Shown: positions 1 to 64,000 of the stretch, piece after piece
How positions within the stretch are numbered: position 1 is the stretch's first letter
Layout of the letters: each line of letters starts with the position of its first letter
Assembly (NCBI RefSeq): GCF_000375345.1
Contig: NZ_AQXD01000001.1
Span: forward strand, 760,600 to 824,599
Direction: 5' to 3'
Source of the DNA: Wohlfahrtiimonas chitiniclastica DSM 18708
GTDB lineage: Bacteria; Pseudomonadota; Gammaproteobacteria; Cardiobacteriales; Wohlfahrtiimonadaceae
Length of the DNA stretch: 64,000 nt
The notes under the pieces: generated by a model
What the model was told of the DNA's origin: nothing
The model's database searches: none
Seen by the model: only the letters and a program-made list of their open reading frames with translations
Translations under genes and position numbers: made by a program

Positions 1-316
1 GCACATAATCCAATGCTGTGTTTGAGAGATCATAAGCATTCAACGACTCATACGCATCGCCATTGAATAGGAAAATCGCAGGTTTGGCATTGTGCTCCGT
101 CAGCGGTGTTGTAAAGTTACTGTAACGCTCAGCGTTCAGGAGTGCTAATTTATCAGAGATTTTCATCAAAGATTCGAGCGCTGGCGGCGACAATGGACGC
201 AATACATCCATCAAGGCTGCACTCTCTTGAATGAAATGTGGCTCACCTTGACCTTGCACAGGCGCAGGGCGCACTTCATCGAGTTTTTTCGCGGGCGACA
301 ATAAAAATAACAACAT
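1..316 (-). CDS. yaaA: Peroxide-stress protein YaaA (DUF328), N-terminal part only
   Basis: The reading frame starts at an ATG at 316, eight bases after a strong AAGGAG ribosome site, and stays open to the window edge, giving about 105 residues. The beginning MLLFLLSPAKKLDE, followed by LMKISDKLALLNAERY and AIFLFNGDAYESL, matches the start of YaaA, a cytosolic DNA-binding protein that limits free intracellular iron during hydrogen peroxide stress in E. coli. The rest of the protein (about 150 residues) lies outside the window. It follows pgpB on the same strand with a 13-base gap, so the two may be co-transcribed. Identification rests on conserved sequence; the function is taken from the family. 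Confidence 0.88.
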   Translation of the reverse strand, partial: MLLFLLSPAKKLDEVRPAPVQGQGEPHFIQESAALMDVLRPLSPPALESLMKISDKLALLNAERYSNFTTPLTEHNAKPAIFLFNGDAYESLNAYDLSNTALDYV

Positions 317-329
317 ACCGTTCTCCTTG

Positions 330-1109
330 TTAGGCGCGTTGAATTAAACGCTTAGGCAAATGAGACAATGCTTGATAATAAGGCTGCAATTGAGCAATGC
401 GGGAGAGTTTTGCATACACTACGCAAATGATGGGCACATAGAGAATGCTCACTAAAACATCGATCGGAAAATGCATGCCAAGGGCTAAGCGGCTGGTGAT
501 CATCAATGCACTCCAAATGGCAATCACGCCCACGGCAATGTAATCACGAAGGCGCGTCATCGGTAAAATCAAGACAAATAACATGAGCCAGCACACTGCA
601 AACGCCGCATGCCCGGATGGAAATGAATAACCGGTCTCTTTTGCCCAATGCTTTTTAAGATAAGTCGGCATCTCATCATGCCCAAGGAGCACATCCTCCA
701 CGATCATCTTGCGATCTGCCCTTGAGGATTCATAAAAACTCTCTAAATCCACATGGTTTTCCACCAAAAATGCCGTATAAGGGCGCGGCTCTTTATAAAA
801 AGATTTTAAGCCGGTTTTCACAGCTTGTGTACCCACCAGCAAAATAAAGGCTGTGAAAAACACCAACACCCAAGACATTTTTGCGCGCGCAAGCACCGAT
901 AAAACAGTGGCAAGTACAACGCATGTGATGAAGGCATAGGTCACTGCCGTGCCAGATTGCGTCACTAAAAATAAAAGATGATCCCATGTTGTGTAATGAT
1001 CCTTCATTTGCCAATGCCAACCGCTGATCATCACCCCCACTGCAATGCTGAGTAACCCCAGGGTGAAAATGGTCATGATCGTCAATTTTTTGCGGCTTAA
1101 CTCCAGCAT
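330..1109 (-). CDS. pgpB: PAP2-family membrane phosphatase, PgpB-like
   Basis: This 259-residue inner-membrane protein has the three parts of the PAP2 acid phosphatase signature: KSFYKEPRP (about residue 105), FPSGHAAF (about 163) and SRLALGMHFPID (about 206). The two histidines and the arginines are the catalytic residues. It shows about six hydrophobic segments, and its length and the motif HWAKETGYSFPSGH match E. coli PgpB (254 residues). That enzyme dephosphorylates phosphatidylglycerophosphate, undecaprenyl pyrophosphate and related lipids on the periplasmic side. The ATG at 1109 is preceded by GGAAAG. It is divergent from the uracil permease; the 144-base gap contains a 7-bp inverted repeat AATGATG/CATCATT (1124-1147) of unknown role. 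Confidence 0.9.
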   Translation of the reverse strand: MLELSRKKLTIMTIFTLGLLSIAVGVMISGWHWQMKDHYTTWDHLLFLVTQSGTAVTYAFITCVVLATVLSVLARAKMSWVLVFFTAFILLVGTQAVKTGLKSFYKEPRPYTAFLVENHVDLESFYESSRADRKMIVEDVLLGHDEMPTYLKKHWAKETGYSFPSGHAAFAVCWLMLFVLILPMTRLRDYIAVGVIAIWSALMITSRLALGMHFPIDVLVSILYVPIICVVYAKLSRIAQLQPYYQALSHLPKRLIQRA

Positions 1110-1253
1110 GCGCGTCTTTCCTAAATGATGAGAATGAATCCATCATTATAGCACCAATGGCAATGATTTTTATACGCTGAGCAAGGATTTGAGTGATATA
1201 CTGTGCGGCGATTTTTCTTTCCCCCACCCTATTGATTTATTAAGGAGCGTACT

Positions 1254-2516
1254 GTGCAGTCGATTAAAGACTTCATTGCAGGTGTGCAGATCTTGTTTGT
1301 CGCCTTCGGTGCCATGGTTTTAGTGCCATTACTCACCGGCTTAAACCCTTCAATGGCGCTGTTAGGCGCTGGCCTTGGTACCCTACTCTTTCAAATCGTC
1401 ACCAAACGCAAAGTGCCGATTTTTTTAGGTTCATCCTTTGCCTTCATCGCACCGATCATCTTCTCCCTACAAACTTGGGGCATGGGCGCCACCATGTTTG
1501 GCCTCTTTGCAGCAGGTTTCATGTATTTTGTCTTTGCGTTGATCATTCGTTGGCGCGGCATTGGCTTGGTCAATACGTTGATTCCACCGGTCGTCATTGG
1601 TCCTGTGATCATGGTCATTGGTTTATCGGTTGCCGTGACTGCCACACAAATGGCCATGGGCATCAGCGGTGGTACACCCATCATGAAAGACACATTAGCC
1701 ATCATTTTATCAATCGCGACCTTTACAGTCACAGTATTGATCACCATTTTTGGTAAAGGCTTATTTCGCTTAATCCCAATTTTAGGCGGGATTTTTGCAG
1801 GTTATCTCATTACATTTGTGTTTGATATCACAGGTTTCTCTGCAAGCCTGAATGACGGACAAAACATTTTACACCTTGAGAACTTAATTAATGCGCGTTG
1901 GTTTGCAGTGCCTCAATTACATGCCCCTGAAGTCAATTGGCTTGCAGCCCTCTTTATGTTACCCGTTGCCATTGCCCCTGCCATTGAGCACATCGGCGGC
2001 ATTATGGCGATTGGTAAAGTCACAGGCAAAGATTACACCAAAGATCCTGGTTTAGATAAAACCTTAGCCGGCGATGGTTTAGGTGTGTGTGTGGCTGGTT
2101 TAATTGGCGGACCTCCTGTGACCACTTATGGTGAAGTGACAGGTGCGGTCATGATCACAAAAAATGATAATCCAAAGATCATGACCTATGCAGCCATTTT
2201 CGCCATTGCCATGGCATTTATGGGTAAATTCAATGCCTTTTTAAATTCCATCCCATTACCCGTGATGGGCGGCATCATGATTTTACTCTTTGGTACGATC
2301 GCAAGCATTGGCTTAAAAACTTTGATTGATGCACGCGTTGACATTATGGTGCCACGCAATTTAGTGATCATCAGTGCCACATTGATCACAGGCGTTGGCG
2401 GTTACACCATTAATATTGGAAGTTTCCCCTTTGCAGGTGTGGGTTTAGCCGCTGTTTTAGCGATTGTGCTCAATTTAATTTTGCCGCATCCTAAAGAAAG
2501 CGATGCACAAGATTAA
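1254..2516 (+). CDS. uraA: Uracil:H+ symporter UraA (NCS2 family)
   Basis: The 420-residue product is an integral membrane protein with many hydrophobic segments. LGSSFAFIAPI near residue 62, the family box IAPAIEHIGGIMAIGKVTGKD near residue 240 and GGPPVTTYGE near residue 283 are the substrate-site segments of nucleobase/ascorbate transporters, and the acidic residue in PAIEH corresponds to the uracil-binding glutamate of UraA. It is expected to import uracil for pyrimidine salvage. The start is a GTG at 1254, chosen because TAAGGAG lies six to seven bases upstream and the protein then begins like UraA (QSIKDFIAGVQILFVAFGAMVLVPLLTG in register). The gene ends 30 bases before a strong terminator, so it is probably monocistronic. 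Uracil is more likely than xanthine as substrate, from overall similarity. Confidence 0.88.
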   Translation: MQSIKDFIAGVQILFVAFGAMVLVPLLTGLNPSMALLGAGLGTLLFQIVTKRKVPIFLGSSFAFIAPIIFSLQTWGMGATMFGLFAAGFMYFVFALIIRWRGIGLVNTLIPPVVIGPVIMVIGLSVAVTATQMAMGISGGTPIMKDTLAIILSIATFTVTVLITIFGKGLFRLIPILGGIFAGYLITFVFDITGFSASLNDGQNILHLENLINARWFAVPQLHAPEVNWLAALFMLPVAIAPAIEHIGGIMAIGKVTGKDYTKDPGLDKTLAGDGLGVCVAGLIGGPPVTTYGEVTGAVMITKNDNPKIMTYAAIFAIAMAFMGKFNAFLNSIPLPVMGGIMILLFGTIASIGLKTLIDARVDIMVPRNLVIISATLITGVGGYTINIGSFPFAGVGLAAVLAIVLNLILPHPKESDAQD

Positions 2517-2545
2517 ATTTCCAAAAAAACAATAAGATGATAATG

Positions 2546-2568
2546 GCTCCCGAATGGGAGCTTTTTTT
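2546..2568 (+). terminator. Rho-independent terminator after uraA
   Basis: A six-base-pair stem GCTCCC/GGGAGC with the loop GAAT is followed by seven T residues. It isolates uraA from the iron operon that starts just downstream. Confidence 0.85.
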
Positions 2569-2584
2569 ATTGAAAAAGTAGGCG

Positions 2585-2622
2585 TATAATCGCGAGCATC
2601 ATTTGCAAATGATAATCATTGC
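2585..2622 (+). promoter_or_regulatory. Promoter -10 box and Fur operator of the iron uptake operon
   Basis: A perfect TATAAT lies at 2585-2590. Directly downstream, at 2604-2622, is a 19-base Fur-box-like palindrome with the core AATGAT-A-ATCATT (2608-2620). Fur bound here would cover the transcription start and early transcribed region, so the operon should be repressed when iron is plentiful. No good -35 hexamer is visible at the usual spacing, because that position falls in the T-run of the uraA terminator. Confidence 0.8.
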
Positions 2623-2654
2623 TATTATCAGCCAATCGTCAAGGAAATACGACT

Positions 2655-3215
2655 ATGAAAACATTATATAAAATGAGTTTAGTCAGCACATTGTTACTCT
2701 CAAGTGCTGCATTGGCCCAAGAGTATCCCGTTGGCCAACCAGTGATTGAAAATGGTATGGAAATCCAAGGGGTGTATCTTCAACCGATCACCATGGATAC
2801 AGAAGAAGGTCATCACCACATGCACCATCTACCTGCCACTGAATCGGATGTGCATTTAGAAGCGGACATTCACGCCGTTGAAGATAATCCTAATGGCTTT
2901 GCCGAAGGGGATTGGATTCCTTACTTAGTGGTGGATTACACCATTCAACGCGTTGATAAAGAAGGCAGCAAAGCCCAAAGCGGCACATTCATGCCAATGG
3001 TGGCATCAGATGGCCCACATTATGGTGACAACTTAAAACTCGATGGCTTTGGTAAATACAAAGTGAATTTTAAAATCTCTCCACCTTCTTACAATAAAGA
3101 TGTGATGTTTGGTCGCCACATTGATAAAGAAACTGGTGTTGCGCCGTGGTTTGAACCTTTTGATGTTGAATGGGAATTTGACTACGCAGGGACAGGCCGT
3201 AAAGGCAGTTACTGA
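2655..3215 (+). CDS. P19/Tp34-family periplasmic iron-binding protein
   Basis: This 186-residue protein has a cleavable signal peptide (MKTLYKMSLVSTLLLSSAALA, cleavage before QEYP). The mature part carries a histidine-rich stretch HHHMHH, the pair DIHAVE, the segment GTFMPMVASDGPHYGDN and a further histidine in FGRHIDKE. These are the kinds of Met/His/Glu ligands used by the P19/FtrA/FetP family, which binds copper and iron in the periplasm and feeds an FTR1-type permease. The ATG at 2655 is preferred to an upstream in-frame TTG at 2619, because AAGGA precedes it and the TTG lies inside the Fur box. It is the first gene of the operon and is separated from the rest by an intercistronic hairpin, so it may be made in excess over the permease. 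Confidence 0.85.
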   Translation: MKTLYKMSLVSTLLLSSAALAQEYPVGQPVIENGMEIQGVYLQPITMDTEEGHHHMHHLPATESDVHLEADIHAVEDNPNGFAEGDWIPYLVVDYTIQRVDKEGSKAQSGTFMPMVASDGPHYGDNLKLDGFGKYKVNFKISPPSYNKDVMFGRHIDKETGVAPWFEPFDVEWEFDYAGTGRKGSY

Positions 3216-3222
3216 TCCATCA

Positions 3223-3244
3223 AGAGCGCAATTGCGCTCTTTTA
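3223..3244 (+). terminator. Intercistronic hairpin, probable partial terminator
   Basis: An eight-base-pair stem AAGAGCGC/GCGCTCTT with loop AATT is followed by only a short T-run. It lies between the P19-like gene and the cupredoxin gene. The short T-run suggests partial termination or 3'-end protection of the first cistron rather than a full stop. That would make the first protein more abundant than the downstream ones. Confidence 0.55.
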
Positions 3245-3265
3245 ACAGATGAGGAATCAATCACC

Positions 3266-3607
3266 ATGACAATCAAACAATGGATGACAATGCTCGTGTG
3301 CAGCTTGATGTTCACGCTGCCCGCTTTTGCCAAAGCTGACAAATACACCGTTGAACTCGAAATGAAAGATGGTGATTTGATCCCTTTGGTGTTAGAAGTT
3401 CCAAAAAAAACCAAAATCCGCATTGAAGTGAAAAATACAGGCACGCAACCTGCGGAATTTGAAAGCACACAACTGCGCAAAGAGAAAGTGTTAGCCCCTG
3501 GCGCAAAATCTGTGGTGGTCATCGCACCTCTTAAACCGGGTGAATATGAATTTTTTGATGACTTTCATTTAGATCATCCGCGCGGAAAAATTGTTGTTAA
3601 AGAGTAA
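3266..3607 (+). CDS. EfeO-type cupredoxin-domain periplasmic protein
   Basis: This 113-residue protein has a signal peptide ending near AFAKA, then a single small cupredoxin-like beta-barrel domain. The closing motif GEYEFFDDFHLDHPRGKIVV is typical of the cupredoxin domain of EfeO. In E. coli EfeO this domain is fused in front of the M75 domain; here it is a separate gene. The mature part has no cysteine, so a classical blue type 1 copper site is not possible and the metal role must use other ligands. It lies 11 bases before the FTR1 permease gene, with AGATGAGGAATC upstream of its start. It probably passes iron to, or conditions iron for, that permease; the exact role is inferred from context. 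Confidence 0.82.
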   Translation: MTIKQWMTMLVCSLMFTLPAFAKADKYTVELEMKDGDLIPLVLEVPKKTKIRIEVKNTGTQPAEFESTQLRKEKVLAPGAKSVVVIAPLKPGEYEFFDDFHLDHPRGKIVVKE

Positions 3608-3618
3608 AAAGGTCACCG

Positions 3619-4461
3619 ATGGGAAACGTATTATTTGTTGTTTGGCGCGAAAGCTTTGAAGCCTTATTGGTCATAGGCATCATCTACAGCTGGATCAAGC
3701 GCCATCCGGACACTAAAAATGGCATGAAATTTTTATGGGGCGGCGTTGCCCTTGGCGTGTTGCTCTCTGTGTTGTTAGCACTGGCCATTTATGGTGTGTT
3801 TAGCAACCTTGAAGACCTCTATCAAGCCCTCTTTATGATCTTTATGGAGGTGCTTGCCTGTATATTGATCGTGCAAATGGTGTATTGGATGAACAAGCAT
3901 GGCAAAGAGATGAGCCGCGCCCTCATCAATAACATTGATCAGCAGGCCAAACAACATTCTTGGTGGGGGGCGCTTTTCATCATCGCCATTGCCATTGCCC
4001 GTGAAGGCAGTGAAATTGTGGTGTTTTTATCCGCCATCATCATGAATTTAACGCCAGAAACCACAGGCGCATTTGCCGCAGAAGTGGCCATTGGCTTAGG
4101 CGTTGCTGCCATTACGCTCGCTCTTTTCATCTGGACATCTAAAATTGTGTCATGGAAATGGTTCTTCACCATTACCGGCATCATGCTGCTCTTTTTAGCG
4201 GTGACTTTATTGTTGCGCGCCTCAGATGAAGTGGCCAATTTACTGCTTGAGTATGACATTGATCTCCCAAGCTTCTTTGAAGCCACTTTATGGGACACAA
4301 GCCACCTGCTTGATGATGGTCAAGGTATTGGCAATTTCTTATCGTCATTCTTTGCCTATCGCTCCGCACCGACGGGATTATCTGTCATCGTCTTTGCCCT
4401 CTATTGGATCATTGTGATTACACTATTTTGGAGAGGACGCCGTGCGCACGCTGCTCATTAG
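3619..4461 (+). CDS. efeU: FTR1-family high-affinity iron permease (EfeU-like)
   Basis: The 280-residue inner-membrane protein has about seven hydrophobic segments and the two REXXE motifs that define FTR1 iron channels: RESFE at residues 10-14 in the first helix and REGSE in IAIAREGSEIVVF around residue 130. These glutamates carry ferric iron through the membrane after oxidation. The ATG at 3619 follows AAAGGTCACCG. The gene overlaps the next one by 20 bases, which points to translational coupling. With its neighbours it forms an EfeUOB-type importer; assignment of the permease role is firm, while the oxidation route (EfeB, EfeO or P19) is inferred. Confidence 0.9.
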   Translation: MGNVLFVVWRESFEALLVIGIIYSWIKRHPDTKNGMKFLWGGVALGVLLSVLLALAIYGVFSNLEDLYQALFMIFMEVLACILIVQMVYWMNKHGKEMSRALINNIDQQAKQHSWWGALFIIAIAIAREGSEIVVFLSAIIMNLTPETTGAFAAEVAIGLGVAAITLALFIWTSKIVSWKWFFTITGIMLLFLAVTLLLRASDEVANLLLEYDIDLPSFFEATLWDTSHLLDDGQGIGNFLSSFFAYRSAPTGLSVIVFALYWIIVITLFWRGRRAHAAH

Positions 4462-5338
4462 TTTGGCTTTATTGGCAACATTGACGGTGACACATGCAAA
4501 AGTGGGTCGCCAAGCCATTTTACAATCAGGGGATGCGCCCATCATCATTGCCCTTGGGGACATTCCAACGCCAGAAGCGTATCAAACAGCGATTGATGAT
4601 TACATGGTGTTTGTCAGAGCGCGCCTTGAAACCGTGGTGATGGATTTAAAGGCGCTCTCCACAGCGCTTGAAAATAATGATCTCCAAAGCGCTGAAAAAT
4701 ACTATTTAAGCGCCCATTATGCCTATGAAACCATTCGCCCAATTATTTTGGTGTTTGGCAATATGGATCGCATGATCAACTCGCCTGCAAGCGCCTATTT
4801 ATTGCAAGAAAATGATCCGAATTTCAAAGGCTTTCATGCAGTTGAGTATGCGCTCTTTCATGAGCATGATGTGCACAATGTCCTTCGAGAAAATCAGCGT
4901 TTACTCAAATATCTGCGTGATTTAGTCAAACGCGTGGAGATTGAAACGCTATTTTTACCCAAACTTGTGCAATCAGCGCCCGATTTTGCCGAGCACATTT
5001 TAGAGAATAAGTTATCAGGGCGTGATCATTATTATAGCGGTGCAGATTTAAGTGAAATCAATGCCAATTTAGAAGGCATCACTGCCATTTTAACTGTTCT
5101 TAAACCTCATTTAGATGATGCTTTTATGACCTCTGTTGAAGAGAATATTCATGCCATTCGACAGCAACTTTTGCCCTATGATCAAGCAGGTGCATATTTA
5201 CCCCTTGATCAACTCACGCAAACGGATCGCCAGCATTTGTATGGCTTGACCTCACAATTGGCCGAAGCATTGGCGCAATTGCGTGGTTTATTGGCCATCG
5301 AGGTGTATCACTCATTTGATTCAAAGGAGATGCCCTAA
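4442..5338 (+). CDS. efeO: Imelysin/M75-family EfeO-like periplasmic protein lacking the cupredoxin domain
   Basis: The 298-residue protein has a signal peptide (cleavage near THA-K) followed by one M75 (imelysin/EfeO C-terminal) helical domain. The HXXE motif is present as GFHAVEYALF (around residue 135), the signature that marks metal binding in EfeO and EfeM. The domain found at the N-terminus of E. coli EfeO is encoded by its own gene at 3266-3607, so this corresponds to the short EfeM/EfeO type. The start is a GTG at 4442 with GAGAGG six bases upstream, inside the end of efeU. Its stop codon shares one base with the ATG of efeB (TAATG), another sign of coupling. Confidence 0.85.
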   Translation: MRTLLISLALLATLTVTHAKVGRQAILQSGDAPIIIALGDIPTPEAYQTAIDDYMVFVRARLETVVMDLKALSTALENNDLQSAEKYYLSAHYAYETIRPIILVFGNMDRMINSPASAYLLQENDPNFKGFHAVEYALFHEHDVHNVLRENQRLLKYLRDLVKRVEIETLFLPKLVQSAPDFAEHILENKLSGRDHYYSGADLSEINANLEGITAILTVLKPHLDDAFMTSVEENIHAIRQQLLPYDQAGAYLPLDQLTQTDRQHLYGLTSQLAEALAQLRGLLAIEVYHSFDSKEMP

Positions 5339-6597
5339 TGTCTCACTCCCCTTTTCGTCGCTCCCTATTAAAAGGCTTAGGATTGAGTGGCGCTGCGCTA
5401 TTGATGAGCTCATCGATTGCACACACTGCCCGTCAAACAACAGACAATCGCCCCTTTCCTGATCACTTTTATGATACGGTGCCCGCTTTTGGCATCCATC
5501 AAGCGGGCATCATCACGCCAGAACCGAAAGAGTCCATTTTTATGGCCTTCAATCTTTTAGTGAAAACCCGTGATGAGTTGGATGCATTATTTCAAAAACT
5601 CTCCAAACGCATTGCCTATTTAACGGCGCCCCAAACCCTAGATCATGATGATGATCGTCAATTTCCACCCAAAGAATCTGGATTATTGGGCGGACAATTA
5701 TTGCCCGATCAACTCACCATTACCCTTTCTGTGGGCTCATCTCTCTTTGATGATCGCTTTGGTTTAGCGCCCTTAAAGCCCAAACATTTAATCGCGATGA
5801 GTAATTTCCCGAATGATCGCCTAGATCCAAAATGGTGCGGCGGTGATTTAGTTTTACAATTGTGTGCAAACAGTAAAGAGATCCTCATTTATGCCTTACG
5901 GGACATCATGAAGCATCATTATCATGACATGGCACCCCTTTGGAAAATGGATGGCTTTTTACCCGCCCGTGACATTGAAACACAATCCACCCCCATTAAT
6001 CTGTTTGGCTTTAAAGATGGCACAGGCAATGCCCCAAGCAATGATTCAGCCTTGATGAATGACATTGTGTGGGTCACCGAGAAAAACAAAGAGCCCTTAT
6101 GGTGCTTAAATGGTTCCTATCAAGCCATTCGCCTCATCCGTTTTAACCTTGAATTTTGGGACAGAACGCCCCTTGAAGATCAAGAAAATGATTTTGGACG
6201 CATCAAACATTCAGGCGCACCGATTGGCATGACGCATGAACATGATGACCCACAATTTACCCTAGATCCGCATGGTGACCGCGTGCTCTTTGATTCCCAC
6301 ATGCGCCGAGCTGAGCCGCGCGTGCCACATCGTTACAGCGCGCCCCTTCGCCGCAGAAGCTACAGTTATTCTTTAGGCTTAACAGACAGCGGATTACTGG
6401 ACATGGGACTCATTTTTGTGTCGTATCAAAATGACCTCAATCAAGGCTTCATTAAAACGCAAAAGCGCCTCAATGGTGAACCCTTAGAGCGCTACATTGA
6501 GCCCTTTGGGGGCGGTTACTTTTTTGCGTTACCAGGGATGAACAATCCGAATGAGTATTTAGGTCAAAGTTTATTTGTGGCAGCCAAGCAGCTTTAA
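5338..6597 (+). CDS. efeB: Dyp-type heme peroxidase EfeB, Tat-exported
   Basis: The 419-residue protein begins with a twin-arginine signal, RRSLLKGLGLSGAALLMSSS, so it is folded with heme in the cytosol before export. It has the Dyp peroxidase motif GFKDGTGN (about residue 220) with the catalytic aspartate. Further on, FDSHMRRAEPR contains the candidate proximal heme histidine, and LRRRSYSYSLGL matches the conserved region after it. EfeB is thought to oxidise ferrous iron or act on heme in the periplasm, supplying EfeU. It is the last gene of the operon and is followed by a terminator shared with the next, convergent gene. Confidence 0.92.
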   Translation: MSHSPFRRSLLKGLGLSGAALLMSSSIAHTARQTTDNRPFPDHFYDTVPAFGIHQAGIITPEPKESIFMAFNLLVKTRDELDALFQKLSKRIAYLTAPQTLDHDDDRQFPPKESGLLGGQLLPDQLTITLSVGSSLFDDRFGLAPLKPKHLIAMSNFPNDRLDPKWCGGDLVLQLCANSKEILIYALRDIMKHHYHDMAPLWKMDGFLPARDIETQSTPINLFGFKDGTGNAPSNDSALMNDIVWVTEKNKEPLWCLNGSYQAIRLIRFNLEFWDRTPLEDQENDFGRIKHSGAPIGMTHEHDDPQFTLDPHGDRVLFDSHMRRAEPRVPHRYSAPLRRRSYSYSLGLTDSGLLDMGLIFVSYQNDLNQGFIKTQKRLNGEPLERYIEPFGGGYFFALPGMNNPNEYLGQSLFVAAKQL

Positions 6598-6610
6598 TGC
6601 ATACCTTTAA

Positions 6611-6634
6611 AAAAGAGGCTTTAAGCCTCTTTTT
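6611..6634. terminator. Bidirectional terminator between efeB and the thioesterase gene
   Basis: A nine-base-pair stem AAAAGAGGC/GCCTCTTTT with loop TTTAA works in both directions, with T-runs on either strand. It ends the efe operon on the plus strand and the convergent gene on the minus strand. Confidence 0.82.
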
Positions 6635-6647
6635 CATTCATGTCATC

Positions 6648-7079
6648 TTACTCTGCAAAAATGCTGGGATTGCGATTTTTCACAATGGCATTGGTCACGC
6701 GAATGGTGGAAATGAGTCGATTGTCATCGAGCGCATACACATTCACATCCCACACATGCGTGCTTTTACCGCGATGGACAATCTGCCCTTTTGCCACAAC
6801 GGTTTCCCCGGTGCGCGCCGATGAAATGTGGCTTGCGCTGATCTGCATGCCCACACAGCTTTTATCTGGCAATGCAATGCTAAATGTGCCAACGCCTGCC
6901 ACGGTTTCAGCCAATGCAATTGTCGCGCCGCCATGCAAATAACCGTATGATTGAATGGTGCGCTCATCTACGGGCATTGTGGCTTCTACATAGCCATCTT
7001 CACTGACGGTAAAATCAATGCCTAAGTGCCCCACCAATGTATTTCGCGTGTGCGCGTTCATTTGTTCTGTGCTTAACAT
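6648..7079 (-). CDS. Hotdog-fold acyl-CoA thioesterase, PaaI/YdiI-like
   Basis: The protein has 143 residues from the ATG at 7079, which has AGGAG eight bases upstream; a longer frame from 7100 lacks such a site. It is a single hotdog domain with the motif SYGYLHGGATIALAETVAG, where the glutamate is the catalytic acid and the HGG loop binds the thioester. EATMPVDERT and the ISASHISSAR segment match E. coli YdiI/MenI, which hydrolyses 1,4-dihydroxy-2-naphthoyl-CoA and other aryl- or acyl-CoA. No menaquinone genes are nearby, so the natural substrate cannot be told from context. The gene stands alone, convergent with the iron operon. Confidence 0.8.
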   Translation of the reverse strand: MLSTEQMNAHTRNTLVGHLGIDFTVSEDGYVEATMPVDERTIQSYGYLHGGATIALAETVAGVGTFSIALPDKSCVGMQISASHISSARTGETVVAKGQIVHRGKSTHVWDVNVYALDDNRLISTIRVTNAIVKNRNPSIFAE

Positions 7080-7184
7080 ACCATATTCTCCTGTATTCAC
7101 TTCTGACGAGTTATTTTCTCATTTTAAATCAAATAATGGTAAAATTGGCGTTAATTATTCATTCATATTTATAGGAGTTATCTT

Positions 7185-7547
7185 TTGATCTTCTTTCTCT
7201 CATTCCAATTCATTGGGTTAGCAGTTGTTTTGGCGGGCTTTATCCTATATGCCAAGCGCAAAGAGATTCCTGTTTTCTTTTTCATTTGGCACAAAAAGCG
7301 CATTTTCTTTGCGTTAGAAGCCCTTGTGTTTGCGTTGATCATTTTGGTGTGCATCAAACCTTTAACCAATAACATTCGCTGTGCTTATAATGGTCATTCG
7401 ATGAATAAAGTCACCAAATATGATTGGATCAATGGACAATGTTTAGTGGAATATGGGACTGGCAAAAACAATAAGCCAACTTATGTTCCGTATGAAAGAA
7501 TTCGTGGCACTTCTGGCGAAGGCAGCGAAGATGGAGCAACTGAGTAA
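7185..7547 (+). CDS. Small inner-membrane protein of unknown function
   Basis: I do not recognise this 120-residue protein. It has two hydrophobic segments (about residues 2-22 and 40-58) separated by a basic loop [17 protein letters not shown], then a hydrophilic C-terminal part of about 60 residues with two cysteines (CAYNGH and GQCLVEYG) that could form a disulfide. The start is a TTG at 7185, chosen because TAGGAG lies seven bases upstream and no ATG is available at the front. It ends five bases before mnmA and the two are probably co-transcribed. The topology would place both termini on the same side of the membrane. Confidence 0.7.
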
Positions 7548-7552
7548 TTATC

Positions 7553-8650
7553 ATGATTCAAGAAGATATTAAAGGTAAACGTGTCATTGTGGGCATGTCT
7601 GGCGGCGTCGACTCTTCTGTGGCAGCCCTTTTATTAAAAGAGCAAGGCGCAGACGTGCATGGCGTTTTCATGAAGAACTGGGAAGATAACTTTGAAACGG
7701 GCTATTGCTCGGCGGAAGAGGATGTCAAAGATGCCCAAGCAGTGTGCAATACCCTTGGCATTCCCCTGCATAAAGTCAACTTTGTGAAAAACTACAAAGA
7801 GCGCGTGTTTGCCTATTTTTTAGAGACATTAAAGTTGGGCTTAACCCCAAATCCTGATGTTTTGTGCAACAAAGAGATCAAGTTTAAAGCCTTTTTAGAT
7901 TATGCCAATGAGATGGGCGCAGATTACATCGCCACCGGCCATTATGCAAGAACGCACAGAGCCGATGGACAAACCTATCTCTTAAAAGGGTTAGACAATA
8001 ATAAAGATCAAAGCTACTTTTTGCATTTGTTGAGTCAGATGCAGATCAAAAATGCCCTCTTCCCTGTCGGTGAGCTTGAAAAACCTGTGGTGCGTGAATT
8101 GGCATTGAAACATAAACTCATCACCTATGATAAAAAAGATTCAACAGGCATCTGCTTTATCGGTGAGCGCGATTTTAATGAGTTCATTGGTCAATACATT
8201 GCCTCAAAACCTGGAAAAATGATCACGGTGGATGGCGAGGTGATTGGCGAGCATCAAGGCTTATCTTTTTACACCATCGGACAACGTAAAGGCTTACACA
8301 TTGGCGGCGTGAAAAATTCAACCGGTGAGCCTTGGTTTGTGGTGGAAAAGAATCTTGAAGACAATACTTTGATCGTGGCGCAAGGTGAGCACCCTGCTTT
8401 ATATAAAGAGAGCTTAACTGCGCGTGATGTTCATTGGATCAATACGAATTTAGATTTAAATGCCATCAATGAGAATCTCACCGCGAAAATCCGTTATCGT
8501 CAAAAGGATGAAGCGTGCCGCATTGAATTTTTAGACGATGGACGATTATTTGTGGCATTTGATGACCCCCAGCGCGCAGTGACGCCGGGGCAATCGATCG
8601 TCTTTTATCATGGCGATGTCTGCCTAGGTGGCGCGATCATCGAACGTTAA
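7553..8650 (+). CDS. mnmA: tRNA-uridine 2-sulfurtransferase MnmA
   Basis: The 365-residue enzyme inserts sulfur at C2 of the wobble uridine (U34) in tRNA for Lys, Glu and Gln, using ATP and a persulfide relay. The PP-loop [12 protein letters not shown] is at residues 14-25. The two catalytic cysteines are visible in [12 protein letters not shown] (about 103) and STGICFIGE (about 203), and TGHYAR binds adenosine. Length and domain order match E. coli MnmA. The ATG at 7553 follows the upstream stop codon by five bases. The ribosome site is weak (GAG at -9), so translation may depend on coupling to the upstream gene. Confidence 0.95.
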
Positions 8651-8654
8651 TCTC

Positions 8655-8684
8655 AAACCTCAAGTTACGACTTGAGGTTTTTTT
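8655..8684. terminator. Bidirectional terminator after mnmA, overlapping the convergent gene's stop codon
   Basis: A perfect ten-base-pair stem AAACCTCAAG/CTTGAGGTTT with loop TTACGA is followed by a T-run. The stop codon of the convergent gene (8665-8667) lies inside the loop, so the last codons of that gene form one arm. Confidence 0.85.
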
Positions 8685-9108
8685 GTCGTGCTTCAATCGC
8701 CGCGAACATCGCTTTGACATCTTCAGGATGATATAAACCATTCATCACCAATACGCTGCGATCAGAACCTGTGGGCGTATAAATAATGCTGTCGGCCTCT
8801 TTTTTAAAGTAAGAGATGTGTGCTTTAATGCCGGTGACTTTTTGCATCTCAAAGGCACCCGAACTCAACGGATACACGCGCCCTTTCCCTAAAGGTGATT
8901 TAACCACCAACGCATCCCCCACAAGGGAAACACGTGCCATCGATGTCACATAGGCAAACACGCCAAGCACCACAAAAATGAGCCAAGAGATGTTCACCTC
9001 TGAGGCACGTGCAATGAAAATCACAAATACTGTAATGATGATAATGTACACCGCCATCACAAACTGTCCTTGGGCGGGCGTTTTAAATGTCATGCTTTGA
9101 TTATTCAT
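8665..9108 (-). CDS. Membrane protein with a PH-like soluble domain, function unknown
   Basis: The 147-residue protein has two adjacent hydrophobic segments (about residues 17-35 and 41-57) followed by a soluble domain rich in beta-strand-like patterns: LVGDALVVKSPLGKGRVYPLSSGAFEMQKVTGI. This layout resembles bacterial PH-domain (DUF304-like) membrane proteins, but no diagnostic motif is present, so this is only a resemblance. The ATG at 9108 has AAGGA six bases upstream. It stands alone between mnmA (convergent) and truA (same strand, 103 bases upstream). Confidence 0.65.
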   Translation of the reverse strand: MNNQSMTFKTPAQGQFVMAVYIIIITVFVIFIARASEVNISWLIFVVLGVFAYVTSMARVSLVGDALVVKSPLGKGRVYPLSSGAFEMQKVTGIKAHISYFKKEADSIIYTPTGSDRSVLVMNGLYHPEDVKAMFAAIEARQKNLKS

Positions 9109-9211
9109 AGATCGTCCTTTATTGTGTTATCGATGGATGATCAAAGTATAGTACTTTCTCAGCATTTAAGCCAAATAAGGTCAAACTTATTCCATTTAAC
9201 CTTAATATGAA

Positions 9212-9958
9212 TCAATAATCGATATGATCTAGGAAAAGTCCAGAAGCCGGCGCTGTGATGCCACCTTGTTTACGATCTAAACTCTCAAGCACAGATTTTG
9301 CATACGTCACAGGCGCTTTGCCACTGCCAACTTTTAATAGTACGCCCACAATATTGCGCACCATATGATGCAAAAAGGCATTGCCATGGACATCAATGTA
9401 AATATAAGCACCTTGTTGACGCAAACGAATGTCAAAAATTTCTCGAATGGATGTGGGCGCTTGGCATTCACTGGAGCGATAAGCGTTAAAATCGTGCTCC
9501 CCAATCAAATCATTGGCCGCTTGCTGCATGGCTGCAACATCTAATGGATAGTTGATGTGCGTCGTGTAAAAGCGATCCATCACGGAACGATAAGGCAAAT
9601 TGGCAATCACATATTGATAATAGCGACCTTTGGCGCTGTAACGGGCATGGAAATCAAGCGGCATGCGGCGCACTTCAGCAACAGCGCAATCATCAGGGAG
9701 ATTTGTATTGATGCCGCGAATCCATGAGTAATCACTGCGCTGTGCCGTTGTGATGAAATTCACCACTTGATTACGCGCATGCACGCCAGCATCGGTGCGC
9801 CCTGCACACATCAATTCAATGGAATGATTGGCAACCTTTTCAATCGCTGGCACAAGCACTGATTCAACTGTGCGAACCGGTGGTTTTTTTTGTGCCTGCC
9901 AACCTCTAAATTGCGTGCCATCATAAGAGATGACCAGCGCGATGTTCTCTTTATCCAT
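9212..9958 (-). CDS. truA: tRNA pseudouridine(38-40) synthase TruA
   Basis: The 248-residue enzyme converts uridines 38, 39 and 40 in the anticodon arm of many tRNAs to pseudouridine. The catalytic aspartate is in MCAGRTDAGVHARNQVV (about residue 55), and FHARYSAKGRYYQY, FLHHMVRNIVGVLL and the opening IALVISYDGTQFRGWQAQ are family features. I place the start at the ATG at 9958, not at a longer frame from 9997, because the family begins just before IAL. That ATG also overlaps the hexR stop by eight bases, the same arrangement as in the genes upstream. No clear ribosome site precedes it, which fits translational coupling. Confidence 0.93.
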   Translation of the reverse strand: MDKENIALVISYDGTQFRGWQAQKKPPVRTVESVLVPAIEKVANHSIELMCAGRTDAGVHARNQVVNFITTAQRSDYSWIRGINTNLPDDCAVAEVRRMPLDFHARYSAKGRYYQYVIANLPYRSVMDRFYTTHINYPLDVAAMQQAANDLIGEHDFNAYRSSECQAPTSIREIFDIRLRQQGAYIYIDVHGNAFLHHMVRNIVGVLLKVGSGKAPVTYAKSVLESLDRKQGGITAPASGLFLDHIDY

Positions 9959-10817
9959 TGTTTTGCTGCTGACTGTTGCGAACGCGTTTAGATTCAATGA
10001 TCGCTTTTGAGCGGCTCATTTCATCAATGAAAGAATTGCCACGTTTAAGCGCCAATGTCACCAATAATACGTCCACAATCGCTAAATCGGCTAAGCGCGA
10101 GATCATCGGAATGTATTCGGTGGTGTCTTCTGTGGCGCCAGATTCAAGCACCACATCAGAGGCTTCTGCCAACGGTGAATCTTTAGTGGTAAAGGAGATC
10201 ACTGAAGCACCATTGGCTTTAGCAAATGATACAGAATCTAAAATGTCTTGGCTGCGCCCTGTATGGGAAACGGCGATCAACACCTCTTTTTTACCCATCA
10301 ACGATGCCGCAAGCGAGTGAACGTGATGATCACTGAACACGGACACATTAATGCCCACGCGCAACAATTTTTGTTGAATGTCGAGCGCCACAACGTTTGA
10401 TGCGCCATGCCCAATGCACAATACATTCGATGAGCGCAGTAAAATTTTCACCGCTTGCTCAACTGCCTTCACAGATAAAGACTCTTTGGTGCGAAGCAAT
10501 GCCGCAGAGGCTTGCGTAATCACTTTATTGACGATGTCTTTTGTGTTGTCAGACTCAGAAACATTGCTGTGTATGAATGGTACGCCAGCATTTAAAGATT
10601 CTGCCAACTCTTGTTTAAACACATGATAACCGTCAAAACCAATGGCGCGACAAAAGCGGATCACTGTGGGTTCTGAAACGCCCACCGTTTTTGCCAACAT
10701 ACCAATTGAGAAAGAGGCCGCGTCGTTCGGGTGATTCATGATCCAATCGGCGACGAGTTTTTCTGATTTTCTTAGTTTGTCACGATGGCTTCTGATGTGT
10801 GAGATCACTCTATTCAT
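9951..10817 (-). CDS. hexR: RpiR/MurR-family transcriptional regulator, HexR-like
   Basis: The 288-residue protein has an N-terminal helix-turn-helix (about residues 20-75, with IGMLAKTVGVSEPTVIRFCRAIG) and a C-terminal SIS sugar-phosphate-binding domain (VLCIGHGASNVVALDIQQKLLRVG; VSHTGRSQDILD; PMISRLADLAIVDVL). The sequence aligns along its length with HexR, which represses Entner-Doudoroff and central carbon genes and is released by 2-keto-3-deoxy-6-phosphogluconate. The glucokinase gene just upstream supports a sugar-catabolism role. The ATG at 10817 overlaps the glk stop by eight bases, and GGAGG sits directly against it, an unusually short spacing. A TTG at 10832 is the alternative start. 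Confidence 0.85.
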   Translation of the reverse strand: MNRVISHIRSHRDKLRKSEKLVADWIMNHPNDAASFSIGMLAKTVGVSEPTVIRFCRAIGFDGYHVFKQELAESLNAGVPFIHSNVSESDNTKDIVNKVITQASAALLRTKESLSVKAVEQAVKILLRSSNVLCIGHGASNVVALDIQQKLLRVGINVSVFSDHHVHSLAASLMGKKEVLIAVSHTGRSQDILDSVSFAKANGASVISFTTKDSPLAEASDVVLESGATEDTTEYIPMISRLADLAIVDVLLVTLALKRGNSFIDEMSRSKAIIESKRVRNSQQQNNG

Positions 10818-11772
10818 CCTCCATAAAGGCAATGGTTTGAACTAGGCCGGTTAATGCAGGGTAAGGATCGGTCACCACAAAGGTTGGAATTTTTTGCAAC
10901 AACGGGAAAACCGACGCACTGTGCTCAAAGGCACTGCGAAAGTCGGACTGTACAAAAAATTCTAAAAACCGTGGGATGATGCCACCAGCAAGATAAACGG
11001 ACTTAGCTCCCGTAATTAAAGTGTAGTTTTTCGCTACACCGCCAATCATAGCACAATATCGACCAAAAAGTTGCACAGCAAATGCATCTTTTTTATCAAT
11101 TAATCCAGAAACCAGCGCCATTGGTGATGAATCTTTGTGCTTTACATTTAAAAGTTTTGTCATGTAGTCAATGAGCTGTGGGATGCCTCTTCGACCGCCA
11201 ATAAAATCTTCCACAATGATCTCATCTTTTCCACTACATCTTAACATTTGCCAAAAGTTTACAATCTCTTGGTCTTCCATCATCATGGCAGAGTGCCCGC
11301 CTTCTGAGGGAATCGCCAACCAATTGTGATGATGCACCACCAAACTTGTGCCAATGCCTGAGCCTAAGCTCATGGCAAGCTTTGGCGCATAGGGGGACAA
11401 TTCACCGCCGCCCACTTTGACCAATGATGATTCAGGCAAATGGGGTAAGGCTGCGCCAAGCATCTCCACATCATTGTAAAAATGAACCGTCGATGGAGCT
11501 AAACGTGCCTTCACATCACTTAACTTAAATTGCCAATGATTATTCACAAAGTGAACATCATCTAACTCAACAGGCGCCGCAATGGCCAAAACAATTAACT
11601 GCGGACGTTCAATGCCGAGCGTTTGACAATAGGCATCAATCACTTCATCGGGGGCATTAAAATCTGCGGATCGATGAATCGCAACATCATGATAGTCATA
11701 GGCTTCATCCACCCACGCCACACGGGCATGCGTTGCACCAATGTCCGCAATTAAGGCTCGAATCTTAGTCAC
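10810..11772 (-). CDS. glk: Glucokinase
   Basis: The enzyme phosphorylates free glucose to glucose 6-phosphate with ATP. It has 320 residues from the GTG at 11772, essentially the length of E. coli Glk (321). The ATP-phosphate motif ADIGATHARVAWVD is at the N-terminus, where the usual glycine pair reads GA. Also present are YNDVEMLGAALPHL, LGSGIGTSLV and the zinc-independent sugar-site motif SEGGHSAM. An ATG at 11787 would add five residues, but it has no ribosome site and breaks the regular eight-base overlap with engB. The neighbouring hexR gene suggests joint control of glucose entry. Confidence 0.88.
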   Translation of the reverse strand: MTKIRALIADIGATHARVAWVDEAYDYHDVAIHRSADFNAPDEVIDAYCQTLGIERPQLIVLAIAAPVELDDVHFVNNHWQFKLSDVKARLAPSTVHFYNDVEMLGAALPHLPESSLVKVGGGELSPYAPKLAMSLGSGIGTSLVVHHHNWLAIPSEGGHSAMMMEDQEIVNFWQMLRCSGKDEIIVEDFIGGRRGIPQLIDYMTKLLNVKHKDSSPMALVSGLIDKKDAFAVQLFGRYCAMIGGVAKNYTLITGAKSVYLAGGIIPRFLEFFVQSDFRSAFEHSASVFPLLQKIPTFVVTDPYPALTGLVQTIAFMEDE

Positions 11773-12376
11773 GCGGCAACCACTCATTGAGGACTTTTAA
11801 GGCATCTTGTAAGCCAATGGTGTGATCGGTTGCAGAAAAGAGCTGCACCGTTACAGGCATTTTGAATTCTTTTAGCGCTGCTTGCACTTGAAAAAGCGCA
11901 GTTTTTGCAGGGCCACGTTTTAATTTATCAGCTTTGGTCAATAAAATGTGGGTGGGTAAATTTTGCGCTTCGCACCACTCTAACATTTGTAAATCCAATG
12001 GCGTTAAAGGATGGCGTACATCCATCAACATCACTAACCCCACCAAGTTTTTACGCGTTTCAAAATAGCCTTGCAATACAGATTGCCAATGCAAACGAAT
12101 GCGCTCAGGCACTTTTGCATAACCATAACCTGGTAAATCCACCAAGTAGCTCTTTTCATCCACTTCAAAGTAGTTGATGAGCTGCGTGCGACCTGGGGTT
12201 TTACTCGTGCGCGCCAATGTATTTTGAGAAGTTAAGGCATTTAAAGCACTGGATTTACCTGCGTTAGATCGGCCAGCGAATGCCACTTCTCTGCCATCGT
12301 TGTCTGGCAATTGATTGAGCTGATTGGCGCTCGTTAAAAATGTTGTCGCATGAAAGCGTTGAATTAAATTACTCAT
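11765..12376 (-). CDS. engB: Ribosome-biogenesis GTP-binding protein EngB (YsxC/YihA)
   Basis: The 203-residue GTPase is needed for assembly of the 50S subunit. G1 is GRSNAGKSSALNAL (about residue 32), G2/G3 are KTPGRTQLINYFEV and DLPGYGYAKVP, G4 is LTKADKL and G5 is FSATDH. Spacing and length match the family. The ATG at 12376 follows AGAGGACC and overlaps the upstream stop by eight bases; an ORF extension to 12427 is rejected because it would run through the coding end of the upstream gene without a ribosome site. Essential in E. coli by family knowledge. Confidence 0.94.
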   Translation of the reverse strand: MSNLIQRFHATTFLTSANQLNQLPDNDGREVAFAGRSNAGKSSALNALTSQNTLARTSKTPGRTQLINYFEVDEKSYLVDLPGYGYAKVPERIRLHWQSVLQGYFETRKNLVGLVMLMDVRHPLTPLDLQMLEWCEAQNLPTHILLTKADKLKRGPAKTALFQVQAALKEFKMPVTVQLFSATDHTIGLQDALKVLNEWLPRD

Positions 12377-12788
12377 GGTCCTCTTCTTGATTCTGTGAAT
12401 CTGTTTCGCTACATTCCCCTGTGACAATCGTCAAAGCGGGCATGTATTTCGTGTTGATCGTTTGCATAAAATTGATGTCATCGATGGAGAGCGCATCCAT
12501 ACTATGGGTATACGCTTTTTGGGCGATCTGCACAAAGCGCTCGGCATTTGCATCGCCAAACATCACCACCATATTGCTCGCAATACAGCGAGATTGAAAT
12601 TCTGTGATGTCACCTGCATCGATTTGCGCTTGCTGCATGGACATCAATTGTGCAATCAAATTTTGTTCGGTAAAGCTAAAAGGTCCCTTCATCTTTTCAA
12701 GGGCGTTGAAGGTCAATTGCCCCTGCCCGTAAGCTACGCTTAACGTCAGTATCAGCAAAATTGTTATTTTTCGCATGAATTTAGACAT
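12369..12788 (-). CDS. Small secreted protein of unknown function
   Basis: I do not recognise this protein of about 139 residues. It starts with a signal peptide (MSKFMRKITILLILTLSVAYG), and the mature part is mostly helical in character and acidic at the C-terminus (QNQEEDHE). It has two cysteines (FQSRCIAS and VTGECSE). The ATG at 12788 or the ATG at 12776 (MRKI) could be used; neither has a strong ribosome site. It is the first gene of the engB-glk-hexR-truA overlap chain, and its stop overlaps the engB start by eight bases. A periplasmic role is likely from the signal peptide, but nothing more can be said. Confidence 0.65.
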   Translation of the reverse strand: MSKFMRKITILLILTLSVAYGQGQLTFNALEKMKGPFSFTEQNLIAQLMSMQQAQIDAGDITEFQSRCIASNMVVMFGDANAERFVQIAQKAYTHSMDALSIDDINFMQTINTKYMPALTIVTGECSETDSQNQEEDHE

Positions 12789-12845
12789 AATCCAGTAAAA
12801 TCCGTTGATATCTCTCAAATAAGCCACCACTTCCAAAATCAGCTT

Positions 12846-12957
12846 TTGTGGCATAAAAGGTGTTTATGTTATACTCACGTTTTTGCAAGGAGGCCCATAA
12901 CCCTAAAATCAGGCAAGCATGATAAATGATTTCAACGATTTTTGCTCGTTTTATCAT
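12846..12957 (+). promoter_or_regulatory. Probable betT promoter and structured leader
   Basis: A candidate promoter has TTGTGG (12846-12851), an 18-base spacer and TATACT (12870-12875). Downstream, the leader holds nested inverted repeats: outer ATGATAA (12919-12925) with TTATCAT (12951-12957), enclosing AACGA (12934-12938) with TCGTT (12946-12950). The remaining 78 bases before the gene show nothing else beyond the ribosome site CAAGGATC. The structure could be a regulatory RNA hairpin or a protein operator. Confidence 0.4.
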
Positions 12958-13035
12958 TGTTTATCAATCTAATAATCTCCCCATACGTCCCTTGTCACGT
13001 ATCTCTTTTTCAACCTAAACAAACAAGGATCATTT

Positions 13036-15132
13036 ATGCCAGAACCTTCATGGACTCAACATAAGTTTTTCAAAAGCTTAAACATCCCCGTTTTTGTAGG
13101 CGCGAATCTTCTCATTTTACTCTTGCTCGCAGTCACAATCTTAGTGCCCAACACTGAGCAGCTCTTTAACTCCATTCAAACATGGATTGTCGATAACCTC
13201 AAATGGTATTACATTTTGTCAGTGGCCATCATTTTAGGCGCTGCCATTTTCATCATTTTAAGTCGCTATGGCGACATCCGCTTAGGGCCGGATCATGCAC
13301 GCCCGAATTACACCAACTTTAGTTGGTTTGCCATGCTCTTTTCAACCGGCATGGGCATCGGTTTAATGTTCTTTGGCGTGGCAGAACCTGTCATGCATTA
13401 CATTGCACCGCCTGTGGGCGATCCTGAAACCGTCGCCGCTGCCACCGAAGCTTTACGCTTAACCTTCTTCCATTGGGGCTTACACGCTTGGGCCATTTAT
13501 GCCATTGTGGGCTTGATTTTGGCGTATTTCTGTTTCCGTCATAAACTCCCCCTTGCCCTTCGCTCTGCCCTTTATCCGCTCATTGGTGAACGCATTTATG
13601 GCCGCATTGGCGATGCAATCGACATCTTTGCCGTCCTTGGTACAGCGTTTGGTGTGGCAACATCCTTAGGCTTTGGTGTGGAACAAATTTATGCAGGATT
13701 GGATTATTTACTCAATTACAAACTCTCTGAATATGGGAACAATCCTGATAGTTTATTGTCCATCGGCGGCATTAAAATCTTAATCATCGTGGTAGCAACA
13801 GCGGGCGCAACATTATCTGTGAGCTTAGGTTTAGATAAAGGGATCAAAATCCTCTCTGAAACGAACCTTTATATGGCGCTTGCTTTAATGCTCCTTGTGC
13901 TCTTTTTAGGTGGCCGCACGGTGGATCTGTTCCAAGCATACATCCAAAATACGGGTAGCTATTTATCTGACTTAGTCAATAAGACCTTTAACCTTTATGC
14001 GTATGAGCCAAAAGATCCGAAAGATTGGATCGGTGGCTGGACGATCCTCTATTGGGGTTGGTGGTTATCATGGTCACCATTTGTGGGCATGTTCATTGCA
14101 CGCATTTCACGCGGTCGCACCATTCGCTCATTTTTACTCGGCGTTTTATTGGTGCCCGCGGGCTTTACCCTCCTTTGGATGACGGTCTTTGGTAACTCAG
14201 CCATCGACATGATTCGAAACGATGGCATGATCGAAATTGTCGATGCCATCAATACGGATAAATCATTGGCGCTTTTTGTCTTCTTAGAATCCTTCCCGTG
14301 GGCATCGCTCTTATCTGGCCTTAGTATCGTGATGGTGTTCATCTTCTTCATCACCAGTGCCGACTCAGGTGCCATTGTGATGGACATGCTCTCCTCAAAC
14401 AAAACACAAACGCCCCTTTGGCAACGTGTGTATTGGGGATCGATCACAGGCATCATCGCCATCATTTTAATGAGTGCCAATGGCTTAGAAGCACTACAAA
14501 CGGCAACGATTGCCTCCGCTTTCCCCTTCAGTTTGATTCTGCTCTTCTCACTTTATGGGCTCTTTAAAGCGCTGCGCATCGATTATGGTAAACGCGAGAT
14601 TCGCACCAACTCCATCAACAATTTCCAATCAAGCTTTGTGTCAGGCGGTTGGCAAAAACGTTTGCGTGGGCTTGTGCTCTATCCGCGCCGTGATCATGTG
14701 ATTCGTTTCATCAATGAAACGGTGGAGCCAGCCTTTGAAGAGATTGCCGCTGAGCTCTCTAAACAAGGCATCAAAACCACCATCACGCGTAAAGGCGATG
14801 ATGACATTCTCTTTGAAGTGGAACACGGTAAAAATGACAACTTTATGTATCGCATCAAAGCACGTCACTATTTAAAACCGAACTTTTCCTCCATTGAGGC
14901 TTCTGATGTTGATCCAGATTATCAAAAGTACTTCCGTGCAGAAGTCCATTTAGATAATGGCGCGCAAGGCTATGACATCATGGGTTACAGCAAAGAGAGT
15001 TTGAGCAATGACATTGTCGATCAGTACACCAACCATCTACAATTCATTCATAACTTTCAGTTAGAACACAATTATGTGCCTGACAATAAAGAGGCAAAAC
15101 CTGAAAAAGAGGAAACGCCACCTCAGGCTTAA
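13036..15132 (+). CDS. betT: BCCT-family betaine/choline transporter, BetT-like
   Basis: The 698-residue protein has a 12-helix BCCT core (to about residue 510) and a cytoplasmic C-terminal domain of about 190 residues that aligns with E. coli BetT (DYSKEQV-like segment MGYSKESLSNDIVDQYTNHLQF). The signature WTILYWGWWLSWSPFVGMFIARISRGRTIR is the conserved BCCT box of helix 8. The helix 3 stretch reads GMGIGLMFFGVAEP. At the position where proton-coupled BetT has aspartate, this protein has glycine, as in the sodium-coupled BetP. It imports an osmoprotectant such as glycine betaine or choline. No betA/betB oxidation genes are adjacent. The long C-terminal domain probably senses osmotic conditions. 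Confidence 0.9.
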   Translation: MPEPSWTQHKFFKSLNIPVFVGANLLILLLLAVTILVPNTEQLFNSIQTWIVDNLKWYYILSVAIILGAAIFIILSRYGDIRLGPDHARPNYTNFSWFAMLFSTGMGIGLMFFGVAEPVMHYIAPPVGDPETVAAATEALRLTFFHWGLHAWAIYAIVGLILAYFCFRHKLPLALRSALYPLIGERIYGRIGDAIDIFAVLGTAFGVATSLGFGVEQIYAGLDYLLNYKLSEYGNNPDSLLSIGGIKILIIVVATAGATLSVSLGLDKGIKILSETNLYMALALMLLVLFLGGRTVDLFQAYIQNTGSYLSDLVNKTFNLYAYEPKDPKDWIGGWTILYWGWWLSWSPFVGMFIARISRGRTIRSFLLGVLLVPAGFTLLWMTVFGNSAIDMIRNDGMIEIVDAINTDKSLALFVFLESFPWASLLSGLSIVMVFIFFITSADSGAIVMDMLSSNKTQTPLWQRVYWGSITGIIAIILMSANGLEALQTATIASAFPFSLILLFSLYGLFKALRIDYGKREIRTNSINNFQSSFVSGGWQKRLRGLVLYPRRDHVIRFINETVEPAFEEIAAELSKQGIKTTITRKGDDDILFEVEHGKNDNFMYRIKARHYLKPNFSSIEASDVDPDYQKYFRAEVHLDNGAQGYDIMGYSKESLSNDIVDQYTNHLQFIHNFQLEHNYVPDNKEAKPEKEETPPQA

Positions 15133-15144
15133 TCCTTACTCATT

Positions 15145-15173
15145 AAAAAACCTCGGCATGCCGAGGTTTTTTT
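15145..15173. terminator. Bidirectional terminator between betT and purU
   Basis: A stem AACCTCGG/CCGAGGTT with loop CATG is extended by A- and T-runs on both sides, so it can end betT on the plus strand and purU on the minus strand. Confidence 0.88.
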
Positions 15174-15186
15174 GATTCAAGCGCTG

Positions 15187-16035
15187 TTAAAAAACAACCG
15201 TATGATTGCCATGCACCAAGACACGATCTTCAATGTGATAACGCAAACCGCGCGCTAACACAATCTTCTCAATATCGCGCCCAAGGCGAATCATGTCTTG
15301 CACATTGTCCGCATGGGTGATGCGCGTCACATCTTGATCAATGATGGGACCGGCATCTAAATCCTGCGTCACATAATGGCACGTTGCCCCAATTAACTTC
15401 ACGCCACGTTGCGCTGCCTGATGATACGGGCGCGCACCCACAAACGAGGGCAAAAAGCTGTGATGAATGTTGATGATTTTATGTTGATAACGCTCACATA
15501 AATCTGGCGGAATGATCTGCATATAGCGCGCGAGCACAATCGTGTCGGCTCTGAGCTCATCCATCAAATTCTCCACTTTCGTAAAACTTTCACTTTTATT
15601 CAAGGGGTTCACAGGCACATGGTGATAAGGCACGTTGTACCATTCCACTAAACTGCGTAGATCATCGTGGTTAGAGATCACCGCAACGATGTCACAATCT
15701 AACTCACCCGTTTGCCAGCGCGATAAAAGATCCACCAAGCAATGTGAATCTTTACTCGCCATCAATACCACACGCTTTTTCACGGCTGTTTCAGAGATTT
15801 TCCATTTCATCGAAAATTTCTCTGCAATCGGTGCAAAACGCTCTTTAAACTCATCTAAGCTGCATGACAATGAATCTGCTTGAATCACATGACGCATAAA
15901 AAAGTAGCCGCTGCCAAAATCTGAGTGATGATTTGCCTCGGCAATCCACCCACCGTGTTCTGCAATAAATCCACTGATTCCAGCAACAATCCCGACTCCA
16001 TCCGGGCATGACATAGTTAAACGATATGCGTTCAT
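15187..16035 (-). CDS. purU: Formyltetrahydrofolate deformylase PurU
   Basis: The 282-residue enzyme hydrolyses 10-formyl-tetrahydrofolate to formate and tetrahydrofolate, balancing one-carbon pools and supplying formate for PurT. It has an N-terminal ACT domain (RLTMSCPDGVGIVAGISGFI) and a formyltransferase-type catalytic domain. The catalytic residues lie in INIHHSFLPSFVGARPYHQA (Asn/His) and in DLDAGPIIDQDV (Asp). The ATG at 16035 has AAAGGAAAAGAG upstream, and its length then matches E. coli PurU (280). It is a single gene; purN/purT are not in the window. Confidence 0.93.
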   Translation of the reverse strand: MNAYRLTMSCPDGVGIVAGISGFIAEHGGWIAEANHHSDFGSGYFFMRHVIQADSLSCSLDEFKERFAPIAEKFSMKWKISETAVKKRVVLMASKDSHCLVDLLSRWQTGELDCDIVAVISNHDDLRSLVEWYNVPYHHVPVNPLNKSESFTKVENLMDELRADTIVLARYMQIIPPDLCERYQHKIINIHHSFLPSFVGARPYHQAAQRGVKLIGATCHYVTQDLDAGPIIDQDVTRITHADNVQDMIRLGRDIEKIVLARGLRYHIEDRVLVHGNHTVVF

Positions 16036-16122
16036 TGACTCTTTTCCTTTATAATTAAAATTCCACATCTCTTTGGCTTTTCGCCGCCTAAAACAATATC
16101 AGATTTACCGCAATTGAACAGC

Positions 16123-16150
16123 AAAAAAAAGAAGATTCCGAGGAATCTTC
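16123..16150 (-). terminator. Rho-independent terminator after exbD
   Basis: On the minus strand a nine-base-pair stem GAAGATTCC/GGAATCTTC with a two-base nominal loop is followed by eight T residues. It ends the tonB-exbB-exbD operon. Confidence 0.85.
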
Positions 16151-16185
16151 AAAGTGCAGGGAGCTTGGGATTGAAATTAAAGGGA

Positions 16186-16611
16186 TCAGCGATCTTCAAC
16201 GGTGGTGATGAAACCAATTTTTGAAAGATTCGCCCGTTTAATTTCAATCAATGTTTTTGCCACAGTGTCATACGGCACACTTTCATCAATGTTTAAAGCA
16301 ATGATCGGCTCAATGGTGGCATCTTTAGCCTTAATGGCTTCAAGTGATGCATGTAAATTCTCTAATGTCACTGGCGTTTGATTGAGTAAAATGTCACCCG
16401 TTTTGGTAATCTCAATGGTTTCTGGCTTTTGCGGCGGCACTGGCGCTTCAATGCTCGCGGCCTTTGGCAAAGAGAGATCCACAGATTGCGTCACCATCGG
16501 CGCTGTGATGATGAAAATCACCAATAATACAAGCATCACATCAATGAGGGGCACCATGTTGATTTCAGCATTTTCTGAGGTGTGCTCACTTCTGATTCGA
16601 CCAATGGCCAT
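16186..16611 (-). CDS. exbD: TonB-system proton channel subunit ExbD
   Basis: The protein (about 141 residues) has one N-terminal membrane helix, INMVPLIDVMLVLLVIFIITAP, containing the essential aspartate in PLIDVM. A periplasmic domain follows, ending VPYDTVAKTLIEIKRANLSKIGFIT. Together with ExbB it uses the proton gradient to drive TonB. Two adjacent ATG codons are possible (16614 and 16611); the second is better spaced from AAGGAGG in the end of exbB. Either way the start overlaps the exbB stop, indicating coupling. Confidence 0.93.
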   Translation of the reverse strand: MAIGRIRSEHTSENAEINMVPLIDVMLVLLVIFIITAPMVTQSVDLSLPKAASIEAPVPPQKPETIEITKTGDILLNQTPVTLENLHASLEAIKAKDATIEPIIALNIDESVPYDTVAKTLIEIKRANLSKIGFITTVEDR

Positions 16612-17294
16612 CATGCCTCCTTCGCGTGTCCGCTCAATAATTTGATGAGTTTAAAAGCAAATGTGTCCAATCGTCCTAATGCCACACGATTGCGACGCGT
16701 CAGCCAGTTATATGCCATCACTGCCGGAATGGCGACGGCTAAACCGATGCCTGTCATGATCAGTGCTTCCCCCACTGGTCCTGCCACTTTATCAATGGTG
16801 CCGGCACCGGTTGCGCCGATGGTAATGAGGGCATGATAAATCCCCCACACCGTTCCAAACAATCCCACAAAAGGCGCAGTTGCTGCAATCGTTGCCAATA
16901 CAGATAACCCATTTTCCTTTTGCATTTGAATGTCATCTAGCTCCGCGCGCAGTGTAATAGTGATAAAATCCGTCAATGTTGTGGATTCTGCCAATACAGC
17001 GCCTTCATTGTCATGATAAAAATCCACCGCTTCAATGCCCTTTTGTGTCAATTGTGCATAATCTAAACCCGCTAAATGTTTCGCGGTGCGGGATAAATCA
17101 TGAATGTCCTTTGCTGTGTTAAACTGCTTAAAAAATGCAGAAACTTTATGACGACGAATCATGCCATTGAACGCTTTGATGACAATGATGCTCCAAGAGA
17201 TCAAAGACATCACAATTAAAATGCCCAAAAGGCTTTTGCTGAGCACATCTGCTTGCCCGATGAAATGGGCAAATCCTAACTGTCCGACTTCCAT
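16611..17294 (-). CDS. exbB: TonB-system proton channel subunit ExbB
   Basis: The 227-residue MotA/TolQ/ExbB-family protein has three membrane segments: an N-terminal one (LLGILIVMSLISWSIIVIKAF) and two C-terminal ones within LSVLATIAATAPFVGLFGTVWGIYHAL and GEALIMTGIGLAVAIPAVMAYN. The latter two hold the conserved TAPFVGLFGTVWGI box that lines the proton path. The ATG at 17294 is preceded by AAGGA. It lies 22 bases after tonB in the same operon. TolQ is the close relative, but adjacency to tonB and exbD supports ExbB. Confidence 0.92.
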   Translation of the reverse strand: MEVGQLGFAHFIGQADVLSKSLLGILIVMSLISWSIIVIKAFNGMIRRHKVSAFFKQFNTAKDIHDLSRTAKHLAGLDYAQLTQKGIEAVDFYHDNEGAVLAESTTLTDFITITLRAELDDIQMQKENGLSVLATIAATAPFVGLFGTVWGIYHALITIGATGAGTIDKVAGPVGEALIMTGIGLAVAIPAVMAYNWLTRRNRVALGRLDTFAFKLIKLLSGHAKEA

Positions 17295-17316
17295 ACGATT
17301 CCTTTATGCGACTGAA

Positions 17317-18006
17317 TTAAAATGCATAGTCTATACGATGTCGGATGGCGATCGCTTGACCATTTTCTCGATACGGGCGAATTTTCACCCCATTTGCGGC
17401 ATTGAGTGCAGCCTCATCGAGCATCTTGTGCCCAGATGATCGCTCAAGCACCACTTTTGTCGGTGCGCCTTGTGCATTGAGCTCAATGATGACAACACTA
17501 TTGCCACGCAATCCCTTACGGTGCGCTGCGCGTGGGCGCTTTGGCTGCGGATTTTTCAAAAACTCAATGCGACTCGCTGCCACCAATGGGCGTCCGCCTT
17601 GTGTTCGCGCTGCTTGTGCTTTAGCCGGTTTGCTCGGTGCTTTCACAACACGCTCAACCGCCTTAGGCTTAGGTGTGGGTTTAGGCTTTGCCTTCACCAC
17701 CGGCGCCTCAATGGGCATTACAACATCCGCGGCTTTTACTGCTGTGTTTACCGCCACCATCTGAACCATCTCTTCATCATGCGGATGTTGTAATGTTTCT
17801 TCGATCACCTCTTCAACTTCAGCAATGCTCTCAATGTGATCACCTAATGTCACCATTTGAAGATCAACCGTGCCCGCAACACTTGCTTGCACCGCGAGAC
17901 TTTTGGGCGATAACATTGTGGCAAGTGCAGCTGTATGCAGTGCACCGACCCCGACGATCAAAAGGAGATTCATGATTGCTGTTGTTTGAAAAGCTCTCTT
18001 ATTCAT
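17317..18006 (-). CDS. tonB: Energy transducer TonB
   Basis: The protein (about 229 residues) has an N-terminal membrane anchor (TTAIMNLLLIVGVGALHTAALATM), a Pro/Lys-rich spanning region (VVKAKPKPTPKPKAVERVVK) and the C-terminal TonB domain, with GNSVVIIELNAQGAPTKVVLERSSGHKMLDEAALNAANGVKIRP. It transfers energy from ExbBD to outer-membrane receptors for siderophores, heme and cobalamin. In-frame starts at 18006, 18012 and 18018 are possible; I use the ATG at 18006, but no strong ribosome site separates them. A Fur box lies just upstream, so the operon is expected to rise under iron limitation. Confidence 0.9.
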   Translation of the reverse strand: MNKRAFQTTAIMNLLLIVGVGALHTAALATMLSPKSLAVQASVAGTVDLQMVTLGDHIESIAEVEEVIEETLQHPHDEEMVQMVAVNTAVKAADVVMPIEAPVVKAKPKPTPKPKAVERVVKAPSKPAKAQAARTQGGRPLVAASRIEFLKNPQPKRPRAAHRKGLRGNSVVIIELNAQGAPTKVVLERSSGHKMLDEAALNAANGVKIRPYRENGQAIAIRHRIDYAF

Positions 18007-18036
18007 AACCATTATCAAAAAATGTTGATTAACGTA

Positions 18037-18055
18037 TGAGAATTATTATCATTTA
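18037..18055 (-). promoter_or_regulatory. Fur box upstream of tonB-exbB-exbD
   Basis: Read on the minus strand, the 19 bases begin AAATGATAATAATTCTCA after one T, very close to the consensus Fur box. It lies 31 bases before the tonB start. The rest of this 204-base divergent region, up to dapB, holds a TATAAT at 18177-18182 that fits a dapB promoter. Confidence 0.82.
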
Positions 18056-18210
18056 AGAATCGTTTGTCAAATCATTTCATCACTTTTTTTAATCTGACTG
18101 ATTGTTTTTATGAATGATGAGAGCAATTTATCATCGCAATTTGCTCGTCTGCCATTACTTTTATCGCCTTTATGGCTATAATGAAATCGTTTTGTTAATA
18201 GGATAAAAAT

Positions 18211-19011
18211 ATGATTAGAATTGGCATTATTGGCGTTGAAGGACGCATGGGGTTGAACATCTTACAATTGGTGACAGCGGCAGAAGATTTAACTTTAGGC
18301 GCTGCCATCACTCATCATGGCAGCCCAAACATTGGACAAGATGCAGGATCATTGCTACACAGCGAACCCTTAAATGTGCGCATCACGGATGATGTGGCAA
18401 GCACCACAAAAGACGTGGATGTATACATTGATTTCACGCTACCTGAAGCCACCATGATCAACATTCAACCGATTGCCAACGCCCACATTCCGGTGGTGAT
18501 TGGCACCACAGGTTTAAGCACTGAGGATTTGGCACAATTGGCAATCTATGCCAAAGAGACCGCCATTTTACAAGCGCCGAATATGAGCCTTGGCGTCAAT
18601 TTAGTTTATGCACTCCTTGAACAAGCGGCGAAAGTTTTGGGTAAACAAGCCGACATCGAAGTGCTGGAAATGCATCATCGCTTTAAAAAAGATGCACCAA
18701 GCGGCACAGCACTACAAATGGGTAAAGTGGTTGCCCATGCCATGAATGAAGATTTTGATAAAGTCGCGGTGTATGATCGCCATGATATGAATCGTGAGCG
18801 CGGCGCGGGTGAAATCGGCTTTGCCACATTGCGCGGTGGTTCTGTGGTGGGTGATCACACAGTAATTTTCGCCACACTTAAAGAACAAATTGAGATCACC
18901 CATAAAGCCAAAGATCGCTCCCTTTTTGCTGATGGTGCCGTGTATGCCGCTCGCTGGTTGCATCAAAAGCCCCATGGCCTTTACTCAATGCAGGATACCT
19001 TAGCCCTTTAA
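18211..19011 (+). CDS. dapB: 4-hydroxy-tetrahydrodipicolinate reductase DapB
   Basis: The 266-residue enzyme reduces hydroxytetrahydrodipicolinate with NAD(P)H in lysine and diaminopimelate synthesis. The N-terminal nucleotide-binding motif is GIIGVEGRMG. The substrate-binding and catalytic region reads EVLEMHHRFKKDAPSGTALQMG, with the conserved HH pair, lysine and DAPSGTA. VDVYIDFTLPEA and IGTTGLS are further family motifs. AGGATAAAAAT precedes the ATG at 18211. The next gene begins one base after its stop, so both are probably translated from one message. Confidence 0.95.
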   Translation: MIRIGIIGVEGRMGLNILQLVTAAEDLTLGAAITHHGSPNIGQDAGSLLHSEPLNVRITDDVASTTKDVDVYIDFTLPEATMINIQPIANAHIPVVIGTTGLSTEDLAQLAIYAKETAILQAPNMSLGVNLVYALLEQAAKVLGKQADIEVLEMHHRFKKDAPSGTALQMGKVVAHAMNEDFDKVAVYDRHDMNRERGAGEIGFATLRGGSVVGDHTVIFATLKEQIEITHKAKDRSLFADGAVYAARWLHQKPHGLYSMQDTLAL

Positions 19012-19012
19012 T

Positions 19013-20545
19013 ATGGATATTTTAATCAGTACACTCAATGCGCGTTTCTCTCATGCTTCTTTGGCCACCCGTTATTTATTGGCAAATTTAGACGATGATT
19101 TACGAGCACGCGCTGAGATTTGTGAATTCACCATTCAGCAAGACACCGAAGAGATTTTAGCCACTGTGTATGACAAAGCACCTAAAATCATTCTTTTGGG
19201 CGTCTATATCTGGAACATCAATGAAACCACCAAATTGGTGCGCGAGCTCAAAGCTTTAATGCCTGAGCTCATCATTGTCATTGGCGGACCTGAAGTGTCC
19301 CATGAATATGAAGAGACGGCGATTTTTACCACGGCTGATTATCTCATCACCGGTTGGGGCGACATCAGTGCGTATGAATTGTGCCGTGACATTCTCAATG
19401 ATCAAGCACCAAGTGATAAAGTCATCAAAGGCAAACAGCCGAAACTCGAAGAGATTAAGCTCCCTTACGATTACTATACGGACTTTGACATTGCCCACCG
19501 CACCATTTATGTGGAAGCCTCACGCGGTTGCCCATTTAAGTGCGAGTTCTGTTTATCGAGCCTTGATAAAACAGCGTGGACTTTCCCGCTTGAAGATTTT
19601 CTCGCGGCGATGGATCGCTTATATCAACGGGGTTTACGTCAATTTAAATTCATTGATCGCACCTTTAATCTCAAACGTGAATTTACCGTACGGATTTTAA
19701 ATTTCTTTTTGGATAAATTGGCGAAAAATCCTGAAGATGCGCTCTTTTTACACTTTGAATTGGTGCCAGACTTTTTGCCCGAAGAGATCAAAGCCCTCAT
19801 TTTAAAATTCCCTGAAGGGAGTTTACAGTTTGAGATTGGCATTCAAACCCTCAATACGGAAACACAGCAGCTCATTTCACGACGCACAAATTTAGCCAAA
19901 GCCAAAGAGAACATCTCGTGGCTCTCTAAACATACCTCCGTGCATTTACATGTGGATTTGATCGCAGGTTTACCAGCGGAGGATTTAGAGCAGTTTGCCA
20001 AAGGCTTTAATGAACTTTGGTCATGGGAGCCCCAAGAGATTCAGCTGGGCATTTTAAAGCGCTTAAAAGGTACACCCATTACGCGCCATACTGATTCATT
20101 TGATTATCGTTACAGTCCTGAAGCCCCTTACAGTGTCTTTGCCAATAAGGACATGGACTTTACCACCATGAATCAGATGAAAAATGCCGCAAAATTTTGG
20201 GATCTGATTGCCAACTCAGGGCGCTTTAATCATACATTGCCGTTATTGTTTGATGAATCTGCCTTTGAAACTTTATGGCAACTCTCTGAATACTTGGTCA
20301 AATGTTTCAAACGCACCCACAGCATTCCTTTAGATAAACTCTTGAGTGCAGTCTTTAACTACTTAGTTGAGATCAAAAAAGTACCCATCGCCACAGTACA
20401 AACTGCCATGGGCGAAGATTTTATGCGCATTGGCTTACAAGGTTGGCCAAAATATTTGGGTGAAAAGCCGGCTGATTTTACTGAGCGACTCAGCAAATAT
20501 CAACAAAAAACTGCAGCGCCTAAACGCCAGCAACAACACCTTTAA
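19013..20545 (+). CDS. B12-binding-domain radical SAM protein with DUF4080-like C-terminus, function unknown
   Basis: The 510-residue protein has an N-terminal cobalamin-binding-like domain (residues 1-130; IILLGVYIWNINETTKLV, IVIGGPEVSHEYEE) and a radical SAM domain whose cluster motif is CPFKCEFC in EASRGCPFKCEFCLSS (about residue 175). Also present are QFEIGIQTLNTETQ and HVDLIAGLPAEDLEQF. The last 150 residues resemble the DUF4080 tail found on this group. The reaction is unknown; relatives include methyltransferases and methylthiotransferases. It starts one base after the dapB stop. The family is often annotated as an anaerobic magnesium-protoporphyrin cyclase homologue, but that name should not be taken as function. 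Confidence 0.8.
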   Translation: MDILISTLNARFSHASLATRYLLANLDDDLRARAEICEFTIQQDTEEILATVYDKAPKIILLGVYIWNINETTKLVRELKALMPELIIVIGGPEVSHEYEETAIFTTADYLITGWGDISAYELCRDILNDQAPSDKVIKGKQPKLEEIKLPYDYYTDFDIAHRTIYVEASRGCPFKCEFCLSSLDKTAWTFPLEDFLAAMDRLYQRGLRQFKFIDRTFNLKREFTVRILNFFLDKLAKNPEDALFLHFELVPDFLPEEIKALILKFPEGSLQFEIGIQTLNTETQQLISRRTNLAKAKENISWLSKHTSVHLHVDLIAGLPAEDLEQFAKGFNELWSWEPQEIQLGILKRLKGTPITRHTDSFDYRYSPEAPYSVFANKDMDFTTMNQMKNAAKFWDLIANSGRFNHTLPLLFDESAFETLWQLSEYLVKCFKRTHSIPLDKLLSAVFNYLVEIKKVPIATVQTAMGEDFMRIGLQGWPKYLGEKPADFTERLSKYQQKTAAPKRQQQHL

Positions 20546-20557
20546 TTTTCCTCATAA

Positions 20558-20585
20558 AAAAAGCTCAGATCTCTCTGAGCTTTTT
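20558..20585. terminator. Bidirectional terminator between the radical SAM gene and brnQ
   Basis: A perfect 12-base-pair stem AAAAAGCTCAGA/TCTGAGCTTTTT with loop TCTC has T-runs on both strands and separates two convergent genes. Confidence 0.9.
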
Positions 20586-20606
20586 AACATCGAGACTCAA
20601 TGTCAG

Positions 20607-22049
20607 TTATTCAACAATTTGAGCAATTTTATGCTCTTTATTTTGATTGCGCACTGCGCGCTTTAACAAAATATTGTTATTGATGTGGATGGCCACTAAA
20701 AATGCAACCACACCTGGCACAACCCATCCCATAGAGATGTCATGTAATGGCAACATTTGCACAAAGCCTGCCGTTGGGAAGAAGACAGAAGAAACGCTGA
20801 TGAACAACACCACATACGTTGTGATGCGCAATTCAACTTTATCTAATGGCACCAATAATTTATCAATAAAGATCAACACGATCAATGTGATGGTCAAAGG
20901 ATAAACGATCAATAAAACAGGAATCGCCCCTTTAATGATGCTGCTGAGCCCTTGGTTTGCTAAGCCAAAACTGATCAATGTGAAGATGATCGCATATTGC
21001 TTATAAGACAATCTTGGCATTAAGCTATGGAAATAGCTGCTGATGGACACAATTAAACCAATCGCTGTGGTCAAACATGCCAAACCGACGATGATGCCCA
21101 ATAAGAATTGACCTGGTAAACCTAAAGTCATGCGGGAGACTTGCGTTAAGATGTATGTCCCACGATCTTGTTGTTGTAACGCAAATTGCGCTTCATCAAT
21201 CGGGAAATGGTTACCCACCCAGCCTAAAGCGATGTAGATTAAACCTAAGGCAATCCCTGCAATCACTGCGGCATATGAGGAGTATTTAAACAAATCTTTT
21301 TGATTGGTGATCCCATATGCACGCACCGCTTTTAATACGATGATGGAAAATGCCACCGCTGCGATGGTATCCATTGTTTGATAACCTTCAACAAAGCCTT
21401 TGGCAAAAGGCGCTGCTTGATATGAAGGATCAATGGCTTCAATCGGTGTATTGAGTTGGAAAATCGCCAATACGATCAATACAAGCATGGTGATCAATAA
21501 CGCTGGCGTTAAGATCTGACCCACGCGATCCACAATTTTCGTTGGGTTAAAGCTCAACCAAAACACCACAATGAAGAAGAAAACAGAGTAGAAAAACAGG
21601 CCCACTTTGCCCACTAAATCCGTCGCCAATACAGATGCATCTGCTGCATAGAACATCGATTTTAAGCCTTCAGCAATGCTTAAAAACAGACCATGTAACA
21701 GTCCGCCTTCATTACGAATGAAAGGCACCAATGCCATTTCATAAGAGACTGTGGCTGTTCTTGGGATGGCAAAGAATGGTCCAATGGTCAGATAAATGGC
21801 CACCATAAAGACCACAGAGAAAATCACGCCAATGCGTTTTGTTTCTGTGATGAAACCTTCTTCAGAAAAGGAACCAGCGATGATGCCAAGCAGCGGTAAA
21901 CCCACGCCTGTAATGACAAAACCGATAATTGCAGGAAAAAAGTTGCCACCACTGAGCCAACCTGCATTTGGTGGGAAGATCAAGTTACCAGCGCCAAAAA
22001 AGATGGCGAACAACATAAACCCAATGGCTGTGATTTTTCGAACCGTCAT
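20607..22049 (-). CDS. brnQ: Branched-chain amino acid:cation symporter BrnQ (LIVCS family)
   Basis: The 480-residue integral membrane protein has about 12 hydrophobic segments. The opening AIGFMLFAIFFGAGNLIFPPNAG and the segments YLTIGPFFAIPRTATVSYE and GFVEGYQTMDTIAAVAFSIIV are the LIVCS family signatures. It takes up leucine, isoleucine and valine with sodium or protons. The ATG at 22049 is used because the family begins there; an open frame continues to 22181 without family similarity. The only ribosome site, GAGAG about five bases upstream, lies at the end of a long inverted repeat (see 22056-22174). The gene follows pyrD on the same strand. Confidence 0.92.
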   Translation of the reverse strand: MTVRKITAIGFMLFAIFFGAGNLIFPPNAGWLSGGNFFPAIIGFVITGVGLPLLGIIAGSFSEEGFITETKRIGVIFSVVFMVAIYLTIGPFFAIPRTATVSYEMALVPFIRNEGGLLHGLFLSIAEGLKSMFYAADASVLATDLVGKVGLFFYSVFFFIVVFWLSFNPTKIVDRVGQILTPALLITMLVLIVLAIFQLNTPIEAIDPSYQAAPFAKGFVEGYQTMDTIAAVAFSIIVLKAVRAYGITNQKDLFKYSSYAAVIAGIALGLIYIALGWVGNHFPIDEAQFALQQQDRGTYILTQVSRMTLGLPGQFLLGIIVGLACLTTAIGLIVSISSYFHSLMPRLSYKQYAIIFTLISFGLANQGLSSIIKGAIPVLLIVYPLTITLIVLIFIDKLLVPLDKVELRITTYVVLFISVSSVFFPTAGFVQMLPLHDISMGWVVPGVVAFLVAIHINNNILLKRAVRNQNKEHKIAQIVE

Positions 22050-22055
22050 AATACT

Positions 22056-22174
22056 CTCTAAATTTTCATCAATATATTTTGTAAGATTGTCTTGGGTAAA
22101 GACACTGTTTACGCACAGTAAACGCAATGGGAAACCTTTTGGGTTACTTAAATAGATAGCATGAAAATTTAGAG
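22056..22174 (-). promoter_or_regulatory. Candidate structured RNA leader of brnQ
   Basis: A perfect 14-base inverted repeat, CTCTAAATTTTCAT (22056-22069) with ATGAAAATTTAGAG (22161-22174), encloses 91 bases. Inside are three short hairpins: TGTCTT/AAGACA with loop GGGTA (22088-22104), GTTTAC/GTAAAC with loop GCACA (22107-22123) and AACC/GGTT (22133-22145). In the mRNA the 3' strand of the outer helix covers the start of the GAGAG ribosome site of brnQ, so folding could hide it. This looks like a riboswitch-type or attenuator leader, but no known class is recognised. No confident promoter was found, and one weak candidate would place the first arm between -35 and -10, making the repeat a DNA operator instead. 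Confidence 0.45.
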
Positions 22175-22204
22175 TACTCAAGTGGCGGGTGCCATAAAGT
22201 CAAA

Positions 22205-23221
22205 TTATGACTGATAATCACTCAATTTTTGTTGAATATCCGCCACCAATCCCGTGCCGCCATAAATGAAGCCAGAATAGATTTGCACCAATTTTGCGCC
22301 CGCTTTGATCTTATCTAAAGCATCTTCTCCTGTCATGATGCCACCGGCGGCAATCACAGGAATGGATTCTGGTAAATGCGTTGTGAGCACCTTCACAACT
22401 TCTGTGGCTTTTTCTGTCAACGGTCCACCACTTAATCCGCCCGCTTCATTGGCATTGATGCAACCGGTAACAGCCTCACGGCTTAACGTTGTGTTTGTGG
22501 CAATCACACCATCTAATGCCACCGCTTTGATCACTTCTATGGATTCAAGCAACTCTGCCTCACTCATATCAGGCGCTAACTTCACCACAAGCGGGGTGTA
22601 TTTTTTCGTTTCATTGAACAATCTGCCCTGCTCTGCTTTGAGGGTTGAGAGCAGTTGCATCAAATGATCTTTCCCCTGAAGGGCACGTAAATTCTTAGTG
22701 TTTGGCGATGAAATATTAATGGTGATGTAATCGGCCAATGTATACGCTTTTTGCAAGCAAATCATATAATCATCGGTGGCGCGCTCAATGGGCGTCACTG
22801 CATTTTTACCAATGTTCACGCCAATCAATGGACCATTGGCGCCATGATTTAAGCGATACTCCGCCAAATTCTGTAATAAATGGTCAATCCCTTTATTATT
22901 AAAGCCCATGCGATTGATGATGGCTTGTTTTTCCGGAATGCGGAACATGCGTGGCTTTGGATTGCCCGGCTGCGGGCGCGGCGTCACCGTACCAATTTCC
23001 ACAAAGCCAAAGCCCATTTTTGCCCATGCAGACAATGCCGCCCCATTTTTATCTAAACCTGCCGCTAAACCTAAACGATTGGGAAAGGTTAAACCCATGA
23101 TATTGACTGGATCATGCGTCATTTCTGTGGCAATCGGTAATAACGGTAATGTGGCAATGGCGATGTTATGCGCCGTTTCAGCCGGTAATGTTAATAAAAA
23201 GCGGCGCGCAAAATCCATCAT
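22205..23221 (-). CDS. pyrD: Dihydroorotate dehydrogenase (quinone), class 2
   Basis: The 338-residue enzyme oxidises dihydroorotate to orotate and passes electrons to quinone at the inner membrane. The N-terminal helical extension MMDFARRFLLTLPAETAHNIAI is the membrane-associating part of class 2. NRLGLAAGLDKNG and FVEIGTVTPRPQPGNPKPRMFR bind FMN. The catalytic serine region is ITINISSPNTKNLRALQ, and the C-terminal FMN-phosphate site reads IPVIAAGGIMTGEDALDKI. The ATG at 23221 has AAGGAG seven bases upstream and overlaps the recO stop by four bases (ATGA). Confidence 0.94.
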   Translation of the reverse strand: MMDFARRFLLTLPAETAHNIAIATLPLLPIATEMTHDPVNIMGLTFPNRLGLAAGLDKNGAALSAWAKMGFGFVEIGTVTPRPQPGNPKPRMFRIPEKQAIINRMGFNNKGIDHLLQNLAEYRLNHGANGPLIGVNIGKNAVTPIERATDDYMICLQKAYTLADYITINISSPNTKNLRALQGKDHLMQLLSTLKAEQGRLFNETKKYTPLVVKLAPDMSEAELLESIEVIKAVALDGVIATNTTLSREAVTGCINANEAGGLSGGPLTEKATEVVKVLTTHLPESIPVIAAGGIMTGEDALDKIKAGAKLVQIYSGFIYGGTGLVADIQQKLSDYQS

Positions 23222-23961
23222 AGGGAGCTCCTTGTGTCTGATAATGGGATTGATTGTTGTTTGGCATGTAAGGATTGTAGCCACAGTCGAGATTGCAAAG
23301 GCTCTTTGCCAAGCAGTGACTGCAATAAAAAGCGCATCATGCGCTTATAGTGTTGCAATAATGGGCGATCAAGGCGTTCATATTGATGCGTCTCTTCGAT
23401 CATCTGTAGGGTTAAAATATGGTGCCCTGGCATCACTGGCGTTGGCATTTTAAAGGGATGTTTACTGAGCCCTGCTTCAATCCCCACATAATAATTGAGA
23501 TTGGCTTGAATCTCATCGCCCTCGCTGTCTGCGGTTAAATCAGGCATCGATCCCAAAGTTTCTAAGAGTGCTTTCTCAAAGGTGCGCAGCATCCACTCTT
23601 GCAAGTCTGCATCAGCATGTTCTAATGCTGCCAGCGCCCGCCAATAATGGGTAAATAGCGATGAATCGGCATGGTGCGCGCTCATTAAACGCATCAACAG
23701 CTCATTTAAATAGTAACCGGACCACACATTGAGCCCCTTAATGAAGGCATGCTGCACACTGTCATAATCCTCTGCAAAATAGAAGACTTTACCTGCTTTC
23801 AATTGCCAATGGCCGAGCTCAAAAATTTGATCACTGTAACGGGCTTTGCGGCTACGCCTTGCGAGTACTTTAATTTTTCCATGCTGCTCAGTAAAAAGAT
23901 CGAGCAAAACCCGATCTTCTTGATAAGCACTTTTTTTAAGGACAACGCCAAGCGTTTGCAT
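23218..23961 (-). CDS. recO: DNA repair protein RecO
   Basis: The protein (about 247 residues) helps RecA displace SSB from single-stranded DNA in the RecFOR pathway. It has the N-terminal OB-fold (LGVVLKKSAYQEDRVLLDLFTEQHGKIKVLARRSRK), the central helical domain (SGYYLNELLMRLMSAHHADSSLFTHYWRAL) and the C-terminal helix LLGKEPLQSRLWLQSLHAKQ, as in E. coli RecO. The zinc cysteines of some RecO proteins are absent here, as in E. coli. Starts at GTG 23967 or ATG 23961 are possible. It lies between mlaD and pyrD, an arrangement unlike the rnc-era-recO order of enterobacteria. Confidence 0.9.
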   Translation of the reverse strand: MQTLGVVLKKSAYQEDRVLLDLFTEQHGKIKVLARRSRKARYSDQIFELGHWQLKAGKVFYFAEDYDSVQHAFIKGLNVWSGYYLNELLMRLMSAHHADSSLFTHYWRALAALEHADADLQEWMLRTFEKALLETLGSMPDLTADSEGDEIQANLNYYVGIEAGLSKHPFKMPTPVMPGHHILTLQMIEETHQYERLDRPLLQHYKRMMRFLLQSLLGKEPLQSRLWLQSLHAKQQSIPLSDTRSSL

Positions 23962-23969
23962 CACCACGA

Positions 23970-24425
23970 TTAATCTTTATTCCCCATAGAGGTGAGGAAC
24001 TGGCCGATTAAGCGCTCAATGACAATGGCCGATTGTGTCATTTTAATTTGGCTGTCATTTTCTAATGGAATCGGTGAGCCGCCGGGATCTAACGCAATGT
24101 ATTGTTCACCCACTAAACCTGCTGTATAGATCATTGCGGAGGTGTCATTTGGGATCTCAAATTGATCATCTAATTTCATAGTGACAACGGCACGAAAATC
24201 ATCCGGATCTAACGCAATGTTTGACACACGACCCACGCGCACACCGCCAATCATCACAGGTGCTTTCACTTTCAATGAGCCCACATTGTCAAAACTTGCT
24301 GACACAGAGATTTGCTTACCAAAGCGGCCATCGGTTGTACTGGCACTCAAGGCGAGCCAAATCAATGCCACCACCCCAAGAATCATAAATAAGCCGACTG
24401 AAAAATTCACTGCTCGTGTATTCAT
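23970..24425 (-). CDS. mlaD: Phospholipid-transport MCE-domain protein MlaD
   Basis: The 151-residue protein has one N-terminal membrane helix (NFSVGLFMILGVVALIWLALSAS) and a single MCE domain with SFDNVGSLKVKAPVMIGGVRVGRVSNIALDP, GLVGEQYIALDPGG and the C-terminal helix SAIVIERLIGQFLTSM, all aligning with E. coli MlaD. MlaD forms a hexamer on the MlaFE ABC transporter and moves phospholipids between the outer and inner membranes. It is shorter than E. coli MlaD (183) because the disordered tail is missing. The genes mlaF, mlaE, mlaC and mlaB are not beside it, which is unusual. Confidence 0.9.
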   Translation of the reverse strand: MNTRAVNFSVGLFMILGVVALIWLALSASTTDGRFGKQISVSASFDNVGSLKVKAPVMIGGVRVGRVSNIALDPDDFRAVVTMKLDDQFEIPNDTSAMIYTAGLVGEQYIALDPGGSPIPLENDSQIKMTQSAIVIERLIGQFLTSMGNKD

Positions 24426-24453
24426 ACTGCTCTCACTCTTAATAAAATTGGCT

Positions 24454-25101
24454 TCATTCTACTATGTTTTTATCTTTTATGCATGCCAGCGCTTTTTGTA
24501 TGGGCGCAAAACTTCTGCGATGGGTTGGCAAAACGCCATGGGCAGCCAGTGCCGCTAAATGAGCCGCCGTTCCATAACCTTTGTGTTGTTTAAATCCATA
24601 TTCAGGATGATCTTGATCTAACGCAATCATGGACAAATCGCGCGCTGTTTTCGCTAAAATACTCGCCGCACTGATCTCTTGATGCAGTAAATCTCCTTTG
24701 ATCACCGTTTCACAAGCAAGGTGATTTGGAAATTTTGGATTTTGATTGCCATCCACGCGTACCAAATCTGGCGTCACATCCAAACCTGCCACCGCGCGGC
24801 GCATGGCTAGCAGTGTGGCTTGTAGAATATTAAGTGTGTCAATCTCCTCAACTGAAGCCGACGCTATGCACCAAGCTTTTGCTTTTTCTTTGATCTCTTG
24901 TGCGATGATGTAGCGCTTTTTCTCAGAGATTTTTTTTGAATCCGTTAAGCCTTCAATGCCATGATCTGCATCTAAAATCACAGCCGCGGCAAAAACATCG
25001 CCACATAAAGGGCCGCGCCCGGCTTCATCGACACCTGCAATTAAAAAAACGTTGTCATCATGCTCAGGTGTTTCAGTAAATAAAGAGAGTTGCGTATTCA
25101 T
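24454..25101 (-). CDS. rnhB: Ribonuclease HII
   Basis: The 215-residue enzyme cuts the RNA strand of RNA-DNA hybrids and single ribonucleotides in DNA. The catalytic acidic residues are visible in [21 protein letters not shown] (Asp-Glu) and, later, in [13 protein letters not shown] (Asp) and [21 protein letters not shown] (Asp). KISEKKR and [13 protein letters not shown] complete the family pattern. Its ATG shares one base with the lpxB stop (TGATG), continuing the lpx cluster as in many proteobacteria. Confidence 0.95.
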
Positions 25102-26264
25102 CAGATGGAATTGACCAATTTATCAATGATGGCTTTAGCCGCCGCTTTATCTGCATTTAAACGCAGCGACTCATGCACTTTTAAAAATTCTGCATCAAGC
25201 ACATGGGCATCGGCTTTCTCAAATGCCTCTTCCACCAAGGGCTTTAAGCGCTCTGGCGTGACATCTGCTTGGAAAACTTCTGGCACCAATGGCTGACCCG
25301 ATAAAATATTTGGTAACGAGAAATATGGCGTGCGCACCACTTTTTTGGCAATGTATGCGGTGACCGATGAGAATTTATATGCCACCACCATCGGTTTTTT
25401 AAGGAGCAATGCCTCAAGGGTTGCAGTGCCTGAGGCAAGTAACACAACATCCGAAGCTTGCATCGCTAAACGTGAATCACCTTTTAAGACCACCATATGG
25501 GCTTGGGCTTCCTGGCTGAGCTTAGCCACCGCGCTTTCAATCACCTCATGAAGGTGATCGGTTGCCGCTGGAATCAATACTTTTAACTCAGGATGTGCAT
25601 CCATCAATAAGATGGCCGTTTGCATGAAGATGTCTAACAAGCGAGACACTTCACTGACGCGGCTGCCCGGCAACAATGCCAGCACTTTGCCATGCTCAGG
25701 TAAATTTAGGGTTTGACGGGCATAAGCCACATCGGGCTGCAACGGGATTTCATCGGCCAAGCGATGACCAACGCACGCTGCATCCATTTTATGCTTTTGA
25801 TACAGTGCCACTTCAAATGGAAAGAGGCACAAAACTTTATCCACCGACTTTTTGATGGTAAAAACACGTTTTTCACGCCACACCCAAATTGATGGGGAGA
25901 CGTAATGAAAAGTGGTGATGCCAATCTGTTTGACAGAGGCTGCCACTTTTAAATTAAAATCTGGGGCATCGATGCCAATAAAGGCAATCGGCATGCGATC
26001 TTCGGCGGCTTTGACCAATTGCGCCTTTAAACGCAGCAATTTAGGCAAATGCACCAAGACTTCAAAGAGCCCCATCACCGATAATGTTTCGATCGGTGCT
26101 AGACTCTCTAAGCCTTCAGCAATCATCAGTGGACCCCCGACGCCAAAAAATTCAGCGTGCGGAAACTCCACTTTCAATGCTCGGATTAAACCTGCACCTA
26201 AAATATCACCCGATAATTCACCGGCAACAATCATAAAAGTGGGCGAGGATGATATTTCTTTCAC
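25101..26264 (-). CDS. lpxB: Lipid-A-disaccharide synthase LpxB
   Basis: The 387-residue glycosyltransferase (GT19) joins UDP-2,3-diacylglucosamine and lipid X to form the lipid A disaccharide at the inner-membrane surface. Family blocks are [61 protein letters not shown] and [21 protein letters not shown]. The start is a GTG at 26264 with AAGG seven bases upstream. It lies 20 bases after lpxA. The order lpxD-fabZ-lpxA-lpxB-rnhB is the standard one. Confidence 0.94.
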
Positions 26265-26284
26265 AGGTTAACCTTCTTTTTAAT

Positions 26285-27073
26285 TTAACGCACAATACCA
26301 CGTTGAGTGGGCACTTCTAAAAAGTCCACCATTTGTTGCAAATGTGGGAACTCTTTGGCCAGCACTTTAATCTCATCGATGGCATCTTGAAGCATCAAGT
26401 TTTGACGATACAAAATTTTATACGCACGTTTCGTGGCTAAAATGGCATCACTTGAATAGTTGTGACGACGCAGCCCTTCTGAGTTGATGCCCGCAGGCTC
26501 AGCACGGTAACCGGCTGCCGTAATGAATGGTGGCACATCGCGATGAATCCCCGATGAGAAACCTGTAATGGCACCTGTCCCAACGCGGCAGCGCTGATAC
26601 ACCATAGAATAGCCGCCTAAAATCACATCATCTTCAATGGTGACATGTCCGGCTAAAGATGCACCATTGGCAAAAATGGTGCGCGAACCGACGATGCAAT
26701 CATGGGCAATGTGACACGTTGCCATGATCCAGTTGTCGTCCCCAATTTTAGTAAGGCTCGCATCTTGCACCGTGCCACGATTGATTGAAACATATTCACG
26801 AAACGTATTGCGATCACCAATGTGCAACTCAGTAAAATCGTCCGCTTTGAACTTTTTATCCTGTGGCACTTCACCGATGGAAGAGAATTGATAAAACGTG
26901 TTATCTTCCCCGATGATGGTATTTGCACCAATGACTACGTGGGAAATGAGTTTTGTCCCACGACCAATGCGGCTATTTTCACCCACGATGCAAAATGGGC
27001 CGATGCTCACATCCTCCGCAATGACTGCGGTTTCATGAATGACGGCGGTTGAATGGATTAAATTTTCTGGCAT
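26285..27073 (-). CDS. lpxA: UDP-N-acetylglucosamine acyltransferase LpxA
   Basis: The 262-residue left-handed beta-helix enzyme transfers an R-3-hydroxyacyl chain from ACP to the 3-OH of UDP-GlcNAc, the first step of lipid A synthesis. Hexapeptide repeats run through the first two thirds. The catalytic histidine is His124 in ATCHIAHDC, matching His125 of E. coli. At the acyl-chain ruler position (Gly173 in E. coli) this protein has Phe172, in ITGFSSGIHRDVPP. A bulky residue here shortens the accepted chain in P. aeruginosa LpxA (Met), so a chain shorter than C14 is predicted. AGGAGG lies eight bases before the ATG. Confidence 0.95.
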   Translation of the reverse strand: MPENLIHSTAVIHETAVIAEDVSIGPFCIVGENSRIGRGTKLISHVVIGANTIIGEDNTFYQFSSIGEVPQDKKFKADDFTELHIGDRNTFREYVSINRGTVQDASLTKIGDDNWIMATCHIAHDCIVGSRTIFANGASLAGHVTIEDDVILGGYSMVYQRCRVGTGAITGFSSGIHRDVPPFITAAGYRAEPAGINSEGLRRHNYSSDAILATKRAYKILYRQNLMLQDAIDEIKVLAKEFPHLQQMVDFLEVPTQRGIVR

Positions 27074-27096
27074 GATTCATTCCTCCTTAAACAGAG

Positions 27097-27552
27097 TTAA
27101 AATGCCTCCTGACGCATACACATGACTTCTGCTTCACACACCACAGTGCCATCAACGCGCGCAACGCCAGAAAACGACCAAATACCACGACGCGCTTTTA
27201 AGAATTTCACTTCGATTTCCATGGTATCACCGGGTTCAACAGGCTTTCTAAAGCGCGCTTTATCAATCCCTACAAAGTAGTAAATGGAGTTTGGCGTCGC
27301 ATCTTGACCCGCTGTTTTATATGCTAAAATGCCTGTGGCTTGTGCAATGGCTTCTAAAATCAATACACCCGGCATAATCGGTTTCACAGGAAAGTGGCCT
27401 GTGAAGTAGGGTTCATTGTAGGTCACATTTTTGCGTGCTAACAATGTTTCGCCTTCTACATAATCCAAAACGCGATCGATCATCAAAAATGGATAGCGAT
27501 GGGGTAAAAACTTCATAATTTCGTTGATGTCAATCATTTTAGAATCAGACAC
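27097..27552 (-). CDS. fabZ: 3-hydroxyacyl-[ACP] dehydratase FabZ
   Basis: The 151-residue hotdog-fold enzyme dehydrates 3-hydroxyacyl-ACP in fatty acid elongation and competes with LpxA for the same substrate. The catalytic histidine is in [27 protein letters not shown], and the glutamate is in the same block. [13 protein letters not shown] is the N-terminal signature. The start is a GTG at 27552 with AAGGTG six bases upstream; an ATG five codons later is the alternative. It lies between lpxD and lpxA. Confidence 0.95.
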
Positions 27553-27566
27553 TGTTTCACCTTTCC

Positions 27567-28601
27567 TTATTCTTCAAAGTCTATTTTCTTCTCTAAAGCC
27601 TTCACACGGCGATAGAGTTTATCAATGTTTTGTAGCTGAACCACATTTTTGCGCCAGCTACGATTATCTGTCACAGGCATTCCGGATGAATACACGCCAG
27701 GCTCAATCAACGAATGAGTAACCATTGTATCCCCCGTCACCATGACGCCGTCATGCAACTTGATGTGCCCGTTGATACCGACACCGCCGCCAATGACGAC
27801 GCGATTACCAATCGTCGCAGAACCCGCGATGCCCGTAAATCCTGAAATTACGGTGTGTTCACCGACGATGCCATTGTGCCCTAATTGCACATGGTTATCG
27901 ATTTTTGTGCCTTTGCCAATCACTGTATCTTCAATCGCACCGCGGTCAATACAGCTATTTGCCCCAATGTCCACATCATCCGATAAAATGACGCGACCCA
28001 CTTGAGCAATTTTTACATAACCTGTCGCTCCTGGCGCAAAGCCAAAACCTTCTGCCCCAATCACAACGCCTGAATGGAGCGTCACGCGATCGCCTAAAAT
28101 ACAACCATAACAAATGGTGACATTCGGATATAAAAAGCAGCCTTTGCCCAGCACCACATTCTCTTCAATGACGCTGCCGGCTTTAATCACAGAATCATCA
28201 CCGATTTGTACGCCCGCTTCAATCACCACATTTGCGCCAATGTAGACATTTTCGCCAATGGTTGCCGTTTCATCAATCACGGCTGAAGGATGAATGGTGC
28301 GCACTAAATGGGTTTGACGCGTATCAAATAGATGAGAAACATACGCCCACGCTAAATAAGGATTTTTAGTGACCAAGGCATTACCTTGATAATGCTCTGC
28401 TAAATCAGGCGCTAAAATCACCACAGATGCTTCTGTTGTTTCTAAAAACTGACGATATTTCACGTTATTGATAAACGCGATCTCACCTGCTTTGGCATTC
28501 TGGATCGTCGCTAAACGCGTGATCTGACAATTTTGATCACCTTTCAATTCCAAATCATTGATGTGGTGCGCCACATAATCATAAATTTCTGACAATAACA
28601 T
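27567..28601 (-). CDS. lpxD: UDP-3-O-(3-hydroxyacyl)glucosamine N-acyltransferase LpxD
   Basis: The 344-residue enzyme adds the second R-3-hydroxyacyl chain, to the amino group of the lipid A precursor. It has an N-terminal uridine-binding domain (to about residue 100), a hexapeptide-repeat beta-helix ([33 protein letters not shown] onward) and a C-terminal helix. The catalytic histidine is in [20 protein letters not shown]. It follows the skp-like gene by one base and precedes fabZ by 14. Confidence 0.95.
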
Positions 28602-28602
28602 G

Positions 28603-29112
28603 TTATTTCTCTAGTTTTTCTCTTAATTTATTTAAGATGGAGTCGGTCACTTGTAAGCGATCGGCGGAAAAGATCATGCCGGATTCCATAATGAGATCAT
28701 ACTGATTATCCTCAGCATATTCTAAAATGGTGTCGGTGATCTCTTTATGCATTTTGTAGAGCTCTTCATTGCGGCGCAGATTATAATCTTGACGAAACTC
28801 TGAAGCTAAACGGGCATATTCGCGCTCTAAATTGAGCAAGCTGCGTTCATTCTCTTTGCGCTCTGAATCATCTAAGGCAGACGTCACAATGGAATCTTGC
28901 GAGCTTTTCATCTCAAGGCTTAAATTTCTGAGCATCTCATCTTTTTGGGCAAATTCATCTTGCAGGCTTTTTTGTACGCCTTTAATTTGCGAATACTCTT
29001 CCACTAAGCGTGGCATGTCCACAACGCCCACTTTCAGTGATTGCGCTGTGGCAGCATTGAAAGCCAAATTGCATGAGATCAGCAAAATGGCTTGAAGCAT
29101 CCAACGTTTCAT
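28603..29112 (-). CDS. skp: OmpH/Skp-family periplasmic chaperone
   Basis: The 169-residue protein has a signal peptide (cleavage near ATAQ-SLKVG). The body is long, highly charged and predicted coiled-coil ([28 protein letters not shown], then [28 protein letters not shown]), the tentacle structure of Skp. It binds unfolded outer-membrane proteins on their way to BamA, whose gene lies directly upstream and shares one base with its start. The sequence is divergent from E. coli Skp, but position and architecture agree. Confidence 0.9.
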
Positions 29113-31502
29113 TAGAACGGAATACCAATGGAGAACTGGAATTTCTGCGTGCGGTCATAAGATTCTGATTTGATCGGGTTCGCATAGGAGAACACCAATG
29201 GACCAATTGGAGAGAACCATGCCACGCTCACACCGGCAGAATAACGTAAGCTTGATGTTTTAAAGCTTTTGTATTTGTCATTGTTGTGCACGTTTTCGCG
29301 CAAGTTATCGCCTAAACCATACACTTGACCGGCATCAAAGAACACAGACCATCTTAAGTTGTTGCTCTCTGCAAAGCCTGGCACGCGCATAATGAGTTCA
29401 GCCGTTGCATTCATTTGTAAATCACCGCCAGCGGCTTGATCATTCACATAACGCGGACCTAATGTACCTGAACGATAACCACGAACCGTTCTTAAACCAC
29501 CTGAGTAGTAACGCTCATAAAATGGTAAGCCGGAAGTTTTGCCGTAGCCATAACCTTTGGCAATGTCACCACGCAAGTTCAACACCACATCATCCCCATC
29601 AAACAATGGATAGAAGCTGCTGTGTTTAAAGGCCACTTTGTAGAATTCATCCGTTGAACCCGGCAATGTACCCGATAACGTCAATGAGTTGAGTGAGCCT
29701 TCTGTGGCAAATACGGTGCGATCACGCGTATCACGAGAAATCCCGGTGCTGAAACGAATCAAGTTTTTCTTCTTCGTCACACGATTCCAGTTGCCACCAT
29801 TGTAACCTTCACAATACCCTGTATTGCCGTACTCTTTACACTCAGTGCCGGTTAAATCTTTAACGATTTCCATCGGCGTTTCACGAGTGGTTTTGATGTT
29901 CAAACGGTCATAACCCACACTTGCACCCACGGATGTAAACTCAGTCAATGGATAACCAAAGTTAAAGCTTAAACCATAACCATCCATCAAATAGTCAGCG
30001 GTGTAATCGTTTTTATTCTTCTGTTTTGTATAATGCGCAGAGACACCCGCACTCACACCACTGTCCGTAAAGTATGGATTGGTGTAAGAGATGTTAAAAG
30101 ATTGTGTTTCATCATCCGTTTCCGCAGACACATACAACTGATTACCTGTCCCCATGAAGTTTGGCTGATCAAAACTAATGTTGAAACCAAATTTAGATTC
30201 CATGCCATAGCTCAAACCAAATGTGATGCTCCCTGCGCTGCGCTCTTTAACCTTATAGGTTAAATCCACAAGATCAGAATCCACTTGGCGCGTGACGACA
30301 TCGACATCTTCCACATAAGGCAAACGCTGTAAACGCACTTTTGAGCGCTCAACGTCACTGGACATGAATTGTCCGCCTTCCATCTGACGAATTTCACGAC
30401 GGAAAACATTGTCTTGTGTCCGTTCGTTCCCTTCGATGTTCACGCGGCGCACATAAATTTTCTCACCATTATCCACAGAGAAAATCATTTTAACGGTTTT
30501 ATTCTCTTCATCGATGTCCGGAATGGCATTGACGCGTGCAAGCGCATAACCATCATCCCCAAGGCGATCTTGAATGGCTTTCACAGCCGCATCCACTTTT
30601 GATTTTTTGTAATATTTGCCTTTATCGATGTCCACCAATGCGGTTAATTCTTCTAATGGCACATGGGTGTTGCCCACCACTTCAAAATCTGTAATGCGAT
30701 AACGATTGCCTTCATGCACATCAATGTCCACAAATAAGCGCTCTTGATCTGGTGCCACAGAGGCTAAAGAGGAATTCACCTCCGCTTTCATAAAGCCGCG
30801 CTCTTGGTAGAATTTCTCAATCGATTCCACATCTTCACCCACGATGCGTGGGCTGTAACGATCTGATTTGGTCAACAGCGTCATAAAGCCAGACTCTTTG
30901 GTCTTCATTTGCTTTTTGAGTTTACCATCGCCGTAATTTTCATTGCCCGTAAAAGAGATGTCTGCCAATTCAGCGGTTTTACCTTCAGAGACCGCCAATT
31001 CAACATTCACACGATTACGTGGCAACTCAATGACATTGACATCAATTTTTGTGGTGTATTTGCCACGTTCTTCATAGGCTTTGAGTAAATCGTTTTTAAT
31101 GGATGCCATTTTAGAGGCGCTGTAGGTTTTCCCTTCGGATAAACCTGCCATTTTAAGCATCTCTTTAAATTGCTTAGAGCCCACATCTTTATTGCCTGTG
31201 ACATTCACACGGTCAATGACTGGGCGCTCCACCACATTGATGACCAACACGCCATTTTGTTGGTAAACACGCACATCATCAAAGAGTTCTGTGGCATATA
31301 AGCGACCAATTGTCTCTTGGATGTTACCTTTTTTAAGTGTCGCTGTATCACCACCTAATTGTGAAAAGACTGTACCAGCATTGAGTCTTTGCAGACCTTC
31401 AACGCGAACATCTCGCACAGAATAGTTTTGTGCATAAACGAGAGGCATTGCTAATAACAAAGCCGTTGCGAGTATCGATTTTTGACAATTCTTGAGGACC
31501 AT
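29112..31502 (-). CDS. bamA: Outer-membrane protein assembly factor BamA
   Basis: The 796-residue protein has a signal peptide ending at LVYA-QNYSV, five POTRA repeats (to about residue 420; the first starts VRDVRVEGLQRLNAGTVF) and a 16-strand beta-barrel of the Omp85 family. The VRGY motif of the lid loop occurs in GLRTVRGYRSGTLGPRY. The C-terminal phenylalanine (KFQFSIGIPF) is the outer-membrane targeting signal. It is the core of the BAM complex. A barrel loop around CKEYGNTGYC holds two cysteines about eight residues apart, likely a disulfide on the surface. No terminator is seen in the 89 bases between rseP and bamA. Confidence 0.96.
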   Translation of the reverse strand: MVLKNCQKSILATALLLAMPLVYAQNYSVRDVRVEGLQRLNAGTVFSQLGGDTATLKKGNIQETIGRLYATELFDDVRVYQQNGVLVINVVERPVIDRVNVTGNKDVGSKQFKEMLKMAGLSEGKTYSASKMASIKNDLLKAYEERGKYTTKIDVNVIELPRNRVNVELAVSEGKTAELADISFTGNENYGDGKLKKQMKTKESGFMTLLTKSDRYSPRIVGEDVESIEKFYQERGFMKAEVNSSLASVAPDQERLFVDIDVHEGNRYRITDFEVVGNTHVPLEELTALVDIDKGKYYKKSKVDAAVKAIQDRLGDDGYALARVNAIPDIDEENKTVKMIFSVDNGEKIYVRRVNIEGNERTQDNVFRREIRQMEGGQFMSSDVERSKVRLQRLPYVEDVDVVTRQVDSDLVDLTYKVKERSAGSITFGLSYGMESKFGFNISFDQPNFMGTGNQLYVSAETDDETQSFNISYTNPYFTDSGVSAGVSAHYTKQKNKNDYTADYLMDGYGLSFNFGYPLTEFTSVGASVGYDRLNIKTTRETPMEIVKDLTGTECKEYGNTGYCEGYNGGNWNRVTKKKNLIRFSTGISRDTRDRTVFATEGSLNSLTLSGTLPGSTDEFYKVAFKHSSFYPLFDGDDVVLNLRGDIAKGYGYGKTSGLPFYERYYSGGLRTVRGYRSGTLGPRYVNDQAAGGDLQMNATAELIMRVPGFAESNNLRWSVFFDAGQVYGLGDNLRENVHNNDKYKSFKTSSLRYSAGVSVAWFSPIGPLVFSYANPIKSESYDRTQKFQFSIGIPF

Positions 31503-31591
31503 TATTATTCTCTAACACTATAAAATCTGAAGGTAAACTAGGCGACAATATACAGAATTTGAGGCGTAATTACCACTCATTTAATAGACAG

Positions 31592-32941
31592 CTAAAACCA
31601 CTTAGCCACATCATAACTGATGACCACCGCCATAAAAATAAACATGACGAGCGCACCTAATTGCAAAACTTTGACCTTAATACTATCAGGGAATTGATGT
31701 TTGCCCATGATTTTTTCAATCCCAAGCCCCACTAAGCGCCCACCATCTAAGACAGGAATGGGCAATAAGTTCAATAAACCAATGTTAATGCTAAAGAGCG
31801 CAGCAAGCTGCACAAAGTAAACCAAACCTGAAGCAAGCGCTTGTCCTGCAATGTTTGCAATGCTCACAGGCCCTGCCATTGTATTGATGTGAAAATCCCC
31901 TGTAATCATGCGCCCAAGGAATTTAAACACCATCAAACCATCGCTCACAGTTTTATGCACCGCAGCGCTCAATGCATCGATTGGCCCTAGGCGATCTTTG
32001 GTCACTAAATCTTTATAAATGGACGCATCAATCATCACACCTAAACGTACGCGACCGTCTGCATCTGCCTGCGGCATTAATGTTTTACGCTCTATTTTTC
32101 CGCCGCGATCAATGATGACCTCTACCGCTTGCCCATCTTTTAAATCAGCGGCCACCGTCAATACATCGTGCCATTCTGGCGTTTGATGGCCCGCAATTTC
32201 AATGATGTCATCGCCCTTCATTAAACCTGCGATTTCTGCGGCACTCCCTGCAACCACCTCAGAGATAATCGGTTTTAATGCAGGCAAATAAAGATTCACA
32301 CCCAGCTCTTTGTACAAATCTGTCTTGGCATCTAATTTTAAAGACTCGCCAATGTCTAACGTGGCATAACGCTCTTTACCATTGCGCTCATACACGATTT
32401 CTGCCTTGCCATCGTCTAAATATTCGATGAGCTTTTGCATCATGTCCGTAAAACTTTCGACATTTTCGCCATCAATGGTGCGAATGAGATCGCCATTTTG
32501 TAATCCTGCGCTCGCAAAGGGTTGTTCTGCCGTCACTTCGACATAGGGCTTATAAGCCGGCACGCCATACATGAATAAGCCCCAAAGCAATGCAATTGCC
32601 AGCACAATATTGGCCAAAGGGCCAGCAGCAACGACACACGCACGCTTCCAAATCGGAGCGTCTTTAAACTTCATCCCTTCACTGAAGGATTCTGTGTGCC
32701 CTTCATCATCCACAAACGCCACATAACCACCGAGTGGAATGAGTCCAACAGCATATTCAATGCCATCTTTTCCTTTGCGGGACCAAATGTTTTTCCCAAA
32801 GCCAATGCTGAACTTTGAGACGGCAAAACCCAATTTACGCGCCACATAAAAGTGACCAAATTCATGGATGGTGACCAAAAGTCCCATCAAAATAATGAAT
32901 CCGCCCACAGAGCGGAAAAAGGTTTCTAACCATTCAAACAT
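31592..32941 (-). CDS. rseP: Site-2 intramembrane protease RseP
   Basis: The 449-residue inner-membrane zinc protease cleaves anti-sigma factor RseA after DegS and removes signal peptides left in the membrane. The zinc motif HEXXH is in TIHEFGHFYVARKLG (residues about 24-38). The third zinc ligand is in LLNLLPIPVLDGGRLV near the C-terminus. Two PDZ domains lie between (PFASAGLQNGDLIRTIDGENV; GSAAEIAGLMKGDDIIEIAG). It follows dxr by three bases. Confidence 0.95.
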   Translation of the reverse strand: MFEWLETFFRSVGGFIILMGLLVTIHEFGHFYVARKLGFAVSKFSIGFGKNIWSRKGKDGIEYAVGLIPLGGYVAFVDDEGHTESFSEGMKFKDAPIWKRACVVAAGPLANIVLAIALLWGLFMYGVPAYKPYVEVTAEQPFASAGLQNGDLIRTIDGENVESFTDMMQKLIEYLDDGKAEIVYERNGKERYATLDIGESLKLDAKTDLYKELGVNLYLPALKPIISEVVAGSAAEIAGLMKGDDIIEIAGHQTPEWHDVLTVAADLKDGQAVEVIIDRGGKIERKTLMPQADADGRVRLGVMIDASIYKDLVTKDRLGPIDALSAAVHKTVSDGLMVFKFLGRMITGDFHINTMAGPVSIANIAGQALASGLVYFVQLAALFSINIGLLNLLPIPVLDGGRLVGLGIEKIMGKHQFPDSIKVKVLQLGALVMFIFMAVVISYDVAKWF

Positions 32942-32944
32942 CGC

Positions 32945-34120
32945 TTACACATCCTTTAAGGCAAGTTTGGTGCGCTCACGAATGATGCGATCATACTCAA
33001 TGATTGCATCAAACGAGGTCAGCGGCCCATCGGTCAATTGATCTAAAAAAGCTTCCAACTTTCTTGGAATGTCCAAATAGCTGATTTTATCCGCTAAAAA
33101 AGCTTCCACTAATAATTCATTGATGGCGTTCATCGCCACTAAATAAGTATTGCCTTTACGCAAGCACTCTTTGGCAATGCGAAGGCATGCAAAGCGCTCT
33201 AAATCAGGTTTTTCAAACGTTAGATCCATCATTTGCGTCATATCAACGGGCTTTTTACCCGATAAAATGCGATCCGGATAACCAAGCGCATGGGCAATCG
33301 GAATCGTCATATCCGGTTCACCTAATTGCGCAAGCAATGAGCCATCTTGATACGCCACCAATGAATGAATGATGCTTTGCGGGTGGATCACCACATCAAT
33401 ATGATCCGGATCCATATCAAATAAAAAGTGCGCTTCAATGAACTCAAGCCCTTTGTTCATCAATGTCGATGAATCAATCGTGACTTTCGCGCCCATGTCC
33501 CAGCGTGGATGTTTAAGCGCATCTTCCTTACGGATCGATGCCATTTGCTCTAAAGTGAACGTGCGAAAAGGGCCACCTGATGCCGTTAATACCAATTGAG
33601 CAACACCTGATAATGTGCTCTGCCCTTGTGTATTTTTTGGCAAGCACTGAAAGAGTGCATTGTGCTCGCTGTCAATGGGCAGTAGCATTGCGCCATGGGT
33701 TTTCACAGCCTCCATAAAAAGCGCGCCGCCCATCACCAAGCTCTCTTTATTCGCAAGCAAAATGGTTTTACCGGCTTTAACGGCGGATAATGAAGACAAA
33801 AAGCCTTTAGCCCCCACAATCGCTGCAACCACCACATCAATCTCTGGCATCATCACCAAATCATTGATGGCAGCTTCGCCGCGCCATACCGTGATGTTCA
33901 TTTGATGCTGTTTAAATAAAGCTTCAAGTTCCGCGGCGGCAGTTTCATTGGCCATCACCACATATTGCGGTGAAAACTCTTGGCAAATGGCAAACATTTT
34001 CGCCACGCTGCGATCGGCCACGACAGAATGCACTTGATACAACGCTGGATTATTGCGGATGACAGTTAATGTCGATGTGCCGATGGAGCCTGTTGCTCCT
34101 AAGATGGAAACGCGTTTCAT
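32945..34120 (-). CDS. dxr: 1-deoxy-D-xylulose 5-phosphate reductoisomerase Dxr
   Basis: The 391-residue enzyme makes 2-C-methylerythritol 4-phosphate with NADPH, the committed step of isoprenoid synthesis, which supplies UppS further up the operon. The NADPH motif is ILGATGSIGTSTLTVI. The metal and substrate site is in LLPIDSEHNALFQCL, with TASGGPFR as the flexible loop. MGAKVTIDSSTLMNKGLEFIEA and HPQSIIHSLV complete it. It overlaps cdsA by four bases (ATGA). Confidence 0.96.
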   Translation of the reverse strand: MKRVSILGATGSIGTSTLTVIRNNPALYQVHSVVADRSVAKMFAICQEFSPQYVVMANETAAAELEALFKQHQMNITVWRGEAAINDLVMMPEIDVVVAAIVGAKGFLSSLSAVKAGKTILLANKESLVMGGALFMEAVKTHGAMLLPIDSEHNALFQCLPKNTQGQSTLSGVAQLVLTASGGPFRTFTLEQMASIRKEDALKHPRWDMGAKVTIDSSTLMNKGLEFIEAHFLFDMDPDHIDVVIHPQSIIHSLVAYQDGSLLAQLGEPDMTIPIAHALGYPDRILSGKKPVDMTQMMDLTFEKPDLERFACLRIAKECLRKGNTYLVAMNAINELLVEAFLADKISYLDIPRKLEAFLDQLTDGPLTSFDAIIEYDRIIRERTKLALKDV

Positions 34121-34956
34121 AATGTGCTGACATTCATATTAAAAAGATAAAAACCGAACGCAAAGAAGGTGGCACCGGCAATTAAGCCATCGATGCGATC
34201 GAGCACCCCACCATGTCCCGGAAAGAGATTGCCGCTGTCTTTATAACCGGCATGGCGCTTAATTAAGCTCTCATATAAATCACCAGAAACAGACAACATC
34301 GATGCAATCATGGAAATTAAAATAAATCCAAATTTTTGGCCAACCGAAAAGCTCTCTGGCAATGAAAGCGCCACTAAAATGGCAAACAACGTCGAAAAAA
34401 TTAAGCCGCCTAGCGCGCCTTCAATCGTTTTGCCAGGGCTAATGCTTGGCGCCAATTTATTGACACCCATTTTGCGCCCCACAAAGTAAGCGCCACTGTC
34501 GGCCAATGCCACCAACGCAATCACATACAACACTAAACCAAAGCCATAACCGCCCGGCAATTGATGCAGCATGCCAATGGAGACAAAAAAGCCCATCAAC
34601 ATTAAAGAGGAACAAAAAGCCGTCAAACGTGTGGACACAATCCAATCACGCGGATATTTGACTTGTAAATACAACACCACCGGCACAGCTAGCCACACAT
34701 AAGTGGCAAATGCATTGACGGTTAATAATAAATCGTGAGAATGCGTCACTAAAAAAATGTACGCAATGACCAATAACAGTGTATTGATGAGCAAATATGG
34801 CAAACGCACATCTTCATGCAGCATGCGTGCCCACTCAATGACACCAATGATCACAACGACAAGCAACGCCAATTGAAACAACCAAGAGGGTAAAAAGCGA
34901 ATGGCAAATAACGCCACCAGCGCCATGATGATTCCTGTAACAACGCGTTCTTTCAT
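34117..34956 (-). CDS. cdsA: Phosphatidate cytidylyltransferase CdsA
   Basis: The 279-residue membrane enzyme makes CDP-diacylglycerol from phosphatidic acid and CTP, the branch point of phospholipid synthesis. It has about eight hydrophobic segments. The signature at the C-terminal end, SGDLYESLIKRHAGYKDSG followed by LFPGHGGVLDRIDG, carries the catalytic metal-binding aspartates. SPGKTIEGALGG is another conserved block. It lies between uppS and dxr, with short or overlapping junctions. Confidence 0.95.
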   Translation of the reverse strand: MKERVVTGIIMALVALFAIRFLPSWLFQLALLVVVIIGVIEWARMLHEDVRLPYLLINTLLLVIAYIFLVTHSHDLLLTVNAFATYVWLAVPVVLYLQVKYPRDWIVSTRLTAFCSSLMLMGFFVSIGMLHQLPGGYGFGLVLYVIALVALADSGAYFVGRKMGVNKLAPSISPGKTIEGALGGLIFSTLFAILVALSLPESFSVGQKFGFILISMIASMLSVSGDLYESLIKRHAGYKDSGNLFPGHGGVLDRIDGLIAGATFFAFGFYLFNMNVSTL

Positions 34957-34966
34957 ATCATTATTC

Positions 34967-35692
34967 TCATTTCGTTACTGCACCAAAACGACGTTCGCGC
35001 TCGGCAAACGACATCAGTGCTTTGTTAAACTCATTCTCATTGAAATCAGGCCACAGACACTCTGTGAAATAAAATTCGGCATACGCAAGCTGCCACAACA
35101 AAAAGTTACTCAAACGCTGCTCACCGCTTGTGCGAATCAATAAATCCACCGGCGGAAAATCATGTAAGGCTAAGCGCTGACTGACCATCACTTCATCGAC
35201 TTCATCTAAACTGATGAACTTATTTTGCACATCTTGGGCGATCGCTTTACAGGCAGAGACAATCTCTGCGCGTGAGCCATAATTGAGTGCGATGATCAAA
35301 TCTAATTGTTGATTGTTGCGCGTCAATTCCACCGCTTGATGCAATTTTTGTTGCAACAACAGCGGGAATTTATGGGTGTCCCCAATGAAATGAATGGCCA
35401 CCCCTGCTTCATTCAATGACTGTAATTCTCGATCAAGGGTTTTGATGAAGAGCTTCACTAAAAAGCTCACCTCTTCATCTGGCCTTGACCAATTTTCCGT
35501 TGAAAACGCATACAGCGTTAGGGCTTCAACGTGATGCTCAATGGCAGCCTTCACAACCCGTTTCACTGACTTAACGCCAGCATTGTGCCCCATGGTGCGA
35601 GGCAAAAAACGTTTTTTAGCCCAGCGACCGTTGCCATCCATAATGATGGCAACGTGACGACAAGCATTCGATTCTGATGCTGCCATGTGCAA
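34967..35692 (-). CDS. uppS: Undecaprenyl diphosphate synthase UppS
   Basis: The enzyme (about 240 residues) adds eight isoprene units to farnesyl diphosphate to make the C55 carrier for peptidoglycan and O-antigen. The N-terminal block HVAIIMDGNGRWAKKRFLPRTMGHNAG holds the catalytic aspartate. TLYAFSTENWSRP and DLLIRTSGEQRLSNFLLWQLAYAEF are the other signatures. The start is uncertain by two codons. A TTG at 35692 is six bases from GGAG in the end of frr, while the ATG at 35686 is 12 bases away. Confidence 0.95.
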   Translation of the reverse strand: MHMAASESNACRHVAIIMDGNGRWAKKRFLPRTMGHNAGVKSVKRVVKAAIEHHVEALTLYAFSTENWSRPDEEVSFLVKLFIKTLDRELQSLNEAGVAIHFIGDTHKFPLLLQQKLHQAVELTRNNQQLDLIIALNYGSRAEIVSACKAIAQDVQNKFISLDEVDEVMVSQRLALHDFPPVDLLIRTSGEQRLSNFLLWQLAYAEFYFTECLWPDFNENEFNKALMSFAERERRFGAVTK

Positions 35693-36238
35693 TTAGATCT
35701 CCATCAACTCTTTTTCTTTCGCAGCTAATACCGCATCCACTTCAGAGATCATCGCATCCGTTAATTTTTGGATGGCATCTTCACCACGACGCACGTCATC
35801 TTCAGAGATTTCAGCATCTTTCAATTTTTGGTTCGCATCACGGCGGATGTTACGAATGGCCACTTTTGCGCCTTCGCCTTCACCTTTAACCACTTTAACC
35901 ATGTCACGACGACGCTCTTCGGTTAATGCTGGCAATGGAATGCGGATCAACGTCCCTGTTGTCGATGGGTTTAACCCTAAGTCACTCATGATGATGGCTT
36001 TTTCAATCGGGCCCACCATGTTTTTATCCCAAGGCGTCACACCTAATGTGCGTGAATCTAACACACTCACGTTGGCCGCTTGAGTCAATGGCGTTGGCGT
36101 GCCATAAAATTCCACTTCAATGTGGTCTAACAAACTTGTGTGTGCACGGCCAGTTCTTAACTTTTGCAATGCATTTTTCAAGCTTTCAATGGAGAGGTTC
36201 ATACGATGCTCAGCATCTTTTTTAATGTCATTGATCAT
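35693..36238 (-). CDS. frr: Ribosome recycling factor
   Basis: The 181-residue protein splits post-termination ribosomes together with EF-G. The sequence has the typical three-helix bundle and a small beta domain: [35 protein letters not shown], then [37 protein letters not shown]. The length is close to E. coli (185). It follows pyrH by 49 bases and touches uppS. Essential by family knowledge. Confidence 0.96.
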
Positions 36239-36287
36239 ATTTTGTTTCCTTATTGACGCAATAGATTAAATACTCAAATGGATTGAA

Positions 36288-37007
36288 TTATTCTGTCACC
36301 AATGTACCGATGTCTTCGCCACATACTGTGCGCACTAAGTCGCCAGGATTAAAGATGTTAAAGACGCGAATCGGTAATTTGTTTTCGCGGCACATCACAA
36401 GGGCTGTGGCATCCATGACGCCTAAATCTTTAGCCAACGCTTCTTTATAGCTCACTTGATCATAACGCACAGCATCTGGATCTTTGTGTGGATCAGCTGA
36501 ATAAACGCCATCGACTTTTGTGGCTTTAAGCATGATGTCTGCATTCACTTCAATGGCACGAAGGGCTGCAGCAGAATCGGTGGTGAAAAATGGGTTACCG
36601 GTACCGGCTGCAAAAATCGTCACACGTTTTTTCTCTAAGTGACGCACCGCACGGCGACGAATGTACTCTTCACACACTTCATTGATGCGAATTGCACTCA
36701 TCACACGCACGTATACATTGCGTTTTTCCAATGCATCTTGTAAAGCCAATGAGTTCATCACTGTGGCAAGCATGCCCATGTGATCACCCGTCACGCGATC
36801 CATCCCTTTACTCGCAAGACCTGCGCCGCGGAAAATGTTGCCACCACCAATCACAACGCCCACTTCGACGCCGATTGAGTTAAGCGATTGAATCTCGTCT
36901 GCAATTCGACCGATTGTTTCAGGTTCAATACCATAATTCCCTGATCCCATTAACGCTTCACCGCTTAACTTAAGTAAAATACGTTTATACTTAGGGGGCT
37001 TATTCAT
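36288..37007 (-). CDS. pyrH: UMP kinase PyrH
   Basis: The 239-residue hexameric amino-acid-kinase-fold enzyme phosphorylates UMP to UDP. The nucleotide-binding segments are [13 protein letters not shown] and [13 protein letters not shown], and the UMP site includes [11 protein letters not shown] and [17 protein letters not shown]. It opens the pyrH-frr-uppS cluster. The rpsB and tsf genes normally found before it are not in the 87 bases upstream; that gap leads to rnr instead. AAGGATT precedes the ATG. Confidence 0.96.
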
Positions 37008-37094
37008 AATCCTTAATCCTTACACTAGTTGATGACACAAAATAACTCGGCATTTTAAAACATTTCATTGTGAATTAATAGCAATGACTCAATA

Positions 37095-39518
37095 TTAAGA
37101 CGACTTCTTCGCTTTTCTGCGAGTGCCACGTTTTTTGAGTTGACCAGGTTTGGCAACCTTCACGGCTGTGACCTTCTTTTTGCCACCTTTGCGCTGCGCT
37201 TCACGTTTTGGCTTCGAGGATTGTTTACGGTTTGCACGATCCGATTGTTTCGCTGCTGCAATCTCTGTAAAGATCTTCTCACGCTCTTTTTTGGTGAGTT
37301 TTGGATTTTTCGGCAATGAGATCAAATCAAAATCAATGAATTTCGTTTCCGGATTCGCATCTAATACACGCACCACCACTTCATCGTTGAGTTTAAGCAC
37401 TGTGCCTGTTTTCTCGCCGATTAAACGATAACGCACATCATCAAAATGGAAATAATCGCCTGGCAATTTCGACATGTGCACCAAGCCTTCTATGAAGATT
37501 TCCGCCAATTCAACAAACACGCCAAACTTCGTCACCCCAGAGATGCGACCATTTAACACTTTACCTATGAACTGCTGCATGTATTCGCATTTAAGCCACG
37601 AAACCACATCCGCAACAGCATCATCGGCACGACGCTCCATTTCTGAGAGGTTTTCACCCAATCCTGTCATGATTTTTTCATTGTAAGGATATTTCACGCC
37701 TTCGCCCTGCGCTTTGTGGATCAAATATTTAATGCCACGATGCACAATTAAATCGGGATAACGACGAATCGGCGAGGTAAAATGCGCATAATGGGTCAAA
37801 GATAGGCCAAAGTGGCCTTCATTGGCTGGTTGATACACCGCTTGCGCCATCGAGCGCAGCATCATGGTTTGAATGATGTCAAACTCAGGCAAATCGGCAG
37901 CTTCCGCCAATGTGCGCGCAAAATCACGCGGTTCAGGCGCATCGCCACCTTCAACACCTAAATTGTATTCCACCAAAAAGCGGCGCAATTTTGTCAAACG
38001 CTCTTCAGGGGGTTTGGCATGCACACGATACAAAGTCGGAATGTCATTGCCTTCTAAGAAAGTCGCCGCGGCAATGTTTGCGGCAATCATGCACTCTTCA
38101 ATGATCATGTGCGCTTCATTACGCACACGGAACTCAATTTTATCAATCAAGCCTTCATCGTTGTAAAGGATCTCTGTCTCTTTCGTTTCAAAGTCAATGG
38201 AACCGCGTTGATCACGCGCTTTACGCAATACTTTATACAATTGATAGAGATTTAAAATGTGCGGCATGATCTGAGCATAATCATCTTGAATTGGGCTATC
38301 TTCCCCAATGAGTTCTGCCACCAATTCATAGGTTAAACGCGCATGGGAGCGCATCACACCTTCAAAGAATTCAAAGCTGATCATTTCACCGGTGGGCGAG
38401 ATCAATAACTCACACACCATGCATAATCGATCAACATCGGGATTCAATGAACATAAACCATTGGACAATTTTTCAGGCAACATCGGAATCACGCGATCCG
38501 GGAAATAGACAGAAGTCCCACGCGTGATGGCATCACTGTCAATCGCATTGCCTAAACGCACATAGTGCGCAACATCGGCGATCGCAACATACAATTTAAA
38601 GTTACCGTCCGCCACTTTTTCTGCATAGACGGCATCATCAAAGTCACGCGCAGTGATGCCATCGATGGTAACAAGCGGTAAATGGCGATAATCTTTGCGC
38701 CCCACTTTATCTTCTTCTTTGACTTCATCGGCAATCGTTTTTAACAATGCATCTGTGGCTTTAGAAAACTCATGGGGCAATTGATGCTCCATAATCGCTT
38801 GAATGATGGCAATGTCTTTGGTCATTTTACGGCCAAACACTTCCGTCACTTTTGCGGCAAAATTGCCTTGATCGAGCCCTTTTTGATCAATTTCAATTTT
38901 CACCAGATCATGGTTTTTCGCACCTTTCAATTGATCTTCTAACACCAAAAAGTGTTGTGTAATCTTACGATTTTCAGGAATGGCAAGGGCTGAGCCATCA
39001 TATAAAGAGATGCGGGCAATAATTTCATGTAAATGGCGCTTAATCACGCGAGTCACGCGACCTTGGCGCATGGATTTAGAGCGGAAAATCCCTGTGATTT
39101 GCACTTCCACTTCATCATGATGCAACACATTGCGGCAATCTTTCGGGGAGATATAAATCGTATCTTCACCTTTGACCATCACATAACCGTGCCCTTCAAC
39201 CGAGCCTTCAAATGTGCCAATGACGGTGGCATCTCCAGTCACCGGTAAAAATTCTTGGCGATGATTACAATGGAGCTGACCTGCGCGCTGCATGATGAAC
39301 AAACGATTGCTTAAAGCTTCTAACTGCCAATCTTCCGTCAAACGAAAGAGCGCGGCGATTTCATCAAACGTGACTTTTTCAGCCACTTTTAATAAGGCTT
39401 GAATGAAATCACGACTCGGAATGGCATGGGTATATTTTTCTTGTTCTTTTTTAAAGTTCGCATCATTTTGTACGTAATCGCCAAAATATGCTTGTTGTTC
39501 TTGTGTTAATTTAGACAT
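37095..39518 (-). CDS. rnr: Ribonuclease R
   Basis: The 807-residue 3'-to-5' exoribonuclease degrades structured RNA and acts in tmRNA quality control. Cold-shock domains cover about residues 70-230. The RNB catalytic domain carries the metal-binding aspartates in DGITARDFDDAVYAE. An S1 domain (GRISGVTKFGVFVELAEIFIEGLVHMSKL) and a lysine-rich tail follow. The ATG at 39518 is used because AAGGAG lies five bases upstream and it overlaps the lpxK stop by eight bases; the frame extends to 39551 without support. The window has no rlmB partner next to it. Confidence 0.94.
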   Translation of the reverse strand: MSKLTQEQQAYFGDYVQNDANFKKEQEKYTHAIPSRDFIQALLKVAEKVTFDEIAALFRLTEDWQLEALSNRLFIMQRAGQLHCNHRQEFLPVTGDATVIGTFEGSVEGHGYVMVKGEDTIYISPKDCRNVLHHDEVEVQITGIFRSKSMRQGRVTRVIKRHLHEIIARISLYDGSALAIPENRKITQHFLVLEDQLKGAKNHDLVKIEIDQKGLDQGNFAAKVTEVFGRKMTKDIAIIQAIMEHQLPHEFSKATDALLKTIADEVKEEDKVGRKDYRHLPLVTIDGITARDFDDAVYAEKVADGNFKLYVAIADVAHYVRLGNAIDSDAITRGTSVYFPDRVIPMLPEKLSNGLCSLNPDVDRLCMVCELLISPTGEMISFEFFEGVMRSHARLTYELVAELIGEDSPIQDDYAQIMPHILNLYQLYKVLRKARDQRGSIDFETKETEILYNDEGLIDKIEFRVRNEAHMIIEECMIAANIAAATFLEGNDIPTLYRVHAKPPEERLTKLRRFLVEYNLGVEGGDAPEPRDFARTLAEAADLPEFDIIQTMMLRSMAQAVYQPANEGHFGLSLTHYAHFTSPIRRYPDLIVHRGIKYLIHKAQGEGVKYPYNEKIMTGLGENLSEMERRADDAVADVVSWLKCEYMQQFIGKVLNGRISGVTKFGVFVELAEIFIEGLVHMSKLPGDYFHFDDVRYRLIGEKTGTVLKLNDEVVVRVLDANPETKFIDFDLISLPKNPKLTKKEREKIFTEIAAAKQSDRANRKQSSKPKREAQRKGGKKKVTAVKVAKPGQLKKRGTRRKAKKSS

Positions 39519-40521
39519 TGAGTCTCCTTTCTTTAAGGCTGATTGCATCAACCTTTTTTTGAATACAGTGTGTAATGTTTGTGATCAGCGCATCTGGCAG
39601 TGTCGTCTCTAACGGCACCACAAAGACCGCGCGATCTTTTAAAATATGTGTGCATTTGACGGCATCTTTTTCCGTCATCACGATCGGATCACTGATTTTG
39701 GCAAAATCTTGTTCGCAAAATGCATGATGATCATCAAAGGGATACGGAGTGATATGAACGCCTTGAGCCTTTAAAGCACGAAAGAAATTATCGGGGTGCG
39801 CAATGCCAGCCACCGCGCTTGCATGGGTTAAATTGCACCAGTTTGTTGTTATTGTGGGCTGATGTAATGGATATGGCAAACCTAAGGTTTGTTTTAGATC
39901 ATAACATCGATCAATATAGGGGGTTAAATCATCACAGGGTACTTTTGAAACAATCGCTGAGACCGAAGCTAAGCGACTGACCGGTTCACGAAGCGGACCT
40001 GCGGGCATCACATAACCATTGCCAACGCCTTGTTCACCGATGACGGCAATCTCAAAATCACGGGCGAGCGCATAATGCTGCAAACCATCATCACTGATGA
40101 TCACATCAATGTTTGGCGCTGCATTGAGTAATGCCATGCCAGCTTGATGGCGATCTGCACAGACAGCGACTGCCACACCTGTTTTTTCACGGATCAAATA
40201 AGGTTCATCCCCTAACACCTTTGGTGATGATGCGGCATCTGCAACGATGCATCCTTCACTTGTTCGACCATAACCGCGTGAAATCAAGCCGACACAATAC
40301 CCTTTTTTTTGCAACGCTGCAATTAAAGCAATCGTCACAGGCGTTTTTCCAGTGCCACCGACATTGATGTTCCCCACCACAATCACGGGCACGGGCAGGC
40401 GTTTGATGGCTGCTAATTTTTTATGCATCACTCGGCGCGCGGCCATCTGATACAACCATGACAATGGCCACAAAAGATGTGCCATGATCCCTTTGTGTTG
40501 CCAAAATTTAGGCGCCTGCAT
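39511..40521 (-). CDS. lpxK: Tetraacyldisaccharide 4'-kinase LpxK
   Basis: The 336-residue enzyme phosphorylates the 4' position of the lipid A disaccharide at the inner membrane. The P-loop is VGNINVGGTGKTPVTIAL. An N-terminal hydrophobic helix (HLLWPLSWLYQMAA) anchors it to the membrane. DVIISDDGLQHYALARDFEIAVI and PAGPLREPVSRL are family blocks. The start shares one base with the recX stop. It is separated from the usual partner msbA and sits between recX and rnr. Confidence 0.93.
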   Translation of the reverse strand: MQAPKFWQHKGIMAHLLWPLSWLYQMAARRVMHKKLAAIKRLPVPVIVVGNINVGGTGKTPVTIALIAALQKKGYCVGLISRGYGRTSEGCIVADAASSPKVLGDEPYLIREKTGVAVAVCADRHQAGMALLNAAPNIDVIISDDGLQHYALARDFEIAVIGEQGVGNGYVMPAGPLREPVSRLASVSAIVSKVPCDDLTPYIDRCYDLKQTLGLPYPLHQPTITTNWCNLTHASAVAGIAHPDNFFRALKAQGVHITPYPFDDHHAFCEQDFAKISDPIVMTEKDAVKCTHILKDRAVFVVPLETTLPDALITNITHCIQKKVDAISLKERRLNV

Positions 40522-40919
40522 TAAAAACCTCGGCGATACAGCGCCGCCTTTAATTTAGGTTCAGGCTTTGCGCCAATTTTCCGCAAAGCGATGGCTTTAG
40601 CCGCTGTAAAATCTGCCTCTTCAAGCGCAATGTTGATTAAGTCGCTTGGCACTTGATGCTGTCTTAATTGCATCGTAACGCGATGCGGCCCATAACCTAA
40701 ATTCGCTTGGTTGCGGGCAAACATCTCCGCAAAACGCTCAAGGCTCACATAATTGTGCTCATGACAATAGGCCAATACTTTCGGCAACACAGTTTCTGGG
40801 CAACCTCTGGCAGTGAGCTTTTGCGTCAATTCCACAATGCTGTGTTCGCGGCGCATCAATAGATTCAAAGCGCGTTCTTGCCAATAACGCAGCTCTTTAG
40901 CGGGATCGTGTTCAGTCAT
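40521..40919 (-). CDS. recX: RecA regulator RecX
   Basis: The 132-residue protein is built of three-helix RecX repeats: ALNLLMRREHSIVELTQKLTARGCPETVL, then LGYGPHRVTMQLRQHQVPSDLI and a final partial repeat ending in LKAALYRRGF. RecX binds RecA filaments and blocks strand exchange. recA is not adjacent, unlike in many bacteria. It overlaps the upstream gene by four bases and lpxK by one. Confidence 0.85.
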   Translation of the reverse strand: MTEHDPAKELRYWQERALNLLMRREHSIVELTQKLTARGCPETVLPKVLAYCHEHNYVSLERFAEMFARNQANLGYGPHRVTMQLRQHQVPSDLINIALEEADFTAAKAIALRKIGAKPEPKLKAALYRRGF

Positions 40920-41491
40920 GGTTTGGTGTACTTCTCTGCATTTTTTGTCATGCTCGCTAAAATCTCTTCAATGGAGCGATTTTGAATGCGTGGTTTGGTT
41001 AATAAGGTTTTATTGGAACGCACTGGCAGCTGTGGCACAGGTTCATCACGCAGCGGCGTCATCTCTTCAACACCACTTTTTTTCGGCATCACTTGCACAT
41101 AAAACTCAGGCAATCTCCAAGCTTTTGTGGAAATGTTGTTTAAATGGTTTTCAAGGGTTTGGCGCACCTCTTTTTGATGATACTGTTTAAAATGGCTCAT
41201 GGACAATGGATCAAGCGCCCCGATGATCCAAAAACGCTTACCTAAAGATGCCACAAATAAGCGCCCTTTTAATTTCTTGGGCAAAAACTCCTGAAACCAA
41301 GGTTCGACATAAGCCAATTGACGGGCTCTACGCAATTGAATTTTCAAATCCTGATCATTTAAATTATTTGAATAAATGATCTTCGCCACAGCCCTGTCTG
41401 CACTATATCTATGATTACTAAAAGGAATGCTCGGAATGGAGTGATAGTCCCATTCGTTCTCGGGTGCCGCCTTTTTACTCTTTGACAACAT
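40916..41491 (-). CDS. DciA-like (DUF721) protein, tentative
   Basis: The 191-residue protein is basic. The middle part (LRRARQLAYVEPWFQEFLPKKLKGRLFVASLGKRFWIIGALDP, about residues 53-95) resembles the DUF721/DciA domain in its pattern: a hydrophobic run, a strand following a small-residue turn, then a tryptophan. DciA recruits the replicative helicase DnaB in bacteria that lack DnaC. The match is by pattern only, and the C-terminal 80 residues are Pro/Lys-rich and unrecognised. It is the first gene of the minus-strand block and shares a 92-base divergent region with the glutamate-synthase-like gene. Confidence 0.45.
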   Translation of the reverse strand: MLSKSKKAAPENEWDYHSIPSIPFSNHRYSADRAVAKIIYSNNLNDQDLKIQLRRARQLAYVEPWFQEFLPKKLKGRLFVASLGKRFWIIGALDPLSMSHFKQYHQKEVRQTLENHLNNISTKAWRLPEFYVQVMPKKSGVEEMTPLRDEPVPQLPVRSNKTLLTKPRIQNRSIEEILASMTKNAEKYTKP

Positions 41492-41583
41492 TTTAACTAC
41501 AATTCCTTATAATTTAAAACAATTTAGCGTATGATAGCGCCCACCATTCTAAGCCATTATCACCATTTATCAAAGGAGATATC

Positions 41584-43209
41584 ATGACCGCTATTGCATA
41601 CATTGGGCGCTATTCCCTCTTCATACTTGCAATTGTTGTTGCCCTCGTTTCTATCCTCTTCCATTTTCCACTGGGTCAAGTGGTTTTTGGGGTGTCACTG
41701 GTGCTGATTTTCATCGGCATTTTAGACATTTCCCAAAAGACTTATGCGGTTCGTCGCAACTACCCGATTTTGGGTAACTTGCGTTATCTCCTTAAACATT
41801 TCCGCCCTGAAATCCGTCAATACTTCATTGAATCTGACTCCGAAGCGGTGCCTTTCACCCATGGCCAACGTGAATTGGTTTACAATCGCTCGAAAAATCA
41901 TAACTCCAATCGTGCCTTTGGGACGATTCAAAATGTTTATGAAAAAGGCTTTCAATTCATCAACCATTCCATGGCACCTGTTGCCATGCCGGATCCTGAT
42001 GGCTTTCGCGTCACCATTGGCGGCAAAGAGTGTAAACAGCCTTACAGTGCCTCCATCTTTAACATTTCAGCCATGAGCTTTGGCGCATTGAGTTCAAATG
42101 CCGTTTTAGCCTTAAATGGTGGCGCAAAATTGGGTAACTTTGCCCATGATACAGGCGAAGGCAGCATCAGCCCATACCATTTGGAAAATGGCGGGGATTT
42201 AATTTGGGAATTGGGCAGCGGTTACTTTGGTTGCCGCACAGAAGATGGCCGTTTTGATCCTGAAAAATTCCGTGAAAAAGCCCGTTTGCCACAAGTCAAA
42301 ATGATTGAGGTCAAAATCAGCCAAGGCGCTAAACCTGGGCATGGCGGCGTATTGCCAAAAGATAAAATCACCAAAGAGATCGCCGAAACACGCGGCGTAC
42401 CCATGGATCGTGATTGCATCTCCCCTGCCACACATTCCGAATTCTCAACGCCCATCGAGTTGTTAGAATTCATCCAAAAATTACGCGAACTCAGTGATGG
42501 CAAACCTGTCGGTTTTAAACTCTGTATTGGTCATGCGTGGGAATTTGCCGCGATTGTTAAAGCCATGCTCAAAACTGGGATTTTGCCAGACTTTATCGTG
42601 GTTGATGGTAAAGAAGGCGGCACAGGCTCTGCCCCGATTGAATTTGCAGACCACATTGGTTCGCCACTGCGTGAAGGCTTGCTCTTTGTGCACAACACAT
42701 TGGTGGGCGCGAACTTACGTGATCAAATCAAGATTGGTGCAAGCGGTAAAATCATCAGCGCCTTTGACATTGCCCGCACCATCGCCATTGGCGCAGACTG
42801 GGTGAACTCCGCGCGTGGCTTTATGTTTGCCTTAGGTTGCATTCAATCATTGAGCTGCCATACGAACAACTGCCCCACAGGCATTGCCACGCAAGATTTA
42901 ATGCGTCAAAAAGGACTCGATGTCACCAATAAGAAAAACCGCGTGTATAACTATCATCGCAATACGCTCCATGCGCTTGCTGAGATGTTAAGTTCTGCGG
43001 GTATCTCAAATGTGCATGAGTTAGAGCCCCATCATTTGGTATTAAGAACCACAGACAATGAAGTGCGCCTCTTCTCGAACACTTATTATTACTTAGAACC
43101 TGGCGCGTTACTCAAAGATGAAATTGCCAGCCAATACTACTCAACTGTGTGGAATGAAGCGCAAGCCGAAAGCTTCGCTCCCACTAAAAAATGTGTGGGC
43201 TGCTGTTAA
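41584..43209 (+). CDS. FMN-binding glutamate-synthase-family protein with N-terminal membrane segments
   Basis: The 541-residue protein has two hydrophobic helices (about residues 12-50) and then a glutamate synthase alpha-subunit-like TIM barrel. FMN-site and iron-sulfur features include ISQGAKPGHGGVLPKDKIT, VVDGKEGGTGSAPIEFADHIG and a cysteine group CIQSLSCHTNNCPTGIA (3Fe-4S type). The C-terminal KKCVGCC adds three more cysteines. The glutaminase domain and the GltD partner are absent, so it is not a classical glutamate synthase. The substrate is unknown. AAAGGAGATATC precedes the ATG. It is a single gene ended by a terminator. Confidence 0.82.
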   Translation: MTAIAYIGRYSLFILAIVVALVSILFHFPLGQVVFGVSLVLIFIGILDISQKTYAVRRNYPILGNLRYLLKHFRPEIRQYFIESDSEAVPFTHGQRELVYNRSKNHNSNRAFGTIQNVYEKGFQFINHSMAPVAMPDPDGFRVTIGGKECKQPYSASIFNISAMSFGALSSNAVLALNGGAKLGNFAHDTGEGSISPYHLENGGDLIWELGSGYFGCRTEDGRFDPEKFREKARLPQVKMIEVKISQGAKPGHGGVLPKDKITKEIAETRGVPMDRDCISPATHSEFSTPIELLEFIQKLRELSDGKPVGFKLCIGHAWEFAAIVKAMLKTGILPDFIVVDGKEGGTGSAPIEFADHIGSPLREGLLFVHNTLVGANLRDQIKIGASGKIISAFDIARTIAIGADWVNSARGFMFALGCIQSLSCHTNNCPTGIATQDLMRQKGLDVTNKKNRVYNYHRNTLHALAEMLSSAGISNVHELEPHHLVLRTTDNEVRLFSNTYYYLEPGALLKDEIASQYYSTVWNEAQAESFAPTKKCVGCC

Positions 43210-43235
43210 GACTCTGTCTTTTTAACGCCATTAAA

Positions 43236-43268
43236 AAAGCCTCGTTTGAATCATTCAGACGAGGCTTT
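43236..43268. terminator. Bidirectional terminator between the glutamate-synthase-like gene and ydiJ
   Basis: A ten-base-pair stem AAAGCCTCGT/ACGAGGCTTT has a second short pairing GAAT/ATTC inside its loop and A/T-rich flanks on both sides. It separates convergent genes. Confidence 0.8.
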
Positions 43269-43286
43269 GATTTTAAAGCGCTTCAA

Positions 43287-46181
43287 TTAGGCTAAAGCGC
43301 GGCGCAACACACTCACAGGATGCAACGCATTGACGGCAGAAAAACGCTCCACTTGCGTACGGCATGAAAAACCTGTCGCCATGATGTGATCTTTAGCATC
43401 AATGCCATCGATCTTCACACGCCAAGATTGATCATAAATTTTCTCTGACAATTCTGCTTGGGCACTTAAGTGGCCAAATGCGCCACTCATACCACAGCAA
43501 CCCGTTGCCACCACTTCCACTGTTAAACCAAGTCTTGTAAAAACTTGCTGCCATAAAGTCGGCGCATTCGGCACAGAAGTTTTTTCCATGCAATGACTCA
43601 TCAAATAATAAGTCGCCGCCGTCGCCTTTGGTAAAGATTGAGCCTTGGCCAAATACTCTGCCAAAAACTCTTGCACAAGGCGAACATTGGTATCGGTGCC
43701 AAAGAGTTGTTTATAATCCTTGCGATACATCACAGTAATTGGCGGCTCAATGCCCACCATTGGCACGCCAAACTTAGACAATTGCACCAACATTTTATAT
43801 TGCTGCTCAGCCGAACGCTTAAATTGATCACGCATGCCGAGCACATGGTACGCTTTACCAGAATTTTGATACGGCGCTAAAAAGACTTTCAACCCCAATT
43901 GATGCAACACTTCAATGCAATCTTTGAGCACATGGCCATCAAAATATTCCGTCAATGCATCAGGTACAATGATCACGCTGTGCTCCGGGTCAAATTGCGC
44001 CGCCGTTAAGCGTTCAACATCTGCAATTGTCCACTGCGTCACTTTACCCGCCTTCACCAATGCCGCCACGCCATTGTCTTGTGGCATTGTGGCATCCACC
44101 AACCCAATTTTTTGCATGATGCTTTTGGTCATCGGCAATTTAAACAGCGGGTTGGTGAGGTTTCGCATCTGATACAACATCGGTGCGCGCTCTTCAGATT
44201 GCGCTAAAATGGTGTGCACCAATGGGCGTTTACGGGTTTGATAATAAACTTCCATAAACTGTGAACGGGCATTGGGAATATTGATCATCACCGGACATTC
44301 AGAAGTACAAGAGCCGCAACTTAAACAAGTTTCTAGGGCTTTGAAAATCTCTTCTTCAAATTCTGGCGTATTTTGATCCGTACAACGACGACGTTCCCAC
44401 TCTTTAATGAGCATCGCGCGCCCTTTCGGTGATTGAACACGATCACGTGTGGCTTTATAACTTGGGCACATTGGTGAATGGACATCATAGTTAAAACACG
44501 CACCATTACCATTACAGAAGTTGATGCGGCGGTACTCATTCCACATCTCTTCTGTGATCAATGCATCAAACTCGCCGCGCATTGGCGTTGCGTCAATTTT
44601 CTTAAGCGTTGCATCCGTCATTTCTAACGGTGCGGCAATTTTCCCGGGGTTCATTTGATTGTGCGGATCAAAGGCAGATTTAATGGCACGAATCACGGGG
44701 TAAAAATCCCCAAAGAAAGGTTCGCAATATTCAGAGCGCACCCCTTTACCATGTTCACCCCATAAAACACCTTTGTATTTCACGCATAAATCATACACTT
44801 GATCACTCACTTTGCGGATCATTGCGCGATCTTCTGGCGTTTTAAGATCAAGGGCTGGGCGCACATGCAATACACCCGCATCCACATGGCCAAACATGCC
44901 ATACATGAGATTTTGTGCATCTAACACTGCTTTAAATTCTGTGATGAAATCTGCCAAAGCTTCTGGTGGCACGGCGCAGTCTTCCACAAATGCCATGGTT
45001 CTGCGTTCACCTTTGATGTTACCAAGTAAACCCACCGCGCGTTTTCTTAAGCCATACACATCTTTAATCGCCGCTTCCCCTTGGATTACATTAGAGGATA
45101 GCAGCGCACTGTATTGGCTCTCTTGCATATACGTGGCAAATTTCGCCACAGAATCTGCCAATTCTGCTTCATCATCGCTGTTAAATTCCACCAATAAAAT
45201 GGCTTTTAAACGATCAAAATCCACACCTTTAAAATGGTGCTGATTCACTTCCCACACATAATCGTTTTGCGCACGTTCCACCACGCGATCATCTAACACT
45301 TCGATGGATGTTGGCGTCACAGGTGCATTCATCAAATAACTTGAATGCCTTAAAGAAGCGATGAAATCATCATAGCTGAGGATCACAAGTGTGCGATATT
45401 TCGGGATCGGCAAAACATTGAGCGTCGCTTCCGTTAGAATGCCAAGCGTGCCCTCTGCCCCACATAATAGATGCTTTAAGTTATGGGTTTCATCTTCATA
45501 AAAATGTTTGGCATCATACCCAGTCATGGAGCGATTGAGCTCAGGGAAATGGGCATTCATGCTCTCCACATTTGGGGCAATGAGATTGGCGACCGTCTCA
45601 CTCAATGGATTATTTTGAGTGGTGTCAATCGGCGCACCATTAGGCAAAAAGCCTTTTAAGGCAATCACATGATGGCGCGTTTTACCATAGGTAAAACTGC
45701 CTTGCCCCGATGCGTCTGTATTGATCATTCCGCCAATGGTTGCGCGGTTGGACGTAGACAATTCAGGGGCAAAGAAAAAGCCATGGGGTTTTAAAAAGGC
45801 ATTGAGCTGATCTTTCACAACGCCCGTTTGCACCGTCACTTGATGTTTTTCAGCATCAAAACTTAAAATCTGATTCATGTGGCGGGATAAATCTAAAATG
45901 ATTCCCGTATTGAGGGATTGACCATTCGTGCCTGTGCCGCCACCTTTGGCCGTGATGTTCACGCCTTGATGTTCTGGCTTTGCCAGCAGTGCTGTCACAA
46001 TTGCCACATCTTCACTGTTTTTCGGGTACAACACCGCTGCGGGTTTGACCTCGTAAATGGAGTTATCCACCGAATGCACCAAGCGCGATGCCTCACTGAC
46101 TTCTATTTCCCCTTGAAATGGCGTTTGACGCAACGCGTGAATGTACTGCTCTATGGTTTGTTCAGAAATAGAAGGACTCAT
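43287..46181 (-). CDS. ydiJ: YdiJ-type FAD/iron-sulfur oxidoreductase (D-2-hydroxyglutarate dehydrogenase family)
   Basis: The 964-residue protein fuses a FAD-binding (PCMH/VAO) domain, with ITAKGGGTGTNGQSLNTGI and ELSTSNRATIGGMINTDASGQGSFTYGKT, to a C-terminal iron-sulfur part. That part has a 4Fe-4S motif CLSCGSCTSECPVM (about residue 660) and the CCG-type motif VATGCCGMSGAFGHLS near the end. It aligns with E. coli YdiJ (1018 residues), which oxidises D-2-hydroxyglutarate. The electron acceptor is probably in the membrane respiratory chain. GGAG precedes the ATG at 46181. It is followed by the terminator shared with the convergent gene. Confidence 0.87.
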   Translation of the reverse strand: MSPSISEQTIEQYIHALRQTPFQGEIEVSEASRLVHSVDNSIYEVKPAAVLYPKNSEDVAIVTALLAKPEHQGVNITAKGGGTGTNGQSLNTGIILDLSRHMNQILSFDAEKHQVTVQTGVVKDQLNAFLKPHGFFFAPELSTSNRATIGGMINTDASGQGSFTYGKTRHHVIALKGFLPNGAPIDTTQNNPLSETVANLIAPNVESMNAHFPELNRSMTGYDAKHFYEDETHNLKHLLCGAEGTLGILTEATLNVLPIPKYRTLVILSYDDFIASLRHSSYLMNAPVTPTSIEVLDDRVVERAQNDYVWEVNQHHFKGVDFDRLKAILLVEFNSDDEAELADSVAKFATYMQESQYSALLSSNVIQGEAAIKDVYGLRKRAVGLLGNIKGERRTMAFVEDCAVPPEALADFITEFKAVLDAQNLMYGMFGHVDAGVLHVRPALDLKTPEDRAMIRKVSDQVYDLCVKYKGVLWGEHGKGVRSEYCEPFFGDFYPVIRAIKSAFDPHNQMNPGKIAAPLEMTDATLKKIDATPMRGEFDALITEEMWNEYRRINFCNGNGACFNYDVHSPMCPSYKATRDRVQSPKGRAMLIKEWERRRCTDQNTPEFEEEIFKALETCLSCGSCTSECPVMINIPNARSQFMEVYYQTRKRPLVHTILAQSEERAPMLYQMRNLTNPLFKLPMTKSIMQKIGLVDATMPQDNGVAALVKAGKVTQWTIADVERLTAAQFDPEHSVIIVPDALTEYFDGHVLKDCIEVLHQLGLKVFLAPYQNSGKAYHVLGMRDQFKRSAEQQYKMLVQLSKFGVPMVGIEPPITVMYRKDYKQLFGTDTNVRLVQEFLAEYLAKAQSLPKATAATYYLMSHCMEKTSVPNAPTLWQQVFTRLGLTVEVVATGCCGMSGAFGHLSAQAELSEKIYDQSWRVKIDGIDAKDHIMATGFSCRTQVERFSAVNALHPVSVLRRALA

Positions 46182-46192
46182 CTTTTTCTCCC

Positions 46193-47317
46193 TTATGCCT
46201 GGCGTTTCGATTGATGTAAATAGGTTTCTGACTGCATTTCAATGAGGCGGCTGACGGTGCGATCAAACTCAAAATCCAAGGCATTCGTGCCTTTTGTTTC
46301 ATAGAGTTCAGCTAGATTTGTTTCAGCGCCTATAATGATTTTAACACCTTGATCATAAAACTCATCGATCATAATCACAAATCGGCGTGCCTCATTTTGA
46401 CGATCTCGATTTAAAATCGGCACGCCACTTAAAAAGACCGTATTGTAATCAGCGGCCAATTGAATGAAGTCTTGTGAGGCACGCGGCTTTGCACATGCCT
46501 CTTTAAAAGTGAACCATGTGGCATCATTGCCCACTTTAATCATCTCAAAGGCATGACCATTGACATCACGGGTGATCGGCCCTTGACTGTAACCGGCAAG
46601 CTCATCAAAGGCTTGTTCAAAATGTGCGATTTGTGCATCGACAGAGCCTGTGAACCACACATCCGCCGATTCTAAATGGCGCATGCGATAATCTTTATCG
46701 CTGTCTAAAGGCACAGACACCAAACGTTTTTTAATGATCTCAATGGCGGGCAAGAATTTATCGCGTTGCAAACCATTTTTATACAACTCATCCGGCTCAC
46801 GGTTTGAGGTTGTAATGAAGAAAATGCCTTCATCTAATAGAGATTCTAACAAGCGATACAAAATCATGGCATCGGTGATGTCAATCACATGGAATTCATC
46901 AATGCAGAGTACTTTGCATTTTTCAGCATAGCGCTTGGCCACCAATTTTAAAGGGTCGCTCTCGCCCTGAAAGCTTCTGAGTTCATTATGCACATCTTGC
47001 ATGAAGTGATAATAGTGATTGCGAATCTTTGGCACATTGATGTTGTGATAAAAAAGATCCATCAAAAACGTTTTACCGCGCCCGACGCGTCCATAAATAT
47101 AAATACCTCGGGGATCAGCATATTGCTTGGCTTGATCGGGCACTTTTTTGGTGAGCTTTTGGAAAAACGATAATTTACGTTGATCCACGACAGGCTCATC
47201 ATTTTCAATCTTAGCTTTTAATCGATCGTACTCTTCTGCCACGCGCAACTGAATCGGATCAACATTATACCCGCGCGTTTCTGTCTCCTTAAGATAGGCT
47301 TCCTTGATGGTTGACAT
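46193..47317 (-). CDS. zapE: AFG1-like ATPase ZapE
   Basis: The 374-residue P-loop ATPase is a divisome-associated protein in E. coli that acts on FtsZ under stress. Walker A is YGRVGRGKTFLMDLFY (about residue 77) and Walker B is VLCIDEFHVIDITDAMIL. FITTSNREPDELYKNGLQRDKFLP is the sensor/arginine region of the AFG1 family. The ATG shares one base with the tadA stop, and AGGAGG is embedded in the last codons of tadA. It lies between tadA and ydiJ. Confidence 0.9.
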   Translation of the reverse strand: MSTIKEAYLKETETRGYNVDPIQLRVAEEYDRLKAKIENDEPVVDQRKLSFFQKLTKKVPDQAKQYADPRGIYIYGRVGRGKTFLMDLFYHNINVPKIRNHYYHFMQDVHNELRSFQGESDPLKLVAKRYAEKCKVLCIDEFHVIDITDAMILYRLLESLLDEGIFFITTSNREPDELYKNGLQRDKFLPAIEIIKKRLVSVPLDSDKDYRMRHLESADVWFTGSVDAQIAHFEQAFDELAGYSQGPITRDVNGHAFEMIKVGNDATWFTFKEACAKPRASQDFIQLAADYNTVFLSGVPILNRDRQNEARRFVIMIDEFYDQGVKIIIGAETNLAELYETKGTNALDFEFDRTVSRLIEMQSETYLHQSKRQA

Positions 47318-47811
47318 TACTCCCTCCTACTGCTTTTTTGTTGTTGTCGTCTCTCTTTGAAAAACGACTGTATTAATGTGCGACACTCTTCGGCCAAAAC
47401 CGCTTGCGTTATCATAACGCGGTGGTTAAAAGAAGCAAAGGTATTGACATTCAATTGTGTGCCAAGCGCACCGTGGCGAGAATCGCCTGCCCCAAAGATG
47501 ATGCGTTTTAAGCGGCTGTGTACAAAGCTGCCGGCACACATCATGCAAGGCTCTAACGTCACATAGAGTTCGCAATCAATGAGCCGATAATTATTTAAAG
47601 CTTGCCCTGCTCGGCGAATGGCGACAATTTCAGCATGCGCTGTCGGATCATTTGTGGTGATTGACTCATTAAAACCGCGGGCAATGATTTGCCCATCTTT
47701 GACGATCACTGCGCCAATGGGAATTTCGCCAATCGCGGCCGCTTTTTGTGCCTCCACCAAAGCCTCACGCATGAAAAATTCATCCTGAGGCTGTATCTCT
47801 TCTGCCATCAT
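47317..47811 (-). CDS. tadA: tRNA-specific adenosine deaminase TadA
   Basis: The 164-residue zinc deaminase changes A34 to inosine in tRNA-Arg(ACG). The catalytic HAE is in DPTAHAEIVAIRRAG and the zinc PCXXC is in LYVTLEPCMMCAGSFVHSRL. The length and C-terminal helix match E. coli TadA. The start is directly after the yggT stop codon (TAG-ATG). The last four codons carry the zapE ribosome site, a compact coupling arrangement. Confidence 0.95.
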   Translation of the reverse strand: MMAEEIQPQDEFFMREALVEAQKAAAIGEIPIGAVIVKDGQIIARGFNESITTNDPTAHAEIVAIRRAGQALNNYRLIDCELYVTLEPCMMCAGSFVHSRLKRIIFGAGDSRHGALGTQLNVNTFASFNHRVMITQAVLAEECRTLIQSFFKERRQQQKSSRRE

Positions 47812-48372
47812 CTACAAACCCCAGTTGAGTAAAAAGGATTTGACGATGTATAACCCAGATTGCACCAGCATGATCGCCAATAATACCACCATCGGTTTAA
47901 AATCAATGTTGCGATATCGCAATGTGAAATTAAAAAGGAGCATCAATGGCGCAGTTAAACGCCCTAACACATCCAGCACAATGCGCGCATTCGGGGACTC
48001 TCGAAACCAGCTGCATAACGACACACCAATGATGGCATAAAAATAGATGGTCAAAATGTCTTGAATGATCTCTATTAAAATGAGCCCAAGCACAATCAAT
48101 GGCGAGAGCGCAAGGCGCATCAATAACATTATGAGCACATACTTAATGATGCCCGCTAACAGCACCACCACCATGCATGACCAATCCCAGCTGCTGAATA
48201 CCGGCGTGATTCTGCGCACAGGCAATACAATCGGATTGGTGATGCGCACCAAAATTTGAATCATTGGGTGAAAGAAATTTACTTTCACGCATTGCAATAA
48301 AAAGCGAAGCAACACCAAAAAGCTGATGCAGTTAAACACCAATTTAATGATGAATTCTAATAATCCTGTCAT
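47812..48372 (-). CDS. yggT: YggT-family membrane protein
   Basis: The 186-residue protein has two YGGT repeats, each with two hydrophobic segments and a conserved loop: HPMIQILVRITNPIVLPVRRITP in the first half and SWFRESPNARIVLDVLGRLTAPLML in the second. YggT proteins relate to membrane organisation or cell division and osmotic adaptation, without a settled biochemical role. It follows proC with a one-base overlap, the common proC-yggT pairing. Confidence 0.9.
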   Translation of the reverse strand: MTGLLEFIIKLVFNCISFLVLLRFLLQCVKVNFFHPMIQILVRITNPIVLPVRRITPVFSSWDWSCMVVVLLAGIIKYVLIMLLMRLALSPLIVLGLILIEIIQDILTIYFYAIIGVSLCSWFRESPNARIVLDVLGRLTAPLMLLFNFTLRYRNIDFKPMVVLLAIMLVQSGLYIVKSFLLNWGL

Positions 48373-49208
48373 CAGTGATCCTCACCTTTAATGGTTGCCT
48401 CTAAATCTTGAGCCAATGCTTCGCTGCGCTCAACCGTTGCCGTCATGGCAGATTTAACCACATTGAATAAAGCATCATTGTCTTTAAAAACGGTCATTGC
48501 TTGTTCTGTGGTGCCCTTAGGGGAACAGATGCTACGAATCAAATCTGGCAATGCAGCTTCACCTGCTGCCGCTAATTTGGCACTGCCGAGCATCGTTTCA
48601 ACCGCCATGCGCGTGGCTTCTTCAGGATTCAGTCCCATTTGTGCGCCCACTTGCCCAATGACTTCGGCAAAATAGAAGAAATACGCTGGACTTGAACCTG
48701 CCACCGCAATCACGGCATTGATTAAGGATTCTTCTTTCACCCATGTTGCCATCCCACAACCTTCAAACATCTCTGTCACACAATTGATGCGATCAGCCGT
48801 CATATAAGAATTGGCATATAATCCCGTCACACCGTGCCCAACTTTTGCTGCCATGTTTGGCATCGCACGTACAATGGGCAGCTCATTAATCGGTAATAAT
48901 TGTGTAATGGCGGACACCGTCACGCCCGCTGCAATGGAAATCACCACTTGATGCGGCTGAATGTGCGCACTCATCTCTGGCAACAATGCTGCAAAACCTT
49001 GAGGTTTAATGGCCAACACAATGTAATCCACTTCTGATAAAAAATAGCGATAATGCTCAAAAGTGTTGATGCCATACGTGGATGAAAGGTGCATTTGACG
49101 ATCGACACTTGGATCAGCCACAAAAATGGATGCGGGTAAAAACCCTTTCACTAAGCCTGCAATGATGCCTTCTGCCATATTGCCACCACCGATGAATCCT
49201 ATTTTCAT
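48372..49208 (-). CDS. proC: Pyrroline-5-carboxylate reductase ProC
   Basis: The 278-residue enzyme makes proline from pyrroline-5-carboxylate with NAD(P)H. The N-terminal dinucleotide motif is IGFIGGGNMAEGIIAGLV. The catalytic C-terminal region has VAGSSPAYFFYFAEVIGQVG, LGSAKLAA and ICSPKGTTEQAM. The first gene of the proC-yggT-tadA-zapE run, all with zero to one base between genes. AAGGC precedes the ATG. Confidence 0.94.
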   Translation of the reverse strand: MKIGFIGGGNMAEGIIAGLVKGFLPASIFVADPSVDRQMHLSSTYGINTFEHYRYFLSEVDYIVLAIKPQGFAALLPEMSAHIQPHQVVISIAAGVTVSAITQLLPINELPIVRAMPNMAAKVGHGVTGLYANSYMTADRINCVTEMFEGCGMATWVKEESLINAVIAVAGSSPAYFFYFAEVIGQVGAQMGLNPEEATRMAVETMLGSAKLAAAGEAALPDLIRSICSPKGTTEQAMTVFKDNDALFNVVKSAMTATVERSEALAQDLEATIKGEDH

Positions 49209-49351
49209 GCCTTGTCCTTTAATAAATGAATGTGGGATTTGATTTTACAAGAGAGCGCGTAAAGTTGGTAGTTGGCAATCAAAAATGGTGCATAAATCAA
49301 AAAAAAATACATTTTGCGCAATCTTTGAGCAGACAAGGCCTGAAAAAGTTG

Positions 49352-49357
49352 TATAAT
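49352..49357 (+). promoter_or_regulatory. Probable -10 box of the tRNA-Gly promoter
   Basis: TATAAT lies 14 bases before the first tRNA gene. A clear -35 box at normal spacing is not seen; TTGAGC lies 21 bases upstream, which is too far. Confidence 0.45.
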
Positions 49358-49370
49358 GCACACCTCTTCT

Positions 49371-49446
<76 letters not shown>

Positions 49447-49511
49447 AATTAAATCCTTAGAAATAAGGTGATGTGATGAAGACCAAATCATCATTATCCA
49501 CAACGCTTTTT

Positions 49512-49587
<76 letters not shown>

Positions 49588-49592
49588 AATTT

Positions 49593-49618
49593 AAAGCCCT
49601 TCGATGAAGGGCTTTTTT
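49593..49618 (+). terminator. Rho-independent terminator after the tRNA pair
   Basis: A ten-base-pair stem AAAGCCCTTC/GAAGGGCTTT with loop GAT is followed by six T residues. Confidence 0.88.
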
Positions 49619-49782
49619 ATTGCCTAAAATTTCCTACAATCCCTTTCCCCTTCCGTCTTTCTTTACATTTAAAAATATTATTTTAAGAAAAACACATTAA
49701 TTCTGCACACTTTTTATGCATATTAAAAATATATTCCCTTTATTTTCATATAGATCATGATTTTTTGATAATTCAACAAAAT

Positions 49783-49796
49783 TTGATGCAGATCAT
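49783..49796 (+). promoter_or_regulatory. Possible FNR/ANR site before the autotransporter gene
   Basis: TTGAT-GCAG-ATCAT matches nine of ten positions of the FNR half-site pair. It lies 86 bases before the autotransporter start, in an AT-rich 264-base gap that otherwise shows only the tRNA terminator. Such a site would make expression respond to oxygen. A short match of this kind can occur by chance in AT-rich DNA. Confidence 0.35.
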
Positions 49797-49881
49797 TACT
49801 TACATTTCTATACTAACCTAGCTATGGAGCCGATTTAACTTAAAATTAATTAACAATATCTAGGTCAATGTAAATTACAGT

Positions 49882-52800
49882 ATGAATAAAGTATTTAAAA
49901 TTGTGTGGAGCATGGCACTCAATCAATGGGTGGTGACTTCCGAATTGGGCAAATCACACCAAAAATCTAAATCAACCACGGTTAAAGCTGCGGTTGCTGG
50001 TGTTTTAGCGTTGATGGGTGCAAATGCATTCGCAGAAACCAAAGGCATCAATGGCTTTGAAGGCTTTGAGCCTGCACCTCAAAAAGGTGATTTGGTGATT
50101 TTAAACAATAACCAAACCCATGATGTGCCTTCTGAACATTACAAACCTGTCAGTGGCGTTCGTTATGATGAAAAAATCAGTGGCGATAAAAATGTATACT
50201 TTGGCGCGACAGACATTCAATATAAGCCCATTTTAGGCGTTGCAGATCCCAATTATGATCCATATGCAGATCACTCAGGTGAGCCTAAATATGATCATAA
50301 TGGTCATTTGAGCCCATTTAGTAAAGGGGATCGTTATGGTCGTGACATTCATTTAGTGTCTAACAATGGTGCGGAAAATGATTTTAAAGGTGACATTTAT
50401 GTGACGCCAGGCGTGAATCTCTACATTGGGGATCATCAAACTGCCTCTACAAATCTGTTAGGTCAAGACAATGACATGATCGTTGAAGGCTATACCCTTG
50501 TCACCATTGACAACTCAACAGAAACCTTAAAGAACTTAACATTTAAAAATAATGCTTCTGCACAGCGCATTGAGAACACACGTTGTGAAGGCACCAATAC
50601 ACCAGCAAGCTGTGATAACTCATACAATGGTTCAAATGGTGATGCATTAGGCTATGACATGAATCATGCTTATAACAATAGCATGCGTCCACATGATCCG
50701 ATTTATGATGAAGGCGGCGGTGCTTTTTATATCCGTGACAATGCCGATTTAACGGTGACAGACAATGTTGAATTTTCTGGTTCAGCACAAGGCGCAGGCG
50801 CTGACTTTAATGCCAGCAGCAGTCGCTTTGCCTTTCAAAAAGACACCAACTTTACCAATGGTTCACGCATTTTTGCCAGTCGCTCAGAGGGTACATTAGA
50901 AGGTGCCGCCAACTTTAATGGTCATGGCGCAGGTTTACATGCCAATGATGCATCAAACATTCACATCACCAAAGAGACTTGGAAAGGTGGATCTGACTCA
51001 TCTAAAGATAAAGGCTATAACACTGTTTCCACAGGCAGCACGATCAGTGCAGATCATGGCATTGAGTTCCATAATCAAAGCATCACCATCAATGATGGCT
51101 TAAGCTTTGTGCAAGAATACATTGGTACAGATCCTAAGACCAATGAATACTTATATAAAATCAATACAAGCTTCCCCCAGCGCTCTGAAGGTTATGCGAA
51201 AAAAAGCACACTCAATGTGGGCACAGCAGATCAAAAAGCCGATTTCACCCTTGCAAGTGGTGATAATATCTTTAACGTCATCAACAGTGATGTGAATGTG
51301 CATGGCAATTTTACTGCAAAAGAGAATGACAACTTAAGTTTCTCCATGATCCATGGCGCACTCAATGTTGAAGACACTATTTCGTTGTCCGCGAATGATG
51401 CTGAATTGGTCATCATCAACAGCACCATTCAGGCAAATGATTTCATTGTTGACAATGCAAATGAAAACGAAAAAAGTGCATTCTTAGGCAATACTTTGGA
51501 CATTGCAGGTGATTTCACATTGGCAAATCATGCCCAAATTTATGATGCCAGCTATTTTGATGGCTCAAATGATGATCGTAAATTTAATGCACCCGGCCTT
51601 AAATCGCCTGAAAAATATGAGCTCACCTATGATCAATTGGTCGATTTCTTAAAAGATGATGCCGCCGCTGCCATTGATGTTGATGCCGCTGCATCTTTAA
51701 CAGCCAATAATGTCAATATGCGCGATGCAGCCATTTATAAAACAGCCGGCGATGTTACAGTCAAAAGCACTATGAATGTCGAGGATCAAGCAGAATTTAC
51801 CGCAACAAAAGGTGACATCAACATCGGTGAACAACTCACTGTTGCCAAAGGTGCTAAATTAGCCACGATTGATGGCAACATCACTTTAAGTGATGCCAAA
51901 GGCTCACAAGTGGATGGCACACTTGGCATTGCTGAAGGTCAACAATTTGATTTGACTGCCGGTAACCTCATCATTGATGGTCAGCAGTATGAATTTTTAG
52001 GCACATTGAATGTCGCTGATGGCGCAACGTTACAATTCAATGGCGCCGCTGATTTAACCAAAGAGAGTGCGCGCTTAAATAACAAAGGCACAATCACTGC
52101 CCTTTCCGGTGCAAAATTGGGGCAAACTTTGAACGATGGCAGCATCCATGCTTATGCTGACAGCGAATTTGGCCATGTTACCAACAATGGCATCATTCAA
52201 CTTGCGGGTGCTAACGACAATGGCACTGCTGACCGTGGTAAAGTGACGTTTAATGGCAATTACATTGGTAATGGCGGTACATTGGTATTTGGTGCGGTCA
52301 ATGCAGATAACATCAAGCGCAATACGACAACTAATGGCGCTGAAGTTGATCCGTTTGATACAACGCATAAAGATTTATTGATCATCACAGGTGATGCATC
52401 CGGCAATACGAATGTGATCGTACAAAAAATTGAAGGTCAATTCACAGATCAAGGAATTTTACTCATCAATGTCCAAGGCACCAGTGAAGCAACCGCTTTC
52501 CAATTAGACCCAAGCCGCGGTGTGCGCTCTGGCGTGACTGACTTTACAGCATTAGAAAAACGTGGCAATGATTGGTATTTAGTGGGCAGCACTGAGTTTA
52601 AGCCTTCCATTCCATGGACACCATTAGAACCTGCAAATCCAATCGAAAAGCCTGAAGAACCAAGTGAGCCGGTTGATCCTTGTGATACTCGTTCAAGTTC
52701 GGATACTTGTGCAGCACCGGATCCATTGCCAAAAGATCCAGAAGATGAAGAACCTGAAGCACCGATTGACCCACAACCGGAAGAGCCAAAACCTGAACAG

Positions 52801-53727
52801 CCTAGTAAACCTACACCTGCGCCGATTTACAGCCCAGAAACGGTTGCTTATTTGTCACAACATGCAACCGCTAACCACATGTTTAACTTAAAATTCCATG
52901 ATCGTCTCTATTTACCGGGTGAAAATGGCGTTTGGGTTCATGCACAAGCAGGTTTTAATAAAATGCGTTCAAGTTTAACGCAAGATATTTCTGCCAAAAT
53001 GGATTACTACACCATTCATATTGGTAAAGATTTGGTGGAAAACGAATTGTATCAATTTGGTGTAATGGCAGCTTATGGCCATGCATCGGGGACAAGCCGT
53101 AATCATCGTCATGGCATCAAAGCAGATATGGATAGCAACGGTTTTGCAGTGGGTGTTTATGGTTCATACACGCCCACTGAACATCGCTATGTTGATGCAT
53201 GGGTGCAATATGCTTACTTACACAACAAGATAACACGTAAGAAATTTGCGTCAGAGAAATATAATTCAAAAGGTTTATTGGCCTCGATTGAAGCAGGTTA
53301 TGCCTTTAATATTTCTGAAAACTCTTACTTCCAACCACAAGTGCAATTGACTTATATGGGCGTGAAGTCAGATCGCCATGAAGAAGCAAATGGCAATATT
53401 GTGACCAGTAATAGCGGTAATGTACAAATTCGTGTGGGTGCGCGTGTTTATGGAGATAAAACGCTCTTCAATGGCTCAACAACGCCATATATGGAGCTCA
53501 ACTATTTCCACAATACCAAACCATTTAAAGTGAATGTACAAAATGGCAATGGCATGACCACCATTAGCCAACAGAATGCACGCGATATTTATCAAATTGA
53601 AGTGGGCTTTACCAGTCAATTGAATAAGGATCTTCGTTTAACGGGTGGCGTTTCTTATGCGCAAGGTAAAAAGAGACAAGACTACCGTGATACGAAAGTG
53701 CGTTTAGATTTACGTTATAACTTCTAA
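49882..53727 (+). CDS. Type V autotransporter with extended signal peptide (ESPR)
   Basis: The 1281-residue protein begins with an ESPR extension (MNKVFKIVWSMALNQWVVTSEL) and a signal peptide cut near AFA-ETKG (residue 51). The passenger (about 52-905) is rich in Asn, Asp, Gly and short hydrophobic strands, typical of a beta-helix, with motifs such as GGGAFYIRDNADLTVTDNVEFSGS. A Pro/Glu-rich linker (about 905-978) leads to a C-terminal beta-barrel of about 300 residues ending RLDLRYNF, with the terminal phenylalanine. No protease or RGD motif was recognised, so an adhesin-like role is only a guess. Two cysteine pairs, both C-x8-C, are present. The ribosome site is weak. A terminator follows. 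Confidence 0.92.
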   Translation: MNKVFKIVWSMALNQWVVTSELGKSHQKSKSTTVKAAVAGVLALMGANAFAETKGINGFEGFEPAPQKGDLVILNNNQTHDVPSEHYKPVSGVRYDEKISGDKNVYFGATDIQYKPILGVADPNYDPYADHSGEPKYDHNGHLSPFSKGDRYGRDIHLVSNNGAENDFKGDIYVTPGVNLYIGDHQTASTNLLGQDNDMIVEGYTLVTIDNSTETLKNLTFKNNASAQRIENTRCEGTNTPASCDNSYNGSNGDALGYDMNHAYNNSMRPHDPIYDEGGGAFYIRDNADLTVTDNVEFSGSAQGAGADFNASSSRFAFQKDTNFTNGSRIFASRSEGTLEGAANFNGHGAGLHANDASNIHITKETWKGGSDSSKDKGYNTVSTGSTISADHGIEFHNQSITINDGLSFVQEYIGTDPKTNEYLYKINTSFPQRSEGYAKKSTLNVGTADQKADFTLASGDNIFNVINSDVNVHGNFTAKENDNLSFSMIHGALNVEDTISLSANDAELVIINSTIQANDFIVDNANENEKSAFLGNTLDIAGDFTLANHAQIYDASYFDGSNDDRKFNAPGLKSPEKYELTYDQLVDFLKDDAAAAIDVDAAASLTANNVNMRDAAIYKTAGDVTVKSTMNVEDQAEFTATKGDINIGEQLTVAKGAKLATIDGNITLSDAKGSQVDGTLGIAEGQQFDLTAGNLIIDGQQYEFLGTLNVADGATLQFNGAADLTKESARLNNKGTITALSGAKLGQTLNDGSIHAYADSEFGHVTNNGIIQLAGANDNGTADRGKVTFNGNYIGNGGTLVFGAVNADNIKRNTTTNGAEVDPFDTTHKDLLIITGDASGNTNVIVQKIEGQFTDQGILLINVQGTSEATAFQLDPSRGVRSGVTDFTALEKRGNDWYLVGSTEFKPSIPWTPLEPANPIEKPEEPSEPVDPCDTRSSSDTCAAPDPLPKDPEDEEPEAPIDPQPEEPKPEQPSKPTPAPIYSPETVAYLSQHATANHMFNLKFHDRLYLPGENGVWVHAQAGFNKMRSSLTQDISAKMDYYTIHIGKDLVENELYQFGVMAAYGHASGTSRNHRHGIKADMDSNGFAVGVYGSYTPTEHRYVDAWVQYAYLHNKITRKKFASEKYNSKGLLASIEAGYAFNISENSYFQPQVQLTYMGVKSDRHEEANGNIVTSNSGNVQIRVGARVYGDKTLFNGSTTPYMELNYFHNTKPFKVNVQNGNGMTTISQQNARDIYQIEVGFTSQLNKDLRLTGGVSYAQGKKRQDYRDTKVRLDLRYNF

Positions 53728-53741
53728 ATCACTGAAAACAC

Positions 53742-53768
53742 AAAGCCCTTCTTTACGAAGGGCTTTTT
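53742..53768 (+). terminator. Rho-independent terminator after the autotransporter gene
   Basis: A ten-base-pair stem AAAGCCCTTC/GAAGGGCTTT with loop TTTAC is followed by a T-run. The arms are identical to those of the tRNA terminator at 49593. Confidence 0.88.
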
Positions 53769-53808
53769 ATTCTCTATCATCTCAGCTTTCTATTGTAAGG
53801 ATCAAACC

Positions 53809-54258
53809 ATGACCATTTGGGTGGATGCCGATGCGTGTCCAAAAGTGATCAAAGAGATTTTATACCGTGCGGCTAAACGCACCTCAACCATGCTCTATTT
53901 AGTGGCGAATCAAAATTTGTCCGTGCCCGCTTCCCCATTCATCCGCTCTTTGACGGTGCCTCAAGGCTTTGATGTGGCTGACCATGAAATTGTCGCGCGC
54001 ATCAATGCTGGTGAATTGCTCATCACGGCAGACATTCCACTTGCCGCCGATGCCATTGCAAAAGGTGCTTTGGTCATCACACCACGCGGTGAGCCTTTAA
54101 CGAAAGAGACGATTGGTTCACGTTTAAGTTTACGCAACTTTATGGATGAATTGCGTTCAAGCGGTGTACAAACTTCAGGTCCGCCACCATTATCACAAAA
54201 AGAGCGTCAACAATTTGCCAACGCGCTTGATCAATGGTTACAAATGCAACAGTCTTAA
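53809..54258 (+). CDS. yaiI: YaiI/YqxD-family protein (DUF188)
   Basis: The 149-residue protein starts [22 protein letters not shown], the PIN-like DUF188 signature with conserved aspartates. [25 protein letters not shown] and [25 protein letters not shown] complete the family. It may be a nuclease-fold protein, but the function is unknown. AAGGATCAAACC precedes the ATG. Its stop overlaps the stop of the convergent frameshifted gene by four bases, with no terminator between them. Confidence 0.9.
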
Positions 54259-54724
54259 TGGCTGCTTGTGCCAAAATGCTCATTATTCACCCAACCGCGT
54301 TTATACAACTGACCACTGAATAAACGCCCAAGCACATAGCCGCAATAATGTTTAAATCTGTCTGAAATTTCATTTTTATTTTCAATTTCTGCATTGATAC
54401 CAATGTCCATCACACCATTGTCATACATATCGATGGACATTTTAATGTTCACAGAATTATTCCATTGTGTGCTGCCACCTGTATTGCTATTGGCATCTGC
54501 AAACACTGGCAAGGATGTGATGAATGAATTTTCAACACAAACAAATGTGGTACCTACACTTTTTAAAAAGTGACCAATGATCATTTTTACACTTTTAGTA
54601 ATGTCATTTAATGCAGCCTTATCATATTGCTGACCGATGGTGTCGCCATTTTTATCCACTCTTGTGATGCAGTAATTTCAGCGATTAAGCCATCAAGATC
54701 TTCATTACTCAAATGCATGTGCAT
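54255..54724 (-). pseudogene. Orphan gene of unknown function, interrupted by a single-base frameshift
   Basis: An ATG at 54724 has AGGAG six bases upstream and opens a frame beginning MHMHLSNEDLDGLIAEITASQEW. This frame stops soon afterwards, but the sequence continues naturally in another frame, DKNGDTIGQQYDKAALNDITK, from about base 54656 to the stop at 54255. Restoring one G in TGGAT (to TGGGAT) would join the two parts into one protein of about 155 residues. No family is recognised; it is soluble, with three cysteines. It lies between yaiI and the CRISPR array. A sequencing error is the main alternative to a real mutation. Confidence 0.6.
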
Positions 54725-54861
54725 AATATTCTCCTTAGTATTCATATATTATGTTGTTTTATCTATATATATGATGATTGTTAGCACATTATATTTTGTG
54801 CTTGTATTTCATCTAATCGTGCAAACTATAACATTTATCATTTTTTCTGCAATTTTTTCTC

Positions 54862-54879
54862 AAATGATTAGAATCATTT
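54862..54879. repeat. Palindrome at the leader-distal end of the CRISPR array
   Basis: AAATGATT-AG-AATCATTT is a perfect inverted repeat whose last three bases are the first three of the terminal CRISPR repeat. In the direction of array transcription it follows the last repeat and has no T-run. It may mark the transcript end or be chance. The rest of 54725-54861 is AT-rich, with nothing recognisable. Confidence 0.5.
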
Positions 54880-55926
54880 CTAAGCTGCCTGTGCGGCAGT
54901 GAACAAGATAAGCGCGGCATTGTTCGTCATGAGTTATTTCTAAGCTGCCTGTGCGGCAGTGAACATTTCAATATTGCCACTAACCGCTTCCATACTTTTC
55001 TAAGCTGCCTGTGCGGCAGTGAACTCGTTCTGTGCGTGTAATTGCTCGTTCTGTTTTTTCTAAGCTGCCTGTGCGGCAGTGAACTTTGAACATGCGAACA
55101 TTACTTAGCACCCAAATTTCTAAGCTGCCTGTGCGGCAGTGAACCCCACTTAGGCGGTTCGGGTTGCTCCCACTTATTTCTAAGCTGCCTGTGCGGCAGT
55201 GAACTTGACGACGCCACAATGCGTTTGCTTGAAAAATTTCTAAGCTGCCTGTGCGGCAGTGAACTTGAAGTGCTGAACCAATCTACCATCCTTCACTTTC
55301 TAAGCTGCCTGTGCGGCAGTGAACACGAGTTGAAGAACGCAATGGCACAATGGTGTTTTCTAAGCTGCCTGTGCGGCAGTGAACTTAATTTATTACTCAT
55401 TTTTTAATACCTCATGTTTCTAAGCTGCCTGTGCGGCAGTGAACGAAATTGGCATTGAGTCCAATCTCATTGTAAATTTCTAAGCTGCCTGTGCGGCAGT
55501 GAACAAATGTCACCATACATAGCACCTTCATTGCCATTTCTAAGCTGCCTGTGCGGCAGTGAACATTGCATCAGTGGGGCGCAATGTTGAGACCGATTTT
55601 CTAAGCTGCCTGTGCGGCAGTGAACATGAGGGACAATCACACCTTCGATCACCGGTGTTTCTAAGCTGCCTGTGCGGCAGTGAACCTTTAGGCGGTGGGA
55701 TTGGTGTACCACAATACTTTCTAAGCTGCCTGTGCGGCAGTGAACTCCATTGTGAAGTTCTGCACCAGGTTGCACATTTTCTAAGCTGCCTGTGCGGCAG
55801 TGAACGTAGCAACGATTGTTCCAAAACTTCCATGGCGTTTTCTAAGCTGCCTGTGCGGCAGTGAACATGCAGATTCGCGAATTGCTTCGCCGTTGGGGTT
55901 TCTAAGCTGCCTGTGCGGCAGTGAAC
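54877..55926 (-). CRISPR. Type I-F CRISPR array, 18 repeats and 17 spacers
   Basis: Eighteen 28-base repeats are identical. Read on the minus strand, each starts GTTCA, has the stem CTGCC/GGCAG around loop GCACA, and ends CTTAGAAA, the type I-F pattern recognised by Csy4. Starts on the plus strand run every 60 bases from 54877 to 55537, then at 55598, 55658, 55718, 55778, 55839 and 55899. Spacers are 32 bases, except two of 33 (55565-55597 and 55806-55838). Orientation and the cas genes put the leader at the high-coordinate end, so the newest spacer is 55867-55898. No repeat is degenerate, even at the distal end. Confidence 0.98.
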
Positions 55927-56057
55927 AGTAAAATTTCGGCACAAAAGATAGGAAAAATCACTGATCGCAGGTAGTTTACCTGAAAAGACCAATGATTTTT
56001 CCTTATTTTATAAGACGCTGATTTTTATCCAAATTTTTAAAGAGCAAAAAACATTGG
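55927..56057 (-). promoter_or_regulatory. CRISPR leader with promoter and nested inverted repeats
   Basis: The 131-base leader lies between csy4 and the array. On the minus strand TTGGAT and TAAAAT, 16 bases apart (56005-56032 on the plus strand), form a plausible promoter. Just downstream is an 11-base inverted repeat AGGAAAAATCA/TGATTTTTCCT (55950-55960 and 55993-56003) enclosing a second one, CAGGTA/TACCTG with loop GTT (55968-55982). The predicted transcript would begin close to the outer repeat, about 70 bases before the first CRISPR repeat. No confident IHF site was found. Confidence 0.65.
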
Positions 56058-56660
56058 TTAAAATTCAGGAACGGCAGACAATTGTTCATGATCACTCAAA
56101 CCATACGTTGTAAAGTTTGCCGCCTCCGTCGGTGATGGCACCCACTCTTTATGGATCAATAAATGAAAACGTTGATCCGTGCTTTCACTTTTCATCTGAA
56201 CATAAGGCAAATCACAATATTCTGGCGTTTTGCCATTCAAATGTGCCATGGCATCCTCAAATGTCACATGCTTACGCTTAGCATAGCGGCGCGCTAAACG
56301 CTCAATGCTGCTTTTGACCTGTTTACGTTGATAAATCGCATAATGCATCACACGATTAGGCACCGGCTTAATGGAAGAGATGTGCACATAATCCGTCAAG
56401 CGTGACAGCCACAAACCTGCATTCAATGCCATTAATTCAGCCTCTGTCTTTGCAAAGATGCGCATGGTTTTGCCAAGACCGATTTTTCCCTGATCAGGCT
56501 CAAAAACATAACCAGGGAAACTGAACCCTATGCCTTTGTGCTGCTGACGATTGTGCATATCCACCAACGCAACATGCAGCTGTTTAAATGCCTGATTACG
56601 AATGAAATTGAGAGAAATATCCTCTTGCACAATGAATGTAATCTCTTGATAAAACTGCAT
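56058..56660 (-). CDS. cas6f: CRISPR endoribonuclease Csy4 (Cas6f)
   Basis: The 200-residue enzyme cuts pre-crRNA at the base of each repeat hairpin and stays bound to the 3' handle of the crRNA. The catalytic histidine is at position 29 (KQLHVALVDM), the same position as in P. aeruginosa Csy4. The C-terminal region LPYVQMKSESTDQRFHLLIH carries the serine/tyrosine active-site segment, and FTTYGLSDHEQLSAVPEF is the usual ending. An arginine-rich helix (IERLARRYAKRKHVTFEDA) binds the major groove of the hairpin. It lies nine bases after csy3 and directly before the leader. Confidence 0.95.
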   Translation of the reverse strand: MQFYQEITFIVQEDISLNFIRNQAFKQLHVALVDMHNRQQHKGIGFSFPGYVFEPDQGKIGLGKTMRIFAKTEAELMALNAGLWLSRLTDYVHISSIKPVPNRVMHYAIYQRKQVKSSIERLARRYAKRKHVTFEDAMAHLNGKTPEYCDLPYVQMKSESTDQRFHLLIHKEWVPSPTEAANFTTYGLSDHEQLSAVPEF

Positions 56661-56669
56661 ACAGTTCCC

Positions 56670-57734
56670 CTACTCTTTCCCGCTCTGACCAAACACACCA
56701 CCACGAATGAGTACCGCCATCACATAATGTTTTTGATCATCACGCTCTAATTCACCGCCCGTGGCATATGCATCAAACAATGTGAAGAAATCCTGTTTAT
56801 CTTTCGGCGTACGGAACGCGCGGCCTAAATTGGTCACGGCACCATAAGGTTCAATGGCAATCGGTGCATTATGTTCAGTAAAGTTCGGATACCATGTATC
56901 AATGGTGCGCAGCGCATTGCCCACTTTTTGTGAATGCATGGCTGCTGTGCCATTGACGGCATATAAAATCTTGCTCTTTTTCTCTTTGTTGCTCTCATTT
57001 TTATCAAGCACCAACTCTTCACTCGGATAAACTTCCTGCGCTTTACCCATCAATGCATAAGCATCCACTTGAATTAAAAAGTGATCCCCTGAATGTTCGA
57101 GCGCGTTCGCAATATAATCAGCCAATTTTTGTAAATGTGTTGCGGTTTCTTTATTGTCAGGCGTTTTAAAGTTATCATTGATGCAAAAAGATTTGGCATC
57201 AAAAATCAATGTCTCTTTTTTCGCATCATTTGTGGCATTTAATGTGACGCGAACTTCAACCTTCTCTGCCCCAACGCGATTGCGCCATAAAAAACGACCA
57301 TTGGCGATGTTATGCGCATAACGTCTGGCAAGCTCTGAGAAGCCAAAATCCTTCACATACTCAGTCACCATTTGACGATACGATGCCAAAAACTCTTTAC
57401 TGTTACAAGCTGACGGATGCTCTAACCCATTGAGCACTTTTAAGGTGAATGACATTTTTAATGTGTCATGCGCAGCGCCTAAAGCACATGCATCGACGCG
57501 CTGTAAGTTTGCCTTTTCCACTTCTGCATCTAATTTGGTTGTATCTTTCGCAAGTGCCGATTTTAGGCGGTTTGAAATGGTACCGCGCACTGATTTTTCA
57601 ATCAAAGCCAAAGGTTCTGCACCCGCTTTTTCACGCTGATCCCAACATGTGCCATAAAAAAATGCATCCGATGGCACCAATTTTTTCTCAAAAGACAACA
57701 CGCTCGCAACCTTAATTTTTTCATTCTTAGACAT
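56670..57734 (-). CDS. csy3: Cascade backbone subunit Csy3 (Cas7f)
   Basis: The 354-residue protein forms the six-copy backbone along the crRNA spacer in the I-F surveillance complex. It opens VASVLSFEKKLVPSDAFFYGTCW and contains QRVDACALGAAHDTLKMSFTLKVL, SELARRYAHNIANGRFLWRNR and NGTAAMHSQKVGNALRTIDTWYPN, all diagnostic of Csy3. AGAGGAAAAAAT precedes the ATG. It follows csy2 by 34 bases, which show no other feature. Confidence 0.96.
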   Translation of the reverse strand: MSKNEKIKVASVLSFEKKLVPSDAFFYGTCWDQREKAGAEPLALIEKSVRGTISNRLKSALAKDTTKLDAEVEKANLQRVDACALGAAHDTLKMSFTLKVLNGLEHPSACNSKEFLASYRQMVTEYVKDFGFSELARRYAHNIANGRFLWRNRVGAEKVEVRVTLNATNDAKKETLIFDAKSFCINDNFKTPDNKETATHLQKLADYIANALEHSGDHFLIQVDAYALMGKAQEVYPSEELVLDKNESNKEKKSKILYAVNGTAAMHSQKVGNALRTIDTWYPNFTEHNAPIAIEPYGAVTNLGRAFRTPKDKQDFFTLFDAYATGGELERDDQKHYVMAVLIRGGVFGQSGKE

Positions 57735-57768
57735 ATTTTTTCCTCTTTATTTATTGATTAAACGATTG

Positions 57769-58713
57769 TTATGATTGATTACGACAAAGATACAAGCCTT
57801 GCGCCTCATCGACATGATAAGACCAAAACAGTGATGACAATGACTCACAGCGATGCGGCATCACAAAGCGCCCAAGGGTCAACATGCTCTCTGCAAAACG
57901 ATGCGGTGTCATATCATCACGCTGATTCAAAATGGGATCGGTCACCGGTGACAATGCCTGAAATCCCACACTAATGGGCACCAGCCAACCATGATCCCCA
58001 AGGCGAGAAGATGACCATTGTGCCCCATCGTTGTGTTCATTCGGCGTGGCTTCATGTTGAATGGCTAAATGGTCCAACAAAATCGTGATGGCATCTTTCT
58101 CAGGATTTTCTTCCATTGCCTTTGCCATCACATCACGCGCTTCCACTAAGACATTGCCCAACATTAATTCACGGGCAATGTGACGATGATCAGCACTGTC
58201 ATCGTCGCCATCGATGCTTACCCATTGACACGCTTTGACAGACATCACATCACCGCTCGCAAACTTCATGCGCATCACATACTGATCACATGCTTTGACG
58301 AGCGCCGCCCGCACATCACTGCTTTTCATGCTTTTGCCCTCGACCTCAATCAGCAAAGTCACTTCTAAATTGCATAAAGGCTCTTCAATAAAAGGTGACG
58401 ATTCTGCGGTATCATCCGGCTCTCCCTTCTCTCTTTTCTTTTTCAATTGCATAGGATTACGAGAATTGATCACAGAGTGCACAAAATCGCCGCGTCCTTT
58501 ATGGGTACGCAAATGAAAATCATGACAACTGACTGCCATTTGCGTGAACTTCACACCTGATAATTCAGGATCAACAGTCACATGACGCTCTAATGCATGC
58601 ATTGCCCCAAGCCATGCTGTCATCGCCGGAAAACCAATGGTCAAAGGGCTGCTCAACGCATTGGCATTGTGAATGGATAAATGCGGAATCTTTAAAAAAT
58701 ATCGTTTGGCCAT
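57769..58713 (-). CDS. csy2: Cascade subunit Csy2 (Cas5f)
   Basis: The 314-residue protein caps the 5' handle of the crRNA with Csy1. The N-terminal block FLKIPHLSIHNANALSSPLTIGFPAMTAWLGAMHALER is the Csy2 signature. SCHDFHLRTHKGRGDFVHSVINSRNP and the C-terminal part around PISVGFQALSPV also fit. It shares one base with the csy1 stop (TGATG), indicating coupled translation. Confidence 0.95.
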   Translation of the reverse strand: MAKRYFLKIPHLSIHNANALSSPLTIGFPAMTAWLGAMHALERHVTVDPELSGVKFTQMAVSCHDFHLRTHKGRGDFVHSVINSRNPMQLKKKREKGEPDDTAESSPFIEEPLCNLEVTLLIEVEGKSMKSSDVRAALVKACDQYVMRMKFASGDVMSVKACQWVSIDGDDDSADHRHIARELMLGNVLVEARDVMAKAMEENPEKDAITILLDHLAIQHEATPNEHNDGAQWSSSRLGDHGWLVPISVGFQALSPVTDPILNQRDDMTPHRFAESMLTLGRFVMPHRCESLSSLFWSYHVDEAQGLYLCRNQS

Positions 58714-59963
58714 CAGAAAAACTCCTTATCATTCGCTAAACATGCCATCACTGCTAAGCGAATGGCTTTGCGGGCAGGCTCATCTAATTTATGGGCGCGA
58801 TCCACCGTTTCATATTCACTGACAATGCATTTGGTGATCATTTTTGCCATCTCTTGCTGCCACTCTTGATCTTCGCGTTCTGTTTGATACTGTGCATCTA
58901 GCCAAACTTTCTGAACTTTGGGTAGATTTTGATAACGCTCGTCTTTACTCCATGTTGCTGGCATCGAGGCACGCACTTGATACGCTTTACGCAAAATGAC
59001 ATCAATGATGCCGTGAATGATGCGGTCAATCGTCGCGCGCACCTCATGCGTGTTATAATCCTGCTTCACAAATCGATGCAGTGTTTTAAAGCGTGAATGC
59101 TCTTTTTTCAGATACAGCGTTTGTTTAAAGAAATCTGATGTTGGGACACGAACAGCACGTTTTTTCAGGCACGGTGGCAAGCATGGCAATAAATAGACTT
59201 TACCCGCCATTTGACTGTTAATGCTGCTGATGTTTTGCGGCTTTGTACCGCCATGACTCAACAAGGTTAAATCTAACACATCCTGATACGGTTCATGCCA
59301 CTTGCCTTCTCTGCGGGCTTTGCGCGCCGCTTTCGAAAACTCTGAAAAGCGCATCTCATCAATCTCTGTTTTCACGCGCATCAATGTATTTGAGGAAGTC
59401 AGAATGGACAATAAATGATATTGCCCCTCGCCTAAGGGAAAATACACTTGCTTAAGTAAACCATCGGTTTTCAGTTCGCCATCATCTGTTTTAATCTCTA
59501 AAAACTCCTGGGCAATCTCATCAAAATTCAGCCCCAATCCTTCGATGTATTGCACCAACAAAGGATGATGAGTTTCAAAACCTTCAATCACAGTGCAATC
59601 ATTCGTCAATGGCAGCATTAAAAACTTATACACATCTAACGCCGCCGCATTGCCATACACATCCGCGCCCGTCACTGTTCGAATATTACCGGTTCGCACA
59701 TAACCATCATGGCTCGCCGTTGCTGTGGCCATAATCGGCGTACTTTTGGCACTCGGATGGCTAAATTTACAAGGATGTGTCGTCATGACGAGCTGTTTAG
59801 CGCGTTTTGCAGCATCCTCTATCCATATTTTTGGATGAAAATGATCCGCCGCTTCTTCCATCAATTGCGCAATCGCTTCTTGATCCTCTTTGGCATTTTT
59901 AATTTTCTTTTCCAACCAACTAGTTTGCCGTCCCGTGATGTATTCCTGAATGGATTCAATCAT
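58713..59963 (-). CDS. csy1: Cascade large subunit Csy1 (Cas8f)
   Basis: The 416-residue protein reads the CC PAM of the target and starts DNA unwinding. Csy1 features include the opening helix MIESIQEYITGRQTSWLEKKIK and the segments THPCKFSHPSAKSTPIMA, GNAAALDVYKFLMLPL and HGGTKPQNISSINSQMAGKVYLLPCLPP. Its ATG at 59963 has AGGA about eight bases upstream. The 82-base gap to cas3 contains a CRISPR-repeat-like hairpin (60005-60032), so csy1 may begin a separate mRNA segment. Confidence 0.95.
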   Translation of the reverse strand: MIESIQEYITGRQTSWLEKKIKNAKEDQEAIAQLMEEAADHFHPKIWIEDAAKRAKQLVMTTHPCKFSHPSAKSTPIMATATASHDGYVRTGNIRTVTGADVYGNAAALDVYKFLMLPLTNDCTVIEGFETHHPLLVQYIEGLGLNFDEIAQEFLEIKTDDGELKTDGLLKQVYFPLGEGQYHLLSILTSSNTLMRVKTEIDEMRFSEFSKAARKARREGKWHEPYQDVLDLTLLSHGGTKPQNISSINSQMAGKVYLLPCLPPCLKKRAVRVPTSDFFKQTLYLKKEHSRFKTLHRFVKQDYNTHEVRATIDRIIHGIIDVILRKAYQVRASMPATWSKDERYQNLPKVQKVWLDAQYQTEREDQEWQQEMAKMITKCIVSEYETVDRAHKLDEPARKAIRLAVMACLANDKEFF

Positions 59964-60004
59964 TATATTTTTCCTGTATTTGTTTATCTATTTGTTGTCA
60001 AATA

Positions 60005-60032
60005 CCGCTAAGCTGCTTTTTCAGCAGAGTTT
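60005..60032 (-). repeat. CRISPR-repeat-like hairpin between cas3 and csy1
   Basis: On the minus strand this 28-base stretch aligns with the array repeat without gaps, matching about 17 positions. It keeps a five-base-pair stem, a five-base loop and the CTTAG tail: CTGCT-GAAAA-AGCAG-CTTAG here, against CTGCC, GCACA, GGCAG and CTTAG in the array. The closing C:G pair is replaced by T:A, so the stem is preserved by a paired change. There is no T-run after it, so it is not a standard terminator. The next 32 bases (59973-60004) occupy the spacer position and include TTGACA and the csy1 ribosome site. A Csy4 processing site or a crRNA-like regulatory RNA is possible. Confidence 0.55.
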
Positions 60033-60045
60033 CACTCTATCACAT

Positions 60046-63000
60046 TCAATCAGATATGCAATTGGCTGATGCACGTGCCACCATTAATCCTAATTGATCA
60101 GAATAGTGATACGAATGCGAAACATCATCAAAACTCGGCAACGAGATTTCACCATATAAATAAGAAGCACGTCGCAATATGGTTTGCTCATCATATTCCG
60201 CCCAATCCTCATGGGCTGTGGACAATAATGCCGCACGATAATCGCGCACCAACCATAAGCGCGACTGCTCTAATTCCGTCAATTGCAGTGGCATGATCTG
60301 ATAATGGGTCGTGCGATCCACCCAATCGCCGGCTTGATCTTGCTCTTTAAAGCGAATGTCCTCATCTTCATACACAGCACATAAACGAATCGCCGGGCTA
60401 CTTTGACGAAAACGGTAAAATCGCTGCGGCAAACCTGTTAAAAACCACACTTCATCGAGCCAACCTTGTAGTGGCTTTGCCCCCGTTTCCTCATAATCCG
60501 TCAATGCTGCCTGAATGCGTGCATGCTCAAGATCCGCAAGGGATGCATTTGATGCCAACTTTTCCCCCATTTGAATTCTTGCAATGGCATTGATGGGCAG
60601 CTGACCTTGATCATGTTCGATCAATTGCATCAAATCCTTATTCACTAAGCGAAAACGAGTGTTGTCCAACTCAAAACCTGGGCGCTCAAATGCCACATTT
60701 TTCCCATGAATGCCCTTTAAGTTGTATTGCATTAAAGCAATGTTCGGCGTTGCAATGTCTGCCTCTAATGGGCGATGACGGCGAACGCGCCCTGCAAGCT
60801 GAATGATGGAGCGATACGACGAAGGCTCAATCACTGCCCAATCAAAATCATGATCGCGCCCCACTTCCTCAACGGGCGTTGCCACTAAAATAAAGATCAC
60901 ATCATCTCCATCGGTGCCACCAATGTGTTGACGAATCACAGGATGACTGAAGGCTTTAGGCATCTCACCTGCTTTTTCTTTGCGGGATAATACTTCATCT
61001 AAATGGCGCTCTTGTACACTTCGAAGCAATAAAATTTGCCGAGAATGATAAGCGAGCACTCTTGGCACGATACCGTCTGCCCAATTTGCAGAGAGCAAAT
61101 AACGCGTCAAATCAATGCACGGCGGAATGTTCGCAACCCGCACCACGCCAAAAGAGACTCGCTTACCGGTGGCGTTATCCACGGTATGATGTGCCTGATG
61201 AAGATCAATGATGCTCTCTTGAATGCGCGCAAAATAACGCTGCTTGCGTGAATCTTCGCCCGATTCTGTCAATAAATCATCGCACTGCACAATTTTTGCA
61301 TGCTGCTTCACCACGGCTTCTAACAGGCGTGCCACACGTTTTTCAATAAATGCGTGATGGGATTGCTGATAGTTTTCCATCAACGGTTCAGAGGCGACTT
61401 GTGGCATCTTCACAATCTCTGCTTTGAACTCATCGACCCACATGCCGTACAGTGGCACTTTTTTAAGCTGACGAAACGCACAAAATGCTTGCCAACCCTT
61501 TTGATACGCATTGAATAAACCTTCCGCTAAGCTTGGCGGAATCGTGGCGGATGAGATCATCACTCTTCGCCCAAGCATCCCAGCTAAATGCACAAGGCGC
61601 GCAATCGGGATTAAATCCTCAATGCCAAAGTCATCCACTTCATCAATCACAAGATCAGAGGACAATAAACGCAAATATGGCAATAAATGACGCCCACCGC
61701 GCGTGGACTCAGTCGCTGCCATCATGTGATCAATGGTGCACACCAAAACGGGTTTATATAAAAAAGCTTGGCTTTTGCGCGCTTGATCCTGTGGGAAGAG
61801 TTGTTCTAAAAAATCCGGATAATATTGATCTTCAAACAGCACGGGCTCTTCTAACAATGACTCTAAAGATTCAGAGCCCACCTCTTCATAACTTGGGATT
61901 GATTGATCAGATGCCAATTTTGCTTGTTCATGCAGCGCTTGCACTGCCCGTGAACCAATCAAAACCGCCAATTCATCTTTCGCCATGCCCAAATTTTCAC
62001 GATACGAGTCACCCGTTTGCAATGTGAGCGTGCGTAGTCCTAACGCCAATACATAACGCAATGCATCCCCATCATTGGATAAGGCTTGCATCATTTTGGC
62101 ATTGGCAATCGTTTTGCCGGTACCGGTGCTGGCCATGTTTACCACAAACCAACCTTCCACCGCTTGATCTTCACTCTCTTTTTTGAGGCTACGAATCTTT
62201 TTAACCGCGAGATCTTGCCATGCAAATTTAGGCGGACTTTTGCGTTTGATGGCACGTAAGTCATGTGCTTGTGGCATCTCCAGCGTTAATAATTTCAGTG
62301 CCTGAATGGCTTTGAGCGCATGGGTATAAACACCCACAATGTGCTCATCTAAATACTGTTTCGGCTCGCGTGTTTTTCGGTCAGTGTTCGCAAGTAACGG
62401 CGTGCGCAGCTGCCATTGTTTATGGGGGATTATCTCTTTAGGCAATGAGGAGACATAATGATCCGCAAGCATCAATGCTAAGCGCGCATTTTGAATGATG
62501 ATGCGCCAGCTGCCATCACTCATCACCGTCTCAATTTTATCCTGCACCGTTAAAGACCTAACTGCCCAGCGTTTTAATGCCCTCATCCATTCAGGAGAAT
62601 CTTGCAATAAACCCTCTTTAAACTGAAAACATTTTTTTAGGCGCTTGTCATAACTCTCATCATATTGGTTTTGATAATGCCAGCTCACTGCCACTTTTTT
62701 TAAAAGCTGGCGTAAAGATGGCATATAATCTTCTGAAAAATTATTATATTCATTCTTCAACAGCAAATCCGGTAAACGATGATGAGACACCATCAACCAC
62801 GCCACCATTTGTGCCATCGGCGGCAATGACCCAAGCTTTGTGAAATCACCATCTTTCAAATAAGCCGCCATCTTTTTTTGCAGCGTTTTTTCCTGCCAAT
62901 TGCCCTGTGCAAATGAGGTGAGCCATGCCACATCTGTACTCACATCGCCCGATGTTTCCACCAATGCCCGCAGCAATAAACATGATATCCACTCATGACG

Positions 63001-63444
63001 AATCGGATCACCCTTAAAGTGCTGCGAAGTGGTCACCAATTTTGATTGAAAAAGATCCGAGCACTTCCCCCAATCATGGAGCAAAGCCGCCAGCGCCGTT
63101 AAACCTTTCATCAAATCCAAATATGGCCAATCATTCTCTGAATCCCGCACCAATAATGCGCGCCGAGTACTATTCACCGGCACATAGCCCATCTCATTAA
63201 AGCGGCTGCGATTGCCCACAATCCACAATAAATCACTGCGGCTACGGGAGCGAATCCAATGGCAGCTCACCGCGGTACTTTTTGAGGCGGTTTTACGCAG
63301 CAATTTTTTAACCATCAATAAGCCATCATCGGTGATGATGGTTTGCCAAACATTGTCGCCAATGCGGTTTGCATAAGCATCGAGCACTCGACGCGTGCGG
63401 CTCAATGCCTTTTTCTCACATTGACTGATGAAAGTGACGATCAT
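60046..63444 (-). CDS. cas3: Fused Cas2-Cas3 helicase-nuclease of type I-F
   Basis: The 1132-residue protein has a Cas2 domain (residues 1-95, MIVTFISQCEKKALSRTRRVLDAYANRIGDN) linked to Cas3. The HD nuclease motif is LAALLHDWGKCSDLFQSKL (about 125), with later metal ligands in RHEWISCLLLRAL and MVSHHRLP. The helicase has Walker A ASTGTGKTIANAKMM, the DExx box LVIDEVDDF, SSATIPP and motif VI QLAGRVRRHR. It degrades target DNA recruited by Cascade and takes part in spacer acquisition with Cas1. I use the ATG at 63444, which has AAGGAG upstream and overlaps the cas1 stop by four bases; a GTG at 63453 is the alternative. Confidence 0.96.
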   Translation of the reverse strand: MIVTFISQCEKKALSRTRRVLDAYANRIGDNVWQTIITDDGLLMVKKLLRKTASKSTAVSCHWIRSRSRSDLLWIVGNRSRFNEMGYVPVNSTRRALLVRDSENDWPYLDLMKGLTALAALLHDWGKCSDLFQSKLVTTSQHFKGDPIRHEWISCLLLRALVETSGDVSTDVAWLTSFAQGNWQEKTLQKKMAAYLKDGDFTKLGSLPPMAQMVAWLMVSHHRLPDLLLKNEYNNFSEDYMPSLRQLLKKVAVSWHYQNQYDESYDKRLKKCFQFKEGLLQDSPEWMRALKRWAVRSLTVQDKIETVMSDGSWRIIIQNARLALMLADHYVSSLPKEIIPHKQWQLRTPLLANTDRKTREPKQYLDEHIVGVYTHALKAIQALKLLTLEMPQAHDLRAIKRKSPPKFAWQDLAVKKIRSLKKESEDQAVEGWFVVNMASTGTGKTIANAKMMQALSNDGDALRYVLALGLRTLTLQTGDSYRENLGMAKDELAVLIGSRAVQALHEQAKLASDQSIPSYEEVGSESLESLLEEPVLFEDQYYPDFLEQLFPQDQARKSQAFLYKPVLVCTIDHMMAATESTRGGRHLLPYLRLLSSDLVIDEVDDFGIEDLIPIARLVHLAGMLGRRVMISSATIPPSLAEGLFNAYQKGWQAFCAFRQLKKVPLYGMWVDEFKAEIVKMPQVASEPLMENYQQSHHAFIEKRVARLLEAVVKQHAKIVQCDDLLTESGEDSRKQRYFARIQESIIDLHQAHHTVDNATGKRVSFGVVRVANIPPCIDLTRYLLSANWADGIVPRVLAYHSRQILLLRSVQERHLDEVLSRKEKAGEMPKAFSHPVIRQHIGGTDGDDVIFILVATPVEEVGRDHDFDWAVIEPSSYRSIIQLAGRVRRHRPLEADIATPNIALMQYNLKGIHGKNVAFERPGFELDNTRFRLVNKDLMQLIEHDQGQLPINAIARIQMGEKLASNASLADLEHARIQAALTDYEETGAKPLQGWLDEVWFLTGLPQRFYRFRQSSPAIRLCAVYEDEDIRFKEQDQAGDWVDRTTHYQIMPLQLTELEQSRLWLVRDYRAALLSTAHEDWAEYDEQTILRRASYLYGEISLPSFDDVSHSYHYSDQLGLMVARASANCISD

Positions 63445-64000
63445 ATTTGCCACTCCTTGAGCGCGACAGATTTGACCACATTGAACATGTAATCAAGACA
63501 TTTATGCTCAGTGAATTTTTGCAAAACCTGCTGACGAAACTCTTGCTCCTTCATATTCTCTTTTGCGCACACAAATGCCCAAGGCAGCACCACTGCATCT
63601 TTAATGAGATCTGCGACGTCAAAAACTAATGCGCCGCGGCGGGTTTTACCATGCATTACCGCAAAGCCATGCGGAATACCCAGCACCCATAAACAACTGG
63701 CCGCTAAACCATAGGCTAAATAGTTGCCATGATTTAAAAAGTCATTGGCTAAATCGCCTTCCTCGGGATTGCGAGTGAAACTGGTCATCGATAAATTTTG
63801 CGCGGCATATTTATACAATTGCTTGGTCATTTGCGCTTCGCTTAAGAGCAAATCACCCACGCGAGAGAGATTCGGTAAACGCGATTCAAATCCTTCTAAT
63901 GCTTTTTCCACTGCAAGATCATCGGCATGAAAGCCTTCTGCTTGTAAATCACGATCCTTTGACCACACCGCCCGAATGAAGGCAATGCGCGCCCGCTGAA
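63441..64000 (-). CDS. cas1: CRISPR integrase Cas1 (type I-F), C-terminal part
   Basis: The frame is open from the stop at 63441 to the window edge, giving about 185 residues. It begins upstream of the window; residues just inside the edge read RARIAFIRAVWSKDRDLQ. The catalytic histidine and aspartate are in GIPHGFAVMHGKTRRGALVFDVADLIKD. Cas1f forms a complex with Cas2-3 and inserts new spacers at the leader end. The catalytic glutamate is expected in GNYLAYGLAAS or upstream and cannot be assigned with certainty. It overlaps cas3 by four bases. Confidence 0.94.
   Translation of the reverse strand, partial: QRARIAFIRAVWSKDRDLQAEGFHADDLAVEKALEGFESRLPNLSRVGDLLLSEAQMTKQLYKYAAQNLSMTSFTRNPEEGDLANDFLNHGNYLAYGLAASCLWVLGIPHGFAVMHGKTRRGALVFDVADLIKDAVVLPWAFVCAKENMKEQEFRQQVLQKFTEHKCLDYMFNVVKSVALKEWQI

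Follow-up and report, generated by a model that had tools for sequence, protein, structure and literature searches.

The type I-F locus

The window, that is, the whole 64,000-nucleotide stretch of Wohlfahrtiimonas chitiniclastica DSM 18708 DNA analysed here, carries on its minus strand a type I-F system consisting of cas1, cas3 (cas2-3), csy1, csy2, csy3, csy4 and a CRISPR array, with cas1 extending slightly beyond the window end (Table 1). Matches to TIGR families indicate that the cas operon is complete, Csy4 included, and that csy4 is intact. The gap between cas3 (stop codon at 60046-60048) and csy1 (ATG at 59963) measures 82 nt and reads, on the minus strand, ATGTGATAGAGTGAAACT-CTGCTGAAAAAGCAG-CTTAGCGG-TATTTGACAACAAATAGATAAACAAATACAGG-AAAAATATA, followed by the ATG. 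Two further I-F arrays, G000:C1:940593-941030 and G000:C5:91037-92134, each lie near a contig end and mix two repeat variants, with loop GCACA or GCATA.

Table 1. Features of the type I-F locus and of the cas3-csy1 gap, in positions of the window
Feature	Position	Strand	Remark
cas3 (cas2-3f), gene upstream of the element	60046..63453	-	TIGR02562
Extended -10-like element TGA-TAGAGT, predicted promoter of the element and csy1	60034..60042	-	6 nt upstream of the stem; conserved in G9077
Competing hairpin AGAGT-GAA-ACTCT, predicted to break the base of the Csy4 stem in read-through transcripts only	60026..60038	-	Folding prediction
Pseudo-repeat stem-loop CTGCT-GAAAA-AGCAG, predicted Csy4/Cas6f site	60013..60027	-	Predicted cut after G at 60013; 16/20 repeat-core match, full 5-bp stem, identical in G9077
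8-nt 5'-handle equivalent CTTAGCGG	60005..60012	-	CTTAG as in the repeat; last 3 bases AAA -> CGG
Spacer-position leader TATTTGACAACAAATAGATAAACAAATACAGG	59973..60004	-	CC-PAM target not found
csy1 (cas8f), headed by the element	58713..59963	-	TIGR02564
csy2 (cas5f)	57769..58713	-	TIGR02565
csy3 (cas7f)	56670..57734	-	TIGR02566
csy4 (cas6f), predicted reader of the hairpin	56058..56660	-	TIGR02563
Cognate CRISPR array, 18 repeats GTTCACTGCCGCACAGGCAGCTTAGAAA	54877..55926	-	CRISPR-DR4

A solitary repeat-like hairpin in the cas3-csy1 gap

The first-pass annotation of this DNA had placed a repeat-like hairpin inside the cas operon, and the position of that hairpin in the 82-nt gap and its architecture are both borne out. 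Read on the minus strand from 60032 to 60005, the element is AAACT-CTGCT-GAAAA-AGCAG-CTTAG-CGG, compared with GTTCA-CTGCC-GCACA-GGCAG-CTTAG-AAA in the array repeat, and its hairpin together with CTTAG (60012-60008) is identical to the repeat core at 16 of 20 positions. The stem is complete, and the change reported in one pair keeps the pairing: at repeat positions 10:16 the C:G of the array is replaced by U:A (T:A in the DNA). All the features of a Csy4 substrate are present, namely a 5-bp stem, a 5-nt loop, C6:G20, the cut-site G20 and the CUUAG tail. About 2.5e-5 matches of 16/20 are expected by chance in a gap of this size (Markov sequence), and within the window the element is the sole match of at least 14/20 to the repeat core outside the array. 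Arrays apart, CTGCNGNNNNNGCAGCTTAG has a single match genome-wide, which is this element, and the reversed control has none; the copy of the core CTAAGCTGC that had been offered as a chance control, inside purU at 15855-15863, is present. The Rfam model CRISPR-DR4 aligns at the element over positions 6-25 at 15.6 bits, below its gathering score of 35. The stability of the hairpin is ordinary for its composition (-6.0 kcal/mol, z = -0.8), and it is by its likeness to the repeat, rather than by its energy, that it stands out.

No second repeat occurs in the 82-nt gap or in the start of csy1. As had been noted, neither a T-run nor an intrinsic terminator stands behind the element on the csy (minus) strand, which removes an intrinsic terminator as an explanation. 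A phage or plasmid origin is likewise discarded, since searches gave no match in phages or plasmids and, for the exact pattern, none in viral contigs. The spacer-sized stretch of 32 bases described downstream is indeed there, but it has no marked 3' end and no second repeat, and csy1 starts 9 nt later.

Repeat-like elements upstream of csy1 in other type I-F loci

Loci containing csy1 were gathered by family search from the family, the order, the class and two further orders, and in 92 I-F csy1 loci the roughly 900 nt before csy1 were scanned on both strands for repeat-like hairpins. A repeat-like first hairpin was found near csy1 in 33 of the 92 (the two Wohlfahrtiimonas loci are not counted), and in all 33 a second one lies behind it, that of L108 and L116 having been read by eye. 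The sequence between the repeats matches a nearby CC-flanked site with shuffle p <= 0.01 in 30 of the 33, the remaining three targets having p values of 0.017, 0.08 and 0.083. Guide and target match at positions 1-5 in 33/33, at positions 7-11 in 30-32/33 and at position 13 in 31/33, whereas agreement at every sixth position is at or near random (position 6, 7/33; position 12, 8/33; position 18, 12/33). Because targets were selected without positions 6, 12 and 18, the dip there is not a selection effect. Type I effectors such as the Csy complex keep every sixth guide base flipped out, so that it does not pair with the target, and the near-random agreement fits this expectation. The 33 psi-repeat/guide/psi-repeat loci are CreA/CreR-type genes (for example, L035, L036, L044, L053, L056, L103 and L145).

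Several traits of the Wohlfahrtiimonas element can be set against this collection. Of the 33 first pseudo-repeats (psi-R1s), 11 also have the U:A stem pair at 10:16. The -10-like box TGATAGAGT lies 6 nt from the stem, and in most of the 33 genes this distance is 6-9 nt; a good -35 is absent from the predicted promoter, and a consensus scan did not pick up the box. The handle end CGG is seen in 0/33 of the other psi-repeats, nearly all of which have AAA or AAG. Within the window's own family, L035 and L036, from two genera, carry sense-oriented elements with targets between the element and csy1 that match at 17/17 and 14/17 positions.

Also in the family of the window, L041 (11004-11097) and L042 (10247-10406) have sense-oriented CreR/CreA-like genes with their own terminator. 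The target in L042 falls directly after a TTGACA/TATGAT promoter-like pair before csy1, a position that suggests direct autorepression of csy1-4. In one family, five loci (L117, L118, L119, L122 and L123) carry sense psi-repeat pairs with targets in a different place, farther upstream: the elements stand about 830-865 nt before the csy1 match and may lie outside the cas3-csy1 gap.

Search for a target of the would-be guide

Targets were sought in the element's own cas locus and that of Wohlfahrtiimonas sp. G9077, and by pattern in both genomes, with a CC PAM and with positions 6, 12 and 18 left free. Of the 17 positions scored, the best local target agreed at 9, no better than shuffled sequences (p = 0.8-0.98). 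In neither the genome of the window nor that of G9077 does a CC-flanked site match all 10 bases of the seed, and genome-wide near-matches to the guide were fewer than those to a reversed control pattern. The CC-PAM near-matches examined lay within coding genes or had two seed mismatches, and in neither genome did an intergenic trans target rise above chance. Among conserved near-matches the best was TCTATTTTACAACAAA, which lies upstream of a gene for a predicted exported protein (C1:896948; G015:C1:540241); it was set aside, its PAM being TC and not CC, and about one such match is expected by chance. The region upstream of cas1, where the first-pass annotation had proposed to look for a CC-flanked match to the downstream stretch, also drops out, since the site in the cas1 promoter (CC-TATAGTGAATTG) mismatches at seed positions 4, 5, 7 and 8. 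The 82-nt gap is too short for a creT toxin gene and its promoter, and it contains no target site. The guide-RNA reading of the element is not supported by these results. Of the two interpretations that had been put forward, a Csy4 site in the cas operon is plausible in view of the substrate features, the conservation and the intact csy4, whereas a mini-crRNA, CreA or CreR fails for want of a second repeat and a CC-PAM target.

Conservation within Wohlfahrtiimonas

In the csy1 search, Wohlfahrtiimonas sp. G9077 was the only congener found with a type I-F system; both csy1 and the element are missing from four further genomes of the genus. The two gaps differ by two substitutions and one indel in 82 nt. 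One substitution falls in a predicted loop and the other beside the start codon, and the indel, an additional A in G9077, lies within a predicted loop and within the would-be guide. The stem, loop, handle and next bases are part of a 42-nt run of identity, so that the stem conservation sought in relatives holds in the only one with the system. The hairpin being identical in both species, the pair shows no covariation of the stem. For comparison, fourfold-degenerate sites in six cas genes are 40-50% different from G9077, and the cas3 end adjoining the element has completely changed between the two species.

As a control, 26 orthologous intergenic regions of the same species pair gave a median of 0.019 substitutions per site, compared with 0.024 in the gap. 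Selection thus acts on the gap, but no more strongly than on the usual intergenic regions of this pair; conservation alone therefore does not single out the hairpin, and strong conservation as a proof of function is weakened, most intergenic regions being equally conserved.

In the Csy1 tree the Wohlfahrtiimonas proteins form their own long branch, apart from L035 and L036. Since this branch is isolated and no intermediate form was found, it is from the architecture of the element that we infer its descent from a complete CreA/CreR gene.

Predicted structure of the csy1 leader

In the leader a hairpin is predicted between GTATTTG (60005-59999) and CAAATAC (59982-59976), with a pairing probability in RNA (GUAUUUG/CAAAUAC) of 0.86-0.99; the leader also holds most of the csy1 Shine-Dalgarno sequence AGGA (59975-59972). 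Upstream, AGAGT-N3-ACTCT is a perfect inverted repeat at 60026-60038 that overlaps the base of the Csy4 stem and is kept in G9077, where the change falls in the loop. Folding gives the pairs of the Csy4 stem a probability of 0.15-0.26 in read-through RNA versus 0.64-0.81 in RNA from the predicted start. It is speculative, and less clear in G9077, that the AGAGU/ACUCU competition in read-through RNA might tie cleavage to the promoter used.

Comparison with known repeat-derived RNAs

In the CreTA system of type I-F Acinetobacter, creA is found in the cas3-csy1 intergenic region (PMC10097628). The Wohlfahrtiimonas element resembles it in occupying the same gap, in having a degenerate repeat that keeps the hairpin and in having a promoter-like -10 box before the first pseudo-repeat, where CreA has its own promoter. 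CreA differs in that two pseudo-repeats surround a 20-nt guide, which has a CC-PAM target and controls a divergent toxin RNA gene (PMC10097628), whereas the element has one repeat, sense orientation, no target and no creT. CreR is likewise a repeat-derived RNA in a cas operon, with plausible feedback on cas; it works through a guide matching the cas promoter (PMC12737573), and such a guide was looked for here and is absent. L035 and L036, from the same family, fit CreR/CreA much better than the Wohlfahrtiimonas element does.

RacrIF1 shares with the element a single I-F repeat-like hairpin with C6:G20 and the lack of a functional guide, but it is a prophage-encoded inhibitor and a demonstrated Cas6f substrate (PMC10651486). 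The element is host-encoded and in cis, within the csy leader, and its cleavage is a prediction; encoding by a mobile element, which characterises Racr RNAs, does not apply to it, as it lies within the host cas operon. CRISPR-DR4 (RF01317) has the stem, loop length and CUUAG tail in common with the element, which differs in its sub-threshold score, its flanks and handle end and its location outside an array.

Interpretation of the element

The element is a real, conserved and atypical member of a known landscape of repeat-like elements, and it is probably a Csy4 site acting on the messenger that encodes Csy4. From its sequence and setting we propose, with moderate confidence, that it is a solitary psi-R1 with the promoter of a CreA/CreR-type gene, retained in the csy1-csy4 leader after loss of the guide, second repeat and terminator, which would give feedback as a cis-acting Csy4 site. 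The transcript would start close to the stem, a few bases before it at about 60033-60028, and run into csy1; read-through from cas1-cas3 may supply a second form. Csy4, which is the operon's last product, would bind the hairpin, cut after AGCAG and stay on the short upstream stub, leaving the csy1-4 mRNA with a 5'-OH end that starts CUUAGCGG. Each round of transcription would thus occupy one Csy4 and reset the 5' end of the csy mRNA. As csy4 is the last gene of the operon, cleavage would create a Csy4-dependent feedback loop, which may be of either sign; in read-through RNA the same cut would separate cas1-cas3 (adaptation) from csy1-4 (interference).

Precedents exist for individual steps. 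A solitary, non-identical I-F repeat is bound and cut by Cas6f in vivo; the enzyme remains on the stem-loop part and depends on C6:G20 (PMC10651486). In Pectobacterium atrosepticum transcription reads through from cas1, and a second promoter in the 365-bp cas2-3/csy1 gap was suspected by the authors (PMC4499141). The pattern of loss, in which the stem and cut site are kept, the handle end is changed to CGG and the second repeat and target are absent, is as expected if Csy4 recognition alone is still needed. Against this, conservation typical of intergenic regions may mean that the leader in its entirety is preserved merely as a promoter and ribosome-binding region.

The main alternative, which we consider rather unlikely, is that the element is a decayed relic, a former CreA/CreR gene or a stray repeat that now serves only as csy1 promoter and leader and in which Csy4 recognition has no function. 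The joint absence of guide, second repeat and target would be accounted for, as would a conservation of the gap equal to the intergenic median. A relic does not readily explain why, with fourfold sites about 46% diverged and the adjoining cas3 end completely changed, the hairpin has stayed the same within 42 nt of unbroken identity. We find it less probable that this is an ordinary structured 5' leader, whose hairpins (AGAGU/ACUCU, CUGCU/AGCAG and GUAUUUG/CAAAUAC) serve to make the mRNA more stable or to expose the Shine-Dalgarno sequence, the likeness to a repeat being incidental. The differences between the species, which fall in predicted loops or unpaired bases, and the high pairing probability of GUAUUUG/CAAAUAC agree with such a leader, but its folding z-score is only -1.4, a repeat match this good is hardly expected in one gap, and elements of like build stand near csy1 in one third of the surveyed I-F loci.

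A CreR- or CreA-type guide RNA, in which a Csy4-cut handle followed by TATTTGACAAC... would, with no second repeat, guide the Csy complex to a promoter that it represses, appears very doubtful. Its gap, promoter geometry and psi-R1 are those of guide-type genes elsewhere, and same-orientation elements of that type occur in two genera of the family (L035 and L036); within the reach of the searches the reading is rejected because second repeat, terminator and target, whether local or genome-wide, are missing, the handle end is altered to CGG and a 1-nt indel separates the species inside the would-be guide. Slightly less credible still is a pure Csy4 decoy, a host-encoded Racr-like RNA titrating Cas6f/Cas7f with the csy1 mRNA unaffected, as the solitary I-F repeat RacrIF1 acts, since RacrIF1 is of prophage origin and offers a Cas7f filament about 70-76 nt of RNA on the 5' side of the cut (PMC10651486), whereas this hairpin stands at the head of the csy operon and would have very little RNA before its cut if the predicted start holds.

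The proposed cis-acting Csy4 site also has a more elaborate version, which we regard as highly improbable, in which Csy proteins would nucleate on the CUUAG 5' end after the cut and bring about a guide-less, cis-acting type I autorepression of csy translation that involves no DNA target; the 8-nt handle and a Cas7f coat of 32 nt would then end at the csy1 Shine-Dalgarno sequence. 

For the main reading, the wider point is that known repeat-derived RNAs of cas operons act as guides. A conserved pseudo-repeat devoid of guide machinery would indicate that Csy4 recognition can be retained by itself to control the operon, RNA processing then being split from DNA targeting in cas regulation, and it would illustrate a CreA/CreR gene decaying into a simpler switch.

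Beyond the array side of the operon, the window contains two almost identical tandem tRNA-Gly(GCC) genes (49371-49587) and, few genes away from the CRISPR array, a 1281-aa autotransporter-like ORF (49882-53727). The corresponding array side of the G9077 locus has another neighbour, an ORF resembling a single-stranded DNA-binding protein.
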